Source of the DNA: Deltaproteobacteria bacterium
GTDB lineage: Bacteria > JAGRBM01 > JAHCIT01
Direction: 5' to 3'
Length of the DNA: 64,000 nt
NCBI GenBank assembly: GCA_026129095.1
Contig: JAHCIT010000004.1
Coordinates: forward strand, 186,001 to 250,000
Each line of letters starts with the position of its first letter. Within the stretch, counting starts at the first letter, position 1. The notes under the pieces were generated by a model. It ran no database searches and had not been told where the DNA came from. It saw only the letters and a program-made list of their open reading frames with translations. A program made the translations under genes and the position numbers. Below are positions 1 through 64,000 of the stretch, piece after piece.

Positions 1-1
1 C

Positions 2-226
2 AGGGAGATCATCCGGGTGGTCGAAAACGGCGAAGAGAAGGAACTCTGGACCGGCGGCTATATCTTCGAGAACGAATGGCAGAGTTACCGGACCCGTAAG
101 GACCGGTCTCTGGAACTATCCAGTGGAACGCATGAATATTCCGGCAAGGGCAAATACAAGATCGCAGTAAAGGTGATCGATATCTTCGGCAACGACACAA
201 CCAAGGTGCTGGAGGTGAAAGTCTGA
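2..226 (+). CDS. Site-specific DNA methyltransferase, C-terminal fragment (partial)
   Basis: Only the last 74 codons are in the window; the reading frame is already open at base 2 and ends at TGA 224-226. The visible tail contains TGGYIFENEWQSYR and ends in KVIDIFGNDTTKVLEVKV, which I recognise from the C-termini of adenine-type DNA methyltransferases that precede Type III-like restriction helicases. The stop codon shares one base with the ATG of the restriction gene (TGATG), so the two are translationally coupled. By family knowledge it would methylate host sites and protect them from the neighbouring nuclease. The catalytic motifs lie upstream of the window, so the call rests on the tail and the context. 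The internal GTG at 17 is not a real start. Confidence 0.6.
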   Translation, partial: REIIRVVENGEEKELWTGGYIFENEWQSYRTRKDRSLELSSGTHEYSGKGKYKIAVKVIDIFGNDTTKVLEVKV

Positions 227-2901
227 TGGGCTTCCACCCGCAGTTTCCCACTGACCCGTATCAGATTATTCACCCTGACGTTCGCTGGTATCCGGGCGAG
301 GAGTTGCTGGGACGAATCGGTCTCGCAAATCTCCTGCCGCCGCTGGTACACCGCATACGGGAGGGCGTATGGAAGTGGAGGGATTCCGGATATGCAGGCG
401 CCAGTGCGACGACCAAGGCACTGCTCCGGCACTGGTTCGAGACGGAACATCTCCTGCCGCAAACCGACGAAACCGTCGGAAAGTTCCGCTATTACTTTTC
501 CCAGCGTGAAGCGGTCGAATCGGCCATCTGGCTCTATGAAATAGAAGAAGCCCGCGACCCCTACGGGCTCATCAAATATGACACCGCCGGGCAGGTCACT
601 AAAAGCATGTTCCGGGAGGACTGGACCCGGTACGTGATGAAACTGGCGACCGGCGCCGGAAAGACCAAGGTGATGAGCCTGCTCATCGCGTGGTCGTACT
701 TCCACAAGATCTATGAGGAAGATTCCGAACTCAGCAAGAACTTTTTGCTGATCGCGCCGAATATCATTGTGCTTGACCGGTTGGCGACCGACTTTGACGG
801 CCTGAAGATATTTTTTGCCGATCCGGTGCTTCCGGACAACGGGTACGAGGGCCGGAACTGGCGTGACGATTTTCAGATCACGCTCCACAAACAGGATCAT
901 GTCAGCAACGTCTCCCCAACCGGCAATATCTTCCTGACCAACATTCACCGGGTCTACGAGAAGGAAGAGGCCCCGAAGACGTTTGAGGAAGCCAAAGACA
1001 AGCTCGATTTCTTCGCCGGTCCCCGCCCCACCGGGAAAACCACGGATTCAAAGGTGGACCTCGGCGATATCATCCGGAACGTCTCGGAACTGGTCGTCAT
1101 CAACGACGAGGCGCACCACGTCCATGAGGAAGACCTGGCTTGGTTCAAGAGCATCGGGGACATTTCAAATCGCCTGAAACTGAAGGGCGGCAAGCTCTCG
1201 GCGCAGTTCGACCTCACGGCGACCCCAAAACACACCAACGGCGCGATTTTCGTTCAGACGGTCAGCGACTATCCCCTTGTCGAAGCCGTCAGGCAGGGGG
1301 TCGTGAAGACGCCGGTGCTCCCCGATCCGGCCTCACGGGCAAAACTTCAGGAGCGGAAAAGTGCGAAGTTCTCGGAGCGGTACCGGGATTATCTCCAGCT
1401 CGGCTATCTGGAATGGGAAAAGGTTTATGACGAGCTGGAACCGGCCGGAAAGAAGTCGATCCTGTTCGTAATGACCGACGACACGAAGAACTGCGATGAA
1501 GTGGCGGATTACCTCGTCAAGACTTTCCCGAAGCTGGAGGATGGTGTTCTGGTCATTCACACCAAGAACAATGGTGAGATCTCGGAGTCCTCAACCGGCA
1601 AGAACAAGGACGAACTGGACAGGCTCCGTAAGCTGAGCCGTGAGATTGATAGCTGGGATAATCCGTACAAAGCGATCGTATCCGTGATGGTGCTGCGCGA
1701 AGGCTGGGACGTGCAGAACGTCGTTTCGATTGTCGGCCTTCGACCGTTCAAAGCGGCGAGCAAGATTCTTCCCGAGCAGACCATTGGGCGCGGCCTCAGG
1801 CGGATGTTCCGGGGTCAGGACATCCAGGAGAAGGTCAGTGTGATCGGGACCGATGCCTTCATCGATTTTGTGGAATCCATCAAGGATGAAGGCGTTGAAT
1901 TGGAATACGCGGCGATGAGTGACCGGACCAAGCCTCAATCGCCGACCGTGATCGAGGTGGACTCGGAGAACCGGAAGAAGGATATCGAAGCCCTTGATAT
2001 AGAAATCCCGGTCTTGGCACCGCGAATCTACAGGGAATACAAGAACCTGGCCGAGATCAATGTTTCAGAGCTGCCTGCTCCGAAGCTGAAGCTGATTCCG
2101 TTCACGCCGGAGCAGCAACGGGAAATCATCTTTCTGGAGATCGACACTGGAGCCGAGAGCCACAAGACCCTGATGGACGGGGATTTTGTCCCCAACCATC
2201 AGAATATGATTACATTCTTCGCCCGAAGCCTGATGCGTGAACTGCACCTGGTTGGTGGATTCGACGGACTGTTCGGGATGATGAAGGATTATATCCAAAA
2301 CCGGCTGTTCGAAATACCGGTCGATCTGGATGACCTCAATGTTCTCCGGAATATGTCCGAAATCGAACCGGTCAGGACGATTCAGGAAACCTTCCGGAAG
2401 GCGATCAACGATCTGACGATTCAGGACACGGGCACAACGAAGATCCAGGAATATATCAAGGTCAGCAAGACGCGACCTTACCTGTCCGACAAGAAGGAGT
2501 ATTTCAGGCCGGACAAGTCGATCTTCAACAAGGTGGTGGGCGACAGCCAGCTTGAACTCGACTTTGCGGTATTTCTCGACAAGTGCCCGGACATCGTTTC
2601 GTACTTCAAGAACTCCAACGCGACCCACTTCAAAATCGAATACAACAAGGCCGGCGGCGGCATTGCCGACTATTATCCGGATTTCGTCGTGAACCAGGAC
2701 GGCAATAACTTCTGGATTATTGAGACCAAAGGCCGGGAAGATCTGGACGATCCTCAGAAATGGGAACGCCTCAAGCAATGGTGCGAAGACGCAACTTCAC
2801 TGGAGCCGAAGAAACGCTACCGGGCACTGTTCGTCCGGCAGGACGAGTGGGAGAAATACCATCCGGCGACGTTTAACGAACTGGTGAAGGCGGTTGGTTA
2901 A
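226..2901 (+). CDS. Type III-like restriction endonuclease subunit (DEAD/DEAH helicase plus PD-(D/E)XK nuclease)
   Basis: An 891-residue restriction subunit. Visible motifs in order: Walker A ATGAGKT at residues 141-147, DEAHH Walker B/motif II at 294-298, a helicase C-terminal domain with LREGWDVQNV and motif VI QTIGRGLRR near 518-526, then a nuclease end with YYPDF (Asp819) and ETKG (Glu833, Lys835), the spacing of a PD-(D/E)XK site. This matches the Res subunits of Type III-like restriction systems, which translocate on and cut DNA lacking the partner's methylation. It is coupled by a one-base overlap to the methyltransferase end upstream. Base composition is visibly more AT-rich than the genes after position 3755, in keeping with horizontal acquisition. 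Its stop (2899-2901) lies one base before the left copy of the 74-bp repeat. All key motifs look intact, so the enzyme is probably active. Confidence 0.88.
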   Translation: MGFHPQFPTDPYQIIHPDVRWYPGEELLGRIGLANLLPPLVHRIREGVWKWRDSGYAGASATTKALLRHWFETEHLLPQTDETVGKFRYYFSQREAVESAIWLYEIEEARDPYGLIKYDTAGQVTKSMFREDWTRYVMKLATGAGKTKVMSLLIAWSYFHKIYEEDSELSKNFLLIAPNIIVLDRLATDFDGLKIFFADPVLPDNGYEGRNWRDDFQITLHKQDHVSNVSPTGNIFLTNIHRVYEKEEAPKTFEEAKDKLDFFAGPRPTGKTTDSKVDLGDIIRNVSELVVINDEAHHVHEEDLAWFKSIGDISNRLKLKGGKLSAQFDLTATPKHTNGAIFVQTVSDYPLVEAVRQGVVKTPVLPDPASRAKLQERKSAKFSERYRDYLQLGYLEWEKVYDELEPAGKKSILFVMTDDTKNCDEVADYLVKTFPKLEDGVLVIHTKNNGEISESSTGKNKDELDRLRKLSREIDSWDNPYKAIVSVMVLREGWDVQNVVSIVGLRPFKAASKILPEQTIGRGLRRMFRGQDIQEKVSVIGTDAFIDFVESIKDEGVELEYAAMSDRTKPQSPTVIEVDSENRKKDIEALDIEIPVLAPRIYREYKNLAEINVSELPAPKLKLIPFTPEQQREIIFLEIDTGAESHKTLMDGDFVPNHQNMITFFARSLMRELHLVGGFDGLFGMMKDYIQNRLFEIPVDLDDLNVLRNMSEIEPVRTIQETFRKAINDLTIQDTGTTKIQEYIKVSKTRPYLSDKKEYFRPDKSIFNKVVGDSQLELDFAVFLDKCPDIVSYFKNSNATHFKIEYNKAGGGIADYYPDFVVNQDGNNFWIIETKGREDLDDPQKWERLKQWCEDATSLEPKKRYRALFVRQDEWEKYHPATFNELVKAVG

Positions 2902-2902
2902 C

Positions 2903-2976
2903 CCCCTCAGTGCAGCAGTTCGACGAGGCCGGGGGAGCGGAACTCCTGGAAATACCCGACGGCGGCGGAGACGGTC
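2903..2976. repeat. 74-bp direct repeat, left copy (candidate attachment site)
   Basis: This stretch is the same as 3755-3828 at 72 of 74 positions. Read on the minus strand it encodes the last 22 codons plus stop of the JAMM gene (YFQEFRS...GLVELLH, stop at 2907-2909) but is not attached to the rest of that gene. The two differences both change the protein (Glu to Gly, Leu to Pro), as expected for a copy not under selection or one brought in by an incoming element. The restriction gene ends one base before it, and the antitoxin stop codon (2975-2977) uses its last two bases. Confidence 0.85.
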
Positions 2977-3277
2977 ACGCCGCCAGGCGGATGCTTTTCG
3001 CGCCGAAGTTGGCGCGGATCTCCAGTTCGCCGCCGAGGGCCTCCACGCACTTGCGGAGCGTTGACACCAGATAGTCCGTCCGGTGCTCCAGCCGCGAGAT
3101 TTCCGACTGCGACATGGCGGTCGCCTTTGCCATCTCTTCCTGCGTTTTGCCCAGCAGTTCGCGGAGCGCCCGGATGTTGATCGCCAGCACTTCCTCGGCG
3201 GCGGCCTTCTCGATGCGTGCTATCGCCTCAGGCGAAAGCTGGCTGTCACGCAGTTCCTTCCACTTGTGGATCGCCAT
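2975..3277 (-). CDS. higA: HigA-type antitoxin, XRE/Cro helix-turn-helix protein
   Basis: A 100-residue protein with a central lambda-type helix-turn-helix: the segment LLGKTQEEMAKATAMSQSEI (about residues 42-61) followed by SRLEHRTD is the usual XRE two-helix signature. It is the downstream gene of a toxin-first pair; the toxin stop at 3281-3283 lies three bases before its ATG (3277), so the two are surely co-transcribed. By family knowledge HigA-type antitoxins bind both the toxin and the operator of their own promoter. Its stop codon falls exactly on the boundary of the 74-bp repeat, so the cassette ends where the gene ends. Confidence is high for the fold and good for the HigA role. Confidence 0.85.
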   Translation of the reverse strand: MAIHKWKELRDSQLSPEAIARIEKAAAEEVLAINIRALRELLGKTQEEMAKATAMSQSEISRLEHRTDYLVSTLRKCVEALGGELEIRANFGAKSIRLAA

Positions 3278-3280
3278 GAG

Positions 3281-3664
3281 TCACCCTTTGCCTTTCTTCT
3301 GCGAGGCCGAAGCCCTTTCCATCTCTTCACGTTCAGCGAGGTACTGCTTCCAGATTTTCTCCGCCACCGGTATCCAGGTCCGGTAGAACCGGCCGTCGTC
3401 CTGTCCTTCCTTGTCGCCCCCGATAATCAGGACGGCATCCCGCGTCCTGTCGAACGCATAGAAAACCCGGATCGGCCTGCCCTTCGACTGGACCCGCAAC
3501 TCCCTCAGGGCGATGCTGGCCCCCCTGATCTCGCTGCTATGAGGATAACCCAGTGCAACACCGCATTGCTCCAGCAGTTCAACGGAGTAGGCAACCGATT
3601 CCTTGTCCGTGTCGTCCAGCGCCCTGTACCAGTCGCCGAACTCATCGGTATGCACCACTTCCAC
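3281..3664 (-). CDS. higB: HigB-type toxin (RelE/ParE superfamily, phage Gp49-like)
   Basis: A 127-residue protein whose N-terminus (VVHTDEFGDWYRALD) and core (LRELRVQSKGRPIRVFYAFD, then VLIIGGDK) fit the HigB/Gp49-like branch of RelE toxins, which cut mRNA on the ribosome. Start GTG at 3662-3664 is chosen because family members begin just before the T-D-E-F segment. The toxin-first order and the three-base gap to the XRE gene are typical of higBA. A strong sigma70-type promoter ends only a few bases before this start (see 3671-3699). The C-terminus ends in a lysine-rich tail. The whole pair is enclosed by the 74-bp direct repeats. Confidence 0.83.
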   Translation of the reverse strand: MEVVHTDEFGDWYRALDDTDKESVAYSVELLEQCGVALGYPHSSEIRGASIALRELRVQSKGRPIRVFYAFDRTRDAVLIIGGDKEGQDDGRFYRTWIPVAEKIWKQYLAEREEMERASASQKKGKG

Positions 3665-3670
3665 CCTGCA

Positions 3671-3699
3671 ATTATGAGGTTAAACACATAATGATGCAA
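3671..3699 (-). promoter_or_regulatory. higBA promoter with overlapping inverted-repeat operator
   Basis: On the minus strand TTGCAT (3694-3699) and CATAAT (3671-3676) are separated by exactly 17 bases, a good sigma70-type promoter. The −10 hexamer is also one arm of an inverted repeat (ATTATG 3671-3676, CATAAT 3687-3692, 10-base spacer), a natural operator for the HigA repressor. The expected transcription start falls at about 3664-3665, on or next to the GTG start, which would make the mRNA nearly leaderless. Confidence 0.6.
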
Positions 3700-3754
3700 G
3701 TGAAAAAATAGCCGCCCAGGCCAACCGGTAAGCCCAATATATTCAGAGGCTAAT

Positions 3755-3828
3755 CCCCTCAGTGCAGCAGTTCGACGAGGCCGAGGGAGCGGAACTCCTG
3801 GAAATACTCGACGGCGGCGGAGACGGTC
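3755..3828. repeat. 74-bp direct repeat, right copy (3' end of the JAMM gene)
   Basis: This copy is the genuine 3' end of the metalloprotease gene: it holds its last 22 codons, the stop (3759-3761) and four bases beyond. The partner is 2903-2976, giving an enclosed cassette of 778 bp that contains only higBA and its promoter. A repeat covering the 3' end of a gene and leaving it intact is how many site-specific integrases leave their target, but no recombinase gene is present in the window. Confidence 0.85.
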
Positions 3829-4580
3829 TGCGGGTCGCGCTGCTGGGCGGCGCGGCCGCTGCGGCCGACGGTGATCCGGCGGGTCTCGCCGTAGACGCGG
3901 ATGAACTCGCCGAGCGATGACGCCCGCGCCGTCTGGAGGTGGCGGAAGAACTCGTACTGCGGCGAGGCGGGCTGGTAGGGGAGCTTGCGGCTCCGCGAGA
4001 CGCGGATCTTCAGCGACTCCTCGGGGTTCACGCCGGGGCGCGCGAAGGCGTCCACGACGGTCTTCTCCCGCTGGTAGCTGACGGCGAAGGGGCAGAGCAG
4101 CGCCACCTGGCGCACGCTCCCCTCGGTGATGCCGCGGTAGTAGGCGCTCATCTTGAGGCGGTAGCCGCTCACGGTGCCGGAGAGGTTCCCCTTGCGGTCG
4201 TATTTCCAGTGGGAACGGCGGCCGGTCTCGTGCAGGCTGATGACGACGGAGACGAACCGCTTGCCCATCGTGGCGACGTCGGTGTCGGAGAGGATGGGCT
4301 CCCAGGTCTGCCCGGCGTAGTCGGGGTGCGAGTGGAAGTCGCCCACCTTCCGCCAGCGGTGGAACTCGTCCATGAGCTGCCCCACCCGGCCCACGCGCTG
4401 CGTGCTGACGGACACCTCCATGAACTTGCGCTCGGCCGACTGGAGCGGCACGGCGAGGTCCACGTGGCAGGCGTCGTCGGTCATGTGCCCCAGCAGGTAG
4501 CCGAAGCACTCGCGCTTGTAGACCTCGACGGCCGCCACGGTGAGCGCGACAAACGCCTGATCCGAAAGATAGACTCGCAT
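3759..4580 (-). CDS. JAMM/MPN+ family zinc metalloprotease
   Basis: A 273-residue protein with an N-terminal JAB1/MPN domain. The zinc-site residues are visible: Glu24 in ECFGYLLG, His83 and His85 in FHSHPDY, Ser98 and Asp101 in LSDTD, although the gap between the second His and the Ser is 12 residues rather than the usual seven. Such proteins cleave isopeptide or C-terminal bonds of ubiquitin-like proteins, or release amino acids from sulfur carriers. No ubiquitin-like, E1-like or cysteine/sulfur gene is nearby, so the substrate is unknown. The last 130 residues are an extension of unknown function. Start ATG 4578-4580 is preceded by GGAG at good spacing; the frame stays open further upstream without support. 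The gene end is the target of the 74-bp duplication. Confidence 0.78.
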   Translation of the reverse strand: MRVYLSDQAFVALTVAAVEVYKRECFGYLLGHMTDDACHVDLAVPLQSAERKFMEVSVSTQRVGRVGQLMDEFHRWRKVGDFHSHPDYAGQTWEPILSDTDVATMGKRFVSVVISLHETGRRSHWKYDRKGNLSGTVSGYRLKMSAYYRGITEGSVRQVALLCPFAVSYQREKTVVDAFARPGVNPEESLKIRVSRSRKLPYQPASPQYEFFRHLQTARASSLGEFIRVYGETRRITVGRSGRAAQQRDPQTVSAAVEYFQEFRSLGLVELLH

Positions 4581-4816
4581 GGCCTCATCTCCGCTCCGCC
4601 GGTTCCTTCCTCGTGTGCCTGTGAAGGACGGCGTATCTGCTTTGCGTGTAACGTCCGGGGCCTGTCCGCTGCGGCGCATCCAGGGGGCTGGATTCAGCGT
4701 CAGGCCATGCCACGGCTCGCTGGGGGAAAGTGTGGAGCCGGGCCGGATGGCGTGGCAAGGGAGGGGGCCATCGGGGAGCGCGGTAGTGTCTGAAATACCC
4801 AGTTATCCCAACAAGT

Positions 4817-4822
4817 TATAAT
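4817..4822 (+). promoter_or_regulatory. Perfect −10 hexamer upstream of the superoxide reductase gene
   Basis: TATAAT lies in a short AT-rich island within the 400-bp gap 4581-4980, on the coding strand of the next gene and about 160 bp before it. No convincing −35 hexamer is seen 16-18 bases upstream, so an activator or alternative sigma factor may be involved. I saw no other gene or RNA in this gap. Confidence 0.4.
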
Positions 4823-4980
4823 ATTTTCTGAGTCTCCAGGTCCCGCCTGTCCCGTTAATTTGATGCCCTGCGCTATTGCCGGGTGGCATTATGCCGATTT
4901 CATTGGGAACCTGGCCCAAGGCGGGCTAAAACTGATCCCCGTCAACCCGACACTCAACGAAAAGGGAGAGTCCCCAACCC

Positions 4981-5571
4981 ATGATGGAACGCCGCTCATT
5001 CCTCCGCACCACCGCCACCGGACTTGTTGTCGCCCCCGCTGCCCTCGCCGCCGGATGCGCCTCCACCACGGCCCATGCCGCTTACAAGGGCAAGCCGTTC
5101 AAGGGCTCTCTGAAGGGGACCGAGTGGGAGGGCCTCGAAACGACGAGCCCCGACATCCAGCACCCGTATTTCACGGACAAGACCTGGGAGGCGACCATTC
5201 CCGACTACCTCGAGTACAACCGCATCCGCGAGGACACCCTCGGCCGCCGCAGCGACGAGATGATCATCAAGCACGAGCCGCACCTGAAAGTTGCCGGGAA
5301 CCGGTCGGACTCGATGGTGGACTTCATCAACACGCTCAAGCATCCGCACGTCCACAACCACTGGTGGTCGTGGGTCGAGCTGTGGGACGGGAAAACCCAG
5401 CCCACGGTCATCAGCATCCTCGCGCCCAAGGAGGGGGAAACCCTCTACGGTCCCGAGGGCATCCAGTTCTTCGCCTGGCTCTACACGCCCAGGCCGTTCG
5501 GAAACGACGTGGTCCGCGTGCGGGCCTACTGCGTGACGCACGGCCTGTTCACCAAATACGAGAAGATCTAG
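4981..5571 (+). CDS. Tat-exported lipoprotein of the superoxide reductase (desulfoferrodoxin) family
   Basis: A 196-residue protein. The N-terminus has a twin-arginine motif (RRSFL, residues 4-8), a hydrophobic stretch and a lipobox LAAGC with Cys26, predicting Tat export of a folded, cofactor-bearing protein and lipid anchoring. The mature part keeps the superoxide reductase iron site: Lys97-His98 in KHEPHL, His121 and His127 (spacing as in the family), Cys184 and His187 in CVTHG. Enzymes of this family reduce superoxide to peroxide without making oxygen. The N-terminal desulforedoxin domain of two-iron desulfoferrodoxins is absent. Start ATG 4981 follows a GGGAGAG at some distance; ATG 4984 is an alternative. 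The electron donor is not obvious from the neighbours. Confidence 0.8.
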   Translation: MMERRSFLRTTATGLVVAPAALAAGCASTTAHAAYKGKPFKGSLKGTEWEGLETTSPDIQHPYFTDKTWEATIPDYLEYNRIREDTLGRRSDEMIIKHEPHLKVAGNRSDSMVDFINTLKHPHVHNHWWSWVELWDGKTQPTVISILAPKEGETLYGPEGIQFFAWLYTPRPFGNDVVRVRAYCVTHGLFTKYEKI

Positions 5572-5574
5572 GCA

Positions 5575-6096
5575 TTGCGCGTGACCAGCGAAGGCCCACA
5601 ACCCGCCGCCGCCCCGCGGCGGCCCCGGAAGAAATCCCTCGACCAGCGGATCGAGGGCGATCTGGAGCGCGGCGACCTCGCCTCGGCCCGCCGCCGGATC
5701 GAGAGCCGCCTCCAGATCGAAACCGACCCCCTGCGGGCCGGCCGGCTCCGCACCCACCTGATCCAGGTGCTGGTCCAGATGGGCGACCCGGAGCGGGCCG
5801 GCATGTACGCGCTGCTCGTCGAGGACGACTCGGCCGAGCTGAACAGCCTGCGGACGCTGTTCATCCGGCGGTGCGGGGGCTCCAGCCAGACGGTGAAGGA
5901 CCGCTCGGCCGCCTACCGCCGTGCCGTCGGCCCCAGGGCGCAGGACCGTCTCGACCAGCTCTTCATGGACCTCACGCCGTTCAAGGCCCACCCGGAGAAG
6001 TGGCGCAAGATCAACCTCAACGAATCCCTGGGGACGTTCATCTTCCTTGGGATCATGCTCGTCTTCATCGTCATGGGCGTCCGGTCGTGCTCCTGA
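5575..6096 (+). CDS. Small protein of unknown function with a C-terminal membrane anchor
   Basis: A 173-residue protein beginning at TTG 5575, three bases after the previous stop, so it is likely co-transcribed with the superoxide reductase gene. An arginine-rich start is followed by a helical, TPR-like region (GDLASARRRIESRL, then QMGDPERAGMYALLVEDD) and a single hydrophobic segment near the end (FIFLGIMLVFIVMGV). The helical motif resembles the uncharacterised DUF6584 proteins, but I am not certain. The C-terminal anchor implies a tail-anchored protein with the repeats in the cytoplasm. No enzymatic motif is visible. Non-ATG start and weak ribosome site lower confidence in the exact N-terminus. 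Confidence 0.6.
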   Translation: MRVTSEGPQPAAAPRRPRKKSLDQRIEGDLERGDLASARRRIESRLQIETDPLRAGRLRTHLIQVLVQMGDPERAGMYALLVEDDSAELNSLRTLFIRRCGGSSQTVKDRSAAYRRAVGPRAQDRLDQLFMDLTPFKAHPEKWRKINLNESLGTFIFLGIMLVFIVMGVRSCS

Positions 6097-6149
6097 AGGG
6101 GCTCCCTCCCGCCGCCCGCCCGGCCGTGATATCCTCACCCTGACCGGCC

Positions 6150-8258
6150 ATGAACCTGGCGAACCAGATATCGCTCATTTCCGCCGTGCTGTGCGCGGCG
6201 CTGGCGTTCGCCGTGATCTACAAGAACCGGCAGAACGATGTCCGCCGGACGTTTTCCTACGTGGCCGCCGGGCTCGCCCTCTGGAACCTGTTTGCCTACC
6301 TGGGCGGCATCTTCCCCCGGACCGAACTGCTCCACCGGTTCACGGTGATGGCTGCCGCGCTGATCCCGCCGCTCGCCATCCGGTTCCTGCGGATTTTCCT
6401 CTACGCCGAGATGCCGACCCTGAGGCGGTCCACCCGTTCCATGTCCACGGCCAGCACGCTGGTGATCCTGCTGGCGGCGGTCATCCCCGTCACCACAACC
6501 GCCACCGGCGCCGGCACACGCATGCCCTACCTCGATTACGGCATGCTGTTCTACCTGGGAATCACGGTTCTCTACTGCTTCTACATCCTGCTGCGCCGCG
6601 AGCGCGAACTGCCCCGCCAGACGACCGAGCGGACGCGCCTCAAGTACCTGCGCAACGGCTCGATGGTCATCCTGGCCGCGGGGCTCATCGACCTCGCCAT
6701 CCTGCTGACCAGCGGCGAACGCCACCGGTTCTCGGCCATGGCGACAAGCGTCTACGCCTACTTCATCTACCTGTCGATCCTGAACTACCGGCTGCTGGAG
6801 TACCAGGAGATCGTCGTCCGCGCCGCCATCATCGCCACGATCGCCACGGTCTTCTCGGCCGTGTACGGGGTTCTGGTCTTCTGGGTCGATTCGTTTGGCG
6901 TGACCGTGCTCTACACGATGATCGCGTCGATCATCATCCTCGTGATCTACGATCCGGTGAACAAGTACGTCGAGGACCGGTTCGCCACGTTTTTCCTGCG
7001 CCCCAAGCGCGAACTGAGCGAGGTGCTCGCCGTCCTGAGCCGCGAGATGATCCGCGCCACCGACGCCCGGCAGCTCGCCTCGATCATCGCCCGGCACATG
7101 AAGGTGCTCGAACGGGTGACCGACCTGGCCATCTACTTCCGCGACCGCCGGACCGGGCGGCTGGGGCTCCACGCCTGCTTCGGCCGGATGGCGACCTCCC
7201 TGCCGCCCGTGCTGGACCGGCTGGAGCTGCTGTTCGAACTGGAGTCGAGCCGGTCGCCGCTTTCGGCCGAGCATCTGGAACAGGAACGGCGCGCCACGCC
7301 GCCGGGATCCCGGCGGGACTACCTGGGGGTGATCCACGGCGAGATGGAACGGCTCAACGCGGCGGTCGTCCTGCCGGTACCCGGCGCCGACGACCTCGCC
7401 GGAATCGTCTGCATCCGCGACGAGCGGGCGGTCGAGGGCTACGACGCGGACGAGATCACCCTGCTGGCCACCATCGCCACGCAGGCGGCGATGCTGCTGG
7501 AAAACTTCCGGTCCAACGACCGCATCCGCGCCCGGTCGCGCATGGCCGCGCTGGGAGAGATGGCCGCCGGACTGGCGCATGAAATCCGCAACCCCCTGGG
7601 TTCGATCAAGGGGGCCGTGCAGGTGCTCGAAACCAGCCGGTCGCCGGAGCAGAACCAGGAGTTTCTCTCGATCATACTGGAAGAAGTCCAGCGCCTGAAC
7701 CGGGTGGTGAGCGAGTTCCTCAACTACGCCCGCGAGCCCAAGCCTCAACTGGAGCCGGTGGACCTGAACCGCCTCATCGAGCGGACGGCGCGGCAGGTGT
7801 CTCTGGCCGAGGAGCAGGGAGAGGTGAAGATCGTCCTCGATCTCGCCGAAAACCTGCCGCAACTCGCCGCCGATCCCGAACAGATCAAGCAGGTGCTCCT
7901 CAACCTTGTCAGCAATGCCTTCGTGGCCATGAAGGACCGCACAGCCCGCGTGCTCACGCTCCGGACCCGCTGGCGGCCAGCCCCCGACGGCGGACAGGGC
8001 TCGGTGGTGATCCAGATTGCCGACACCGGCAGCGGAATGAACCCCGAAACACTGGACCGGGTGTTCACGCCCTTTTTCACCACCCGGCCAGAGGGGACCG
8101 GCATCGGCCTGCCGGTTTGCGAACGGCTCGTCGAGGCCCACGGCGGCACCATCGACGTCAACTCCCGGGAGGGCGAGGGAACGGAGTTCACGATCGTCCT
8201 GCCGCTGCCGCCCGCCGAAGTCCCCGCAGCCGCAGGGACCACTGGAAACGCGGCGTGA
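6150..8258 (+). CDS. Membrane-bound sensor histidine kinase (7TM-type sensor, GAF, HisKA, HATPase)
   Basis: A 702-residue kinase. Residues 1-270 form about seven hydrophobic segments, like the 7TM sensor module of histidine kinases. A GAF-like domain follows (about 290-465). The dimerisation domain carries the phospho-acceptor His477 in LAHEIRNPLG, and the ATPase domain shows the N box (QVLLNLVSNAF), a G1 box DTGSGM and a G2 box GTGIGLPVC. It autophosphorylates and passes phosphate to a partner regulator; the NtrC-type gene 52 bp downstream on the same strand is the obvious partner, as in NtrB/ZraS-like pairs. The signal is unknown. All catalytic boxes look intact. Confidence 0.9.
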   Translation: MNLANQISLISAVLCAALAFAVIYKNRQNDVRRTFSYVAAGLALWNLFAYLGGIFPRTELLHRFTVMAAALIPPLAIRFLRIFLYAEMPTLRRSTRSMSTASTLVILLAAVIPVTTTATGAGTRMPYLDYGMLFYLGITVLYCFYILLRRERELPRQTTERTRLKYLRNGSMVILAAGLIDLAILLTSGERHRFSAMATSVYAYFIYLSILNYRLLEYQEIVVRAAIIATIATVFSAVYGVLVFWVDSFGVTVLYTMIASIIILVIYDPVNKYVEDRFATFFLRPKRELSEVLAVLSREMIRATDARQLASIIARHMKVLERVTDLAIYFRDRRTGRLGLHACFGRMATSLPPVLDRLELLFELESSRSPLSAEHLEQERRATPPGSRRDYLGVIHGEMERLNAAVVLPVPGADDLAGIVCIRDERAVEGYDADEITLLATIATQAAMLLENFRSNDRIRARSRMAALGEMAAGLAHEIRNPLGSIKGAVQVLETSRSPEQNQEFLSIILEEVQRLNRVVSEFLNYAREPKPQLEPVDLNRLIERTARQVSLAEEQGEVKIVLDLAENLPQLAADPEQIKQVLLNLVSNAFVAMKDRTARVLTLRTRWRPAPDGGQGSVVIQIADTGSGMNPETLDRVFTPFFTTRPEGTGIGLPVCERLVEAHGGTIDVNSREGEGTEFTIVLPLPPAEVPAAAGTTGNAA

Positions 8259-8310
8259 GGGGTAGTGCCCTTCCCTAGTTCCCGTCCGGCGGGCTATGAA
8301 CCCTTCCTGA

Positions 8311-9699
8311 ATGGAAAACTCCGACTACAGCATCCTCGTCGTCGATGACGAACCGAACATGCGGAAAGTCCTCTCGGCGCTCCTGGGCGGCGAGGGTTAC
8401 GACGTGGAGACGGCCGATTCCGGTGCGAAGGCGCTCGACATGCTCCGCCAGGACCAGTTCCACGCGATGATTACCGACCTGCGCATGCCGGGCATGGACG
8501 GCCTGGAACTGCTGCGGAAATCCCGGCAGTTCCAGCCGCGCCTGCCCGTCATCATGCTGACGGCGCACGGGACCGTGGACACGGCGGTCGAGGCGATCAA
8601 GCAGGGCGCGTTCGACTACCTTTCCAAGCCGTTCGACAAGAGCGAGATCGTGGGCGTGGTGGACAAGGCGCTCCGGTCGTACGAAATCTCCCAGCAGGAT
8701 GTCGTGGACCCCGAGCGCAAGCCGGCCGACCTGCCGCTCATCGGCGAGCACCCGTCCATGAAGGAGATATTCCGGATGGTGGACAAGGTGGCAGCCTCGC
8801 CGTCCACGGTGCTCATCTCCGGCGAATCGGGCACGGGCAAGGAGCTCATCGCCCAGCTCATCCATGACCGGTCGGACCGGGCGAAAAAGCCGCTCATCAA
8901 GCTGCACTGCGCGGCAATCCCGTCAACGCTTCTGGAGAGCGAGCTGTTCGGATACGAGAAGGGCGCCTTCACCGGGGCCGTCACCTCCAAGCCCGGCCGG
9001 TTCGAGCTGGCCGATGGCGGCACACTGTTCATGGACGAGGTGGGCGACATTCCGCTGGAGATGCAGGTGAAGCTCCTGCGGGTTCTCCAGGACCAGCAGT
9101 TCGAGCGGGTGGGCGGCGTGAAGACCAGCCAGGTGGACGTGCGCCTCGTGGCCGCCACCCACCGCGATCTCAATGCCGCCGTCCGCGAGGGGCGGTTCCG
9201 CGAGGACCTGTTCTACCGGCTGAACGTCGTGCCCCTGCACCTGCCCCCGCTCCGCGAGCGGCAGAGCGACATCCCGCTGCTGGCCGACCACTTCCGGCGG
9301 AAGTTCAATACCCGGCTGAACCGCAACGTCCAGTCGATCTCGCCGGAAGCGATGGAAAAGCTGGCCGCCTTCAGCTGGCCGGGGAACATCCGCCAGCTCG
9401 AAAACGTCATGGAGCGGTCGATGCTGTTCTGCGAGGGGACCGTCCTCACCGGTCAGGATATCCCGTCTCTGGAGGGAACCGTGCCGCTCCCGCCGCCGGG
9501 AGCGGCGTCCGCCGCGGCCCCCGAAGCCGCCGCCGGGAGGTTCAAGGAACTGACCCGCGAGGCGTCCGTCCGGGTCCAGCGGGAAATCATCCTCAAGGCG
9601 CTCGAAGAGCACAACCACAACGTCACCCGAACCGCCAAGGCGCTCGGCCTTTCGCGCAAGGGATTGCAGCTGAAACTGAAGGATCTGGGACTCCGGTAG
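8311..9699 (+). CDS. NtrC-family sigma54-dependent response regulator
   Basis: A 462-residue regulator with three domains. The receiver holds the acidic pair near its start and phospho-acceptor Asp56 (ITDLRMPGMDG). The AAA+ domain has Walker A GESGTGKE (171-178), the sigma54-contacting loop GAFTGA (218-223) and Walker B MDEVGD. The C-terminus is a Fis-type helix-turn-helix (TRTAKALGLSRKGLQLKL). It should activate sigma54 promoters when phosphorylated by the kinase encoded just upstream. An Ala/Pro-rich linker separates the AAA+ and DNA-binding parts. Targets cannot be inferred; I did not find a clear sigma54 promoter in the window. The convergent PilZ gene ends seven bases after this stop. 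Confidence 0.93.
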   Translation: MENSDYSILVVDDEPNMRKVLSALLGGEGYDVETADSGAKALDMLRQDQFHAMITDLRMPGMDGLELLRKSRQFQPRLPVIMLTAHGTVDTAVEAIKQGAFDYLSKPFDKSEIVGVVDKALRSYEISQQDVVDPERKPADLPLIGEHPSMKEIFRMVDKVAASPSTVLISGESGTGKELIAQLIHDRSDRAKKPLIKLHCAAIPSTLLESELFGYEKGAFTGAVTSKPGRFELADGGTLFMDEVGDIPLEMQVKLLRVLQDQQFERVGGVKTSQVDVRLVAATHRDLNAAVREGRFREDLFYRLNVVPLHLPPLRERQSDIPLLADHFRRKFNTRLNRNVQSISPEAMEKLAAFSWPGNIRQLENVMERSMLFCEGTVLTGQDIPSLEGTVPLPPPGAASAAAPEAAAGRFKELTREASVRVQREIILKALEEHNHNVTRTAKALGLSRKGLQLKLKDLGLR

Positions 9700-9706
9700 G
9701 GAGAAC

Positions 9707-10066
9707 CTACAGGAGGCTGAGCGACTGGCTCTCGATGAAATGGAGTATCCGCTCCCGCAGCGGCACATCGATCTCCGTAAACTCGATGCCGATACCGGCG
9801 GTTTCCTCCTCGCGCACGTCCATCTGCCGCCAGCGGATCACGCCGCGGGCCTCGACCATGTCACCCAGATAGGGAAGCTGGAACCGGACTGTCACTTCGG
9901 TGCCGGGGGCGAGGCTGCTGCGCGCCCGGAGGAACATGCCGCCGCCGGAAAGATTACCGCCCGGCGAGAAGACCGTCGTCGCCGGCTGGGCCATGCACCG
10001 GACAGCCCCTTGGAACGGCACCCGGTGGTGTTTCCGTAGCTCCGAACCCTGTGACATGGGGCACAT
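9707..10066 (-). CDS. PilZ-domain c-di-GMP-binding protein
   Basis: A 119-residue single-domain protein. The c-di-GMP signature is complete: RKHHR (RxxxR) near residue 11 and NLSGGG (N/DxSxxG) near 38, followed by the beta-barrel pattern ending in ETAGIGIEFTEID. It has no other domain, so it probably acts as an adaptor that changes a partner's activity when c-di-GMP binds. A diguanylate cyclase is encoded at 22740-23699 in the same window, though not adjacent. It ends seven bases from the convergent NtrC-type gene. The 127 bp between it and the downstream kinase gene (10067-10193) contains nothing I can name. Confidence 0.88.
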   Translation of the reverse strand: MCPMSQGSELRKHHRVPFQGAVRCMAQPATTVFSPGGNLSGGGMFLRARSSLAPGTEVTVRFQLPYLGDMVEARGVIRWRQMDVREEETAGIGIEFTEIDVPLRERILHFIESQSLSLL

Positions 10067-10193
10067 GCTATCAGAAATGGATGGCGCTCGCCACGTTTTT
10101 CATTTCCCGAATTGGCAGAAATGGAAACAGGACATCCGGCAGGCAAATTGTCTACTGCGGTATACCGGACAGTCGGTTCAGGGAGCGGACTGG

Positions 10194-11555
10194 TCAGCTG
10201 GCCGGAGCGGCGGCGGCAGGAGCGGCAGGCTGCGCCGCCGGGGCGTTCATGGTCATCAGCGTCTGCATGATGAACGGCTTGGCAATCAGGAACATGTTCG
10301 CAGTCTTGTCGATCTGCGTGGCGAGCCCCGACAGCAGCGAAAAGGTCCGGCCGTACAGGATGATGTCGTTGGGGATCGTGATCCGGTCGATCTTCTCGAT
10401 CGTTGCCAGCACGTCCTCCCGGATCTTGCGGAAATCCAGGTTCTTCGCCTCCTGCGGCGAGAGGTGGAAATAGTGCTGGAAAAACTCCGACAAGATGGGG
10501 CGCACTGCCTCCAGGTCGGCGTCGCCCAGGACTCCCAGTCCCTTCAGCGCCGGAAGGAACTGGTTCACGTCCCGGGAGAGGAAAGCGAAAACGGCGGCGA
10601 GGAGCTTCTGGTGAAACTCCTTCGGGAGGATCTTCACCTGGCCGAAGTCGAGGACGCAGACGACCACCTTGCCGCCAATCTTGTTGAACATGAGATTGCC
10701 CGGATGCGGGTCGGACTGGAACACCCCGTCCTGGTACATCATCTTGGTCCAGGCGTTCAGGATCATCGTCAGCGTTTCACGGCGGTCGATCTCCAGTTCC
10801 TTCATCTTGGCGAAATTGGTGATCTTGTAGCCGTCGAAGAACTCCATGCAGATCACATGGCGCGTGGTGTATTTGCGGATCACGCGGGGGATGACGACCC
10901 CGCCCGTAAACCCGGCGAAGTTATTCCCGATCGTCTCGCAGTAGGCCGCTTCCTGCTCGTAGGAGAGTTCATTCGACAGCGCGTGTGACATCTCCCGGCC
11001 GATCACCGACAGGTCGGTGCGGGGAATGAAGATGTTGAACATCTTCACCGCCGTCCGGAGCATCCACAGGTCCACCTTCAGCTTGAACTCGATGTCCTCG
11101 TGCTGGATCTTGAGGACCACTTCCTCGCCCTCTTTCGTCCGGGCCCGGTGGACCTGTCCGAAACTGGCGGCGGCGAGCGCATTATGGTCGATCCACTCGA
11201 ATATCCCGTCCGGTTCGCCGCCCAGTTCCGCCTTGAGGGTCTTGTGGATATAGGGCCAGGGCGTCGGCGGCACGCTGTCCTGGAGCAGCGACAGTTCCTC
11301 GATCCATTCCCGCGGCATCACGTCCACACGGGCGGAAATGAGCTGCCCCACCTTGATCATGCCGCCTTTCAGCTTCACGGCCATGCGGTAGAACCGCTTT
11401 GCGTACTTGCGGTGCGTGGCGCGCCATTTCTCGCGGGTGGTCCGTATTCCCAGCCACTTCCGCCGGTACCACAGGAACACGTAGTAGAGGTACATGGGCA
11501 GCAGCGTCCCGGCGATGATGCTGAAACGGTAAACGGTCGCAAGTGCCTGTCGCAT
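10194..11555 (-). CDS. AarF/ABC1/UbiB family atypical kinase
   Basis: A 453-residue protein of the UbiB/ADCK family. Visible features are the family's QV(H)RA segment before the ATP-binding Lys149 (LKIQHED), MEFFDGYK, catalytic-loop DPHPGN (Asp282) and metal-binding LDFGQ (Asp303). Members act as ATPases linked to quinone biosynthesis or other membrane lipid handling. It lies 18 bp downstream of a PhaC-like gene on the same strand, so here a role in polyester or lipid metabolism is possible. The last 25 residues are Ala/Pro-rich and low in complexity. No other ubiquinone genes are nearby, so I do not assign it to that pathway. Confidence 0.85.
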   Translation of the reverse strand: MRQALATVYRFSIIAGTLLPMYLYYVFLWYRRKWLGIRTTREKWRATHRKYAKRFYRMAVKLKGGMIKVGQLISARVDVMPREWIEELSLLQDSVPPTPWPYIHKTLKAELGGEPDGIFEWIDHNALAAASFGQVHRARTKEGEEVVLKIQHEDIEFKLKVDLWMLRTAVKMFNIFIPRTDLSVIGREMSHALSNELSYEQEAAYCETIGNNFAGFTGGVVIPRVIRKYTTRHVICMEFFDGYKITNFAKMKELEIDRRETLTMILNAWTKMMYQDGVFQSDPHPGNLMFNKIGGKVVVCVLDFGQVKILPKEFHQKLLAAVFAFLSRDVNQFLPALKGLGVLGDADLEAVRPILSEFFQHYFHLSPQEAKNLDFRKIREDVLATIEKIDRITIPNDIILYGRTFSLLSGLATQIDKTANMFLIAKPFIMQTLMTMNAPAAQPAAPAAAAPAS

Positions 11556-11573
11556 GGGTTCGGGGTGCCGTCC

Positions 11574-12680
11574 TTACTGGCTGCGCTCGGCAAGCCAGAG
11601 CGCCATCGGCGCCCAGATGTGTTTCTTCGCCCGCGATCCGGTCACGAGACCGATGTGGCCCACCTCCACCTTGACGCAGGTCTTGTCCTTCGAGCTGACC
11701 AGGCCTATCAGCGCCTCGACAGATTCCGGTGCGGCCACCTTGTCGGTCATCCCGACGAACAGCAGCAGGTTGGCCTCGACGTTGGCGAGGTCCACGCGGC
11801 GGCCCTTCATCACCAGCTGTCCCCGGCGCACCTTGTCGTCGCGGATGAAGTCCGTCACGAACTGGACGAACGCCTCCTGCGGATAGGCGATGAAACCCCG
11901 CCCCCAGTCACGGATCGTCTCGAATCCCGCCACATACTCCCGGTCCCAGTAGTTCATCAGCAGGTTGAGATAGCGGGTCAGCATTCCGAACGGAGCGAGC
12001 ATCTCGAAGCCGATGCGCGGCAGGATCGGCGGCAGGTTGCCCATCTTCTCCATCGTGGCCCCGATACCCATGCCGAAGAACTTCACCAGCAGGTTGACGG
12101 GGAACATCTTCGAGAAGTCGAACGGGCTCCCCAGCACGATGGCGTTCCGCAGGTGGGCGTCCTTCTGGTATACCGACGCGTACAGCATGCTCATGATGCC
12201 GCCCATAGACCAGCCGATTGTCGAGACCTCGTTCTCGCCTGTCACCTCGCAGATCTTCGCAATCGCCTTCGGGATGAAGTCGGTCACGTAGTCATCCACG
12301 CGGATTTCCCGGTCGGCGTCCGTCGGCGATCCGAAGTCCACCAGAAAGACATCGAAACCGGCATCCAGCAGGAAATGGATCAGCGAGTGTCCGGGGCGCA
12401 GATCGAAAACGTCCGGGTTCACCATGAGCGGCGGAATAATGACCACCGGGGTCCGGTAGGTCCGCGCCTTTGTCGTATGGTACCGGAGCAGCGTCACGTT
12501 CTCCCACATGAACACCGTGCGGGAGAACGAGCGGACCTGCGGCGTGAGCGGCCCCAGGACGGCGCGCTCGACCAGATGGGCCGAACCCAGCGCCATCCGC
12601 CGGGCCGTTACTGCTGGTCTGATCTGGGGAAGTGCCGCCACAACCTCCAGTGCATATCCGAAACCGCCCGAAACCCGCAA
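11574..12680 (-). CDS. PhaC-like alpha/beta hydrolase with a serine nucleophile
   Basis: A 368-residue protein of the PHA synthase (class III-like size) branch of alpha/beta hydrolases. Family landmarks are PPLMVNPDVFDL, HSLIHFLLDAGFDVFLVDFG and VGHIGLVTG. The triad is Ser158 (GWSMGG), Asp313 (GMTDKV) and His342 (GHIG). True PHA synthases use Cys in a GxCxG box, so this is either a hydrolase/depolymerase relative or a synthase variant. The downstream AarF-type gene (18 bp away) shares its transcript. Start TTG 12680 is the longest; ATG at residue 28 is possible. No phasin or PhaE gene is next to it. Confidence 0.78.
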   Translation of the reverse strand: MRVSGGFGYALEVVAALPQIRPAVTARRMALGSAHLVERAVLGPLTPQVRSFSRTVFMWENVTLLRYHTTKARTYRTPVVIIPPLMVNPDVFDLRPGHSLIHFLLDAGFDVFLVDFGSPTDADREIRVDDYVTDFIPKAIAKICEVTGENEVSTIGWSMGGIMSMLYASVYQKDAHLRNAIVLGSPFDFSKMFPVNLLVKFFGMGIGATMEKMGNLPPILPRIGFEMLAPFGMLTRYLNLLMNYWDREYVAGFETIRDWGRGFIAYPQEAFVQFVTDFIRDDKVRRGQLVMKGRRVDLANVEANLLLFVGMTDKVAAPESVEALIGLVSSKDKTCVKVEVGHIGLVTGSRAKKHIWAPMALWLAERSQ

Positions 12681-12774
12681 GACGGGAAGACCCTGAAAGC
12701 GCTTTAACCCGCGACTCCCCTTGCGGGTGCCGCCAGCGGACGTTTAACGTTCCCCGGCGCCCGGAATCAGGACC

Positions 12775-13977
12775 ATGCCGCTTCCGCAATCGGACGATTT
12801 TCTCCAATCCTCCGGCGACACCGCCGGGCGGCCCCTTGCTGCCCGCGCGCTGGATCTGCTGGAAGCCTACCTGGAGGGTCATCCGCCCACCCGGTACGAC
12901 ACCCAGCAGGAGGCCTGGTTCGGCCTGTTCCTCGACGGGCGCGGCATCGGCCTCGAAGAAAAGCAGGAGATACTGGCCATCGCCCGCCGGTACCGGGAGT
13001 TTCTCGGCGAGAGCCAGCCATCCGCTGATCCGGCGGAGGATTCCGCCCCCAGCCAGCCCGCATCCACTGAACTGAAAAACCGGTTCAAGCCCGGTCCGTC
13101 GGTGGGTCCGCCCCCCCGCCCCGGCTGGAAGAAAAAGGTACAAGCGGCCGGGAAGCGGGCGTCTCCCGCAGGCAAGATCCGCCCCCCGGCGGCCGGTGCT
13201 TCACTACTCGCCATGGCCGGAATCGCCGCCGCGATCCTGTGGGCGGCCTACTGGATACTCGTCACCCGGCCGCTCGGCGACTTCGAGCACGATCTTGGGG
13301 AAAAGCTCCGCCGCAACCAGTCCAATACCCGCCCCGCCTATGGCGCATGGGTGATGGCCGAAGCAGAACGGCGGGGACTGGAGATCATCCCGGAGCGGTC
13401 GGCCATCAGGGTTCTCGGTGTACGGGAGTACCTTCTGGACAATTCTCCCATGCACAAGGTGGAGTTCCGGGCCGGGGTGCGGCTCCCGCTCCCGCTGGGC
13501 CTGCACTGGAACCGCACGGTCACCGTGACGACCGAGACCTACCACGTGCCGTCCGACTGGCCGCCAAAATCCGCCAGCCCGCAGCCCAGGACCAACATCG
13601 CCGCCAAAGCACCCCGCCGGAAGGACGCCATTCCGCGCCAGCCGTATGAGACGATCCTGGCAGCCCTCGCCGGAGCCCGCTCCAGTGTGCTGGCATTCTA
13701 TGAGGAAAACCCCGAGGAGACCGGCCGCCTGCTGGAAACCGAGCTGAGGCGGCTGAATGAAGGCTTTGCCGCCCTGCCCGCGGCCGGATCGCCCGATGAG
13801 CAGCTGGTACGGGACGACCTCAAGACCAGCATCGAGCGGATACGGTCGATGTCCATCGTGATCAGCCAGGCCCGCGAGGGACTGATCACCTCCCGTCAGC
13901 TCCGGCAGTCGATTGACACGCTGGTCGCGCAGAGCGAGATGCACCAGCGCAAGGCCGAAGTCAGGCTGGGCAACTAA
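12775..13977 (+). CDS. Unknown membrane protein with one transmembrane segment
   Basis: A 400-residue protein I do not recognise. Residues 1-85 are soluble and helical, 85-140 are Pro/Lys-rich, a single hydrophobic segment (about 141-163, LLAMAGIAAAILWAAYWIL) spans the membrane, and 230 residues follow, ending in charged helices that look able to form a coiled coil. No signal peptide precedes the membrane segment, so the N-terminus is probably cytoplasmic and the C-terminus periplasmic. It lies seven bases before the penicillin-binding protein gene on the same strand, which suggests a structural or regulatory role in cell-wall synthesis. It is transcribed divergently from the PhaC-like gene across a 94-bp gap. 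Confidence 0.7.
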   Translation: MPLPQSDDFLQSSGDTAGRPLAARALDLLEAYLEGHPPTRYDTQQEAWFGLFLDGRGIGLEEKQEILAIARRYREFLGESQPSADPAEDSAPSQPASTELKNRFKPGPSVGPPPRPGWKKKVQAAGKRASPAGKIRPPAAGASLLAMAGIAAAILWAAYWILVTRPLGDFEHDLGEKLRRNQSNTRPAYGAWVMAEAERRGLEIIPERSAIRVLGVREYLLDNSPMHKVEFRAGVRLPLPLGLHWNRTVTVTTETYHVPSDWPPKSASPQPRTNIAAKAPRRKDAIPRQPYETILAALAGARSSVLAFYEENPEETGRLLETELRRLNEGFAALPAAGSPDEQLVRDDLKTSIERIRSMSIVISQAREGLITSRQLRQSIDTLVAQSEMHQRKAEVRLGN

Positions 13978-13984
13978 AACCAGC

Positions 13985-16900
13985 ATGGCCCGGCGGCGCA
14001 AGAGGAAACGGAAAGTGGCGGCCCTCGTCAGTGCATTCATGGCCGCCCTCGCCATCGTCACGCTGGCGGTGAGCAGCGCCGCCTATCACATGGTGGTGAG
14101 AAAATACCCCGGTGCGCACATCGAGCGCAGCTACATCATGTCCGTTCTCGCCCGGGAGAGCCCGATCTACGCCTCTGACGGCGTGACGCGGATCGGTGCC
14201 TTCTCGGGCCTGGAGCACCGCGACTATGTGCCGCTCGACCAGATCCCGGCCGCACTCCGGCAGGCCATCGTCGCCTCGGAGGACCGGAAGTTCTACCGGC
14301 ATTTCGGCGTCGATCCGCTGGCCATCGCCAGCGCCATCTACGCGAACCTCCGGGCGGGCCGGATGGTCCGGGGCGGGTCCACCATCACCCAGCAGACCGC
14401 CAAGAACCTGTTCAAGCGCAAGGACCGCAGTTTCCAGGAAAAGTGGCGCGAGCTGGTGAACGCCCTCCGCCTGGAGGCACACTACACCAAGGACGAGATC
14501 CTCGAGTTCTATCTCAACCAGTTCCACGTCAACGCCAATGGCCGCGGAGTCGGTGTGGCCGCCCGCCACTTCTTCGACAAGGAAGTGGCGGAACTGACAC
14601 TGGTCGAGTCGGCATTCATCGCCGGGAGCGTGAAGGGACCGTTCTACTACGATCCGTTCTCGACGAGCGATCCCGACCGGCAGGCACGCAACATCGCACG
14701 CGCCAATGTCCGCAAGGACTACGTGATCCGCCGGATGTTCGAGGAAAAGTACATCGACCGGCCGGCATACGAGGCTGCCCTGGCCACCCCGGTGCCATTC
14801 CGGCAGGGACATTTCCGGTTCGAGCGGAACGTCATTGCCGACATGGTACAGCGCGAGCTGGCATCCGACGATCTGGCCCCGCTGCTCCAGGGCCGGGGCG
14901 GAGAAAGCCTGTACGCCTCCGGCTACCAGATCTTCACCAGCATTGACCCGGAAGCGCAGAAGGACGCCCTCTATGCCCTGCGGAGCCAGTTGAGCCGGCT
15001 CAAGATTCTGCTCGAAGGAACCGCGCCCGCACCCGCCACGCCGTCGCCGCCTTCCCGGACCGAGCGGGGCGACTTCCTTGCCGGTGTCGTGGCCGAGACC
15101 GGGGCCGATGGCGTCAGGGTGCGTCTCGGACCGCATCTGGCGCTCATGGACCCGGACGGAGCGGCCGCCTGTGCCGAACCCGCCAAGGGACACAAGACCG
15201 CGAACCCGTGGGCGCGGGTGACGGCCACGGAGATCCGCGCATTCATGCAGTCGCTCCAGCCCGGACAGACGGTGCCGGTCATCGTGCGGCGGGAACCGTT
15301 CACGGATGACAGCGGCGGCCACCCGGCGCTGCTTGACTGCGCCTATCCGTACACGCGGGAGGAAAAACTCCAGGGCGCGCTCATCGTCCTGGACGACGGC
15401 TTCATCCGGGCCGTGGCGGCGGGGTTCAGCAACGCCGATTTCAACCGCGCCGTGGATGCCCGGCGGCAGGCCGGTTCGGCCTTCAAGCCCGTCGTCTATT
15501 ACGCCGCGCTGCAGCTGGGCTGGTCGCCGGCCGACATGGTGCGGAACCGGCGCGAGGTGTACCGCTGGGGGAACGTCAGCTACCGGCCCCGGAACGACCA
15601 TCCGCCTGTCTCGGATGAAATGTCGCTCGCCTGGGTGGGCACCCAGAGCGAGAACTACGCCTCGGTCTGGCTGCTCGCGCATCTCACCGACCGGCTGACC
15701 GATCCGCAGTTCGCCGCAGTGGCCGGGGCGGCGGGGCTCGGACCGGCAGAGGGCGAAACCAGCCGCCAAACGATCGCCCGGCTCCGCGACCGGCACGGCA
15801 TCATGATCCGGCAGGCGGACGTCCGCGAAGCGGCCTTCCAGCAGATCCGTGCCGGCCTCGTCCGGGACATGCAGTTCGCCGGCGAGGCCGCCTGCGCCGC
15901 CCAGCTCGACCGGCTCGGCTTCGATGCGACCACCCGCGAGGAAATCCTGGAGGCCCTCAAGGCCGAGCGGGACGAAAAGACCGAAGCCCGCCGCCCGGAA
16001 CGGAAGGCCGACGCCGAAATCGCCGTGGAGCGGTACGAAAACCTCCAGCGCAACCTGAACGATCCGTCCGCGTTCACCGGCCTGCCCGTTCCGCTCGCCG
16101 GATGCAGCGGCGATGTCCGCAGACGGCTGGTGGATGAGACTGAAAAGCTCGCCCGCGAGCAGGGGATCCCCGTATCATTCGATCCTGCCGTGTGGCGGCG
16201 GTTCCGCGACTACCGGATGGCGGTCAATGTCCACTACGTCATCACGATGGCCCGTTCGCTCGGGATCCAGAGCCCGCTGGCTCCGGTACTGTCTCTGCCG
16301 CTGGGGACGAGCGACGTCACGCTGGCCGAAATGGCCCACTTCTACGAGGAAGCCGGACAGGGAACCACCCGCGGCCCCGCGCCACGGCTCGTGCGGGAAA
16401 TACGCAGCGCCGAGGGCGAACTGCTGTGGTCCTACGAAGGAGAGCCGTCGTCCACCGGCTCGCCCCAGGTATCCGCATCGTGGCTGGAAATCCTGCGCAA
16501 CACGCCGGTATTCGGCACGGCGCGGGGCGCGGCAGATCTCGTGACCCTGACCCGGAACCCGGACCAGCCGGGCGCGGACGTGCGGGTTCCCTTCTTCGGC
16601 AAGACCGGAACCACCAACCGGTACCAGAACGTCTACTTCGTGGGGCTTTTTCCCCGGCCCGACCCCGACGCGGGCGGCAAGCTCTCGCACCGGCAACTGT
16701 TCACCGTGGCGGCGTACATGGGATACGACGACAACCGGCCGATGACACACGGACGGGTGCGAGTGTACGGCTCGACCGGCGCGCTGCCGATGGTGCTCGA
16801 ATCCGCCCGCGGAATGATCGACCGGGCGGACTACCCGTTCGACGCCGGCGATCTTGCCGTGCGCATGGCGAAGCTGCTCCCCATGGGCTACCCGGACGGG

Positions 16901-17317
16901 TTCCTTACTGTCTCGATCAACGCGACGACGGGACTTCCCGACGACGCCCAGATGATCCAGGACCGCACGGAACTGGAACTCTCGTCGCATCCGTACCTGG
17001 TCCTGCCGGGCCGGATCGTGGGAAACCGGTTCGAACCCGCACGTTTTTTTGAACCGGTGGCGGTGGAGCCGGTTCAGCCTGAAATCCCGCAGGCCGACCG
17101 GGAGGCACTGCTCAGGCTGCTCGAAGCGGTAACGCCCACTCCGGCCGGTGACGGCACTCAAACCCCGGCAAGGGAACCGTCGCCCGCGCCAGCAACTCCC
17201 GCCCCGCCGGAGGAAGAAACGGAACCGGGAAGCATCGAGGATATTCTGGAGGAACATCTGGGGCCGCCTTCGCCGCCGCCATCATCACCGCCACCCCCCG
17301 GCTCGATCCCTATTTAA
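13985..17317 (+). CDS. Bifunctional penicillin-binding protein, PBP1A family (GT51 plus transpeptidase)
   Basis: A 1110-residue class A penicillin-binding protein. After a basic start and one membrane anchor (about residues 9-35) comes a GT51 glycosyltransferase with Glu99 (EDRKFYRHFG) and GGSTITQQ, then a transpeptidase with Ser498-x-x-Lys501 (GSAFK), SEN at 555-557 and KTGTT at 873. The distance from SEN to KTG (about 316 residues) is clearly longer than usual and includes a charged insert (about 600-720). The tail (1040 on) is Pro/Glu-rich. It polymerises and cross-links peptidoglycan in the periplasm. Start ATG 13985 precedes the basic segment; the frame is open further upstream but that part overlaps the previous gene. 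Confidence 0.9.
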   Translation: MARRRKRKRKVAALVSAFMAALAIVTLAVSSAAYHMVVRKYPGAHIERSYIMSVLARESPIYASDGVTRIGAFSGLEHRDYVPLDQIPAALRQAIVASEDRKFYRHFGVDPLAIASAIYANLRAGRMVRGGSTITQQTAKNLFKRKDRSFQEKWRELVNALRLEAHYTKDEILEFYLNQFHVNANGRGVGVAARHFFDKEVAELTLVESAFIAGSVKGPFYYDPFSTSDPDRQARNIARANVRKDYVIRRMFEEKYIDRPAYEAALATPVPFRQGHFRFERNVIADMVQRELASDDLAPLLQGRGGESLYASGYQIFTSIDPEAQKDALYALRSQLSRLKILLEGTAPAPATPSPPSRTERGDFLAGVVAETGADGVRVRLGPHLALMDPDGAAACAEPAKGHKTANPWARVTATEIRAFMQSLQPGQTVPVIVRREPFTDDSGGHPALLDCAYPYTREEKLQGALIVLDDGFIRAVAAGFSNADFNRAVDARRQAGSAFKPVVYYAALQLGWSPADMVRNRREVYRWGNVSYRPRNDHPPVSDEMSLAWVGTQSENYASVWLLAHLTDRLTDPQFAAVAGAAGLGPAEGETSRQTIARLRDRHGIMIRQADVREAAFQQIRAGLVRDMQFAGEAACAAQLDRLGFDATTREEILEALKAERDEKTEARRPERKADAEIAVERYENLQRNLNDPSAFTGLPVPLAGCSGDVRRRLVDETEKLAREQGIPVSFDPAVWRRFRDYRMAVNVHYVITMARSLGIQSPLAPVLSLPLGTSDVTLAEMAHFYEEAGQGTTRGPAPRLVREIRSAEGELLWSYEGEPSSTGSPQVSASWLEILRNTPVFGTARGAADLVTLTRNPDQPGADVRVPFFGKTGTTNRYQNVYFVGLFPRPDPDAGGKLSHRQLFTVAAYMGYDDNRPMTHGRVRVYGSTGALPMVLESARGMIDRADYPFDAGDLAVRMAKLLPMGYPDGFLTVSINATTGLPDDAQMIQDRTELELSSHPYLVLPGRIVGNRFEPARFFEPVAVEPVQPEIPQADREALLRLLEAVTPTPAGDGTQTPAREPSPAPATPAPPEEETEPGSIEDILEEHLGPPSPPPSSPPPPGSIPI

Positions 17318-17433
17318 GCGCATTAATGTGACCGCTACCGGCGGTCCTATTGACGGGAACCGGCCGGTAACGCCATTCTCGCCCGCCGATGCCATACTGG
17401 CGTTCGAAGATACTCCCTGGAGGTTTCTACCCC

Positions 17434-18153
17434 GTGAACAAGGCTATTGTGTGCCTGGCCATTGCGATCATCCCCGTTACCGGCTGCCAGCGCCGTGAGA
17501 CGAGCGAGCTTCGCGAGCGTGTCATCAAGCTCGAAAACAAGATTGCCGACCTGGAAGAGCGCCAGTCGCAGACTCCGGTGGTCAATCCGGAAGACGCCAA
17601 GCGCCGCCAGCTCGAAAACCTGATCGCCGCGTTCAACCGGCTGGAGGAACAGTCCTACAAGGATGATTCCAAGGTGAAGGCCGGCGAGGGCTCGCTCGAA
17701 GTGATCGTGACGCCACGCGAGGGGCCGTCCTACATGCAGGCCCGTATGAAGCCGGACGAGGCCGAAGGCATCGCCGGCGTGACCGTCCGCGTGGCGGAGA
17801 CGAAACTCCCGGTCGTGAATACGGCCGCCAAGGGATCGGTCTTCATCGGCAACCTCAAGGCCGGCAACTACACGGTCGAGCTGGACAAGGCCGGGTACCA
17901 GAAGAAGCTGTTTCCGGTCGAGGTTCGCGAGGGCAAGCGCAAGTCGCTCGTGACGTTCATGCTGAAAGAGGGCGAGGAAATCGGAGCCGCAGCGGGCGGA
18001 CTCCTCCAGGGTCTCTCCGGGCAGGGCGGAGCTCCGGCAGGCAACGCCGGTGCCAACGGCGGCGAGAACACCTCGGAACAGATCAGGGATTTCCTCGGCA
18101 AGCTGCAGGAAGCGGCCGCACGCCAGCAGCGCCAGTCACAGGAACAGCCCTGA
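17434..18153 (+). CDS. Lipoprotein with coiled coil and carboxypeptidase-regulatory-like domain
   Basis: A 239-residue lipoprotein. Start GTG 17434 is chosen because GGAGG lies 12 bases upstream and it gives a proper signal peptide ending in VTGC (Cys18). A short coiled coil follows (about 25-45, RVIKLENKIADLEERQ), then a beta-rich segment (about 90-175) with the pattern GVTVRV...VFIGNLKAGNYTVELDKAGY typical of carboxypeptidase-regulatory or PEGA-like folds, and a Gly-rich, Gln-rich tail. It is probably an outer-membrane or periplasmic lipoprotein that binds cell-wall or protein partners. The 116 bp before it are free of genes. Its end overlaps the convergent glycosyltransferase gene by 18 bp. 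Confidence 0.75.
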   Translation: MNKAIVCLAIAIIPVTGCQRRETSELRERVIKLENKIADLEERQSQTPVVNPEDAKRRQLENLIAAFNRLEEQSYKDDSKVKAGEGSLEVIVTPREGPSYMQARMKPDEAEGIAGVTVRVAETKLPVVNTAAKGSVFIGNLKAGNYTVELDKAGYQKKLFPVEVREGKRKSLVTFMLKEGEEIGAAAGGLLQGLSGQGGAPAGNAGANGGENTSEQIRDFLGKLQEAAARQQRQSQEQP

Positions 18154-19059
18154 CCGGGCGAATGCTTCCCGGTCGGTGAGCAGTCCTTCCCGGCGGTAGT
18201 GCCGGTTGCGATGAGCGTTCGCCGCATCCATCCGCGAAAGCGCGCCCACCAGCGGCACCTTGAGCCGCCACCGGTCATAGTCGAAGTAGGTCGATTCCAT
18301 GATCCGCTGGAAGGCGGCATCGCGGCTGCGGATCAGCTCGATGTCGGTCAGCGCGCAGAGATGGAACAGCAGCCGGTGACACTCAACGAGCCGGTCCCGG
18401 GCCTTCTCGTCATAAAACCTTCCGGTAGTTTCTGCGGAGTGGTGCCGGATCCGGGCCGCTGGACAGTACGTGACCGTCCATCCGCGTTTCCAGGCCCGGA
18501 ATGAAAGCTCGACATCCTCGCCATAGGCGGGACTGAACAGTTCCGAGTACCCGCCGAGAGCCATCCATTTTTCACGCGAACAGGCACTTGCCCCGCCGTG
18601 GGCGTGGGCGACCGGTGCACCGGCCGGCGGTGGCTCGCCGCCACCCAGCACCGGATGGCTGACCCGGAACAGGCCGTCCTCGCCGGTCCAGACCGAGGGG
18701 CTTTCATCGAGCCCGCCCTGCCGCGCATTGAGACTTGCAGCCGTGCGGGCGAACTCCTCCGGCCGCCAGCCAGCGGTGAGCCCGTCGAGCGTCTCCGGCT
18801 CCATGTCGTTGTTGAGAAGGATCACGACGCCGGCGCGGCTCGTTTCCACGCCGGCATTCACCGCCGCGGCATATCCCGCCGGTGCGGGAAGCTGGAGGGT
18901 GCGGATTCCTTCCAGCAGCGGGGCGGCGCCGGGATCGGGACCGTCCAGGACGACGGCGATTCCGGCGCCGATGGCCTCTGCCGCCCGGCGCACTGACGGG
19001 AGGTTCCGCCTGAGAAGGGTGGCCCCGTCACGGGAGGGAATGATGATTTCGGCCGTCAT
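18136..19059 (-). CDS. Glycosyltransferase family 2
   Basis: A 307-residue GT-A fold transferase. The N-terminus (EIIIPSRDGATLL) is the usual start of GT2 enzymes, NNDMEPET (about 81-88) supplies the DxD-type metal site, and GEDVELSFRAWKRGW (about 187-200) is the conserved acceptor/ED motif near the catalytic base. No membrane segment is seen. It would transfer a sugar from a nucleotide donor to a surface polysaccharide or glycan; the substrate is unknown. It has no glycan-cluster neighbours. It is convergent with, and overlaps by 18 bp, the lipoprotein gene, and diverges from tlyA. Confidence 0.85.
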   Translation of the reverse strand: MTAEIIIPSRDGATLLRRNLPSVRRAAEAIGAGIAVVLDGPDPGAAPLLEGIRTLQLPAPAGYAAAVNAGVETSRAGVVILLNNDMEPETLDGLTAGWRPEEFARTAASLNARQGGLDESPSVWTGEDGLFRVSHPVLGGGEPPPAGAPVAHAHGGASACSREKWMALGGYSELFSPAYGEDVELSFRAWKRGWTVTYCPAARIRHHSAETTGRFYDEKARDRLVECHRLLFHLCALTDIELIRSRDAAFQRIMESTYFDYDRWRLKVPLVGALSRMDAANAHRNRHYRREGLLTDREAFARSGLFL

Positions 19060-19116
19060 GGCCCCCAGTATCGCCGGTTAGGCAGGGCCGGTTCCAGTAA
19101 CTATTGTTGGAAGCAT

Positions 19117-19896
19117 ATGCCCTCCCCGAACGGCAAACTCAGCGGCAAATCCGGCGGCAGGCCCGGCAAGGCCAGGATTGACCGGCTTCTCATGGACCGG
19201 GAACTGGCGTCATCGCTCACGGATGCCCGGGCGCTTCTCATGGCCGGCGAGGTGCTTGTGAACGACGTTCCCGTCACCAAGCCAGGGGCCACCGTCCCGG
19301 CGGACGCGACCGTGCGCCTCCGGTCGGCCCGCTCCCGGTATGTGAGCCGCGGGGGGCTCAAGCTCGAAGGCGCGCTATCGGACCTGAACGTAATGCCCAA
19401 CGGGCTCGTGTGCGCCGACATCGGCGCCTCCACCGGAGGCTTTACCGACTGCCTGCTCCAGCATGGCGCGGCGAGGGTTCATGCGGTGGATGTCGGGCAG
19501 GCACTTATCGCCGAAAAGCTCCGGCAGGATCCACGCGTCATCCTGCACGAAAAGCTGAACGCCCGGTTCCTGAAACCCGAAGACCTCGGCGAGCCGGTAG
19601 AGCTCGCCGTCGCCGACTGCTCGTTTGTTTCGCTCACGCTGCTCCTGCCGGCGATCCGGACGGTACTCGCGCCGGGCGGGACACTGCTGGCACTGGTGAA
19701 GCCGCAGTTCGAGGCGGCCCGCGGGGAGGTCGAAAAAGGCGGGATCGTCCGGGATCCTGCGATCCAGTTCGCGGCGGTGGAGAAAATCGGGGCGGCCGCC
19801 GAAGTCCTCGGGTTCCGGGGTGCCGGCAGCGCGCCGAGCCGCCTAGCCGGTGCCGATGGCAACCAGGAGTATTTCCTCAAGCTCGTGGCGGAATGA
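19117..19896 (+). CDS. tlyA: TlyA-family rRNA 2'-O-methyltransferase
   Basis: A 259-residue protein with an N-terminal S4 RNA-binding domain (RIDRLLMDRELASSLTDARA) and an FtsJ/RrmJ-type Rossmann methyltransferase: SAM-binding DIGASTGGFTDCLL, then ADCSFVSLTLLLP and LVKPQFEA. The linker between the two domains has the family segment YVSRGGLKL. Homologs methylate ribose positions in 16S and 23S rRNA and affect capreomycin sensitivity. Length is normal for the family (about 250-270). Start ATG 19117 follows GGAAG. It ends seven bases before the convergent ATPase gene. Confidence 0.92.
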   Translation: MPSPNGKLSGKSGGRPGKARIDRLLMDRELASSLTDARALLMAGEVLVNDVPVTKPGATVPADATVRLRSARSRYVSRGGLKLEGALSDLNVMPNGLVCADIGASTGGFTDCLLQHGAARVHAVDVGQALIAEKLRQDPRVILHEKLNARFLKPEDLGEPVELAVADCSFVSLTLLLPAIRTVLAPGGTLLALVKPQFEAARGEVEKGGIVRDPAIQFAAVEKIGAAAEVLGFRGAGSAPSRLAGADGNQEYFLKLVAE

Positions 19897-19903
19897 CCGG
19901 ATT

Positions 19904-21130
19904 TCAGGCCGACAGATGACCATCGTCGAACAGGACCTGGTTGAACTGGAGCAGCCCCTCGGCGTCGAAGATGTCCCGGTCGAAGAACGGAACCTGGATG
20001 AAGAACTCCTTCGGGTCGCGGACCTTCTGGATCAGTTCCAGGTTCTTCTGCTCCCCGGCAGCGAGGATTTCCATGTTGGCATAGGTGTCGAGCAGGTCGC
20101 CCATCAGGTCGCGGGCCTTCCCGCCATAGGGCTTGAGGCCGCTGATCTCCGGCACGCGGTCCAGCAGTGCCTTCCGGTCAGCGGGGTTTTCGACCCAGGC
20201 GAGCTTGAGCGGGTCGATCTCCACTCCCGGCGGCAGGAAGTTGTTGTGGACACGGTTGATGATGAAACCGCCGAAGGGCATCTGCGCCTCACGGAGACGG
20301 TCGTAGAAGTAGCGCGTTTCGGTGAGCGTGAGCTTTGAGGGACTCGTTACGAGCAGAAACGAGGTCGTGGGCTGCCGCAGGAGGGCATCCACGCCGTAGG
20401 CGCGCCCCTTGAACCCCTGATAGTAGCCCTCGAACGATCCGACGAACTCGCTGATGTCGCGCAGTATCTCGCCTCCGATGATCATCTCCAGCACCTTGAA
20501 AACGGCGGTGGTGCCGAACTTCAGCATCCGCATGCCCACGCCGGGACGGCCGCCCTCTTCGGTATAGGGTTTCAGGAATGCGTTCACGAAGGTGCCGTCC
20601 TCCAGGAAGCTGAACAGCTTCCTGGGCGCTTCCAGGAAATCGAGCGCGTGCTTGGTGGGCGGCGTATCGAGCACCACCAGGTCGTAGTCCCCCTGCTGGT
20701 GCAGGTAATAGAGGCGTTCCATCGCCATGAACTCGCCCGCACCGACGAGGTGGTTCGACAGGTAGTTGTACAGACGGTTGCCGAGAATCTTGTCCCTGGA
20801 GCCGGAATCGGGCGCATAGCGGCGGACCACGTCGTCCCACTCCCGCTTCGTATCGAGCATCATGGCCGACAGGCTGCCCTTGAACTCGATACCAGCCGCC
20901 TCGAACTTCTCGCGCGGGACCTCCTTGATGGAGTTTTCCAGCACGTCAATGCCAAGCGCATTCGCCAGACGGCGGGCCGGATCAATGGTAAGAACCAGCA
21001 CCTTGCGGCCCTCGATCGCCGCCCGGAGCCCGACCGAGGCCGCGACGGTGGTCTTGCCCACGCCGCCCGATCCGCAGCAGATGACCACGTTCTTCTCCCG
21101 GACGTGGCTGGCAAGGCGGCCCGGCTTCAT
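19904..21130 (-). CDS. ArsA/Get3-like ATPase with altered signature lysine
   Basis: A 408-residue P-loop ATPase of the ArsA/Get3 (anion-transporting ATPase) family, which belongs to the SIMIBI class. The P-loop reads CGSGGVGKTT (Lys26): the family GKGGVGKT has Ser in place of the first, signature lysine. LTIDPARRLANALG is the switch I region and VVLDTPPTKHAL is switch II. No arsenite-binding Cys cluster is evident. It overlaps the start of its paralog by the four bases of ATGA, so the two proteins are translationally coupled and probably form a heterodimer. Such pairs occur in Myxococcota-type genomes with no settled function. Confidence 0.85.
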   Translation of the reverse strand: MKPGRLASHVREKNVVICCGSGGVGKTTVAASVGLRAAIEGRKVLVLTIDPARRLANALGIDVLENSIKEVPREKFEAAGIEFKGSLSAMMLDTKREWDDVVRRYAPDSGSRDKILGNRLYNYLSNHLVGAGEFMAMERLYYLHQQGDYDLVVLDTPPTKHALDFLEAPRKLFSFLEDGTFVNAFLKPYTEEGGRPGVGMRMLKFGTTAVFKVLEMIIGGEILRDISEFVGSFEGYYQGFKGRAYGVDALLRQPTTSFLLVTSPSKLTLTETRYFYDRLREAQMPFGGFIINRVHNNFLPPGVEIDPLKLAWVENPADRKALLDRVPEISGLKPYGGKARDLMGDLLDTYANMEILAAGEQKNLELIQKVRDPKEFFIQVPFFDRDIFDAEGLLQFNQVLFDDGHLSA

Positions 21131-22122
21131 GACGGCGCCTCCATGTCCTTCAGCCGCTTCTCCAGTTCATGCGAGAGGAACTCGATCGTCGTCTTGTCGT
21201 AGGTGCGCGAATAGATATACGGCAGTTCCAGCGTCGCCCTCGAGAGTTTCCGGTAGGCATCCACGTACTGCCGGTTCAGGTCGGCGCGTATCTGCTGGCT
21301 GGCCGCGCTCGACAGGACCGACCGGGCCAGATCGGGACCGCCCACCAGTTCGGCGACGCCCTTCACTCCTTCGGTCGAATCGTTGATCTCCTGCAGAAGG
21401 CCGGTGAGTTCCGGGCGCACGGCCGGAGGATGCACCGCATTCACGGCCAGCATCCCGCGCGGGAGCCGGATCTCGCCGTCCATCTTCGCAAGCAGCTCGA
21501 CCGTCTCGTTATAGGGCATTTCCTCGGCCAGCGTGACCACGTGATAGAGCGCCCTGCCCGGCTGAGTGAAGTAGTCGGCCATGAGGCCGGCGTGCTTGGC
21601 GAGGGGCCCCACCCGGACCGCATTCTGCGTCTGGCGCGGCAGTGCCCACAGGGCGAGGCCGTGCCCGGTGGCCGGAGAGTCGATGATGAACACGTCGTAC
21701 TTCGGGCGGCGGCCTTCCATCTGCTGCCCCATGTCCCATATCTTGCCCAGCACGACAAATTCGCGGAAACCCGGCATCCCCTTCACCCAGTGGCGCAGGA
21801 AGCCCCGGTTGAAGATCGCGTCATAGACCGTCTTGAGCCTGACAAACCGCAGGACATATTCTTCCATCGAGGAGTCTGGATCGACGTTCTTGGCAAACAG
21901 GTTGGGAAAGACCTCGACTTCGCGGTATCCGATGGGCGGCACCTGGAAGAGCTGGCTCATGCGTTCCTTCACATCGGTTTCGATAATGACGGTGCGCTTC
22001 CCGTGCCGGGCGAGCACCAGACCGAGCGCTGCAGACAGGCTCGACTTGCCCACGCCGCCCTTGCCGGTCATGACCTGAAACGGGTGGGCAAGGATCCAGT
22101 CGAGGTAGCTCTGATTTGCCAT
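21127..22122 (-). CDS. ArsA/Get3-like ATPase with intact deviant Walker A
   Basis: A 331-residue partner of the ATPase encoded next to it. The P-loop TGKGGVGKSS carries both the signature Lys21 and the catalytic Lys26. TVIIETDVKERMSQLF replaces the usual switch I and FIIDSPATGHGLA is switch II. It is transcribed first, and its stop overlaps the paralog's start by four bases. In the family the signature lysine reaches across the dimer to the other subunit's nucleotide, so with only one partner carrying it the complex would be asymmetric. Cytoplasmic; no membrane segment. Substrate unknown. Confidence 0.85.
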   Translation of the reverse strand: MANQSYLDWILAHPFQVMTGKGGVGKSSLSAALGLVLARHGKRTVIIETDVKERMSQLFQVPPIGYREVEVFPNLFAKNVDPDSSMEEYVLRFVRLKTVYDAIFNRGFLRHWVKGMPGFREFVVLGKIWDMGQQMEGRRPKYDVFIIDSPATGHGLALWALPRQTQNAVRVGPLAKHAGLMADYFTQPGRALYHVVTLAEEMPYNETVELLAKMDGEIRLPRGMLAVNAVHPPAVRPELTGLLQEINDSTEGVKGVAELVGGPDLARSVLSSAASQQIRADLNRQYVDAYRKLSRATLELPYIYSRTYDKTTIEFLSHELEKRLKDMEAPS

Positions 22123-22221
22123 TCGGATGGTGATGCCAGAAAATCCTGATATTTCAGCAGGTTAGCAGGCTGACGCCGGGCTCACCCGCGGGAACGGGGA
22201 GCCTAAATGTGAAGGGAACCG

Positions 22222-22671
22222 GTGTCAAACGAGTTGGTCCATAATCCTTCAGAAACTCCTGAAATGAGGCCCGGAGCCGCACTGGCCGCCGTCGCCTTCG
22301 TTCTGGCGGTTGTGGCGGGCCTTGTGTGGGTGGCGTTCCGGGGCGAGCGCAACCTCGATGCGGCCCTCCGCCGGTGCGACCACCGGTACGCGGCGGCCCT
22401 GATTGACCGCGCCCCGCTCGGTCCGGTGAATGACTGTTACCAGGAGGTGTTCCGGCTGCGTCCCTGGAACCGGCAGACGGCCTTCCGGCTCCAGTCCATT
22501 GCCGATCTGGAACGGGAACGCGCCGGGCTCGCGCCGGAACAGGGTCCGCTCGCCGCGCTGGCGGCTGGCGATCTGGCCGCGTGTGACCGCATCGAAACCG
22601 ATCCGAAACTCCAGACCCCGGCGATCCGCTCCGCCTGGCTGCGGCTGTGCCTGGAGTTGCGGCAAAATTAA
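22222..22671 (+). CDS. Small single-pass membrane protein of unknown function
   Basis: A 149-residue protein with a hydrophobic segment at about residues 17-39 (ALAAVAFVLAVVAGLVWVAF) and a helical periplasmic part containing four cysteines, which could form disulfides, and a TPR-like spacing of Ala/Leu. Start GTG 22222 has GAAGGGA before it; ATG 22264 is a possible shorter start. It is not recognised. It lies upstream of the diguanylate cyclase gene but a −10 box separates them. Confidence 0.55.
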   Translation: MSNELVHNPSETPEMRPGAALAAVAFVLAVVAGLVWVAFRGERNLDAALRRCDHRYAAALIDRAPLGPVNDCYQEVFRLRPWNRQTAFRLQSIADLERERAGLAPEQGPLAALAAGDLAACDRIETDPKLQTPAIRSAWLRLCLELRQN

Positions 22672-22697
22672 ACCGTGCGGGACCGGGTAATTTTGGC

Positions 22698-22703
22698 TAT
22701 AAT
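22698..22703 (+). promoter_or_regulatory. Perfect −10 hexamer before the diguanylate cyclase gene
   Basis: TATAAT on the coding strand, 36 bases before the ATG at 22740 and inside the only AT-rich stretch between the two genes. No −35 hexamer of good quality is seen at 16-18 bases, so the promoter may need an activator. The position gives a leader of about 30 bases. Confidence 0.45.
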
Positions 22704-22739
22704 ATCAGCCGCTTATGTAATTGGGTGGTATTTCGGGTA

Positions 22740-23699
22740 ATGTCGCGCACCTGCCTCATCGTCGACGATTCGGAATCGATCCGGAACCTGGTGAACAGGA
22801 TACTGATCGAGGAGCGGGTCTTTGACACCTGCCTGCTGGCCGCCGACGGCATCGAGGGGTTCAAGCTGCTGCTCAAGCACAAGCCGGACCTCGTGCTCTG
22901 CGACGTGGTGATGCCCGATCTGGACGGCTTCAAGTTCCTGGAACTGAAGAACGCGAAACCCGAACTGGCGAAGACGCCCGTCATCATGCTCACGAGCCAG
23001 GAGCAGGTCGGCATCAAGGTAAAAGCCCTCGAAGCCGGCGCGTCGGACTACCTCACCAAGCCGTTCGAGGCGAAGGAACTGGTTGCCCGCGCGCGGGTTC
23101 ACCTCAAGATCAAGACGCTCCAGGACGAACTGGAGCGGCAGAACGCCGAGCTCGAGAAGCTGTCGAACACCGACTATCTGACCCGCATCAACAACCGGCG
23201 GCACTTCGTGGAACTGACCGAACTCGAATTCGCCAGGGCTGAACGGTACAACTCGTCCCTGTCGTACCTGATGATCGACATCGACCACTTCAAGCAGGTG
23301 AACGACACCTGGGGCCACCATGCCGGCGATGCCGTGCTGGTTGAGGTGGCAAAAGTGCTGAACGGCGGCCTGCGGGCCATCGACATCGTGGGGCGGTACG
23401 GCGGCGAGGAGTTCGGCCTCCTGCTCCCCGGAACCGACGAGGAAGGTGCGGCAATCGTGGCCGAACGGAACCGGGCCCGCGTGGAAAAACTCCGCATCGC
23501 GGTGCCTGACTCCGGCAAGGAGATCAGTGTGACGATATCCGTCGGCGGGGCGACCTACCCCCGGCCGGACATCAAGACCTACGAGGACCTGACGCGCGTG
23601 GCCGACATGGCCCTGTACGAATCGAAGAGCGCGGGCCGGAACCGCGTCACCTGGTCACATCACCGCGGGCTGGAACTGGTCCACAAGAAGGACGATTAG
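22740..23699 (+). CDS. Response regulator diguanylate cyclase (REC-GGDEF)
   Basis: A 319-residue protein: receiver domain with phospho-acceptor Asp55 (CDVVMPDLDGF) and conserved Lys in YLTKPFEAKEL, a short coiled-coil linker (about 125-145), and a GGDEF domain with active-site GGEEF at 221-225. The inhibitory I-site RxxD (RAID, 212-215) is present at PleD-like spacing, so the enzyme should make c-di-GMP and be inhibited by it. Start ATG 22740 is chosen because the receiver begins there; upstream sequence in frame overlaps the −10 box. Its stop overlaps the stop of the convergent hybrid kinase by the four bases TTAG (23696-23699), and that kinase is a candidate partner. Confidence 0.92.
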   Translation: MSRTCLIVDDSESIRNLVNRILIEERVFDTCLLAADGIEGFKLLLKHKPDLVLCDVVMPDLDGFKFLELKNAKPELAKTPVIMLTSQEQVGIKVKALEAGASDYLTKPFEAKELVARARVHLKIKTLQDELERQNAELEKLSNTDYLTRINNRRHFVELTELEFARAERYNSSLSYLMIDIDHFKQVNDTWGHHAGDAVLVEVAKVLNGGLRAIDIVGRYGGEEFGLLLPGTDEEGAAIVAERNRARVEKLRIAVPDSGKEISVTISVGGATYPRPDIKTYEDLTRVADMALYESKSAGRNRVTWSHHRGLELVHKKDD

Positions 23700-25387
23700 G
23701 AACCCGCTGTCGTCCGCTCCCGCCCGATCCTGACCGGAGCGGGCACGGACTGGTGGCGGAACTGGCGGATCACGTCGAGCAGGCGCTCGCGGGTAAACGG
23801 CTTCACCAGAACGGCGCGGCAACCGGCCTCCAGCGCACGGGCGTGCTCTGCCGTATCGCTCACGGCGGTCACGGCCACCACCGGCACGGTCCGGGTCCGC
23901 TCGTCTTTTCCCAGTTCACGGGCGACCTCGATGCCGCCGATGTCGGGCAGCTTGAGATCGAGGAGCACGATATCCGGCGGAGAGGCCTGGGCCTCCGCGA
24001 TCCCGCTCCGGCCATTGGCTGCATGGCGGAATACCCCGCCTCCCGACTCGACAAACTGCTGCATGACCCGGGCGGTTGCTTCGTCATCCTCGATCGCCAG
24101 CACCTGTCCGATGGTCCGCTCGGTACGGATCGACCGCGTGCTGGCCGGTATGCGAACCAGGAATACGCTCCCCTTGCCCGCCTCCGTCTGGACCGTGATC
24201 GATCCGCTGTTCAGCTCCACCAGACGCTTGGCCAGCGGCAGGCCGAGGCCCAGCCCCCCGTGCTCACGGGTCGAACCGGAATCGATCTGGTGGAAATCGA
24301 CGAAAATCTCCGGTACCTGGTCGAATGACATGCCCGGTCCCTCGTCGCGCACCTCGACGTAGGTGGACGCCACGCCCTGTCCCGCCAGCGCGAGAAACTG
24401 GTTGCCCGAGGTGTCGGGTTCGCCTTCGGAATAGACGCGGACCCGCACCGTCCGGCCGGACGGCGAGAACTTGATGGCATTCTGGATCAGGTCGTCGATC
24501 ACCAGTCCCACCTTGTCCCTGTCGGCATCGACCGGGAGCGTCGCCTCCGGAGCCTCCACGGTCACCCGGACGTTTTTCTCGGCGCTGTAGGGGGCCAGGT
24601 TCTGCACCGTCTCGGCTACCAGTGCAGGCATGTCGAACACGGTCTTGAGCAGGTTCTGGCGGCGCGACTCGATCTCCGAAAAGGCCAGCACCCGGTTGAT
24701 GAGCCGGATCAGGTGGCTCGACTTGTCGTGAATCTGGTTGATGCACTCCAGGTGGTCCGGGTCGAACTTCTCCTTCTCGGCCAGCAGGAGTTCGGTAAAG
24801 CCCAGAACGGCCGTCAGCGGCGTCCTCAGTTCATGGTTTACGTTGGCCACGAAATCGCTTTTCAGCTGGTCCAGGTGTTCCAGCCGCCGCTGGGCCTCGA
24901 CGAGCTGCGCGTAGTTCTTCTCCAGCTGGCGATAGTTCTCCTCGGTCGTCTCGATGTGCATCTGGCTGGTGAGGAACACCCGGAACCGGCTGTCGAGCAT
25001 GCCCTCGATCAGGCCCAGCACGAGCATGTCATCGGCCGACGCGCCGTTGCGCGACTTTTTGAGCGGGCGGTAGCCGAACAGCCCCATGATCTCTCCGGCA
25101 CACCGGACCGGCCGGAAGGTATAAGACTGGCGATCGGCAGAAAACCTGTATATCCGGCGGTCGCCCGTGAAACCGATCGCCTCGATGGCGCTCTGGATCG
25201 TTTCCAGCTGGCGGCGGGCCGTAACGCGCTTGCCGGAGTCGTACACCACCGGATTGCTGACCGATCCGGGTGCCGCGAGGATCATCACGGCCTCCAGCCG
25301 GCGGGACAGCGGCTGGAACACCAGTTTCAGGTCCGCTTCCGAGAGCAGTTCCATCAGCGGCGGAGGCGTATGCAGGGATATCCTCAT
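23696..25387 (-). CDS. Soluble hybrid histidine kinase (sensor, HisKA, HATPase, receiver)
   Basis: A 563-residue kinase with no membrane segment. Residues 1-140 form a sensor-like region without a clear family match, 140-170 a coiled coil, then His185 (NVNHELRTPL), ATPase boxes ending in GLGLGLPLAKRL, and a C-terminal receiver with Asp477 (LLDLKLPDIGG). It overlaps the MglA-type GTPase gene by four bases (ATGA, 25384-25387) and follows it in the transcript, so kinase and GTPase are made together. The phosphorelay could end at the convergent diguanylate cyclase or elsewhere. Catalytic boxes look intact. Confidence 0.88.
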   Translation of the reverse strand: MRISLHTPPPLMELLSEADLKLVFQPLSRRLEAVMILAAPGSVSNPVVYDSGKRVTARRQLETIQSAIEAIGFTGDRRIYRFSADRQSYTFRPVRCAGEIMGLFGYRPLKKSRNGASADDMLVLGLIEGMLDSRFRVFLTSQMHIETTEENYRQLEKNYAQLVEAQRRLEHLDQLKSDFVANVNHELRTPLTAVLGFTELLLAEKEKFDPDHLECINQIHDKSSHLIRLINRVLAFSEIESRRQNLLKTVFDMPALVAETVQNLAPYSAEKNVRVTVEAPEATLPVDADRDKVGLVIDDLIQNAIKFSPSGRTVRVRVYSEGEPDTSGNQFLALAGQGVASTYVEVRDEGPGMSFDQVPEIFVDFHQIDSGSTREHGGLGLGLPLAKRLVELNSGSITVQTEAGKGSVFLVRIPASTRSIRTERTIGQVLAIEDDEATARVMQQFVESGGGVFRHAANGRSGIAEAQASPPDIVLLDLKLPDIGGIEVARELGKDERTRTVPVVAVTAVSDTAEHARALEAGCRAVLVKPFTRERLLDVIRQFRHQSVPAPVRIGRERTTAGS

Positions 25388-26061
25388 TTCGTCACCTCCC
25401 CGGAGGGACGGCGGAAGTTGCTCCGCACTGCCGACATGAACTCCTCCTCGGTCAGTCCGTACTTGCGCGAAAACTCGTACCGCGCCTCCAGGCTCTGGAA
25501 CAGGCGGCGGACCAGTGCGTCCAGTGTGGGAATGACGCCCTTGCCCTCGATTGCCGAGGCCATGAACACGGGGATGCCGGTCTGGCCCCAGGTCTTCTGG
25601 ATCAGCTCGGATGGCACCGCATTGGGAAGATCCCGCTTGTTGAACTGGATCGCAAACGGCATGTCCTCCAGGGACATGCCCAGTTCCTTCAGGTTCTCCT
25701 TCAGGTTCAGATAGCTGCTGGCGTTTTCCTTCTCGAGTTCCTTCTGGCTGTCGGCGATGAACGCCACCGCGTCGGTGCCCTTGAGCACCGCCCGCCGGGT
25801 CGTGTTGTGCTGGACCTGCCCTGGCACGGTAAACAGCTTGAGCTTCACCTTGAACCCGGCGCCCGTGCCTATCTCCATCGGGAGCAGGTCGAAAAAAAGC
25901 GTCCGGTCGCCTTCGGTGTCCAGCTTCATCAGCTCGCCGCGGCTTCTGGAACTCGCCGCCTTGTGGATCACCTGGAGATTGGTCGTCTTCCCGCTCAGGG
26001 CCGGTCCGTAGTAGACCAGCTTGAAGGTGATTTCCTTACGGGAAATATTGAACTCTGCCAC
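25384..26061 (-). CDS. mglA: MglA-type Ras-like GTPase
   Basis: A 225-residue small GTPase of the bacterial MglA family. It has the P-loop YYGPALSGKTTN, the family's TVPGQ in place of the Ras DxxG motif, followed by the typical NTTRR, and FNKRDL for guanine specificity. In Myxococcus MglA sets front-rear polarity and drives type IV pili and gliding. No mglB/roadblock gene is adjacent, which is unusual for the polarity switch. Instead it is translationally coupled to a hybrid histidine kinase. Length is 25-30 residues more than Myxococcus MglA, due to a C-terminal extension. An acyltransferase gene lies 11 bp upstream on the same strand. Confidence 0.88.
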   Translation of the reverse strand: MAEFNISRKEITFKLVYYGPALSGKTTNLQVIHKAASSRSRGELMKLDTEGDRTLFFDLLPMEIGTGAGFKVKLKLFTVPGQVQHNTTRRAVLKGTDAVAFIADSQKELEKENASSYLNLKENLKELGMSLEDMPFAIQFNKRDLPNAVPSELIQKTWGQTGIPVFMASAIEGKGVIPTLDALVRRLFQSLEARYEFSRKYGLTEEEFMSAVRSNFRRPSGEVTK

Positions 26062-26072
26062 AGTAAGTCCGC

Positions 26073-27119
26073 TTACCCGCGCCAGACGGACCTGCGCTCG
26101 CGCAGGACGTCATGCACCATCTTCTGGATGCGCTGCCTGAGCGCCTCGTTCAGCTGGTTGATCCGGATTTCGTCGCCGGGGTCGGCGCCCGCTTTCCGGT
26201 CAGGCCTGATGGGTTCTCCGAAACGGACGTACCACTTGGAGGGAAGCGGAACAAGTCCGCCCGGTCCAAGCCAGGGGAAAGTCGGCGTGATCGGAAACAC
26301 CGGAAGGCCAAGCCACTTGGCCAACAGATCGGACTTGGCCAGCACCGGGTGGGTTTCCTCGCCACCGACGATGGCCGCAGGAATGATCGGACTCTGCGTG
26401 GCGATGGCGAGGCGTACCGTTCCGGCACGGCCGAACCGCTGGATCCGGTACCGGTCCCTGAACATTTTGGCCGCTCCCCGTGCACCTTCGGGGAAAACCG
26501 CCACCAGCTTCTCCTCGCGGAGCATCCGCTCGGCGTTCCGCCGGTCGGCGCGGGCGATCCCGGCCCGGCGCAGGAAGCCGGAGAGATAAGGCAGGGCGTA
26601 GGCAAAATCCTCGATCAGCGGGCGCAGGTCGCGCTGATTGGGGTGCTCGATCTGCACCGCCTCGCGGAGAATCACCGCATCCCAGGGAAGCAGGCCGCTG
26701 TGGTTGGCGACGATAAGCGCACGCCCCTCGGCCGGGATATTCTCGATACCGGATGTCTCCACCCTCCAGTAGGTGTCGTACAGGTACCGGATCCGGGGCT
26801 GGATCTCCTGCCAGTAAACGGCGTCGTAGCCGAAATCGTCCACGTCGGCACCGCGGGCCCGGAGCGATTTCCTCAGATGCCGGAGCCGCTCCCGCGACCG
26901 GCGGCCCGCCGCCATGTCGCGGAAGAAATCCATAAAACCCTTTTCGACGACCTCGCCCGGCTGCTCCTCGGCGGCGGAATCGAGCCGCTCGCGTGCCTCC
27001 CGGATCTTGCGCTCCATCTCGGCGCGGACCAGCGGGTCCTTCACGCCCTTGATGAGCGGTGCGAGCTCGCGCTCGATGCGGGCAGCCGCCTGGACGGGAT
27101 GTTCAATTGGACGGGCCAA
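26073..27119 (-). CDS. Lysophospholipid acyltransferase family protein (PlsC-like)
   Basis: A 348-residue acyltransferase. The catalytic block NHSGLLPWD is the family HxxxxD site, and VFPEGARGAAKM is the downstream substrate-binding motif with its EG. A charged N-terminal 110 residues precede the domain, as in the long PlsC-like proteins often paired with NAD-dependent epimerases. It would transfer a fatty acyl group to a lysophospholipid or other membrane lipid at the inner membrane. It lies 27 bp downstream of the SDR gene and 11 bp upstream of mglA, all on the same strand, so transcription probably continues into the mglA-kinase pair. Confidence 0.83.
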   Translation of the reverse strand: MARPIEHPVQAAARIERELAPLIKGVKDPLVRAEMERKIREARERLDSAAEEQPGEVVEKGFMDFFRDMAAGRRSRERLRHLRKSLRARGADVDDFGYDAVYWQEIQPRIRYLYDTYWRVETSGIENIPAEGRALIVANHSGLLPWDAVILREAVQIEHPNQRDLRPLIEDFAYALPYLSGFLRRAGIARADRRNAERMLREEKLVAVFPEGARGAAKMFRDRYRIQRFGRAGTVRLAIATQSPIIPAAIVGGEETHPVLAKSDLLAKWLGLPVFPITPTFPWLGPGGLVPLPSKWYVRFGEPIRPDRKAGADPGDEIRINQLNEALRQRIQKMVHDVLRERRSVWRG

Positions 27120-27146
27120 GTGGGATTACCCCCCGGGTGCGGCCCA

Positions 27147-28238
27147 TCAGGCCGCCGCCTCGCTGACGTAGCGGCGCAGCCGTTCCTCGCCGGTGAACGC
27201 GAGCCAGGCTTCCTTGGTGGAGAAACGGGGCACGAAGCCGAGTTGCTCGCGTGCCTTGGCCGTGTCGGCCACGTTCAGGAACTGGAGGAACCGGAGATAG
27301 GCAGGCGGGATGCTGGTCACACCGCCCAGCCACAGGCTTGTCACGATCCCCCGTGCGGCGAAGGCGGGCAGCGCCATGTCGAACTTTCCGCCGATCTTGA
27401 GAATGGTGGAAAGCGGCAGCACGCCCCGCCCCGCGATGTTGAAGATACCCGACACTTCTGTCTTCTCCATCGCCAGCCGGAACGCCTCGATGGCGTCGTC
27501 CTCATGGAGGAACTGGATCAGCGGATCGTAGCCCATGATTGTCGGGACTGCGGAGCGCGACAGGAGGCGGGTTTCATACGTCCGGATGCGGGGCCCCAGG
27601 ATCGTGGCGAACCGGAGCACCGTCACCCGGGTATCCTGGTGGCGCCGCGCATGGCGGGCCAGCAGTTCCGCCACCTCGACCCGGTTCTGGAGATACGGGA
27701 AATCGACGATCTCCCTGAGCGGCATATCTTCGGTAAGGAAGTTCGGATGGCTCGAAGCGGCATCGTACACCTTGGCCGTCGAGGGAACGACGATCTGCTC
27801 CACCCGGCAGCGTGCACAGGCGTTCAGGATGTTCAGGGTGCCGATGACCTCGAGTTCGTGCAGGTCGGTGTTGTTGACCTTGGGCCAGTTGGTGAAGGCG
27901 CAGTGGATGACCCGGGTGACGCCTTCCTTCTCGAAGATGTCGGCGATGCGGGCGTCGCAGTTCGGCTCGGTGAGATCGGTCTTGTAGAAAACGGTCTTTC
28001 TAATGGCGAGGGCCGGCTTGCGAATGTCGATCACCACCACCTTTTCGCACTGTTCGGACGAGCGCAGCCAGTTGAGCGCGTTGGACCCGAGAAACCCGTC
28101 TGCGCCGGTGATCGCCACCACGGCCGGGCGCTTCCCCGCCTTCGGGAGCGGCGCTCCGCCAGAACCCTTCGATGCGCGTTTGGGCCGCGGCGCCTTCCGC
28201 GGCGGTTTGGCGGATGTCGTTTCCGGTGCGTCTGCCAC
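27147..28238 (-). CDS. NAD-dependent epimerase/dehydratase (extended SDR)
   Basis: A 363-residue extended short-chain dehydrogenase. After a basic, Ala/Pro-rich leader it has the Rossmann signature ITGADGFLGSN, then VIHCAFTN, STAKVYD and LQNRVEVAELL. The usual catalytic YxxxK is not clear: the segment after the serine region reads FPYLQNRVE, so Lys may be replaced by Arg (YxxxR). Start GTG 28236-28238 is chosen because AGGAGG lies at ideal spacing upstream. The paired acyltransferase gene follows after 27 bp. Probable role: modification of a sterol-like, sugar or lipid intermediate; I cannot name the substrate. Confidence 0.8.
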   Translation of the reverse strand: MADAPETTSAKPPRKAPRPKRASKGSGGAPLPKAGKRPAVVAITGADGFLGSNALNWLRSSEQCEKVVVIDIRKPALAIRKTVFYKTDLTEPNCDARIADIFEKEGVTRVIHCAFTNWPKVNNTDLHELEVIGTLNILNACARCRVEQIVVPSTAKVYDAASSHPNFLTEDMPLREIVDFPYLQNRVEVAELLARHARRHQDTRVTVLRFATILGPRIRTYETRLLSRSAVPTIMGYDPLIQFLHEDDAIEAFRLAMEKTEVSGIFNIAGRGVLPLSTILKIGGKFDMALPAFAARGIVTSLWLGGVTSIPPAYLRFLQFLNVADTAKAREQLGFVPRFSTKEAWLAFTGEERLRRYVSEAAA

Positions 28239-28341
28239 AAATCCCTCCTGCGGCCAGCGGAAAACTATCCTACGCGACGGCGGCCGTGTCAATGCAGAAA
28301 CCGGAACTGCCGGGGCTTACCCCGGCAGCTCCGTACGTGAT

Positions 28342-28971
28342 ATGAACCGGTCCATGACCGATGATGCAGGCACCACATCCGCTGACCCGCTGACCCGGCT
28401 CGCCAGGGCCTGCGGCTTCCTGCTGCATCCGCTCGTCATCGGGACGCCGCCGGCGCTGTATGTCGGCATCCGCGAGTTCGGCGGATGGTCGGACATCACC
28501 CTGCGGCTCACCGTGCAGGTGACGTTCCTCGCCGTGCTCGCCCCGGCGGCCTACCTCGTCTACCTGTTCCGGTCGGGCCGGACCTCGGACGTCTTCATGT
28601 CGCTCCGTGAGGACCGCCGCTACATCTTCCCCATCGGCATGTTCAACCTCGTGCTGGTCTACATCACCTTCCGGTACCACGGGGCCACCGACCTTATCCA
28701 GAACGTGGTGCTCGCCGCCATGCTGGTGATGGCGGCCATGCACACCGGGACACTGTTCTCCAAGCCCAGCATGCACACCGCCGGAAACGCGGGGATATTC
28801 ACCGCCATTGCCATCTGCGAGACGACGGCCGTCATCCCGGCCGGAATCGCCCTCACGGCGCTCGTCATGTGGAGCCGGGTCCGCGACCGCCGCCACACGG
28901 TGCCGGAGGTTTTCCAGGGGCTGGCAATTGGAGTGGCTGGTTCGGCGGTCCCCCTGCTCCTGCTCCAGTAA
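28342..28971 (+). CDS. Multi-pass membrane protein, PAP2-phosphatase-like
   Basis: A 209-residue protein with about six hydrophobic segments and a central FSKPSMHTAGNAGIF, which resembles the shortened PAP2 signature (K-x-S-x-H) seen in divergent phosphatidic-acid phosphatase relatives. A second conserved His is not obvious, so enzymatic activity is uncertain. ATG 28342 and ATG 28354 are both possible starts and neither has a strong ribosome site. It lies 13 bp before the LipB-like gene, on the same strand. It is transcribed divergently from the SDR gene. Confidence 0.6.
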   Translation: MNRSMTDDAGTTSADPLTRLARACGFLLHPLVIGTPPALYVGIREFGGWSDITLRLTVQVTFLAVLAPAAYLVYLFRSGRTSDVFMSLREDRRYIFPIGMFNLVLVYITFRYHGATDLIQNVVLAAMLVMAAMHTGTLFSKPSMHTAGNAGIFTAIAICETTAVIPAGIALTALVMWSRVRDRRHTVPEVFQGLAIGVAGSAVPLLLLQ

Positions 28972-28984
28972 CAAGGCGAGGAAG

Positions 28985-29665
28985 ATGAACCCGCCGCTTC
29001 ACTGGATTGACATGGGGACCATCCCCTATGGCCGGTGCATCCGGATCCAGGACGAACTGGCCGGCCGCCGCAGTGAACTGGACAGCGACTACCTCCTGCT
29101 GGCGCAGCATCCCCCGACCTACTCGTTCAGCCCGCGTCTGAAGGAGAGTCCCGCCTGCTGGAGCGCGGAATACTGCCGGCGGCACGGCATCGAGCCGGTG
29201 CTGACCAGCCGTGGCGGTGACCCGTGGTACCATTCGCCGGGGCAGATCTCGGGTTATGCGGTTTTCGACATCACCCGGCAGAATCTATCCCCCCGCGCCT
29301 TCGTCGCCCTCATGCAGCGGGCACTGATGCTGGTCCTGAAGGATGCAGGGGTGGCGGTCTTTACCCGCCCGGCGGCGGCGGGCCTGTGGGTGGACGGCCG
29401 CCAGATCGCCGGTACCGGTGTGCATCTTTCCCGCGGCGTGAGCCGTCACGGTTTCTTCCTGAACGTCGCGCCCGATCTCTCGCCCGTGGAGTTTGCCACG
29501 GCGGATGCCGTCCCCGGTCCCGCCGCGCCCGTCACCAGCCTTGAGAAACTCGGCGTGACCATGATGGCGGAAGCCATTATCCCGAAAATCGCCGCCGCCT
29601 TCGGCGTGGTCTTCCACCAGCAGGTCCGCCGGGCTGACAACCTGCCGCCCGGCCTCACGCCGTGA
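28985..29665 (+). CDS. LipB-like (octanoyltransferase-fold) protein lacking the catalytic dyad
   Basis: A 226-residue protein with the LipB/BPL fold. The substrate-binding signature RGGDPWYHSPGQISGY is well kept, as are SRHGFFLNV and VTSLEKLG. However the Lys of the GRKIAAIG segment is Gln here (GRQIAGTG), and there is no cysteine anywhere in the C-terminal half, where family members have PCG some seven residues before VTSL. LipB needs Cys and Lys to move octanoyl from acyl carrier protein to lipoyl domains. The protein is thus either inactive, uses another nucleophile, or has a new role. Start ATG 28985 follows GAGGAAG. Its end overlaps the convergent UDG-like gene by 11 bp. Confidence 0.8.
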   Translation: MNPPLHWIDMGTIPYGRCIRIQDELAGRRSELDSDYLLLAQHPPTYSFSPRLKESPACWSAEYCRRHGIEPVLTSRGGDPWYHSPGQISGYAVFDITRQNLSPRAFVALMQRALMLVLKDAGVAVFTRPAAAGLWVDGRQIAGTGVHLSRGVSRHGFFLNVAPDLSPVEFATADAVPGPAAPVTSLEKLGVTMMAEAIIPKIAAAFGVVFHQQVRRADNLPPGLTP

Positions 29666-30257
29666 GTTCGGCCACCCGGCGTTTCAGCGCGGGCACGACT
29701 TCCCTTTCAAACCACGGGTGCCGCCGGAACCACATGAGGTTGCGGGGCGAGGGGTGCGGAAGCGGCAGGTAACGGGGTCCGTAATCCCGCCAGCGGCGGA
29801 CCGTCTCGGCAAGGGTCTTCTTCCGGCTGCTCCCGAGATAGTGGGCCTGGGCGTACTGTCCGATGAGCAGCGTCAGCTCGACCTTCGGCAGTTTTGCGAG
29901 CAGTTTCGGCAGCCACACCTCGGCGCACTCCGGCCGGGGCGGCAGGTCGCCACGCTCCCCCTTGCCGGGGTAGCAGTAGCCCATCGGGATGATGGCGATG
30001 CGCCGCTCGTCATAGAACCGCTCACGGCCGATTCCCATCCAGTCGCGAAGCCGCTCGCCGCTCGGATCGTTCCAGGGGATGCCGGTGGCATGGACCTTCG
30101 TGCCCGGCGCCTGTCCCACGATGAGGAGACGCGCCGTCTCCGACGCCCTCAAGACCGGGTTCGGACCCAGCGGGAGCATATCCTCGCACAGGCGGCAGGC
30201 CCGGACCTCGGCCAGCAGCGAAGCGAGCGAATCAGGCGCGGCGGCCCGGCGCGGCAT
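29655..30257 (-). CDS. Uracil-DNA glycosylase superfamily protein
   Basis: A 200-residue protein of the family 4/5-like uracil-DNA glycosylase group. Motif 1 is VGQAPGTKVHATGIPWNDPSG and the closing motif is PLPHPSPRN. Cys residues near the N-terminus (CRLCEDM) resemble the first half of the iron-sulfur site of family 4 enzymes, but the second pair is not obvious, so cluster binding is uncertain. The role would be removing uracil or another damaged base from DNA. Overlaps the convergent LipB-like gene by 11 bp. Confidence 0.75.
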   Translation of the reverse strand: MPRRAAAPDSLASLLAEVRACRLCEDMLPLGPNPVLRASETARLLIVGQAPGTKVHATGIPWNDPSGERLRDWMGIGRERFYDERRIAIIPMGYCYPGKGERGDLPPRPECAEVWLPKLLAKLPKVELTLLIGQYAQAHYLGSSRKKTLAETVRRWRDYGPRYLPLPHPSPRNLMWFRRHPWFEREVVPALKRRVAELTA

Positions 30258-30325
30258 TGGTTCCCTCCCTGCCGGTATGATATCCGACTGGCCATTCAGC
30301 CCGGAAGGCGGGAGGCGGCCTCAGC

Positions 30326-31069
30326 ATGGACTTTTCAACCATCGGAATCGTTGGTGGCGGCGTCATGGGTACCGGTATCGCCCAGGTGGCGGCCCTTGCG
30401 GGGTTCAGCGTTTTCGTGAAGGAGGTCGAGGAGAAGTTCCTCGAAAAATCGCAACTCGACCTGTCCACAGGCCGCTACGGGCTCGAACGGGCGGTGGACC
30501 GCGGGCGGGTGACGCCAGAGGACGCCAGGGCGGCCCTCAAGCGGGTGTCGTTCACGCTCGATCTTCCGGACCTTAAGGGGGCCGATCTCGTCATCGAGGC
30601 GGTGCCCGAGAACAAGCCACTCAAGGAAAAGGTACTGGCCGAACTGGACCGCACGCTGAAGCCGGAGGCGGTCATCGCCACCAACACGAGCGGTTTTTCC
30701 GTCACAGAACTGGCCCGGTCGGTGAAACGGCCCGGCCAGTTCCTGGGGCTTCATTTCTTCTCGCCTGTTCCGGTGATGCGAGTCGTGGAGATCATCCATC
30801 ACCCGGAAACCTCGCCCGCAGCGATCGAAAGCTGCGAGGCGTTCGTCAGGAAGATTGGCAAGGAGTCGATCCGCGTGAAGGACGCCCCCGGCAAGTACGG
30901 CTTCGCCGCCAACCGCATCTACTTCGCCATGATCCAGGAGGCGCAGAAGGTCGTGGCGGAGGGGCTCGCCACTCCCGCCGACATCGACAAGGTGATGACG
31001 CTCGGATTCAACTGGCCGGTCGGACCGTTCGGCATGGTCCAGGGCGCCCGCGGCGGCTGGAAGAAGTAA
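30326..31069 (+). CDS. 3-hydroxyacyl-CoA dehydrogenase family protein, C-terminally short
   Basis: A 247-residue NAD-dependent dehydrogenase. The dinucleotide fold begins at once with GIVGGGVMGTGIAQVA; NTSGFSVTELA and the catalytic-His segment LGLHFFSPVPVM follow, then NRIYFAMIQEAQ and LGFNWPVGPFGM. Typical 3-hydroxybutyryl-CoA dehydrogenases are about 282 residues; this one stops some 35 residues early, losing the last helices after the GPF motif. It would interconvert 3-hydroxyacyl- and 3-oxoacyl-CoA in fatty-acid or butyrate metabolism if the fold holds. Start ATG 30326. It ends three bases from the convergent HtrA gene. Confidence 0.83.
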   Translation: MDFSTIGIVGGGVMGTGIAQVAALAGFSVFVKEVEEKFLEKSQLDLSTGRYGLERAVDRGRVTPEDARAALKRVSFTLDLPDLKGADLVIEAVPENKPLKEKVLAELDRTLKPEAVIATNTSGFSVTELARSVKRPGQFLGLHFFSPVPVMRVVEIIHHPETSPAAIESCEAFVRKIGKESIRVKDAPGKYGFAANRIYFAMIQEAQKVVAEGLATPADIDKVMTLGFNWPVGPFGMVQGARGGWKK

Positions 31070-31072
31070 AAA

Positions 31073-32080
31073 CTACTCCTTCAGCTCCTCCGGCGTCACG
31101 TCGAGGTCCACCAGGGCATCGCCCCGGATGATCTTGAGCGGAACGCGGCGGCCGATGGAGCTTTCGTCCAGGTAGTTCAGGATGTCGTCCGGCCCTTCCA
31201 CGCGCCGGGGGCCGATGGAGACGATCCGGTCGCCGGCGCGAAGCCCAGCGCGGCTCGCCGGACCGCCGCCGGCGAGCGACTTGACCACCATCGCCTTCTC
31301 CTGCGCCACCTGGAGCCTGCGGCGTTCCGGCTCGGCAAGCCTCACCCGCGAGCCGCCGAGGCCGAGCCACCCGCGCCGGATATGCCCCTTGGAGAGCAGC
31401 GTCGCCGCCGTGCGCCGGGCCGTGTCCGACGGGATGGCGAAGCACAGCCCCTGGGCGAGCCAGATGATCGCCGTGTTGATTCCCACCACCCGGCCCCGCG
31501 TGTCCACCAGCGGCCCGCCGGAGTTGCCGGGGTTCAGGGCGGCATCGGTCTGGATGACATTCTCGATGGGCCTTCCCGACCGGGCCCGGAGCGTACGTCC
31601 CAGCGCCGAGACGACGCCCGCCGTCACCGTGCATTCGAAGCCGTACGGGTTTCCCACCGCGACCACCGCCTGCCCCACGCGCAGTTCGTTCGAATCGCCC
31701 AGTTCGGCATGGGGAAACTTCCAGCCGTACAGCTTGAGCACGGCGAGGTCCGAGTGCGGGTCGGCGCCGATCTTCTGCACGTCATGGGCGGAGCCGTCGT
31801 TCATCACGGCACGGATCTTCCCCGCGCCCTCCACCACATGATGGTTGGTGAGGATGTAGCCGTCGGGCGTGAAGATGACGCCCGACCCCGACCCCCGCGC
31901 CTCCGGCCAGCGGCGGGGGCGGAACATCCGGGGCCGGGGGACGAGGGCCTTGGCGACCTCGATCTTCACCACGGCCGGGGAGACCTGTTCGGCCACCCGC
32001 ATGACCGCGTGGCTATAGGCGTCCAGCGCCTCGGCACCGGGGATCGGTTCGTTCTGTGCGGGGGCGTCGCCGGTGGCCAT
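31073..32080 (-). CDS. HtrA/DegP-like serine protease without an export signal
   Basis: A 335-residue S1C protease: trypsin-like domain with His81 (TNHHV), Asp111 (SDLAVL) and Ser187 (GNSGGP), then one PDZ domain (about 235-325). Start ATG 32078-32080 is chosen because CGGAGAG lies at good spacing; the preceding in-frame stretch has no ribosome site and its hydrophobic part is not signal-like. So, unlike usual HtrA proteins, this one has no evident signal peptide or membrane anchor and may work in the cytoplasm. It diverges from the Ycf46-like gene across about 140 bp. A second HtrA with a signal peptide is at 36267. Confidence 0.85.
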   Translation of the reverse strand: MATGDAPAQNEPIPGAEALDAYSHAVMRVAEQVSPAVVKIEVAKALVPRPRMFRPRRWPEARGSGSGVIFTPDGYILTNHHVVEGAGKIRAVMNDGSAHDVQKIGADPHSDLAVLKLYGWKFPHAELGDSNELRVGQAVVAVGNPYGFECTVTAGVVSALGRTLRARSGRPIENVIQTDAALNPGNSGGPLVDTRGRVVGINTAIIWLAQGLCFAIPSDTARRTAATLLSKGHIRRGWLGLGGSRVRLAEPERRRLQVAQEKAMVVKSLAGGGPASRAGLRAGDRIVSIGPRRVEGPDDILNYLDESSIGRRVPLKIIRGDALVDLDVTPEELKE

Positions 32081-32220
32081 ATGAAAACTCTCCGTTCGTC
32101 TTTTTCGTGCGTTTCCCATGAGCGCGGCAGGGGCCGGCAAGGCGGCCCCTGCGAAGATCACCCATCTAGTGATGAATCCGGAACTGGCAAGGTTGAGCCT
32201 GACTACGGGAGCGGCTACTC

Positions 32221-33771
32221 ATGCAACGTACTGAAACCGTAAAGGAATCCGGCCCCTTCGGGGCAACCGGCAGCGGCTTAAAACCCATGGCTCTCGACCA
32301 GATCGACGAGATCAAGACGCTCCTTCTCTCCCGCTACCCCATCCTGGTGCTGGACAGCCGGAGCCGCGACCGCGGCGAGCACATTCTCGGCCGGGCGGCG
32401 CGGGCCGCCAACATCCGGATGCTCTCCTGGGATCCGGTGGACGGGCTCCGGGGGGCCGACGGCCAGTTCGCCTACGAGGGCAAGCTGGAGCTGGTTGATG
32501 CGCTTAAGTTCATCGAGAACATCCCCATCCGCACGGTTTATGACTTCCGGCAGCTCGAGCATTTCATGGACGACCCGAAGGTGATCGAGATGCTCCAGCG
32601 CGTCGCCCGCCACTTCCACAAGATCGGCAGCACGCTCACGGTCATCGGAAACGGCGTGAAGATCCCGCCCTCGCTCCAGGCAAAGGCCGCCCAGGTGGAC
32701 CTGAAGCCGCCCTCGATCGCCGAAATACAGCAGACGATCCAGTCCACGCTCATTGCCCTCAAGCGCGAGCACACCTTCACGTTCGAGCTCACCAAGCCCC
32801 AGTACGCCGAACTGGCCCGCCGGTTCCAGGGCCTCACGCTCGCCGAGATAGAACGCATCCTCACCAAGCTGGTTCTGGAGGACAGCAGGCTGGACACGAG
32901 CGACCTGAAGAAACTGCTCGACGAGAAACGGCGGATCTTCGAGGACGACGGCGTGGTGGAGTTCGTGGATACCCACGCAGGGCCGCTGAAGCTCGGCGGG
33001 ATGCAGAACCTCAAGGGCTGGCTCGCCCGGCGGCGCGCCGCGCTCACCGCCCGCGAGGCCGAGGCGTTCGGCCTCACGCCGCCCAAGGGGCTCCTGCTGA
33101 CCGGCGTGCAGGGGTGCGGCAAGTCGCTGGCGGCGCGGGTGATCGCCCATGAGTGGAATCTCCCGCTGCTCAAGCTCGACCTCGGCCGGATCCGCGACAA
33201 GTACGTGGGCGAGACGGAAAAAAACCTCCGCCGGGCGATTGAGATCGCAGAGCACACCGCGCCGTGCGTCCTGTGGCTGGACGAAATCGAGAAGGGAATC
33301 CAGCAGGACGAGATGGACGGCGGGCTCTCGAAGCGGCTGCTCGCCTACCTGCTCACCTGGATGCAGGAGCGCAAGTCGCGGGTCTTCCTCGTGGCGACCT
33401 CCAATGACATCGAGGGGCTGCCGCCGGAACTGCTCAGGAAGGGCCGCTTCGACGAGATCTTCTTCATTGACCTGCCCACGCCCGGCGAGCGGCGGGAAAT
33501 CCTCACGCTGCACCTGGAAAGCCGGGGCCGGTCCGTAGCCGATTTCGACATGGACCGGCTGGTGGAGGCGAGCGACGGCTGCTCCGGCGCGGAGATCGAG
33601 CAGGGGATCGTGGGCGCCCTCTACCGGGCGTTCGATTCGCCGGAGAAGAAGCTCACCACCCCGCACATCGTCGAGGAGTTCCGGTCCACCCAGCCCCTGT
33701 CGGTGGTCATGTACGAGAAGGTGGACGCCCTGCGCCGCTGGGCCGAAAGCAGAACGGTCAGGGCGAGCTAG
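32221..33771 (+). CDS. Ycf46-type AAA+ ATPase
   Basis: A 516-residue AAA+ protein. The N-terminal half resembles the Ycf46/Slr0374 group (DEIKTLLLSRYPILVLDSRS start). The AAA core has Walker A GVQGCGKS (295-302), Walker B LWLDEIEKG and the arginine-finger/sensor region ELLRKGRFDEIFFIDLP, which is typical of this family. It is soluble and its cellular role is not settled; family members are often near stress or carbon-uptake genes. Start ATG 32221 has GGGAG nine bases upstream; ATG 32287 is the other candidate and matches where family members usually begin. Its end overlaps the convergent M28 peptidase gene by 14 bp. Confidence 0.83.
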   Translation: MQRTETVKESGPFGATGSGLKPMALDQIDEIKTLLLSRYPILVLDSRSRDRGEHILGRAARAANIRMLSWDPVDGLRGADGQFAYEGKLELVDALKFIENIPIRTVYDFRQLEHFMDDPKVIEMLQRVARHFHKIGSTLTVIGNGVKIPPSLQAKAAQVDLKPPSIAEIQQTIQSTLIALKREHTFTFELTKPQYAELARRFQGLTLAEIERILTKLVLEDSRLDTSDLKKLLDEKRRIFEDDGVVEFVDTHAGPLKLGGMQNLKGWLARRRAALTAREAEAFGLTPPKGLLLTGVQGCGKSLAARVIAHEWNLPLLKLDLGRIRDKYVGETEKNLRRAIEIAEHTAPCVLWLDEIEKGIQQDEMDGGLSKRLLAYLLTWMQERKSRVFLVATSNDIEGLPPELLRKGRFDEIFFIDLPTPGERREILTLHLESRGRSVADFDMDRLVEASDGCSGAEIEQGIVGALYRAFDSPEKKLTTPHIVEEFRSTQPLSVVMYEKVDALRRWAESRTVRAS

Positions 33772-34732
33772 TTCCTGCTTCCCCGCCCCTCGCAATCATC
33801 TCCTCCAGCCAGCGGACGGCCATGTCGGCGGTCTGCTGGAGGCTCACGGGCGAGCAGTTCTCCTTCGTGTCGGTGCGCTTGTGCCAGTGGGGATAGTCGA
33901 GGTCTATGACGAGCGCCGAGGGGATGCCGCGTGCCATGAGCGCCAGGTGGTCGTCGAAGATCATGCGGCCGGGTTCGGGGCGGAACACCGCCCGGTCGCC
34001 ATGCCGGAACAGTTCCTCGTAAAGCCACGGGTAGCCGCGGAAGGAGAGATCCTCGGCCCGGACCAGGTAGTCGCGGTCGGCCACCATGTCGAACACCACG
34101 GCGGCGCGGTAGCAGGCGACCTCCCCGGCGGCGAGTTCCGAGGCGAACCGCTTGGAGCCGGTGAAGTAGAGGTCGGTGCCCTTCACGCCCTCCTCGGCAT
34201 CGAACATCACGATCTCGATGCCGAAGGGAAGCTCCGTCCGTGCCTGCATCCGCCGGGCGATGTCGAGCAGGACGGCGACGCCGCTCGTCCCGTCGTTGAA
34301 GCCCGGCACCGGCAGCCCGGCGAGCACGGGATCAATCTCCTCGTCCGCCACGGCGCGGGTATCCCAGTGGGTGCCCAGCAGGATCGTCTGCTGGCATGTG
34401 GGGCCGCGCCGGGCGACGAGGTTCGCCAGTTCCATGCCGCCCCAGTGCGGGGTCGAGTCCGGCAGCCGGAAGCGTTTCAGTTCCGCCTCGAAACCGTAGC
34501 CCCGGAGGCGTGCGGCGATCTGCTCCAGCGCGGCGAGCCGTTCAGGGTGTCCCACGTGGCGCGGCGGGAGCGCGTCCACCCAGAGTGCCTCCTGCCAGGC
34601 AGTGTGCTCCGGGCGGGGTTCATGCCGGCCGCCGGAACCGTCCACGGGCTTGCCGCAGCTTCCAAAACCGGCGACGAGCAGGCAGCCCGCCAGCAGGCAG
34701 CCGCGGTCCAGGGACGGAAACCGCCGGACCAT
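33758..34732 (-). CDS. M28-family zinc peptidase or glutaminyl-cyclase-like lipoprotein
   Basis: A 324-residue protein with a signal peptide and lipobox (GFGSC). The two-zinc ligands of the M28 fold are visible: His and Asp in GTHWDT, Asp in GFNDGTSG, Glu-Glu in FDAEEG, Asp in VFDMVAD and His in HWHKRTDT. The arrangement fits both M28 aminopeptidases and animal-type glutaminyl cyclases, and I cannot separate them. Start ATG 34730-34732 shares one base with the stop of the upstream spermidine-synthase-like gene, so both are made from one message. It should act on peptides on the periplasmic face. Confidence 0.82.
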   Translation of the reverse strand: MVRRFPSLDRGCLLAGCLLVAGFGSCGKPVDGSGGRHEPRPEHTAWQEALWVDALPPRHVGHPERLAALEQIAARLRGYGFEAELKRFRLPDSTPHWGGMELANLVARRGPTCQQTILLGTHWDTRAVADEEIDPVLAGLPVPGFNDGTSGVAVLLDIARRMQARTELPFGIEIVMFDAEEGVKGTDLYFTGSKRFASELAAGEVACYRAAVVFDMVADRDYLVRAEDLSFRGYPWLYEELFRHGDRAVFRPEPGRMIFDDHLALMARGIPSALVIDLDYPHWHKRTDTKENCSPVSLQQTADMAVRWLEEMIARGGEAGTSSP

Positions 34733-36270
34733 CAGAAACTCCTCTTCAGCATCAGCGCCGCCAGCGCGTCCACCGGCGCATGGTCGTCGGTGAAGGCCGG
34801 GTAACTGGCCATCCATTTCACTTCCATCCGCTGAAACGGGTGGAACCGTTCATCCCGGTCCATCGGCACCGCCTCATTCGATGCCAGCAGCATGAGGTTC
34901 TGCGGAATCCGGCCGTCGTAGTACCGCGTGGCGAACACGCGGACATGGGGGAATGCCTCGCGCAGGGCCGAGATCATCCCGCCGGGGAGGCGCGATCCGT
35001 CGCCCTCCTTCGCCCCGATGACGTTGATGAGGAGCCGCCCCTCAGGCGTCAGGCGGCTCCGGATCAGGCGGAAGTATTCCACCGTCGAAAGGTGCGGCGG
35101 AATGCGGTTCACCCCCTGGTAGGTGTCGGCGAAGATGGCGTCGTAACGGCTGGTGTCCTGGATGAGGAACCGGCGGGCGTCCCCCGTTGCGCGGACAAGA
35201 TGGGGGATGTCGTCCGCCCCGAAATACCGGGAGGCCACCCGGTGCAGGGCGGGATCAATGTCAACGACCGTGAACCCGGCATCCGGGTAACGCTCGGCGA
35301 GGAAGCCGGGCAGCGAGTAGGCCCCCGCGCCAAGGAACAGCAGCTTCCGGGGCGGCCGGGCACTGTCCAGCATGAGCGGCCAGTATTTGAGGTATTCAAA
35401 GGCGAGTTCGCCGGTCTCCATGTCGCGCCCGCCCTCGTAAGTCGAGTTGAGGCGGAGGTAGCGCACCGTGCCTTCTTCGGTGACGTCGATCCGGTGGTAG
35501 AAGCTGTGCTCGCGGTGGATGACGCCGTTCTCCGGCCGGGGCTCCGGCCACGCGCCCGCGCCCAGGGCCGCGAGAGCGAGCACAATCCCCGCCGCTTTCG
35601 TTCTTCCTGGAATCCGGCAGAACAGAAGCCCGGCAGTCCCGGTCAGCACGGGAATCGCCGCCGCCACCCAGAAGGTGCTGCGGATTCCCAGCGCGGGAAC
35701 GAGCAGCCAGCCGCCACCCACGGCTCCGGCGATGGAACCCAGAGTGGATGCACTGCCGACGAAACCGGCGCGGCGTCCCAGCGTGGAGCCGGTGGAAAAG
35801 ACGAGCCGCACGGCAAATGGCCAGCTCATCGACAGGACGAGGCACGGCGGCGCGAACAGGATCAGGCAGGCGTAGACGGTCCCCCCCACGGGTGACATGC
35901 GGGCGAGGTCCTCGCCGGTCACGGCGCCCGAAAGCGGCGGAATAAGCGCCGTGAGCGCCCCGCCCGCGAGGATCACCAGGAAAAATGTCTGCGCGTCCGG
36001 CCGCCGGTCGGCAAGCCAGCCGCCCGCCACGTAACCCGCGGCCATCGCGCCCAGGACCACGGCGATGGTCGTGGACCAGGTGTAGAGCGAATCGCCGAGC
36101 CACGGGGCAAGGAGTTTGGGCCCCGCGATCTCGACGGCGAGCACCGAAAAGCCGGTGAGAAAAGTGCAGAGCGCGAGCACCGGGACCGGCAGTCCGGCGC
36201 GGCCGTCTTCGCCGGCGAACTCCTCCGGTTCCGGCGGGGACTCCGGACCGCGTTTCCGCCGGGGACTCAC
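34732..36270 (-). CDS. Fused multi-pass membrane and spermidine-synthase-like protein
   Basis: A 512-residue protein. Residues 30-240 form about seven hydrophobic segments of the MFS/SpeE-associated type; the C-terminal half is a Rossmann aminopropyltransferase-like domain with LFLGAGAYSLPG, VVDIDPALHR, GDARRFL and FADTYQG. Free spermidine synthases have an additional Asp and Tyr for the amine; FADTYQG is close to their DxYD-like motif. Such fusions are common in deltaproteobacteria and their substrate is unknown. It starts with an ATGA overlap with the HtrA gene end (36267-36270) and couples by one base to the M28 lipoprotein gene downstream, so three genes form a compact operon. Confidence 0.82.
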   Translation of the reverse strand: MSPRRKRGPESPPEPEEFAGEDGRAGLPVPVLALCTFLTGFSVLAVEIAGPKLLAPWLGDSLYTWSTTIAVVLGAMAAGYVAGGWLADRRPDAQTFFLVILAGGALTALIPPLSGAVTGEDLARMSPVGGTVYACLILFAPPCLVLSMSWPFAVRLVFSTGSTLGRRAGFVGSASTLGSIAGAVGGGWLLVPALGIRSTFWVAAAIPVLTGTAGLLFCRIPGRTKAAGIVLALAALGAGAWPEPRPENGVIHREHSFYHRIDVTEEGTVRYLRLNSTYEGGRDMETGELAFEYLKYWPLMLDSARPPRKLLFLGAGAYSLPGFLAERYPDAGFTVVDIDPALHRVASRYFGADDIPHLVRATGDARRFLIQDTSRYDAIFADTYQGVNRIPPHLSTVEYFRLIRSRLTPEGRLLINVIGAKEGDGSRLPGGMISALREAFPHVRVFATRYYDGRIPQNLMLLASNEAVPMDRDERFHPFQRMEVKWMASYPAFTDDHAPVDALAALMLKRSF

Positions 36271-37607
36271 GGGGCGGGGGTGCTCACCACGCCCGGCTCG
36301 CGCCGGCGCTCGATCAGGTAAAAACGCAGGTCGCTGGAACGCTCAGCCTCGACCATGAACCGCTCCAGCCCCTCGACCGCCTTGATGGCAGCGCGCACGT
36401 CATCGAGATTCTTCACCGCCCTGCCCTCTATCCGGCGGATCACGTCACCCGGCAGCATCCCCACCTCGTCGGCGGGGCCGCCCCGGACAACGTAGGAGAC
36501 GATCGCCCCTTCCATCGAATCGAGCTTGCGGGTGAGCATCACGTCCGTGGTGATGTCCTGGACGAAGAAGCCGTACTGGGTCTCGACCGTCTCGGGCCGT
36601 ACCTTGGGCTGGGTGCCGACCGTGACTTTCACCGTCGCCGGCTGGCCGTCCCGGATCCGCACGATCTCGACCACTTCCCCCGGCTGGGTGGCGGCCACCA
36701 TGCGGGTGAAGGCCATCACGTCCGTCTCATCAGGCACGTCCACCTCGGTCCCGCCAAACCGTGTCACGATGTCCCCCGGCCTCAGGCCCGCCGCGTCGGC
36801 CGGTGAGCCCGGCATCACGCGGTTTACCACCGCGCCGGTTTCCCCCTGGAGTTTCCAGTAAGAGGCGAGCTTGCGGGTCAGCGGCTGGAAGCTGACGCCA
36901 AGCCACCCGCGCCGGATCGACCCGCGCTCCATGATGCTCTGGTGGACGCCAAGGGCCGTCTCGATGGGGATGGTGAGGCCAATGCCCCGCCCGGCAGCAA
37001 TGGAGTTGATCCCCACCACCTCGCCGCTGAAGTTCACCAGCGGCCCGCCGGAGGAGCCCTGGTCTATCAGTGCGTCGGTCTGGATGAACTCGTTGATGAC
37101 ACCCTTGAACCGCAGGTTCCTGCCCTTGGCCTGGACAATGCCGAACGAGACGCTCCCGTCCAGCGCGTAGGGATTTCCGATGGCGAGCACCAGCGAGCCC
37201 ACCTTGAGATCGGCCGACTTGCCGAACTTCGCCGGGCGCAGGCTCTTTGCGTGCTTGCCGGGGTCTATCCTGATCACGGCGAAATCGGTCTGGGCGTCCT
37301 CGCCGAGCACTTCCGCCGCGAACGATTCGCGTATGCCCGGTACCGTCACCGTCACCTTGGTGGCGTTTTCGATGACGTGCTGGTTGGTGAAGAGCACTCC
37401 GTCGCGTCCGAAGATGATCCCCGATCCGGTGACGATCTGCTGGTCGTTGTTCCGCCGGAGCACGGCCTCGATGAACACGACCGAGGGAGTGACCTCCTTC
37501 GCGACGCGGATGATGTCGTTTTCCAGGTCGCGCAGGGCGCGGCTCGTCTGGGCGGCCGAGGGAGCCGGTTGCAGGAGTGCGGCGGCCGCCAATGCGGCCA
37601 TGAGCAC
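36267..37607 (-). CDS. Periplasmic HtrA/DegQ-like serine protease with two PDZ domains
   Basis: A 446-residue protein (from GTG 37607). A cleavable signal peptide ends at PAPSAAQ, then a trypsin-like domain with His77 (TNQHVIEN), Asp108 (TDFAVIR) and Ser186 (QGSSGGP), and two PDZ domains (about 240-325 and 340-435), the usual DegQ/DegP layout. It handles misfolded envelope proteins as protease or chaperone. The N-terminus is uncertain: GTG 37607 and ATG 37601 both give a weak n-region, while an upstream CTG at 37625 would add SRFH and a better signal. The gene begins just after the iclR stop (37622-37624), so it is probably in that operon. Confidence 0.87.
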   Translation of the reverse strand: MLMAALAAAALLQPAPSAAQTSRALRDLENDIIRVAKEVTPSVVFIEAVLRRNNDQQIVTGSGIIFGRDGVLFTNQHVIENATKVTVTVPGIRESFAAEVLGEDAQTDFAVIRIDPGKHAKSLRPAKFGKSADLKVGSLVLAIGNPYALDGSVSFGIVQAKGRNLRFKGVINEFIQTDALIDQGSSGGPLVNFSGEVVGINSIAAGRGIGLTIPIETALGVHQSIMERGSIRRGWLGVSFQPLTRKLASYWKLQGETGAVVNRVMPGSPADAAGLRPGDIVTRFGGTEVDVPDETDVMAFTRMVAATQPGEVVEIVRIRDGQPATVKVTVGTQPKVRPETVETQYGFFVQDITTDVMLTRKLDSMEGAIVSYVVRGGPADEVGMLPGDVIRRIEGRAVKNLDDVRAAIKAVEGLERFMVEAERSSDLRFYLIERRREPGVVSTPAP

Positions 37608-37621
37608 CAGATGGAACCGGC

Positions 37622-38416
37622 TCAGGCGGCCGGCTGCTTCTCGAAACCGAGCCGGTGGCTGATCTGCCGGGCGGCGTCGATCACGGCGGGCGCCAGCTCC
37701 CGGGCGATCCGTTCGTCGCCCATGCGCGAACTGGGGCCGGACAGTGTGATGGCTCCGGCCGGATGGCGGGTATGATCGAAAATCGGGACGGCCACGCATT
37801 TCACGCCCTCTTCATATTCTTCGTTATCAGTGGCGTAACCGCCGGAGCGGACCCGGTTCAAGTGCTCGACGAACTCGCCCCGGTCAATGATCGTGCGGGC
37901 GGTGTAGGCGGTGAGGCTGGCCAGCGGGAATATCCGCTTGATTTCATCTTCGGACATGTGCGCGAGCATCGCCTTGCCAACGGCCGTACAGTGAACCGGA
38001 AGCCGCAACCCCACCCGTGGCACCACCCGGATCACGTGGGTGGACTCGACCACATCGAGGTAAACCATCTGGCCGTCCCGGAGGATGGCGACGTAGGCCG
38101 TTTCGTTGGTCTTCCGGACGAGGTCTTCCAGCACCGGGCGAGACGACTGGACGAGGCCGGACTGCTGGATGAACGTCTGGCCGAGTTCCAGGGCGCGGAT
38201 GCCGAGCCGGTAGTTCCCCGTCACCGGGTTCTGCTCGATATATCCGTGGTGCTCCAGCGTGGCGAGCAGGCGGAACACGTTGTTCTTGTGCAGCTTGAGC
38301 CGCTTGGCCAGTTCCGTCACGCCCAGTTCGTCGCTTGCCGAGGACTTGAACTCCTCCAGAAGCTCCAGCGCATGCGAAACCGCCTGAATGGTGTAGTCCG
38401 ACTTCTGCCGTTTCAT
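37622..38416 (-). CDS. IclR-family transcriptional regulator
   Basis: A 264-residue regulator. The N-terminal winged helix-turn-helix (ELAKRLKLHKNNVFRLLATL) is followed by the IclR effector domain with YLDVVESTH, PVHCTAVGKAML and GAITLSGP. Start ATG 38414-38416 is chosen for its AGGGG six bases upstream; the open frame before it is not signal- or domain-like. IclR proteins usually repress or activate a neighbouring catabolic operon after binding a small organic acid; here the next gene is an HtrA protease rather than a catabolic one. The 144 bp upstream (38417-38560) is AT-rich and probably holds its promoter; TTGACT on the minus strand at 38528-38533 is a possible −35. Confidence 0.88.
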   Translation of the reverse strand: MKRQKSDYTIQAVSHALELLEEFKSSASDELGVTELAKRLKLHKNNVFRLLATLEHHGYIEQNPVTGNYRLGIRALELGQTFIQQSGLVQSSRPVLEDLVRKTNETAYVAILRDGQMVYLDVVESTHVIRVVPRVGLRLPVHCTAVGKAMLAHMSEDEIKRIFPLASLTAYTARTIIDRGEFVEHLNRVRSGGYATDNEEYEEGVKCVAVPIFDHTRHPAGAITLSGPSSRMGDERIARELAPAVIDAARQISHRLGFEKQPAA

Positions 38417-38560
38417 GGAAACCCCTGCCGCCCCGGGCCCGCCCCAACGCCAATTCTGTCCATTTCGACCCACCGCGTCAATCCAGAAATGACGCCTTAC
38501 GTTATCCAGGTGCCAAAAGACCTGAATAGTCAAGTAAATACAGTGACTTATAAATATCTC

Positions 38561-39865
38561 TTACGACTGCTCGACCCGCAGCCGGTGGGGAACCGATAGC
38601 AGGAACGGCCTGCTCTGGACGGCTTCAAGGGCCTTGAGGAGCCCCTTTTCGGCGACGGGGTGGGTCATCATCACGACCTCGACCGGGTGATCCCCGGTTT
38701 CGCCATCCGACTGGACCATACGGGCGATGGAAACCCCGTTCTGGCCAAGTGCCTGGGCAAGGGCGGCGAGCACCCCCGGCTCATCACGGACCTCGAACCG
38801 GAGGAAAAATGGCGAAGCCATCGCGGCGAGGTCGGCCGGAACGCCCGCCTCCAGCCGGTTATGGCCGAATACCGGCACCCGCCCCCGGCAGCCGAGACCG
38901 CGCACGGCCTCCAGAATGTCGCCCACAACGGCGGTAGCGGTGGCCCCGCCGCCGGCACCAGCGCCGAAATAGATGGTTGTTCCGAGATTCTCGCTCTCCA
39001 CCAGCACGGCGTTCATGGGACCGTCCACATGGGCGAGCAGGGAGCGCCGGGAGACGAGCACCGGCTCGACGCGTGCCGCGATGCGGCCGTCGGCACCGCG
39101 GGCTGCCGTCCCCAGCAGGCGGATTGCGAAGCCGAAGTCCCCGGCGTAACGGATATCCTTCAGCGACACCGAACTGATGCCGGTGGCCCGAATGGTGCCG
39201 GGCATAAACCGTGCACCGAAGGCGGCCATCATCAGCACGCAGAGCTTGTGGGCGGCATCGATACCGTCGATGTCGAACGATGGATCGGCTTCGGCATAGC
39301 CCAGCCGCTGCGCGTCTTTCAGGACCGGCTCGTACTCGACGCCCCGCTTTTCCATCTCCGTCAGGATGTAGTTGCAGGTGCCGTTGATGATCCCCTTGAT
39401 ACCATTCACGCGATCGCCAGCGAGCCCCTCGCGGAGCGCACGGATCACCGGGATTCCGCCCGCGACGCTCGCCTCGAACAGGAAATCCGCGCCGCCTGAC
39501 CGGCAGGCGTCCAAGATTTCCTCGGCATGGTGGGCGATGAGCGCCTTGTTGGCCGAGACGACGGTCTTGCCCTTGCGGAGCGCGGCGAGCACCAGATCCT
39601 TCGCCGAGGTCACGCCGCCGATCAGTTCGACCACGATCTGCACGTCCCCGTCGTCCACCACAGCCCTGCCATCGGCCGACAGGCGGCACCCGGCCGGAAG
39701 TCCGGGAAACTTCTCGCCGCGCGAGACGCCCCGGTCGGCCGCATGGACCAGCTTTACCGGTTCGCGGAGCTTGTGGCCGAACGAACCATTTTCCCCGCCG
39801 CCCAGAATAGCAGCGGTTTTCAGCCCGACGGTTCCCAGCCCGATGATGCCGACGCCGACGCTCAC
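38561..39865 (-). CDS. hom: Homoserine dehydrogenase
   Basis: A 434-residue enzyme: NAD(P)-binding domain opening with VGIIGLGTVG, catalytic domain with NKALIAHH, FEASVAGGIPVI, GIINGTCNYILTEM and GYAEADPSFDIDG, and a C-terminal ACT domain (about 350-425) for amino-acid feedback. It reduces aspartate semialdehyde to homoserine for threonine and methionine synthesis. Start GTG 39863-39865 has GAGGGA upstream and shares four bases (GTGA) with the stop of the aminotransferase gene, so both are translated together. Normal length for monofunctional enzymes. Confidence 0.95.
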   Translation of the reverse strand: MSVGVGIIGLGTVGLKTAAILGGGENGSFGHKLREPVKLVHAADRGVSRGEKFPGLPAGCRLSADGRAVVDDGDVQIVVELIGGVTSAKDLVLAALRKGKTVVSANKALIAHHAEEILDACRSGGADFLFEASVAGGIPVIRALREGLAGDRVNGIKGIINGTCNYILTEMEKRGVEYEPVLKDAQRLGYAEADPSFDIDGIDAAHKLCVLMMAAFGARFMPGTIRATGISSVSLKDIRYAGDFGFAIRLLGTAARGADGRIAARVEPVLVSRRSLLAHVDGPMNAVLVESENLGTTIYFGAGAGGGATATAVVGDILEAVRGLGCRGRVPVFGHNRLEAGVPADLAAMASPFFLRFEVRDEPGVLAALAQALGQNGVSIARMVQSDGETGDHPVEVVMMTHPVAEKGLLKALEAVQSRPFLLSVPHRLRVEQS

Positions 39866-41133
39866 GGTTTCTTCCCTCTGGGGCCCCGCCCGGATCCGGC
39901 GGCGGAAGCCCGGCGGGACGGTTTTTTCGCGGGCGGAGGCAGTTCCGGCGGCTTCTGTAGAGCCAGCTTGATCGCCCGGCAGGCCTGCTTGATGCGGTTG
40001 TGGTTCTCGATCAGCGCAAAACGAACGTGCCCGTCGCCATTCTGGCCGAAACCAATGCCGGGGGCGACCGCCACCCGTGCCTCTCTCACCAGCATCTTGG
40101 AAAACTCCAGCGAACCCATAGCCCGGTGGCTTTCCGGCAGCGGCGCCCACAGGAACATGGTGGCCTTCGGCGCCTCGACCGGCCAGCCGGCGCGATTGAG
40201 GCCGTTCACCAGCCAGTCCCGCCGCTCCTTGTAGAGAAGGCGCACTTCCTCGACCACCGACGGCGGGCTACGGAGCGCCGCCACGGCGGCGATCTGCACC
40301 GGCTGGAACATGCCGTAGTCGAGGTAACTTTTCAGCCTGCCCAGGGCACCGACAATCTTCTGGTTTCCGGCGAGGAAACCCACCCGCCAGCCGGGCATGT
40401 GGTACGACTTGGAAAGCGTGAAACTCTCCACGCACCGCTCGCTCGCGCCCGGTACCTGAAGGATGGACGGCGCACGGTAGCCGTCGAACACGAGGTCCGC
40501 ATAAGCGAGATCGTGAACGACCCACAGGTCATGCCGGTTCGCCAGCTCGACGATCTCCTCGAAAAACCTCAGGTCACAGACATGCGTCGAGGGGTTCGCC
40601 GGGAAACTGACGATGAGGCCCTTCGGCTTCGGCCCCTTGCGCGAGGCGAGCCGCTCCCGGATCCGTTCCAGGAACTCCCCGGTGGTATTCAGGGGAATGT
40701 CCACCGCCGTCCCGCCCGCCAGCACCACGGCCCACCGGTGAATCGGATAACAGGGGTCCGGTACCAGCACGGCGTCCCTGGCCTCCGGATTCACGATGGC
40801 GAACATGAGGTGCGAAAGCCCCTCTTTCGAACCGATGGTCGCGATCACCTGGTTGTCGGGATTGAGCCGGACATCGAACTTGGCCGCGTACCAGTCGGCG
40901 ACCGCCAGACGCAACCCCCGGATTCCCACCGAAAGCGAGTAGCGGTGGTTGCGCCCGAGCTGGGCGGCCTCGACCAGCTTGTCCACGATGTGCTTCGGGG
41001 TCGGATGGTCGGGATTTCCCATGCCGAAATCAACCACGTCCTCGCCGCGTGCCCGCGCCTCGGACCTCAGCTTGGTAACTTCAGCCAGAATATATGGAGG
41101 AAGCAGTCCGACCCGGTAAAAATTGAAGTCCAT
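39862..41133 (-). CDS. Class I/II pyridoxal-phosphate aminotransferase (AlaC/DapL-like)
   Basis: A 423-residue fold-type I aminotransferase. Landmarks are FGMGNPDHPTP at the start, SFPANPSTHV, HDLAYADLVFDG and the PLP lysine in TLSKSYHMPGWRVGF. This subgroup is annotated as alanine or LL-diaminopimelate aminotransferase and is often linked to hom in the aspartate-family pathway, as here, where it overlaps the homoserine dehydrogenase gene by four bases. The last 35 residues are Arg/Lys-rich and disordered. It is transcribed away from the zinc-ribbon gene across a 151-bp gap. Exact substrate cannot be fixed from sequence alone. Confidence 0.9.
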   Translation of the reverse strand: MDFNFYRVGLLPPYILAEVTKLRSEARARGEDVVDFGMGNPDHPTPKHIVDKLVEAAQLGRNHRYSLSVGIRGLRLAVADWYAAKFDVRLNPDNQVIATIGSKEGLSHLMFAIVNPEARDAVLVPDPCYPIHRWAVVLAGGTAVDIPLNTTGEFLERIRERLASRKGPKPKGLIVSFPANPSTHVCDLRFFEEIVELANRHDLWVVHDLAYADLVFDGYRAPSILQVPGASERCVESFTLSKSYHMPGWRVGFLAGNQKIVGALGRLKSYLDYGMFQPVQIAAVAALRSPPSVVEEVRLLYKERRDWLVNGLNRAGWPVEAPKATMFLWAPLPESHRAMGSLEFSKMLVREARVAVAPGIGFGQNGDGHVRFALIENHNRIKQACRAIKLALQKPPELPPPAKKPSRRASAAGSGRGPRGKKP

Positions 41134-41284
41134 CTAAAGCCTGCACTGGCACCCGCGCCTCAAGGACAAGGCACATACACGGCCTGACAAACCGGAATCA
41201 AATCCGGGGGTTGGAGGGCTTTCCATACCCGCTGCCGGTAGCCGCGGTTCCCCTTCCCCCGGGCGATTGAACTAGACTGCCCCC

Positions 41285-42688
41285 GTGCAGCTCAAACCGG
41301 AACAGAAAAAGCGGCTGGAGGATTTCCGGCTGGTCGTGCAGGGGCTGGGACTGGACGCCGCCGAACTGGAGGAAACCGTCCAGACAGCCGAGCGGTACGA
41401 GCTGTTCTGCCTGCTCCAGGAGACACCGTTTTCGGAAACCAGTTTCCGCAGCTACCTGGCCGCTCTTGGCAAGGGCACGCTCCCTCCGGAAGAACAGAAA
41501 CACCAGCGCGACCGGCTGCAGCGCTACTACCATGCCTTTTACAGGACGCTGAAGGAATCCGCGAAGGAGCCTGCCGGGACACCCGGCGAGAACCTGCCGC
41601 CTGCCGTTTCTTTGGCCCCTGCCGCACCCGTGCGTGAGCCGCTGAAACCCCTCCGCGGTAGCATCACCTGTCCCAAGTGCGGCACCCAGCAGACCGAAAG
41701 CGCCGAGTGCATCAAGTGCGGGGTCGTGTTCGCCAAGATCGGCATCGGCAAGGACGCCATCCAGGGTGCCGTGCTGCCGGGCGACCTCGCTTTCCAGCGG
41801 GCGCGGTTCGAGAACGACCGCACGACAGCGCAGCTCCTGTGGATGCTGTTTGCCTATGTCGCCATGCCGCTGGTGTTCGTCTTTGTCATCGGCACGTACG
41901 AGCTTTCCCACCGGGAGCAGCGGACCGCCCTCAGCCGGGCCCATACCGATCTCGACAACCTGAAGAATGAGTCGAAACGGGAGACCGGGTCCGCGGGCGA
42001 TGAAAAGGCGCTGTGTGAACTGCTCCGCGGGCGAGCGCTGCCTGCCGCGTTCACTCTCAATTACCGTCCGGTTCTTCGAGAGGACGACGGCGGCGACGTA
42101 CCCGCCACGTTCGTCCTCGCCAGCAACCAGGGCGAGCGGGCCGTGTTCGAAATCGAGCAGGCAGTCATCACCTCGGAACGGTGGATCGACGCTGGCACCG
42201 GAAACCCCGCTGACGACTTCACGTCCCGGGTCGCCTACGAGAGGGAAATGTACAGCCGGAATCTCGGCGAATATGATTTCGCCAGGAACTCCCGCACGCT
42301 CCGGCCGGGCGAGCCAAAACCTGCCCGCGAGGTCAACGTCAATATGGCCGGCTATCTCGACCAGCCCGGGCGCTACGACTTCGAGTTCCTGTTCCGGCTC
42401 CGTTCGGCCGAGCCTTCGGCCCTGCGAATCCCGGACCGGGTCAACTGGACAGAACTCAGGGTCCGCTGTCCGGTTCGTGGCGTGACCTATATTCCGCAGG
42501 CCGTACGTCAGCAGCGCGAGGCCGCCTACGAGCAGCAGATCACCGATCAGGAGGACCGGATTGCCGGGCTGGAGCACCGGGTGGGACGGACCGCCCTCAT
42601 ACGGAATACGCTCCGGATCGCGGTCGTGCTCTATGGCATCTGGGTCTACTATTCGATCCGGCCACGCAGGGAGGGCGAGCTGGCCTAG
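41285..42688 (+). CDS. Zinc-ribbon membrane protein of unknown function
   Basis: A 467-residue protein from GTG 41285. Residues 1-80 are helical; a four-Cys zinc-ribbon-like motif follows (CPKCG ... CIKCG, about 129-151); a hydrophobic segment (about 184-206) spans the membrane, a beta-rich periplasmic domain covers about 230-400, then a coiled coil and a final hydrophobic segment (about 436-455) with a charged tail. The layout suggests a cytoplasmic zinc-binding head and a periplasmic beta-sandwich between two membrane segments. I do not know a family for it. Its stop shares CTAG with the stop of the convergent Crp/Fnr gene. Confidence 0.7.
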   Translation: MQLKPEQKKRLEDFRLVVQGLGLDAAELEETVQTAERYELFCLLQETPFSETSFRSYLAALGKGTLPPEEQKHQRDRLQRYYHAFYRTLKESAKEPAGTPGENLPPAVSLAPAAPVREPLKPLRGSITCPKCGTQQTESAECIKCGVVFAKIGIGKDAIQGAVLPGDLAFQRARFENDRTTAQLLWMLFAYVAMPLVFVFVIGTYELSHREQRTALSRAHTDLDNLKNESKRETGSAGDEKALCELLRGRALPAAFTLNYRPVLREDDGGDVPATFVLASNQGERAVFEIEQAVITSERWIDAGTGNPADDFTSRVAYEREMYSRNLGEYDFARNSRTLRPGEPKPAREVNVNMAGYLDQPGRYDFEFLFRLRSAEPSALRIPDRVNWTELRVRCPVRGVTYIPQAVRQQREAAYEQQITDQEDRIAGLEHRVGRTALIRNTLRIAVVLYGIWVYYSIRPRREGELA

Positions 42689-43419
42689 AACCCCAGCTCA
42701 TGCCGGAGCGAAAGCAGGTCGAGTGTCTTGGCGAGCCGTTCGACCGAGGGGATCAGGACGGCCGTCTTTTCCAGTTTCACGATGCCCTTGTCGCGGAGCG
42801 TGAGAATCACCCGCTTCACCTGGGTGACATCGACACCCATCGTCTCGGCCATCTCGCGGGGAGTGATATTGACGTGGACCCCGTCATCGGACGGAAGTCC
42901 CTTGTCATCAGCGATCTGGAGCAGCGCATTGATCACGCGGCTCTCGATATCGTGATACAGCAGGTTGACGATGTGGTTGTCGGCGTTCTGGAGACGCGAG
43001 GCGAGCGTCTTGATGATCCGGATGGCGAGACCCAGGTTGTTGACGATCAGCTTTTCAAAGCCTTCCTGCTGGAACCGGAGCAGGCGGACGTTCGTGGCCG
43101 CCTCGGCCGACAGGCTGCGGGGCCGGTGGTTGAGCACCGACATCTCGCCGAAGAATTCGCCGGGACCGACTGTTTGCAGCACCTTCCGGGTGCCGCGGAT
43201 CAGCTTGAACAGCTTCACCTTCCCTTCCTGGACGATGTACATCTCGCCGCCGGCATCGCCCTCATGGAAGATCATCTCGCCGGCCCTGTATTCGGATCCG
43301 AAGCGTTCAAAAACACGGACCCGCTCGGCGGATGCCTCCGCCGCCTCGATCTCGTAGGTCTTGTCGACCAGGTGCTCGGTTTCGCCGGTCAGCACGTTCG
43401 CCGGCTTGCTGTCAGACAC
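42685..43419 (-). CDS. Crp/Fnr-family transcriptional regulator
   Basis: A 244-residue regulator with an N-terminal cyclic-nucleotide-binding fold (IFHEGDAGGEMYIVQEGKVK, then GPGEFFGEMSVL) and a C-terminal winged helix-turn-helix (REMAETMGVDVTQVKRVILTL). The segment GEMSVLNHRPRSLSA keeps the phosphate-binding cassette's Arg and Ser, so a nucleotide ligand is plausible; there is no N-terminal Cys cluster as in FNR. The recognition helix differs from FNR's E-x-x-S-R. It is convergent with, and shares CTAG with, the zinc-ribbon gene. An FNR/CRP-like box is present at 44923-44936 but need not be its target. Confidence 0.88.
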   Translation of the reverse strand: MSDSKPANVLTGETEHLVDKTYEIEAAEASAERVRVFERFGSEYRAGEMIFHEGDAGGEMYIVQEGKVKLFKLIRGTRKVLQTVGPGEFFGEMSVLNHRPRSLSAEAATNVRLLRFQQEGFEKLIVNNLGLAIRIIKTLASRLQNADNHIVNLLYHDIESRVINALLQIADDKGLPSDDGVHVNITPREMAETMGVDVTQVKRVILTLRDKGIVKLEKTAVLIPSVERLAKTLDLLSLRHELGF

Positions 43420-43487
43420 TCAATGTGCCGCCTTTCCAGGGGCCCATAACTTATACGGGAATCGCCGGATTTTCCACTGGCGGGGTT

Positions 43488-44843
43488 TCAGCGGCGCCCG
43501 CAGGCCGCTTCCACGTCGGCGGGCGCCTTGGGAACCACGGTCAGGTCCAGCGGCGGCCCGCTGGGCCGGATCACCACGTCATCTTCTATGCGGATACCGC
43601 CGAAATCCAGATACTTCTCGGCCAGTGCGAAGTTCACCATGCCGCGCAGCTTCTTCCGGCGGATGGGGCTCCTGATCAGCGCCTCGATGAAATAAAGTCC
43701 CGGCTCGACCGTGACAACGAACCCCGGCTCCAGTTTCGCGTTGAACCGGAGTACCGGCCGGCCCCGTGTGCGGAGCTTGCGCCGGCGGCCGCCCGTCACG
43801 TCATGGACGTCGAGCCCCAGCATGTGCGACAGGCCGTGCGGGTAGAACAGGGCGACGGCACCCGCCTCGACCAGTTCCGAGATACCGCCCTTCAGGAAGC
43901 CGAGATCCTTCAGGCCTTCGCCGAGCACACGGAGCGAATGGATATGCAGTTCCGCGCTCGTGATGCCCGCCCTCGCCCGGCTGATGCACTCGACCTGGGC
44001 AGCCAGGACCACCTCGTAGAGGTCACGCTGGCGGCGGGTGAACTTTCCAGACACCGGAAACGTGCGCGTGATGTCGGCCGTGTAGCCCCGGTACTCGCCG
44101 CCCGCGTCCACCAGCAGAAGCTCGCCCGCCTGCATCCGGCGATTGTTCGACTGGTAGTGGAGCACGGCGCTGTTCGGACCGCTGGCGACGATCGACGGAT
44201 ATCCCTCGTGGCGCATGCCGGAAGCCCGGAACTCCCGCTCCAGATCCGCCTGCACCTCGAACTCGTACCGGCCCGGCCGGGCGGCGCGCATGGCCGCCAG
44301 GTGCCCGCGCGCGCTCTGCTCGTTGGCATAGCGGAGCAGCCCGATCTCGCCCGGCGTCTTGACGGCGCGCAGTTCCTGAAGCGCCTCACGGAAGGGGCCC
44401 GTCTTTTTCACCAGGCCGCGAGATGCGGGGGGCTTCACCAGGGAAAGTCCGGCGGCGTTGCCGTAAACCTGCCGGTACCCGCGCCTCCGGCGCGTGACCT
44501 CCCGCGGAAGTTCGCCGAGGTAGTGTGCGCGCCGGATACCGTAAAACCGTGCGGCCTCGGACGGCGAGGGAATATGGCCGCGCCAGACAATCTGTTTTTC
44601 GTCCACCGGCGGAACGAACAGGACCGACTCCCGGCGGCGCGGGTCCAGAAGCAGCACAAAATCGGGCTCCTCGATGCCGGTCAGATAAAGGAAGTCCGAT
44701 GACTGCCGGAACAGGTAGGCGACGTCGTGGTTGCGGACTGTTTCCGAATCGGCGCGCACAAGAATGAGCCCGTCGGGCAGTTTCTCCATCAGCGCCCGTC
44801 GGTGCTGTTCGTGAAAACCGTAGTGGTTGGGCAATGCTGGCAA
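43488..44843 (-). CDS. pepP: Xaa-Pro aminopeptidase (M24 family, aminopeptidase P)
   Basis: A 451-residue metallopeptidase: N-terminal creatinase-like domain and C-terminal pita-bread domain. Metal ligands visible are two Asp in VDAGGEYRGYTADITR, His in YPHGLSHMLGLDVHD, Glu in TVEPGLYF and Glu in IRIEDDVVI, the set needed for two manganese ions. It removes N-terminal residues that precede proline. No signal peptide; cytoplasmic. Length and layout match bacterial aminopeptidase P (about 440). Start ATG 44841-44843. An FNR/CRP-like palindrome lies about 80 bases upstream and could control it. Confidence 0.92.
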   Translation of the reverse strand: MPALPNHYGFHEQHRRALMEKLPDGLILVRADSETVRNHDVAYLFRQSSDFLYLTGIEEPDFVLLLDPRRRESVLFVPPVDEKQIVWRGHIPSPSEAARFYGIRRAHYLGELPREVTRRRRGYRQVYGNAAGLSLVKPPASRGLVKKTGPFREALQELRAVKTPGEIGLLRYANEQSARGHLAAMRAARPGRYEFEVQADLEREFRASGMRHEGYPSIVASGPNSAVLHYQSNNRRMQAGELLLVDAGGEYRGYTADITRTFPVSGKFTRRQRDLYEVVLAAQVECISRARAGITSAELHIHSLRVLGEGLKDLGFLKGGISELVEAGAVALFYPHGLSHMLGLDVHDVTGGRRRKLRTRGRPVLRFNAKLEPGFVVTVEPGLYFIEALIRSPIRRKKLRGMVNFALAEKYLDFGGIRIEDDVVIRPSGPPLDLTVVPKAPADVEAACGRR

Positions 44844-44922
44844 GCTGGTCAGAACTCCGCTGGACGCTTTTACCCCTGCGACCGGGCGCGGGACAACCCG
44901 GCAGTCCAGTTGTGTATACGAG

Positions 44923-44936
44923 TTGATCTAAATCAC
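44923..44936. promoter_or_regulatory. FNR/CRP-family-like palindrome
   Basis: TTGATCTAAATCAC matches the FNR consensus TTGAT-N4-ATCAA at all but the last base. It lies in the 367-bp divergent gap between pepP (about 80 bases before its ATG) and the TPR protein gene (about 275 bases before its start). The rest of the gap holds AT-rich stretches around 45035-45110 that may be promoters; I could not place a confident −10/−35 pair there. Confidence 0.45.
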
Positions 44937-45210
44937 GGGACTGACAGGGATTTTCCGTTTTGGTCAATCGCCCCAGCCTGCAGAACGTCGCGCCGCGTCA
45001 TCCGGCAATCCCCGTCCCGACACGCAAATAGTGGCGTAACTATCTAATTTCGCTTGTTATTCCTTATGGTTTCGTCACCCAATGAGTGCTAATTTAAGAG
45101 TCATAAAACGCTGCGTGGTGGCAGCCGTTGGTTCGGGATGGGAACAGGAATGTTTCCTGACCGGCGTCAGCCTTTAGGGTGAACCGGTTTCAAGCTTAGG
45201 GTTAGCAGTT

Positions 45211-48200
45211 TTGGCGATCGACAAGAGCAAGATTATCCAGCAGGCCCAGAAGCACATTCAGGGCCAGAAATGGGACAAGGCGATCGAGTGCTACGAGCAG
45301 CTCGCCAAGATTGAGCCCAAGGATACCCGTGTCCGCCAGAAGATCGCCGAACTTTACTACCGCAAGGGTGATATAGCCAAGGCGCTGCAGAGCTACTCGC
45401 TTGTCGCCGATTCGTACACCCGGGAAGGTTTTTACCAGAAATCCCTGGCCGTGTACAAGCAGATGCTCCAGATCAAGCCGGACTTCGTTCCCGCCTACGA
45501 GCACCTCGCCGATGTCAGCATCAAGCTGGGACTGACCAACGACGCGATCAACTACATCAAGGTCGTCATCGCCCACTACGAAAAGGAGGGCAAGGTTCTC
45601 GAGGCGCTGGATGCGATCAAGAAACTGATTGAGATAGACCCCGGCAATATCGCCTCGCAGATCAAGCTGGCCGAACTGTACGCGCGGGAAGGCCATCGCG
45701 AAGATGCCATTCGCCAGCTCAATTCGCTGGTGCCGGGCCTTGAGCAGAGCCAGAACTGGGACGACCTGATCCGGATCCGCGAACGGATGGCGGCATTCGA
45801 CCCGGAACACACCGGGCACATCAAGGTTTACTACAAGCTGCTCATGCGGCTGGGCCGCTATCAGCCGGCCTTCCAGGGACTGCAGCGTTACCTCAAGACC
45901 CACCGCAACGAGGTCGAGGCCATCGAGGACCTTTCCATCCTCCTGCGGGAACTGGGCAATGCCAAGCATGAGAAGGTCGCGCTGAAGGAACTGGCCCGCC
46001 TGCTGGGCGAAAACGCCGATCCAGCACGCCTGGAGCAGATCTACACACGCATTCTGGAAATCGACCCGGAAGACCAGGGAGCTTCCGAGTATCTCCATGC
46101 CCTTCAGGCGAACATGACGACCGAAGACGAAATGGGCGACGAGACCGCCCACGAGGACGTGGACGTCGCTGGCGAGGAGATGATCGGTTCCGAAGACGGG
46201 GAAATGATTGGCGATGACGACGGCATGGTCGATGACGACATCGAGATTGCCGGGCAGGAACACCTCGACACGATGCTCGTTGGCGCCAGCGGGGCAGAAA
46301 TCGCCGCCGACCAGATCGATGCCTATCTCACCGAGGCGGACGTCTACGTCAAATACGGACTGATCGACAAGGCCGTCACCCATCTCCAGCGGCTCATCGC
46401 CTCACAGCCGGACTGCATCCCCGCCTACCACAAGATGCGCGAAGTGCTGATGGCCGGTTCCCGGGGCGGCGAGTTCGCCGGAATCGTCAACGCCGGTGCC
46501 GATGCCTTTGGGAAAGCCGGGGGTGATCCCTCCTCCATCCATGCACTCCTTTCCGCGCCGGCGCCCGCCCAGAGAGTGGCACCGGCGGCCGATATCGACC
46601 CGGATGTCGCCGCCATCGTGGCCGAATCGGCTGCGATGGATGAGGGGCTGATTTCTGACGAACTGGCGAACGCGGTCGGTGGTGCCCTGGACGCCCAGCT
46701 CGGCGGCAATGCAGGTGGCGAAGTGCCCACCGTCGAGCCGGACGCCGAACTGCCGCCGGACGAGGAAATGTCGATCGAAATCGACATTGACGCTCATGGT
46801 GCACCCGCTGCAGCCGGAGCGGCCGACAGGAACCCGCTGGCTGGCGCCGATCTGGAGTCCGACCTCAACTTCAACACGCCGGAAGAGCCATCGCTCGAAC
46901 TGGCGATCGACGAGCCGCCCCCTGCTCCAGAGCCGGCTCCAGCAGAGGCTCATCTGGACGGCGGTTCGCTCGAAGCGGATATCGCTGACGAAGCGGTCCC
47001 GGAACCTCCGGCTCCTCCTCCGCCCACGCTGGAAGCCGAAGCAGAACTCGCCTCCGGCCCGCCACCCGACTTCGACGACACCACCCTGGACGGGGACATG
47101 GCAGCGCCACCTCCCCAGCCGCCAGCAGCGCAACCACAGGCAGCGAAGGCTTCGCCCGCTCCAGTGCTGAAACCACCGGTTATCCAGAAGCCTGCCATCA
47201 GCAAGCCGCCGGTTATCCAGAAGCCGGTCATCCCGAGGCCACCGGTCCCCGGTCCGGCCGTACCGAAGCCGGTAGCGGCGCCTGCGGTGAAACCGCCTGC
47301 GATTGCCAGGCCGGAACTGCCCAAATCCGGGATGGTAAAGCCGGTCATCACAAAACCGGAACCGGGAAAACCGCTGGTTGTGCCCAAACCTGCATTGAAA
47401 CCGCCGTCCATCGCCCGGCCGTCAATCGTGGCACCGGTAAAACCAGGGGTTCAGACTCCCGCTGCCCTGAAGACGCCACTCGCCGGAAAGGCACCACTCC
47501 CCAAACTTGCGCCGCTGCCAAAGCCAGGAGCGGCCGGACTGCCCAGGCCAGCGCTGAAGCCACCGGCATTCAAGCCACTTGCTCCGCGGCCGATCAAGCT
47601 GCCGACCATCCAGAAGGAACCGTTCACCGAAGAACTCGAACAGGCGGACTTCGAGATCCAGCAGGGCCTGTTCGACGAGGCCCGCATCACGCTGGACATG
47701 ATACTCGCCCAGGAACCCAATCATCCGAAGGCCAAGGCGAAACTGAACGAGCTGGTCGCCGCGGAAAAGGCGACACGAGAAGAGAAGGACGGCGTATTCA
47801 CGCCCGAGTTCGGCGGCGGCGAGCAGGTGTCGGTCGAATCGGTCCTCAAGGCGTTCCAGACGGGCGTAGACAAGACCGTAGCCAAGGAAGATTCCCAGAC
47901 CCGTTTCGACCTGGGGCTTGCCTACCGGGAGATGGGCCTGTTCAGCGAGGCGGAACGCGAGTTCAGACTCGCACTGGATGGCGTCGGGGCGCGGCGGCCT
48001 GACTGCTGGAGCATGATCGGGCTCTGCCAGATCGACCAGGGTAACCCGGCAGCCGCGGCCGAGAGTTTCGAGCAGGGCCTTGGAGAGACCCATGAACCCG
48101 AAGTCCGCTGCAACATGGCCTACGAACTGGCCAATGCGAAGATGGCCCTTGGCGACAAGGAGGGCGCGCTCGGGCTGCTTGTCTGGATTGACCAGGAAAA

Positions 48201-48333
48201 ACCGGGGTTCCGCCATACTGGCGAACTGATCGCACAACTCAGGCTCGATGGAGCCACTTCGGGCCCCACGCCGCCACCTGCTCCCGACAGCGGCCCTGGC
48301 TCGGGAACGCGGGCGAACGTGTCGTATGTGTAG
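45211..48333 (+). CDS. Large TPR protein with acidic and proline/lysine-rich linkers
   Basis: A 1040-residue cytoplasmic protein. Residues 1-300 are tandem tetratricopeptide repeats (KWDKAIECYEQLAKIEP opens the first). An acidic stretch (310-360) with repeated Asp/Glu follows, then another TPR pair (about 370-410), a long Ala/Pro/Glu linker (420-640), a Pro/Lys linker built of units such as PPVIQKP (640-800), and a C-terminal TPR block (about 805-1010). TTG 45211 is the start, with an AGGG upstream. Scaffold proteins of this layout work at the pilus or motility apparatus in some deltaproteobacteria. Only 15 bp separate it from the ExeA-like gene, so the two probably act together. I cannot name it. 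Confidence 0.8.
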   Translation: MAIDKSKIIQQAQKHIQGQKWDKAIECYEQLAKIEPKDTRVRQKIAELYYRKGDIAKALQSYSLVADSYTREGFYQKSLAVYKQMLQIKPDFVPAYEHLADVSIKLGLTNDAINYIKVVIAHYEKEGKVLEALDAIKKLIEIDPGNIASQIKLAELYAREGHREDAIRQLNSLVPGLEQSQNWDDLIRIRERMAAFDPEHTGHIKVYYKLLMRLGRYQPAFQGLQRYLKTHRNEVEAIEDLSILLRELGNAKHEKVALKELARLLGENADPARLEQIYTRILEIDPEDQGASEYLHALQANMTTEDEMGDETAHEDVDVAGEEMIGSEDGEMIGDDDGMVDDDIEIAGQEHLDTMLVGASGAEIAADQIDAYLTEADVYVKYGLIDKAVTHLQRLIASQPDCIPAYHKMREVLMAGSRGGEFAGIVNAGADAFGKAGGDPSSIHALLSAPAPAQRVAPAADIDPDVAAIVAESAAMDEGLISDELANAVGGALDAQLGGNAGGEVPTVEPDAELPPDEEMSIEIDIDAHGAPAAAGAADRNPLAGADLESDLNFNTPEEPSLELAIDEPPPAPEPAPAEAHLDGGSLEADIADEAVPEPPAPPPPTLEAEAELASGPPPDFDDTTLDGDMAAPPPQPPAAQPQAAKASPAPVLKPPVIQKPAISKPPVIQKPVIPRPPVPGPAVPKPVAAPAVKPPAIARPELPKSGMVKPVITKPEPGKPLVVPKPALKPPSIARPSIVAPVKPGVQTPAALKTPLAGKAPLPKLAPLPKPGAAGLPRPALKPPAFKPLAPRPIKLPTIQKEPFTEELEQADFEIQQGLFDEARITLDMILAQEPNHPKAKAKLNELVAAEKATREEKDGVFTPEFGGGEQVSVESVLKAFQTGVDKTVAKEDSQTRFDLGLAYREMGLFSEAEREFRLALDGVGARRPDCWSMIGLCQIDQGNPAAAAESFEQGLGETHEPEVRCNMAYELANAKMALGDKEGALGLLVWIDQEKPGFRHTGELIAQLRLDGATSGPTPPPAPDSGPGSGTRANVSYV
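47176..47225 (+). repeat. Direct 17-bp repeat in the Pro/Lys-rich linker of the TPR gene
   Basis: The unit CCGGTTATCCAGAAGCC occurs at 47176-47192 and 47209-47225, 33 bases (11 codons) apart, encoding PVIQKP twice. It is the clearest part of a degenerate Pro-Lys repeat running from about 47160 to 47600. The unit is in frame, so copy-number change would lengthen or shorten the linker without breaking the protein. Confidence 0.7.
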
Positions 48334-48348
48334 ATGGAGTAATACGAG

Positions 48349-49401
48349 ATGAACTATCTCCAGTACTACGGGCTGTCGCAGGAACCGTTTTCGAACGCGC
48401 CGGTTTCCAAGTTCTATTTCAACAGCTCGCAGCACGCCAAGGCGCTGCTCCGGCTGCAGGCCGTGGCCGAGGGCATGAAGGGCCTCGGTGTGCTCGTCGG
48501 TGACATCGGCGCCGGCAAGACCACCCTCGCGCGCCGGATGCTCGACCAGCTCCCGGAGGACGAGTACGAAGCGGCGCTGCTGGTGATCATCCACTCCGGC
48601 ATCACCGCCGAATGGCTCCTGAAGCGCATCGCCTCGCAGCTGGGGGTGAAGACTCCGGCCGACGACAAGCTGACCGTCCTGTCCCAGCTCTATGAACGGC
48701 TGGTCGAGATCAACAAGAAGGGGAAGAAGGCCATCGTCCTCATCGACGAGGCGCAGATGCTCCAGACGCGGGACATCATGGAGGAGTTCCGCGGACTCCT
48801 GAATCTGGAGATACCCGGGTCAAAGCTCATCACGTTCATCTTCTTCGGCCTGCCCGAACTGGACCAGAACCTGAAGCTGGACGAACCACTCGCAGGCCGC
48901 ATCGCCATGCGCTACCACCTGGAGCCGCTGAACGAGGAAGCCACGACCGCCTACATCGACCACCGGCTCCGGCTTTCGGGCTGCACCAAGCCGTTGCTCC
49001 TTCCGGACGCCATCAGGGTGGTTCACCAGTATTCCCACGGAATACCCCGGATCATCAACACGATCTGCGACAACGCCCTGTTCGAAGGTTCCCTCACCAA
49101 GCAGGAACAGATTGGCGCCAGCCTGATCCGCCAGATCGCCAGCGACCTGGGGCTGGACCAGACCGGCCAGAGTCCGGCTGCCCATGCCGTCCCGAAACCC
49201 GCCGGTGCGCCAGGACTGAAGGCCCCGCCCGCCACGCCCCGGCTGAATGTGCCGCCGTCGCGTCCCCCCGCATCACAACCGGCCGCCGCCAGTCATGCGG
49301 CAGCCCCGCACAAGCCGACGGCCAAGGACGAGGTGACATCGCTTATCGGCGGCGCAGCCGATGACGAGATCGACGACATCCTGGGCAAGATCGGCACCTG
49401 A
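48349..49401 (+). CDS. ExeA-like AAA ATPase
   Basis: A 350-residue ATPase of the ExeA/TniB-like group. It begins with the family's YLQYYGLSQEPFSNAPVSKF, then Walker A GDIGAGKTT, Walker B IVLIDEAQML, and PRIINTICDNALFEG near the end of the AAA domain. The last 75 residues are Pro/Ala-rich and probably disordered, ending in a short acidic helix (DDEIDDILGKIG). Relatives help secretins or pilus machines assemble through the peptidoglycan, but this one lacks the membrane segment and peptidoglycan-binding domain of ExeA itself. It follows the TPR gene by 15 bp. Confidence 0.85.
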   Translation: MNYLQYYGLSQEPFSNAPVSKFYFNSSQHAKALLRLQAVAEGMKGLGVLVGDIGAGKTTLARRMLDQLPEDEYEAALLVIIHSGITAEWLLKRIASQLGVKTPADDKLTVLSQLYERLVEINKKGKKAIVLIDEAQMLQTRDIMEEFRGLLNLEIPGSKLITFIFFGLPELDQNLKLDEPLAGRIAMRYHLEPLNEEATTAYIDHRLRLSGCTKPLLLPDAIRVVHQYSHGIPRIINTICDNALFEGSLTKQEQIGASLIRQIASDLGLDQTGQSPAAHAVPKPAGAPGLKAPPATPRLNVPPSRPPASQPAAASHAAAPHKPTAKDEVTSLIGGAADDEIDDILGKIGT

Positions 49402-49419
49402 ACGCCGGAACCGTTCCAG

Positions 49420-50529
49420 CTAGACATCGAACCGGTTGATCGAAAACGGCTCCAGACTCATGTCCGGAGTTTCTCCGTTGATCAGTTGCCGGAGCAGGCG
49501 AGCCGATACCGGCGTGAGCAGGATTCCGTTCCGGAAATGGCCGGTCGAGATGAAAAGCCCTTCCGTCTGTGTCCGGCCGATGACCGGAAGGAAGTCCGCC
49601 GTGCAGGGGCGGAGCCCGGCCCATGTCTCTATCACTTCGGCATCCCTGGCAGCCGGAATGGCTTTCTGGAGCAGCCCGGCAAGTTTACGCAGGCCCTCGA
49701 CCGTCACCTGTTTCTCAAACCCGGCCATCTCCATCGTCGAACCGGCAATGATCCGTCCGTCGTCACGGGGGACGGCGTAGCCCTCCTGCGTGAACACCAC
49801 CCGGCCGAGTGTTCCCTTTGGCGTCCGGACAGCGAGCATCTGGCCACGAACCGGTTGCACGAGATCGGGCGGAAGTTCCGTCCCCGGTACCAGCGACGAC
49901 CAGCTTCCGGCGCACAGGCACACCACGGGCGCATCCACTGGTCCGCCGTCCATCTCGACTCCGCGCACCTTCCCGCCTTCGATTCTAACCCGGCGGACCG
50001 TCTCCCCGCTGATGACGCTCACACCGGCCGTCACGGCGGCCCGGAAAAGCGCCTGCACCAGAAGCCGGTTATCCACGATTCCGTCGTCCGCAAAATGCAG
50101 CGCGCCGGATACTTCCGGCGACAGGGCCGGTTCCTTCCTGCGGGCATCGTCCCCGGAAAGCACCTCCACCGGAAGTCCTGCCTCCTGCTGCCACGCCCGA
50201 ATGGAATCGAGCCAGCCCTGGGACTGCTCATCGAAGGCGACCTTGAGCAGTCCCGACCGGCGGTAGCAGATATCGACTCCCGTTTCCTCACGGAGTGCGG
50301 CGGCAAATCCCTCGTAGAGATCCCGGCTCTTCAGGCACAGGTCCATGAACGGCCCCGGCCCCCCGGCCTCGGCCTGGGCACCGAGAATGCCGGCTGCCGC
50401 CGATGACGCCTCGGCGCCCGGAACGGCCTTTTCCAGCATGACGACATCACGGCCGCTGCGGGCCAGCTCCCGCGCCAGGGCCGAACCCATTACGCCGCCG
50501 CCAATGACAATAATTTCCGCCCGCCGCAT
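49420..50529 (-). CDS. thiO: Glycine oxidase/ThiO-like FAD-dependent amine oxidase
   Basis: A 369-residue flavoprotein of the DAO family. The FAD-binding fold begins IIVIGGGVMGSALARELA; LEKAVPGAEASSAAAGIL and GRIIAGSTMEM are family features, and the C-terminus has WAGLRPCTADFLPVIG and TGHFRNGILLTP, typical of ThiO. ThiO oxidises glycine to iminoglycine for the thiazole of thiamine. No other thiamine gene is adjacent, so a related D-amino-acid or sarcosine oxidase is possible. Start ATG 50527-50529 places the nucleotide-binding motif at the N-terminus. It ends 18 bp from the convergent ATPase gene. Confidence 0.85.
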   Translation of the reverse strand: MRRAEIIVIGGGVMGSALARELARSGRDVVMLEKAVPGAEASSAAAGILGAQAEAGGPGPFMDLCLKSRDLYEGFAAALREETGVDICYRRSGLLKVAFDEQSQGWLDSIRAWQQEAGLPVEVLSGDDARRKEPALSPEVSGALHFADDGIVDNRLLVQALFRAAVTAGVSVISGETVRRVRIEGGKVRGVEMDGGPVDAPVVCLCAGSWSSLVPGTELPPDLVQPVRGQMLAVRTPKGTLGRVVFTQEGYAVPRDDGRIIAGSTMEMAGFEKQVTVEGLRKLAGLLQKAIPAARDAEVIETWAGLRPCTADFLPVIGRTQTEGLFISTGHFRNGILLTPVSARLLRQLINGETPDMSLEPFSINRFDV

Positions 50530-50587
50530 GCCGGGGGAGTCTAGCAGGGATTCAAGGAGGGAATATGACCAGTCACAGAGTCGCCGG

Positions 50588-51319
50588 TCAGGGCAGATAG
50601 GGCATCGGATCAATGGCCTGCTTGCCGTCGCGGAGCTCGAAATGCAGGTGTGGCGTCGTGGCGGCACCGGTATCACCCACAGTGGCGACCACCTCTCCGG
50701 CGCGGATGAAATCATCCTTCTCCACAAGGTTCTCGTCGTTATGGGCATAGACCGTCGCCCAGTTTCCAGTATGCCGGATGATGATAAGGTTGCCGTAGCC
50801 CCGGAGACCATCGCCCGCATAGATCACCCGGCCATCGGCGGCAGCACGGATTTTCGTTCCCTTCGGCGCGCCCAGATCAAGGCCGTCGTGATTGCGGCCG
50901 CTACGGGGACCGAAGGCAGACAGCATTTTCGGTTTTTCCAGCGGCCAGATGAGGCGAATGGGCGGACTCTTCACCACGGCACGGGGCGCTGGTTCGACCG
51001 ACGCGACACGCTCGCCGCTTGAGCGCCGGGGCGGCGGTGCATCGGACGCCTTGTCGCCTGCCTGTGGCTTGCGCGCCGCATGGACCGGCTCCTGCGCGCC
51101 GGGAACCCAGAGCCGGTCTCCCACATTGATCCGGTTCGGATCCTTGACGCCGTTCCAGATCGCCAGCAGTTCGGGGTCCATGTCGTAGCCGCGGGCAATG
51201 ACGGACAAGGTCTCGCCGCGCTGGACCTCGTGATAGACGCCGCGCTTCTGCGCGCAGGCGGACAAACCAGCCAGCGTCAGGAGAGCCGCCATGAGCGCAT
51301 ATGTACGTACGGATCGCAC
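50588..51319 (-). CDS. LysM/M23 peptidoglycan-binding lipoprotein (NlpD-like)
   Basis: A 243-residue lipoprotein: signal peptide with GLSAC, a LysM domain (VQRGETLSVIARGYDM...INVGDRLWVP), a basic Pro-rich linker and an M23 endopeptidase domain with HDGLDLGAP and HLHFELR. The four zinc ligands look intact (His and Asp of HDGLDLG, HxH near the end), so unlike E. coli NlpD it may cut peptidoglycan itself. It lies about 100 bp downstream of surE, the same neighbourhood as nlpD in many proteobacteria. Start GTG 51317-51319 is chosen because TGGAAAG precedes it and it gives a clean signal peptide; the frame is open upstream. Confidence 0.85.
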   Translation of the reverse strand: MRSVRTYALMAALLTLAGLSACAQKRGVYHEVQRGETLSVIARGYDMDPELLAIWNGVKDPNRINVGDRLWVPGAQEPVHAARKPQAGDKASDAPPPRRSSGERVASVEPAPRAVVKSPPIRLIWPLEKPKMLSAFGPRSGRNHDGLDLGAPKGTKIRAAADGRVIYAGDGLRGYGNLIIIRHTGNWATVYAHNDENLVEKDDFIRAGEVVATVGDTGAATTPHLHFELRDGKQAIDPMPYLP

Positions 51320-51420
51320 CAGAACTTTCCAGATGCGTGCGGGAGGAAGAAGGACGAAGAAATTATAGGTCAATGAGGGTAAATTGTCCATGAAAACCGG
51401 CACGCGGCACGCTTAGCGAA

Positions 51421-52215
51421 CTACTTATCGAATGCTGTGGGAATATGGACGATCATCTTCAACGCCGCGAAGTGGGTCATGTTGAGATGGAGCGGCGTAA
51501 TCGACACGAAGCCGTCCTTCACCGCATTGAAGTCGGCGTGATCGTGCGTCTCGATCACCTTCTGTTCACCGGCGATCCAGTAAACCTTCCGGTTGAACGG
51601 CCCTTCCATCGTCTTTACGGTCTGTTCGTACCGGCGGCGGCCCTGGATGGTGATCTTGGAACCCCTGATTTCGGCGGCGGGGATGGCCGGGATGTTGACG
51701 TTCAGCAACGTGTCCGGTGGAAGACCGTGGGTGAGCACCCAGCGGGCCACATCGGCGGCCACTTTCGAGGCGGGACCGTAGTCGGCATCCAGCGCCTTCG
51801 TGGCGAGCGAAAAGGCGACCGACGGAATGCCAAGTATGCACCCTTCCATCGCCGCGCTCACGGTGCCCGAATAGGTCACGTCGTCGCCCAGGTTCTGTCC
51901 GTGATTGATGCCGCTCACCACGAGGTCCGGGGTCCGGCCTTCCAGGACCACGTTGACACCCATGATGACGGCATCGGTCGGCGTCCCGTCCCAGGCAGTG
52001 ACGCCGGGGGCGACCTCGATCCGCTGGAGCGGACGGGAAACGGTGAGCGCGTGGCCCATCGCCGACTGTTCCCGGTCGGGCGCGGAGACAATCACCTCGG
52101 CACCCATGTCACGCATGGAATCGGCCAGCGCCCTGATGCCCGGAGCCCAGACGCCGTCGTCGTTGGAAACGAGAACCAGGGGGCGTTTGTCCGTGCTGTG
52201 CTTGGTTTCCGGCAT
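51421..52215 (-). CDS. surE: 5'-nucleotidase SurE
   Basis: A 264-residue protein. The metal-binding start LVSNDDGVWAPGI is the SurE signature; APDREQSAMGHALTVSRPL, VSGINHGQNLG and YSGTVSAAMEG (the metal/substrate Asn and Ser) follow. It removes phosphate from nucleoside 5'- or 3'-monophosphates in stationary-phase metabolism. Length is normal (about 250-265). Start ATG 52213-52215. It lies just downstream of tRNA-Pro on the same strand and upstream of the M23 lipoprotein. Confidence 0.95.
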   Translation of the reverse strand: MPETKHSTDKRPLVLVSNDDGVWAPGIRALADSMRDMGAEVIVSAPDREQSAMGHALTVSRPLQRIEVAPGVTAWDGTPTDAVIMGVNVVLEGRTPDLVVSGINHGQNLGDDVTYSGTVSAAMEGCILGIPSVAFSLATKALDADYGPASKVAADVARWVLTHGLPPDTLLNVNIPAIPAAEIRGSKITIQGRRRYEQTVKTMEGPFNRKVYWIAGEQKVIETHDHADFNAVKDGFVSITPLHLNMTHFAALKMIVHIPTAFDK

Positions 52216-52261
52216 CGGGTGGGGCTGGCGGGAGCACGGGCGGACAGGGGGTAAAATCTGG

Positions 52262-52335
52262 TCGGGCTGGGGGGACTTGAACCCCCGACCTCACCCACCC
52301 CAAGGGTGCGCGCTAGCCAACTGCGCTACAGCCCG
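52262..52335 (-). tRNA. tRNA-Pro (anticodon GGG)
   Basis: A 74-base cloverleaf read on the minus strand. The acceptor pairs CGGGCTG with CAGCCCG, the D arm is GCGC/GCGC around AGTTGGCTA, the anticodon stem CACCC/GGGTG encloses the loop TTGGGGT, giving GGG (reads CCC and CCU), and the T arm has GGTTCAAGT. C1-G72 and discriminator A are typical of tRNA-Pro. The CCA end is not encoded. Confidence 0.95.
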
Positions 52336-52429
52336 GTACGAGTTCTTTTTTCTGGCGGTCCCGCCGCCGCGCACCGGAGTAACCGGTTGCCGGTGGCAAA
52401 TCAATGACACGAACGGCGGGAACCGGCGG

Positions 52430-52714
52430 TCAGGGGTTGAGAATGTTTTTCAGCACCTGCGAGGGCTTGAACGTGAGTACCCGGCGGGCACTGATCTTGA
52501 TCTCCTCGCCGGTGTGGGGATTGCGGCCGATACGGGTCCGCTTGGACTTCACGACGAAGTTGCCAAAGCCAGATATCTTCAGGCGGTCGCTCCCGGTCAG
52601 GGTCTCCTTGATGATCTCGAACATCCCCTCGACGATCTCGGCCCCTTCCTTCTTGGAAAAGCCGACCTTCTGGTAGACCGCCTCGACAAAATCAGCCTTG
52701 GTCATCGTGCCCAT
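52430..52714 (-). CDS. ihfA: Integration host factor subunit alpha (HU/IHF family)
   Basis: A 94-residue DNA-bending protein of the HU/IHF family. It starts TKADFVEAVYQKVGFSKKEG and has the proline-tipped arm GRNPHTGEEIKI and closing FKPSQVLK. The position 108 bp downstream of pheT on the same strand is the classical place of ihfA. IHF bends DNA at specific sites and aids sigma54 promoters, which fits the NtrC-type regulator in the window. ATG 52714 has GAGGGA at good spacing; ATG 52705 is an internal alternative. The pheT-ihfA gap has a short hairpin (stem GGGAAC/GTTCCC near 52743-52758) without a U-run. Confidence 0.93.
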   Translation of the reverse strand: MGTMTKADFVEAVYQKVGFSKKEGAEIVEGMFEIIKETLTGSDRLKISGFGNFVVKSKRTRIGRNPHTGEEIKISARRVLTFKPSQVLKNILNP

Positions 52715-52822
52715 TCAGATTTCCCTCAAACCAGCCGCGCCGGGAACCCTTGTTCCCCGGCATCACTCATCGTGGCGGCATTTGGGGTATCTTACCCCGT
52801 CCCGCCGAAAAGACAAGTATTT

Positions 52823-55228
52823 CTAGTGCCTTAGCTCGACGCCCAAATCGGCCTTGAGACGTTCCAGAACCCGGCTTTCCACGGCCCGGATCTGGTCCTC
52901 GGTGAGCGTTCCCTCCCTGGACCGGAGCCGCACGGCCACGGCCAGCGAGTGGGTGCCTTCAGGAAGCTTGCCGCCCCGGAACAGGTCGAACACCTCGACC
53001 TCCTGGACCATCTCTCCGCCCGCCTGCCGGATCAGGGCCGTCAGGCTGCCCGCCGGCACGGTATCGGGCACCACGAACGAAAAGTCCCGTTTTACCGGCG
53101 GGAACCGGTCCGTTTCAGGAAGCTGTTCCATATTCCGCAGGAGACTCACCAGCGGCCCGGTTTCCAGTTCCAGCACCGCTATCCGCCCCTTGAGGTCGTA
53201 AGCGGCGGCTGTCTCCGGGTGGAGTTCGCCGTACACGCCGATGGTCTGGCCGTTAAGGACGATCTCTGCCGACCGGCCCGGATGAAGGAACGGCTCCTGA
53301 GCCCGGCTACCGGTCTTCAGTGGCGCATGGAACCGGGGGCCAATGGCCTCCACCAGTGCCTTCATCTCAAAGAAGGTTTCACCCCGGACGCTTTCCTGCT
53401 CCCAGAAGGTTTTGCCTTCCGGGGACTGGATGAGCGCGGCCAGCACGCCGCGCTCGGCGGGAAGCGACTCGCCCTTCACCGGCCGGTAAACCCGGCCGAG
53501 CTCGAACAGCCTGAGACGCCCTGCCCCGTGATCGGCATTGAACTTGGCCACGGCGGCAATCGAGGGAAGCAGCAGTGTCCGCATCACCGACTCGTCGCTG
53601 CGGATCGCATTCTGGAGTTTCACCGCCGTCCGGCGCGGATCGTTCGCCGCAAGGCGGAACTGGTCCGGCCACCGGTCGGAAACAAACGTATAGGTGATGC
53701 ACTCCACAAGTCCCCGGGCGACGAGGAGGCTTCTCAGGCTTTCAATCCCCGCCCACGGCGAGAGATCCGAAACGGGCTGCGCGGCCACGGCTGGCAGCGT
53801 CGCCGGCACCTTTTCGTAGCCGTCCACCCGGACCAGTTCCTCGATAAGATCGATTTCCCGCTCTATGTCATGCCGTGCCGCCGGCACCGTCACCTTGAGC
53901 GCCGCGCCGCCACCCGACACCTTCATGCCGAGCCGGGCAAGCACATCGGTCACCGTGGCCGCCGGTATCTCATATCCGAGGATACGGCTGATCCGGGCCG
54001 GACGGAGATCCAGTTCGCGGGGGCGGAGGCCGCCGGAGGAAACCTCGATACGGCCTTTCGACACCTCGCCGCCGCCCAGTTCAGCCATCATCCGGGCCGC
54101 ATGGTCCAGCGCCACACCGGTCCGCACCGGATCAATGCCGCGCTCGAACCGGTAGGAACTCTCGCTCACGAGCCCCGTCGCCTTCGAGCTTTTCCGGACG
54201 GCTGACGGATGGAACCACGCGCTCTCGATGAAGACGTCCGCCGTCTTCCCGGTGACTTCCGTGGATTTCCCGCCCATGACGCCACCCAGCGCCACCGGCA
54301 CGTCACCTGAAACGATCGTGAGCTGGCCCTCGAAAAGCTGCCGCTCGATGCCGTCCAGCGTCGTCAGTTTTTCTCCCGCCCGGGCGCCCCGGACCCCGAT
54401 GGCCCTTGACGGAAGCAGGGCAAGATCAAATGCATGCAGAGGCTGGCCGTGGAGCAGAAGAATGTAGTTGGTGATGTCAACGATGTTGCTGATCGCACGG
54501 ATACCATGGGCCTGGAGACGCCGGGACAGCCAGAAGGGGCTCGGCCCCACCCGGATGCCTTTCACGATCCGCCCGCAGTAGAGCGGACAGTCGGTGCCGT
54601 TCTCGACCGTGACAGCAACCTGATCCTTTGCCAGCGGTCCGGATTCCACAAGCTGGAACTTCGGCTCGGCCATGTCGAGCCGGAGCAGCGCCGCCAGGTC
54701 GCGGGCGATTCCCACCACCGACAATGCGTCGCCGCGGTTCGGCGTCACGGCGATCTCCAGCACAGCGCCGTCCCCTGCGACATCGGCGAGAGGCAGCCCC
54801 GCCGCCGTTCCCTCCGGAAGTTCCCACAGGCCGGACTTGTCGGCCGAGATCCCCAGCTCCGACTGCGAGCACAGCATCCCCCGGCTCTCGACGCCGCGAA
54901 TCTTCGCGGCCTGAATGACCGTCCCGTCCGGAAGCCTGGCGCCTTCCTTTGCCAGCGGAACGATCATCCCCTCGCGGCAGTTGGGGGCTCCGCAGACGAC
55001 CTTCTGCTCCGCCCCGCCGGCGTCAACCGTGGCCAGCCGGAGCTTGTCGGCCGAGGGATGCGGCTCGACCTTCACCACGCGGGCCGTCACCACCCCCTGC
55101 CACTGGACAGCCGGATCATGGATCGCCTCCACTTCCAGCCCCGCCTGGGTGAGGACGCGGGCGATCTCGGCCGCCGGGATCTTCAGGCCCGGCAGCAGTT
55201 CACTCAACCAGTTTACCGATACGCGCAT
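52823..55228 (-). CDS. pheT: Phenylalanine-tRNA ligase beta subunit
   Basis: An 801-residue beta chain with the full set of domains: N-terminal tRNA-binding OB fold (VVTARVVKVEPHPSADKLRL), B3/B4 editing region, B5, core with FVSDRWP, and C-terminal ferredoxin-fold anticodon-binding domain (FPPVKRDFSFVVPD). It forms the alpha2-beta2 enzyme that charges tRNA-Phe; the B3/B4 part removes mischarged tyrosine. Length agrees with other proteobacterial chains (about 795-805). It starts 26 bp after pheS and is followed by ihfA. Confidence 0.97.
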   Translation of the reverse strand: MRVSVNWLSELLPGLKIPAAEIARVLTQAGLEVEAIHDPAVQWQGVVTARVVKVEPHPSADKLRLATVDAGGAEQKVVCGAPNCREGMIVPLAKEGARLPDGTVIQAAKIRGVESRGMLCSQSELGISADKSGLWELPEGTAAGLPLADVAGDGAVLEIAVTPNRGDALSVVGIARDLAALLRLDMAEPKFQLVESGPLAKDQVAVTVENGTDCPLYCGRIVKGIRVGPSPFWLSRRLQAHGIRAISNIVDITNYILLLHGQPLHAFDLALLPSRAIGVRGARAGEKLTTLDGIERQLFEGQLTIVSGDVPVALGGVMGGKSTEVTGKTADVFIESAWFHPSAVRKSSKATGLVSESSYRFERGIDPVRTGVALDHAARMMAELGGGEVSKGRIEVSSGGLRPRELDLRPARISRILGYEIPAATVTDVLARLGMKVSGGGAALKVTVPAARHDIEREIDLIEELVRVDGYEKVPATLPAVAAQPVSDLSPWAGIESLRSLLVARGLVECITYTFVSDRWPDQFRLAANDPRRTAVKLQNAIRSDESVMRTLLLPSIAAVAKFNADHGAGRLRLFELGRVYRPVKGESLPAERGVLAALIQSPEGKTFWEQESVRGETFFEMKALVEAIGPRFHAPLKTGSRAQEPFLHPGRSAEIVLNGQTIGVYGELHPETAAAYDLKGRIAVLELETGPLVSLLRNMEQLPETDRFPPVKRDFSFVVPDTVPAGSLTALIRQAGGEMVQEVEVFDLFRGGKLPEGTHSLAVAVRLRSREGTLTEDQIRAVESRVLERLKADLGVELRH

Positions 55229-55254
55229 CGCTTCAGTTCATCCCGCAATTCACG

Positions 55255-56295
55255 CTAGTAGCGGCCCAGAAACCGGACGTCGTTCTCGAAAAAGAGTCTC
55301 AGGTCGGGAATCCGGTATTTCAACATGGCGAGCCGCTCAATTCCGGTCCCGAATGCAAACCCCTGCACCTTTTCGGGGTCGTAGTTCACCGCCTTGAGGA
55401 CGTTGGGATCCACCATCCCCGCTCCCAGCACCTCAAGCCAGCCGGTGTGCTTGCAGACGCCACAGCCCTTGCCGCCGCAGAACACGCACTGGATGTCCAC
55501 TTCAGCCGATGGCTCGGTGAACGGGAAGAAGCTCGGCCGCAGGCGGACTTCCTGTTCCGGACCGAACAGTTCCCGGATAAACGCCCGCAGCACGCCCTTC
55601 AGGTCCGCAAAGGTGATCTGCTCGTCAATCCAGAGCACTTCCATCTGGTGAAACATGGGTGAATGGGTCTGGTCCGAATCACACCGGTAGACGCGACCGG
55701 TGCAGATCACCTTCACCGGCGGCTTGCGCTTGAGCATCGCCCGGATCTGGACCGGCGACGTGTGCGTGCGAAGCACCACGCCGGGAGCGACATAGAACGT
55801 GTCCTGCATGTCGCGGGCCGGATGGTCAGCGGGAAAGTTCAGAGCCTCGAAGTTGTAGTAGTCGAGCTCGACTTCCGGCCCGTCCACGACACTGAATCCC
55901 ATCCGGAGCAGGATATCGCGCACCTCGCGTTCCATCTGCGAAACGGGATGCATGCGGCCGAGCGGCACTCCCCGCGACGGCAAGGTGATGTCCAGCGATT
56001 CGGCGGCGAGTTTCTGGTCCAGTTCCGCGCTGTACAGTTCACGGCGGCGTGCTTCCATCGCGGCCGTGAGCTGTTCCTTGGCTGCATTGGCGGCCTTGCC
56101 CAGTTCGGCCCGCTCGGCGTCCGGCACGTTCCGGAGCGTGGCGAGGACATCCGAAACAAGGCCCTTCTTGCGGCCCAGATACCGGGTATCGATCTCCTGG
56201 AGCGCCGCGACAGAACCCGCCGAGGCAATCTCGGCAAGGCCCTGTTCGGTCACCGCCTTCAGACGGGAGGCCGGAGTGGCGTCGGGGGTGCCCAT
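55255..56295 (-). CDS. pheS: Phenylalanine-tRNA ligase alpha subunit
   Basis: A 346-residue class II synthetase chain: N-terminal coiled-coil arm (about 1-95), then motif 2 with VLRTHTSPVQIRAM and FTEPSAEVDIQC, and motif 3 with GFAFGTGIERLAMLKY. It forms the catalytic subunit that makes Phe-AMP and transfers Phe to tRNA. The sequence includes a CxxC pair around FCGGKGCGVCKHTG, a cysteine-rich loop found in many bacterial PheS. Starts 14 bp after rplT and is followed by pheT. Confidence 0.97.
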   Translation of the reverse strand: MGTPDATPASRLKAVTEQGLAEIASAGSVAALQEIDTRYLGRKKGLVSDVLATLRNVPDAERAELGKAANAAKEQLTAAMEARRRELYSAELDQKLAAESLDITLPSRGVPLGRMHPVSQMEREVRDILLRMGFSVVDGPEVELDYYNFEALNFPADHPARDMQDTFYVAPGVVLRTHTSPVQIRAMLKRKPPVKVICTGRVYRCDSDQTHSPMFHQMEVLWIDEQITFADLKGVLRAFIRELFGPEQEVRLRPSFFPFTEPSAEVDIQCVFCGGKGCGVCKHTGWLEVLGAGMVDPNVLKAVNYDPEKVQGFAFGTGIERLAMLKYRIPDLRLFFENDVRFLGRY

Positions 56296-56309
56296 CTGGC
56301 CGGGACTGC

Positions 56310-56663
56310 TCAGGCCGCGGCCTGTACCTGGTCAACCAGCGCCTTGAACCCCTGCGGGTTCTCAAGGGCGAGTTCCGCCAGCACCTTCCGGTCCAGTTCG
56401 ATGCCGGCCTTCTTCAGCGCGGCGATGAACTGGCTGTAGGACAGTCCGTGCTCGCGCACGGCGGCGTTGATCCGCTGGATCCACAGTCCGCGGAAGTCCC
56501 GCTTCTTCACCCGCCGGTCGCGGTAGGCGAACTTGCCGCCGCGGATAACCGAATCACGGGCGGTCTTGATCAGGCGGCGATGGCCGTGACGGCGGCCCTC
56601 GGCGAGGTTCAGTATCTTGTTGCGGCGGGCGCGGGCTTTCGTTCCACGTTTGGCTCGGGGCAT
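56310..56663 (-). CDS. rplT: 50S ribosomal protein L20
   Basis: A 117-residue basic ribosomal protein with the usual N-terminal segment [14 protein letters not shown] and the core [20 protein letters not shown]. It binds 23S rRNA early in assembly and represses its own operon in many bacteria. It lies between rpmI (44 bp upstream) and pheS (14 bp downstream) on the same strand, the standard order. Length is normal. Confidence 0.97.
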
Positions 56664-56707
56664 GGTACAAACTCCTTAAGAAAGAATAAAAACCGATAAG
56701 ATACGGA

Positions 56708-56905
56708 TCAGCCGTTCGGAAGCATCCTGCTTGCACGGGCTTCATCCGCGCCGGAGACGTAGGCACGCTTCCGGTGGGCCCGCTTGGATTCCTGGCTCTT
56801 GCCAGCAAGCAGGTGCCGCGCATGGGCGTGCTTGAACTTGATCCGGCCGGACGGCTTCTTCTTGAGGCGCTTGGCCGCAGACTTGAGCGTCTTGATCTTG
56901 GGCAT
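56708..56905 (-). CDS. rpmI: 50S ribosomal protein L35
   Basis: A 65-residue basic protein: starts MPKIKTLKSAAKRLK and contains KHAHARHLLAGKSQESKR, both standard for L35. ATG 56903-56905 has AGGAG upstream. It is the first gene of the rpmI-rplT-pheS-pheT-ihfA block here; infC, which usually precedes it, is absent. The upstream gap contains a GC-rich, hairpin-forming stretch that may be a regulatory leader. Confidence 0.97.
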   Translation of the reverse strand: MPKIKTLKSAAKRLKKKPSGRIKFKHAHARHLLAGKSQESKRAHRKRAYVSGADEARASRMLPNG

Positions 56906-56999
56906 GGGTTGTCGTCTCCTCTTTATAGCTTCCAGGGGCCCGTTTCGCCTGGCCTGACCAGCTCCGGAGACCCTTGGAAAGGCCTCTGGCCGGACGCCA

Positions 57000-57030
57000 G
57001 ACTCACGGGGGGAGTCCCGGTCGGACCGGG
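57000..57030 (-). promoter_or_regulatory. Hairpin-rich leader upstream of rpmI
   Basis: Within the 260-bp gap between rpmI and the divergent gene at 57166 are two adjacent inverted repeats: GACTC (57000-57004) with GAGTC (57012-57016), and CCCGGTC (57016-57022) with GACCGGG (57024-57030, one-base loop). The operon for L35/L20 is controlled by L20 binding to its leader in many bacteria, so a regulatory RNA is plausible, but I see no match to a specific L20 binding structure. A terminator role is unlikely because no U-run follows. Confidence 0.35.
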
Positions 57031-57165
57031 TGTATTCACGGGACCGGGGGTAAAAGTCAACCGCAATCCGGATGCCCTCCGGAAACCCCAAACCACGATA
57101 AAGACTCCGGTTCTTGGCCCCTCTGCACCCGTGGATTAACAGGAGAGTCGCGGAGGGTTTCCACC

Positions 57166-58221
57166 ATGTCAGAACCGGCCTGGATGATCTACGGCGCCAA
57201 CGGCTACACGGGGGCCCTGGCGGCCGAAATCGCCGTCAAACGGGGCAAACGGCCGGTTCTGGCGGGGCGGACTGCCGACCGGATCCGTCCTCTCGCCGAG
57301 CGTTTGAAGCTCGATTACCGGGCCTTCGGTCTCGACCGCCCGGAGGAGATCCGCAAGGGGCTCGACGGCATGGCGGCGGTCCTGCACTGCGCGGGTCCGT
57401 TTTCGGCGACGAGCCGCCCGATGGTGGATGGCTGTCTGGCGGCCGGGGTCCACTACCTCGACATCACGGGCGAGATCGAGGTTTTCGAGGCCATCGCCGC
57501 ACGTCATGAAGAGGCCAAGGCCGCGAAAGTGGCGCTGATGCCCGGAGTGGGCTTCGACGTCGTTCCGTCGGACTGTCTTGCCGCCTCGCTGCACCGGGCG
57601 CTTCCGGATGCCACCGAGCTGGAACTGGCCTTTGGAGGCTTCAACAGGATCAGCCCCGGCACCCTCAAGACGGTGGTCGAGGGAATCCCCCACGGCAGCA
57701 AGATCCGGAAAGACGGCAAAATTGTTTCCATCCCGACGGGATCGCGCACCCGGCCTCTCAGGCTGGGCGGCAAGTCATACACGGGGGTTTCCATCCCCTG
57801 GGGCGACGTCTCGACCGCCTACCAGTCCACGGGCATTCCGAACATCACGGTCTATGTGCCGGTACCGGCGCCGGTCATCGCGGGAATGAGGATTGGCCGC
57901 CCGTTTCTGCCACTGTTCGGGCGGCCAGCTGTCCAGCGGTTCCTGAAAAACCAGATCGAACGGCGCGTGACCGGGCCGGATGAAACCTACCGCCAGTCGG
58001 CGAAGGTTTACCTCTGGGGCTGCGTGAGAAACGCCTCCGGCAAGACCGTTGAGGGAACGCTGGAGATTTCCGAAGTATACCTCTTCACCGTGGACGCGGC
58101 CCTCGCCGCCACCGAACGGGTCGCCGCCGGCGAAGTGCCGGGCGGAGCCTGGACACCTTCAAAGGCGTTCGGCGCCGGTTTCATTACCCGGCTACCGGGC
58201 GCGAAACTGCAGATCGGATAG
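57166..58221 (+). CDS. Saccharopine-dehydrogenase-like NAD(P)-binding reductase
   Basis: A 351-residue protein with an N-terminal Rossmann fold (MIYGANGYTGALAAEI) and CAGPFSATSRPMVDGCLAAG, the pattern of saccharopine dehydrogenase-like proteins including the trans-acting enoyl reductases of lipid synthesis. No signal peptide. Substrate unknown; known relatives act on amino acids, polyketides or polyunsaturated lipids. Start ATG 57166 has GGAGGG ten bases upstream. It is transcribed divergently from rpmI. Confidence 0.82.
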   Translation: MSEPAWMIYGANGYTGALAAEIAVKRGKRPVLAGRTADRIRPLAERLKLDYRAFGLDRPEEIRKGLDGMAAVLHCAGPFSATSRPMVDGCLAAGVHYLDITGEIEVFEAIAARHEEAKAAKVALMPGVGFDVVPSDCLAASLHRALPDATELELAFGGFNRISPGTLKTVVEGIPHGSKIRKDGKIVSIPTGSRTRPLRLGGKSYTGVSIPWGDVSTAYQSTGIPNITVYVPVPAPVIAGMRIGRPFLPLFGRPAVQRFLKNQIERRVTGPDETYRQSAKVYLWGCVRNASGKTVEGTLEISEVYLFTVDAALAATERVAAGEVPGGAWTPSKAFGAGFITRLPGAKLQIG

Positions 58222-58341
58222 GGACTGCCAGCGGCAGTTTCATGACCAGGTTTTCATCTTCGCACCGCCCTGCCCCGATGGACAAGTTTCGCCGGCAGCG
58301 GGTAGGCTTCGCGGACAACTCTCATTTCCCGCGAAAGGAAA

Positions 58342-58932
58342 ATGTACACCATGACGACCCGCACACGCTTTTTTCTGGCCACCGCCCTGGCTGCCGCCCT
58401 CCCGCTGGCCGGCGCAAGCTCCGCCAATGCCACCCACAAGATCGACCCCGTGCATACCTATGTGATGTTCAAGGTCCTGCACATCGGCGCCGCCTACAAC
58501 TGGGGGCGATTCAATGACATTTCCGGCTCGATCTCCCTGAACACGGAGAAACCCGAGGCCAGCGCCGTTGATTTCACCATCAAGCCGGCCAGCGTGGACA
58601 CCAACAATGCCAAGCGCGACGATCACCTGCGCGGGCCCGATTTCTTCCTCGCCAAGCAGTTCCCGAACGCCACCTTCAAGTCCAGGTCGGTGAAGAAGTC
58701 TGGTGACAAGACCTGGGATGTTTCCGGCGATCTCACGATCCGCGGTGTCACCAAGCCGCTGTCGTTCACCTTCACCGAGGTCGGCCGCGTGAAAAACCAG
58801 ACCGGCAAGGAAGTCGTGGGCGGCCACACCACCTTCACGATCAAGCGCAGCGACTTCGGGGTGAACTACGGTATCCCGAACATCGCCGACGAGGTGGAAC
58901 TGCACGTCTCGGTGGAAGCGATCGCGGAATAG
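58342..58932 (+). CDS. YceI-family periplasmic protein
   Basis: A 196-residue protein with a signal peptide ending near SSANATH and the YceI beta-barrel: HKIDPVHTYVMFKVLH, then FFLAKQFPNATFKS, LTIRGVTKPLSFTF and FTIKRSDFGVNYGI. Family members bind polyisoprenoid lipids in the periplasm and are linked to acid or osmotic stress. ATG 58342 follows AAAGGAAA; ATG 58351 is an alternative. A membrane protein gene follows six bases after the stop, which makes a common transcript likely. Confidence 0.9.
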   Translation: MYTMTTRTRFFLATALAAALPLAGASSANATHKIDPVHTYVMFKVLHIGAAYNWGRFNDISGSISLNTEKPEASAVDFTIKPASVDTNNAKRDDHLRGPDFFLAKQFPNATFKSRSVKKSGDKTWDVSGDLTIRGVTKPLSFTFTEVGRVKNQTGKEVVGGHTTFTIKRSDFGVNYGIPNIADEVELHVSVEAIAE

Positions 58933-58938
58933 CACCCG

Positions 58939-59799
58939 TTGCTGGCCAGTGCCCTTATCTATGGAGTTTTCCTGCCCGCCGCACTGGCGGCGGCGGTCCT
59001 GCTCAGTTCGCTCCGGCAGCGGGAAGGCGGTGACCGGCGTGCGGCGTCGGCTTCCGCCCTCCCCGCCGCCGTGGGCCTGGGCTTCGTGGCCGGTTATGCG
59101 GGAATCTCCGGCGTGCCGAAGTTCCCGCCGGTCGTGACAGGCGAGTGGCTTCCGTTCATCGCCTTCGCAGCGACGGCCTTCGCCCTTGGGTTTGCCTTCT
59201 GGAAGCCCCCTGCATGGGTGCAGCTTCTCAAGAGCTTCCTGGTGCTCGCCGCCGTCCAGTGGCTGATGCTCCGGCCGCTCATGGAACACACCTGGGAAGG
59301 CGCGGCCGGCTGGCTGTGGCTTGCCGGAACGTCACTGGCGGGACTGGCATACGTGGAGGCCAGCGAGCGGATCGCCGCGAAAACGGCCGACCATTCGCTG
59401 CTCGCCGTGGCGGGCGCATCGGGCGCGCTTACCGCGGGCACCCTTGGACTCTCCGGCAGTGCGCTGCTGGCGCAGCTTATGGGTGTGCAAGCTGCTGTCT
59501 GCGGAGTCCTGTACCTGGTGACACTGAAAAAACCGGAACTCAATGCACGGTTCATGGCCCTTCCAGCTGGCGCCATCCTGCTGGCACTTGTGGCCAATGG
59601 CCATTTCTATTCGGAGTTTTCGCTGACAGGAGCCGCCCTCGTCATGGCCGCCCCCCTGCTGCCGCTCATCGCTGCATGGAAGCTCCCCGAATCGGTTTCC
59701 GGCTGGAAACGAAGCATTCTGCTCGGTACGCTGGGCGCAGTAACGCCCGCCGTCGCGGCACTGATGGCGGTCCAAACCCCGCCCGACGTCTACTACTGA
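58939..59799 (+). CDS. Multi-pass membrane protein of unknown function
   Basis: A 286-residue, very Ala/Leu-rich protein with about eight predicted membrane segments and short loops. It has no motif I can name. The start is TTG 58939, six bases after the YceI gene stop, and the ribosome site is weak. It may be a cytochrome-b561-like or transport partner of the YceI protein, but there is no direct evidence (paired histidines in helices are not obvious). It ends five bases from the convergent ilvD gene. Confidence 0.65.
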   Translation: MLASALIYGVFLPAALAAAVLLSSLRQREGGDRRAASASALPAAVGLGFVAGYAGISGVPKFPPVVTGEWLPFIAFAATAFALGFAFWKPPAWVQLLKSFLVLAAVQWLMLRPLMEHTWEGAAGWLWLAGTSLAGLAYVEASERIAAKTADHSLLAVAGASGALTAGTLGLSGSALLAQLMGVQAAVCGVLYLVTLKKPELNARFMALPAGAILLALVANGHFYSEFSLTGAALVMAAPLLPLIAAWKLPESVSGWKRSILLGTLGAVTPAVAALMAVQTPPDVYY

Positions 59800-59804
59800 T
59801 GCCG

Positions 59805-61493
59805 TCAGGCCGTTGTCGCGCCTTCGGAAGCGGGGCGGACGGTGCGGGCATACTTGGCGAGAACGCCGCGCTTTACCTTCAGTTCCGGCTGCTTCCACGC
59901 CGCCCGGCGCTTTTCCAGTTCCGCATCTGAAAGATCAACGGCGAGGAGTTTCCGGACGGCGTCAATCGTCACCTTGTCGCCTTCCTTCAGCAGGCCGATC
60001 GGCCCGCCGGTCCAGGCTTCCGGCGTCACATGGCCCACCACGAGACCGTGCGAGGCGCCCGAGAACCGGCCATCCGTCAGCAGTCCCACCTTCTCGCCGA
60101 GCCCCTGCCCGACCAGCGCGGCCGTCACGGCAAGCATCTCGCGCATGCCGGGACCGCCCACCGGACCCTCGCCACGGATCACGATCACATCGCCCGCCCG
60201 GATCTGCTTCGCCTGTATGGCCGCAAAGCAGGCCTCCTCGCCCTCGAATACACGCGCCGGACCGGTGATCCGGCGGGCCTCCTCGGGCAGACCAGCAACC
60301 TTGGCCACCGCGCCGCCCGGCGCGAGGTTCCCGCGCAGGACCACCAGGTGTCCCGTCGGGTACATGGGGGCATCGAACGGCTTCACCACGTCCTGTTTCC
60401 GCTGGTAGATGCTGGCCACGCCTTTGAGGTTTTCCGCCAAGGTCCTGCCCGTCACGGTGAGACAGTCGCCGTGCAGCATCCCGCGGTCCAGCAGCGCCTT
60501 CAGGACGGCCGGAGTGCCGCCCACGCGGTGCAGGTCGTTCATCACGTACCGCCCGCCGGGCTTGAGGTCAGCCAGATGCGGCACCTTGTCCCCGAGGCGG
60601 TTCATGTCGTCGAGCGTCCACTCGACCTCGGCCTCATAGGCGATGGCGAGCAGGTGCAAAACGGCGTTGGTCGAGCCACCAAGCGCGAGCACCAGCGTAT
60701 AGGCGTTTTCGAGCGCCTTCTTCGTGACGATCTGGCGCGGGCGGATATCCTTCTCGATCAGGTTCACCAGCGCCTTGCCCGCAAGGAACGATTCGCGCTC
60801 CTTGCCTGCCGTCACGGCCGGCATGCTGGCGCTGTAGGGTAGCGACATCCCCATCGCCTCGATGGCGGAACTCATGGTGTTCGCCGTGTACATGCCGCCG
60901 CAGGCGCCCGGACCGGGACAGGCCTCGAACTCGATCCGGTCCACCTCGTCCGTGCTGAGGGTGCCCGCCTGCTGGCGGCCCACGGCCTCGAACACCGTGG
61001 CGATATCAATATCCGTCCCGTCGGCGCCCACGCCCGGCAGGATGCTGCCGCCATAGACGAAGATTGACGGCACGTTCATGCGGACCATCGCCATGAGACA
61101 GCCGGGCATATTCTTGTCGCACCCGCCGAAGGCGAGGATTCCGTCGTGGTTCATGCCGCCGGCGACCACCTCGATCGAATCGGCGATCACCTCGCGGGAA
61201 ACGAGACTGTACCGCATCCCGAGATGGCCCATCTGGATCCCGTCGGAGGCGGTCGGCGCGCCAAAAATCTGTGGCACTCCGCCCGCCGCCCGGATACCCT
61301 CGCTGGCTTTCCGGGCCAGGCGGTCCAGATGGTCGTTGCAGGGCGTGATCTGGCTGTAGAGCGAAGCGACCCCGATCATCGGGCGGCTGAAGTCGGTATC
61401 GAGGAAACCGACGCCCCGCAGCATGGCGCGATTCGGGGCGCGGGAGATCCCCTCGGTGGTCAGGCGGCTCCGGCGGTTCAGATCGTTCGGCAC
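59805..61493 (-). CDS. ilvD: Dihydroxy-acid dehydratase
   Basis: A 562-residue enzyme of the IlvD/Edd family. Iron-sulfur cysteines are in [10 protein letters not shown] and [14 protein letters not shown], with LPYSAS and the C-terminal domain [16 protein letters not shown] following. It dehydrates dihydroxy acids in valine, leucine and isoleucine synthesis. Start GTG 61491-61493 is chosen for the GGGAG at ideal spacing; the frame is open to 61541 without such a site. Length fits the family. No other ilv gene is adjacent. Confidence 0.95.
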
Positions 61494-61618
61494 GGCATAC
61501 TCCCTTGTAACTACAGGCAAATTGCTGCCCGGCGTGTGCATCTACACGGCACCGGGCCTTGCTGGCAACGGTCCCCGGCCAATGCCGGTCCCCATCATCT
61601 TGTAATAACAAAAGAAAA

Positions 61619-61639
61619 TAGCCGGTTTAATTTGCCGGC
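61619..61639. promoter_or_regulatory. Inverted repeat in the ilvD/FG-GAP divergent gap
   Basis: AGCCGG and CCGGCT lie nine bases apart in an AT-rich stretch, between the two divergent gene starts (ilvD 61493, FG-GAP protein 61691). It is a possible operator or a weak stem; no U-run follows on either strand, so it is not a terminator. Confidence 0.3.
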
Positions 61640-61690
61640 TGCTGGAATTGGTGCTTGGATTATGATCCATATCAGCTTTCCGGAGGGGAA

Positions 61691-64000
61691 ATGCCAATCC
61701 AGAACGGACGCCAGCGCAAGCTGCTGGCCACCACCATCCTTTTCGCCACGCTCTTCTTTACCGGCTGTTCGTTTGCCGTGGTACCGCAGACCTGGCCCGC
61801 CATCATGGTCGCCATGGTGCTGGTGTTTGCGGCCGCCTGCGGAAACGGCACGACCTCCACGTCGACAGACGATGATGACGATGACCTGACCGGCTGCGGC
61901 CCCCGTCAGACCATCGTCGAGATCTTCGACAACGACGTGGACAACTGTATTGGTTTCCGGATCACCCTGAGCGGGGATAATGGCCTTGGACGGTCCGTTG
62001 CACCGGCCGGCGACATCAACGGCGACGGTTTCGACGACATCCTGATCGGACTCTCCCGCCGGGATCTGTCAAACGAAGGCCGTGGGTCTGCAGTGGTGCT
62101 GAAGGGAAAAGCGGGGCCGTTCAGCGATATCAGCCTCGACAGCCTGTCATCCGGCGACGGTTTCCGGATCGACGGCCAGGATGAAGCCGTATACGTCTAC
62201 GAAGGCGGGGCATACTACTGGGAATGGGATCAGGACCAGCGGTTCGGACGGGCACTGGCGGGCGGCACCGACTTCAACGGCGACGGCTTCGCCGACATGA
62301 TATTCGGATCGCACCTTACCCGGTGGGGGTATTATTACGAATGGACCGGAGAAGGGGCCTTCACCGAAGGCTATGACAATTATGACAATGGCCGCGGGTA
62401 CATCCTGTTCGGCCGGGAAACGGACTTCTCCCATCCCCTGCCATTTACCAGCTTCGATTTCGGTGAAGGTGGTGGCCTTGTGGTCCGGGGCAGCCAGGAA
62501 GACGGGCTTTTTGGCTTTTCGGCGGCCTCCTCATGGGACATGAACGGCGACGGGTTTGCCGAAGCCCTGTTTGGTTCACATTCCTACCAGACCCAAGCTG
62601 AAGGCACCTATCACGGGCTTGCCTGGATTGCCCGTGGCACCGATAGCCATACCGGCGGGTTTGAATCCGGTGACATTGGCGGAGAGGGTCTCCCCGGTAA
62701 CCGGATATCCCACCCAGGAAATTCGGGATACGGATTCGGGTTTGCGCTCGCCGGAAGCGGCGATGTGAACGGCGATGGATACGCCGACATTGCTGTTTCC
62801 AATCCCTGGCTGCACATCGAGGGCGATAACTCCGGACGGGCCTACGTCGTGACCGGCAGCCCCGTCATGAACGACAATAACAACCGGGTGCCATCAATCG
62901 CTTTGTCTGCCGATGGCTATGGATGGTATTTGGGCCACAGCGTGGCGTTCGCCGACGTGAACGGCGACGGGTACAGCGACCTGATCGTTGGCGTACCGGC
63001 CTTTGGGGTCGAGGGCGAAGGCTCGGAAGGCATCGTGGCAGTACGGTTTGGATACAGCGGATACAGTGAGGGGTTCCCATATAACCAGTCCTTGGGAAGC
63101 CTGAACGGGTCCAACGGTTTCATGCTGTTTGGCAGTGCCGCCAACGATGGAACCGGAAGGTCCGTCGCCGGTATCGGCGATTTCAACGGGGATGGCTTCG
63201 ACGACATTCTCATCGGGGCTCCGTTTGCAGACCCGACTACCGGCGATATCGAAGGGATCAACAGCGCCGGAAAGGCCTATATCGTTTTCGGCAAGGCTGA
63301 CTGGACAGCCGATGGCGGCACGATGTCACTCAGCACGCTGAACGGCATGAACGGTATCACCGTTAGCGGAACACTGGCGGGCAGCATGCTCGGCTACTCG
63401 GTTGCCGCCGGCGGCGACATCAACGGCGACGGTTTCGCGGACGTCCTGATCGGCTCACTCGGCTATTACGGGGACGGGAAACAGGTACTGGTCCTGTTTG
63501 GCGGCGACGTGACCGGCAGCGTAACGGCTGAAGGCACAGCAGCCGGTGATACCCTGTCCGTGTCGGGTGGCGGCGCCGCCGTGGGAGGCCGCGGGAACGA
63601 CATCATCACCGCTACCGGCGAGGGAAATACGCTGATCGGCGGCGCTGGCCATGACCTGTTCGAAGTCAGCGAGCCGTATTTCCAGAAGGTGGACGGCGGC
63701 TCCGGCTTTGACGTCCTTCGCTTCACCCAAAGCGGCTACACGATCAGAACGGGCAAAGGCTGGTGGTCGAATAACCGCAACGCCGGGCTGGATATCCGGA
63801 ATATCGAGGCGATCGACCTTGGCGGAACAGGTGAAGGGAATGCTCTCCAATTGTCCCGCGGAGCGATCTCGCTCATGTCCACCACATCGTCGTCTCTGTA
63901 TATTCTTGGTGGAACGAACGATTACGCCTGTACCTATGGCACCTCATGGAGCATGGGAGATGGCCAGTCGATCGATATTGGTGGCGATACCATCCAGTTC
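61691..64000 (+). CDS. FG-GAP repeat lipoprotein with RTX-like tail (partial, continues past the window)
   Basis: Open from ATG 61691 (GGAGGGG just upstream) to the last base, 770 codons so far. Two hydrophobic segments follow one another at the start, each ending in a lipobox-like cysteine (FFTGC, Cys26, and FAAAC, Cys50), then an Asp-rich spacer. Residues 100-590 are seven FG-GAP calcium-binding repeats of the form DxNGDGxxD with the following hydrophobic strand (for example GDINGDGFDDILIG), the integrin-alpha beta-propeller pattern. Near 640-660 are RTX-like glycine/Asp nonapeptides (GGRGNDIITA, GGAGHDLFEV) and a trailing beta-rich segment. The protein is likely a large surface adhesin or calcium-dependent binding protein. 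Confidence 0.83.
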   Translation, partial: MPIQNGRQRKLLATTILFATLFFTGCSFAVVPQTWPAIMVAMVLVFAAACGNGTTSTSTDDDDDDLTGCGPRQTIVEIFDNDVDNCIGFRITLSGDNGLGRSVAPAGDINGDGFDDILIGLSRRDLSNEGRGSAVVLKGKAGPFSDISLDSLSSGDGFRIDGQDEAVYVYEGGAYYWEWDQDQRFGRALAGGTDFNGDGFADMIFGSHLTRWGYYYEWTGEGAFTEGYDNYDNGRGYILFGRETDFSHPLPFTSFDFGEGGGLVVRGSQEDGLFGFSAASSWDMNGDGFAEALFGSHSYQTQAEGTYHGLAWIARGTDSHTGGFESGDIGGEGLPGNRISHPGNSGYGFGFALAGSGDVNGDGYADIAVSNPWLHIEGDNSGRAYVVTGSPVMNDNNNRVPSIALSADGYGWYLGHSVAFADVNGDGYSDLIVGVPAFGVEGEGSEGIVAVRFGYSGYSEGFPYNQSLGSLNGSNGFMLFGSAANDGTGRSVAGIGDFNGDGFDDILIGAPFADPTTGDIEGINSAGKAYIVFGKADWTADGGTMSLSTLNGMNGITVSGTLAGSMLGYSVAAGGDINGDGFADVLIGSLGYYGDGKQVLVLFGGDVTGSVTAEGTAAGDTLSVSGGGAAVGGRGNDIITATGEGNTLIGGAGHDLFEVSEPYFQKVDGGSGFDVLRFTQSGYTIRTGKGWWSNNRNAGLDIRNIEAIDLGGTGEGNALQLSRGAISLMSTTSSSLYILGGTNDYACTYGTSWSMGDGQSIDIGGDTIQF

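Follow-up and report, generated by a model that had tools for sequence, protein, structure and literature searches.

A higBA operon bracketed by a duplicated gene 3' end and its probable insertion with a long target duplication

The higBA locus and its neighbors

The window, a stretch of 64,000 nucleotides (C4:186001-250000) from a draft deltaproteobacterial genome assembly of 23 contigs, carries at its left end a putative restriction-modification island, a higBA toxin-antitoxin operon, and a metalloprotease-like gene. The features are as follows (window positions unless C4 is given).

C4:184130-186226, mostly left of the window: mod gene, 698 amino acids (N6_N4_Mtase, 1.4e-47)
226..2901, + strand: res, Type III-like restriction subunit, 891 amino acids (ResIII, 1.4e-14; RE_endonuc)
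2903..2976, - strand: far repeat copy, detached, with the last JAMM codons, the stop, and 4 bp; homology continues to 2896 (72/74 versus 3755-3828; 77/81 versus 3748-3828)
2975..3277, - strand: higA antitoxin, 100 amino acids, HTH_3 (Pfam HTH_3, 4.8e-10); its stop and the far copy share 2 bp
3281..3664, - strand: higB toxin, 127 amino acids, Gp49/RelE-ParE type, GTG start (Pfam Gp49, 1.8e-15)
3665..3754, - strand: putative higBA promoter/operator region, GC 0.42, with the palindrome ATTATG-N10-CATAAT at 3671-3692
3755..3828, - strand: near repeat copy, the genuine JAMM 3' end, which extends 4 bp beyond the stop (TGA GGGG), in frame with ORF 3759-4583
3759..4583, - strand: JAMM/Prok-JAB metalloprotease-like target gene, 274 amino acids (Pfam Prok-JAB, 3.6e-5, just under the cut-off; PADLOC JAB, 4.3e-7)

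The genes between the two repeat copies are predicted to encode a HigBA type II toxin-antitoxin system, with a RelE/Gp49 toxin followed by an HTH antitoxin and preceded by an operator-like site. HigA aligned over its full length with Mycobacterium tuberculosis HigA2 (7ewc, 101 amino acids; E value, 3.8e-8), and higB is present as a single copy in the genome. The perfect palindrome before higB, the sole one of its kind in the window (0.02 expected), is a likely HigA operator. The insert is 778 bp plus one repeat copy and holds only higA, higB, and ~90 bp of promoter region; no transposase or integrase was identified in it or in the mod-res island. A terminator-like hairpin with a T-run, located in the JAMM-higB interval on the - strand (3709-3723), does not exceed the shuffled expectation.

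The 74-bp sequences at 2903-2976 and 3755-3828 are identical at 72 positions, and the bracketing of higBA by this repeat, the central observation of an earlier note on this DNA, is confirmed. The right copy is the real, in-frame end of the JAMM gene. The left copy is detached and would translate as TVSAAVGYFQEFRSPGLVELLH before its stop, with two non-synonymous changes relative to JAMM (E to G and L to P) and a decay of 2.7% over the 74 bp. The same note had correctly placed the antitoxin stop on the repeat border and the res stop one base from the left copy, and it had seen no recombinase beside the cassette, in agreement with our annotation. Homology between the copies runs 7 bp further left (to 2896 and 3748), giving 77 identical positions out of 81 and four differences, all of which are transitions; exact identity extends over at most 29 bp. 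The 81-bp repeat has no third place in the whole 3.67-Mb genome, and a search for further copies to the left of the window, as suggested in that note, found none. In the 84 kb around the locus, we found no other direct repeats of at least 40 bp and more than 90% identity. The 7-bp extension enters the end of res (GGTTAAC/GGCTAAT; chance, ~0.002, calculated post hoc), which suggests that res and JAMM were adjacent before higBA arrived, an indication of little weight given that the other cases described below have no such extension. Elsewhere in the window, positions 61994 to 63453 hold five copies of FG-GAP-like intragenic repeats.

The JAMM motif HSHPDYAGQTWEPILSDTD is intact, and the base composition of the gene (GC, 0.69; GC3, 0.96) is host-like. 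Searches of genome contigs, plasmids, phages, and viral contigs identified no relatives of JAMM other than those at 30-31%, from another phylum. No empty JAMM site was found in relatives either: the phylum comprises two species, and the other one (G001) has neither JAMM nor the left-flank gene, its synteny with the window's genome being limited to an ntrBC-like pair.

On the basis of their domains, mod and res are predicted to form a Type III restriction-modification system, with an N6/N4 methyltransferase and a ResIII helicase that has a C-terminal endonuclease domain (PF01555, PF04851, and PF19778). Together with the detached tail and higBA, they lie in a low-GC stretch (~0.55, about C4:184100 to 189750) against a background of 0.68. 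Relatives of mod-res at 55-59% identity are found in Anaerolineales, Uhrbacteria, Acidimicrobiia, WWE3, and two rhizobial plasmids, and this gene pair has spread horizontally. None of the six relatives examined has the window's higBA beside it, and we therefore rejected joint travel of mod-res and higBA and regard mod-res as moving on its own; the two units differ in GC3 as well (0.75-0.83 in higBA versus 0.65-0.73 in mod-res). The C terminus of res (KAVG before the stop) is similar to that of a relative (VVGN before the stop), and therefore res probably ends naturally at the repeat border. The proposal that mod-res is a second unit of the same kind as higBA is not shown, there being neither a third repeat copy nor a further long direct repeat at the outer edge of the island. 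A 9-bp match, GCTAATCCC, to the left of mod was judged to be due to chance. As read from their sequences, a GIY-YIG-like endonuclease lies between mod and res in the Anaerolineales relative (L008, 7535-7834), and an ATP-binding, Schlafen-like protein is encoded at the corresponding place in WWE3 (L011, 6489-7946).

Direct duplications around related operons

Relatives of the toxin were searched for, and their flanks were then checked for bracketing direct repeats. Such duplications, of roughly 75-115 bp and involving unrelated target genes, were present at 5 of the 31 chromosomal Gp49-type loci (the window included) and at none of the 14 plasmid and 17 viral-contig loci. The flank-duplication scores, obtained by local alignment of the upstream and downstream flanks, were bimodal: the five loci scored 119 to 202, with a null maximum of 41, and the remaining 26 chromosomal loci exceeded their own null maxima by no more than 3 points. 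Outside the window, and with the DUF4258 case described below included, the duplications measured 78, 86, at least 100, 80, and 85 bp. Two Gp49 matches with equal scores, L082 and L093, lie 6.9 kb apart on one contig (G398:C46).

In G139, a genome from another phylum, higBA lies beside a glyoxalase gene, and the last 24 codons of that gene, its stop, and 4 bp (78 bp in total) recur with 100% identity on the far side. The site is empty in five relatives of G139, where a transporter gene and the glyoxalase gene are convergent and their stops are 28-84 bp apart, without an insert. In G139 itself, the site is occupied by higBA, the detached tail, and, outside the repeat, a flavin-reductase gene, and more than one event has probably taken place there. 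Between the glyoxalase gene and higB, a tRNA 3'-half-like fragment with CCA was noticed (L037, 1931-1975), in which ARAGORN finds no full tRNA.

The other duplications affect different parts of their targets: (i) in G388, 86 bp from the 3' end of an MmgE/PrpD gene, up to its TGA-GGG, recur (95% identity) beyond the Gp49-HTH_37 operon that follows this gene; (ii) in G389, a dehydrogenase-like gene has the operon at its 5' end and is duplicated exactly over at least 100 bp, up to the contig end; (iii) in G048, the 5' part of a putative DUF29-like gene (named from its sequence) is duplicated with 85% identity, for which paralogy is an alternative; and (iv) in the Anaerolineales locus L008, 80 bp from the 3' part of a CoA-transferase gene (85% identity) bracket a DUF4258 protein gene and a small partner, with mod-res beginning immediately after the detached copy, the same order as in the window. 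G048 also has an array (L043, 3100-6500) of 90- to 300-bp repeats spaced 0.9-1.3 kb apart, with small gene pairs between them that include a putative RelE/YafQ-like toxin pair; it looks cassette-like, but the repeats have no obvious hairpin fold.

The operons of G139 and G389 share 88% identity over exactly 760 bp and are located at two different targets, each of which is duplicated. This homology begins ~50 bp ahead of the toxin start and ends at the antitoxin stop; the sequences outside are unrelated, the rest of both inserts being unshared filler. The moving unit is therefore the operon with its promoter (~50 bp).

Among 429 kb scanned, we found eight direct repeats of 50-150 bp with at least 85% identity and a spacing of 0.5-2 kb. 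Only two of them, the one in the window and the one at the second higBA case (glyoxalase, G139), reach 95% identity. Three of the eight bracket toxin-antitoxin-type pairs, and the other five span less than 2% of the sequence. The enrichment at toxin-antitoxin pairs is strong, but it is not precisely quantified, given that the 429 kb was partly chosen around such operons and that the window was the seed.

Origin of the duplication

We consider insertion with a long target duplication at the JAMM 3' end to be the probable origin of the locus. The higBA operon, bare except for its own promoter, would have entered the end of the gene, and ~75-80 bp of the target (the last JAMM codons, the stop, and a few bases) would have been copied, so that one target copy completes the JAMM gene while the second is found on the far side of the operon. 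Each scar may stem from a single insertion event, in which a staggered break ~75-115 nt wide, or a switch of replication template, captured a foreign fragment and the gap was filled on both sides of it. The mod-res island would be a separate acquisition that probably already abutted JAMM. The catalyst would act in trans or be the host repair machinery. The genome lacks a Ku gene; classical end joining is therefore unavailable, and Ku-type joining was rejected, so another repair route or another enzyme would be required. Because no empty JAMM site was found, we infer insertion at this particular gene by analogy with the other cases. The lack of scars at the 14 plasmid and 17 viral-contig loci also speaks against this reading. 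Of the interpretation given in the earlier note, the entry of higBA as one compact unit, the intact gene, and the duplication scar are supported; the same scar is present at other genes in other genomes, and one of these sites is empty in the glyoxalase relatives. Its view of JAMM as a special accumulation site is not supported, since each case has a different target and no core is common to the duplicated sequences, nor is its view of mod-res as a repeat-bounded unit.

Site-specific integration would account for the position of the repeat in another way: a tyrosine (or serine) recombinase encoded elsewhere would insert a recombinase-less element that mimics the 3' end of a gene, restoring the gene and displacing its old end. 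Three targets are indeed gene 3' ends in which the block of identity ends 3-4 bp past the stop, as expected of a replacement gene end; the genome encodes seven tyrosine recombinases; and the tRNA 3'-half-like fragment in the G139 insert is, in our own reading, a typical relic of an attachment site. However, the target sequences are unrelated and have no core in common, and two more cases (G389 and G048) use the 5' parts of genes. In addition, the homology of the G139 and G389 inserts stops at the operon ends, without a shared attachment arm. None of the seven recombinase genes lies beside a repeat copy, and the longest word common to the repeat and their surroundings is ~13 bp; a link to these resident enzymes was rejected, as only such short words are shared. 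We regard integration of this kind as rather unlikely. An old local rearrangement that left a second tail, by tandem duplication or by recombination between strains with the [mod-res]-JAMM and [higBA]-JAMM arrangements, would involve no module-specific mobility. It is compatible with the decay of the left copy and its two non-synonymous changes, with the tight convergence of res and JAMM once higBA is removed, and with the fact that no related genome is available to order the events. It fails, however, to predict either scars of 75-115 bp recurring at unrelated targets or homology confined to the operon, and it appears distinctly improbable.

Cassettes that are mobilized in trans, namely integron gene cassettes (attC) and dif modules (XerCD), are both known to carry toxin-antitoxin operons without a recombinase of their own, and the size of the insert is cassette-like. 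Neither route agrees with the borders, where both were tested and rejected: no GTTRRRY/RYYYAAC core is present at either border, the predicted fold of the repeat is poorer than that of shuffled DNA (z, +2.4), and the best XerC/XerD 11-6-11 arm score is 12, against a mean maximum of 12.5 in shuffles. Moreover, what is repeated is target-gene coding sequence, and we give such a cassette hardly any credence. The draft state of the genome (23 contigs) leaves room for an assembly artefact, but the copies differ, the tail-higA junction is present only here, and a short-read misjoin is unlikely because the longest exact run, 29 bp, is too short to mislead an assembler; an artefact is thus extremely improbable.

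Returning to insertion with target duplication, the position of the duplicate edge deserves attention. Where a gene 3' end is clearly duplicated (three cases), the duplicate extends 3-4 bp beyond a TGA-GGG stop; among 132 mechanically picked genes, 2 have this context. Such an edge does not fit random breaks; selection for an intact gene explains the inclusion of the stop, but not the proximity of the edge to it. Because of this edge, it is conceivable, although doubtful, that small toxin-antitoxin operons are mobile elements that prefer sites just past TGA-GGG stops, duplicate the last 70-90 bp, and depend on a trans-acting enzyme shared across phyla, possibly with restriction systems too.

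Comparison with known systems

The locus shares with known HigBA systems that have a Gp49-type toxin the order of the genes (toxin first, HTH antitoxin second) and a palindromic operator-like site, and the genes themselves appear ordinary. Integrative elements are found in the 3' ends of protein genes, as in the case of e14 in icd, where the 3' end is duplicated and the gene remains intact; elements of this type carry an integrase gene, and a fixed attachment core is shared among them. The duplicated 3' end is common to such elements and higBA, whereas neither an integrase nor a fixed core is seen here. The Acinetobacter dif (pdif) modules resemble the higBA insert in that they are small, recombinase-less, often carry toxin-antitoxin genes, and are moved in trans (PMC10132070, PMC13141974), but they are bounded by XerC/XerD sites, none of which were found at higBA.

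The distribution of toxin-antitoxin systems implies high mobility, and according to a review, their fixation is not understood (PMC2654758). With a recognizable insertion scar, moves of chromosomal toxin-antitoxin operons that have no visible vehicle would become detectable and datable from sequence alone, the moving unit would be defined, and the search for the enzyme could be guided.

The closest parallel is provided by restriction-modification genes, for which insertion with a long, variable target duplication "in the order of 100 bp" has been described (PMC3031569, PMC3874152, and PMC1643837; after Nobusato et al. 2000 and Furuta et al. 2010). An addiction-type gene pair moving as a bare unit, direct duplication of the target, and the lack of a transposase are common to both. 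In contrast, the cargo here is a type II toxin-antitoxin operon, and the duplicated target is mostly a gene 3' end that includes the stop; in the window, the cargo is higBA and not a restriction-modification system, as mod-res lies outside the repeats. Our literature search found no description of insertion with long target duplication for toxin-antitoxin operons. The scars described here suggest that these operons move as bare units, by a route known until now mainly from restriction systems; toxin-antitoxin and restriction-modification systems would then have a common mode of movement.
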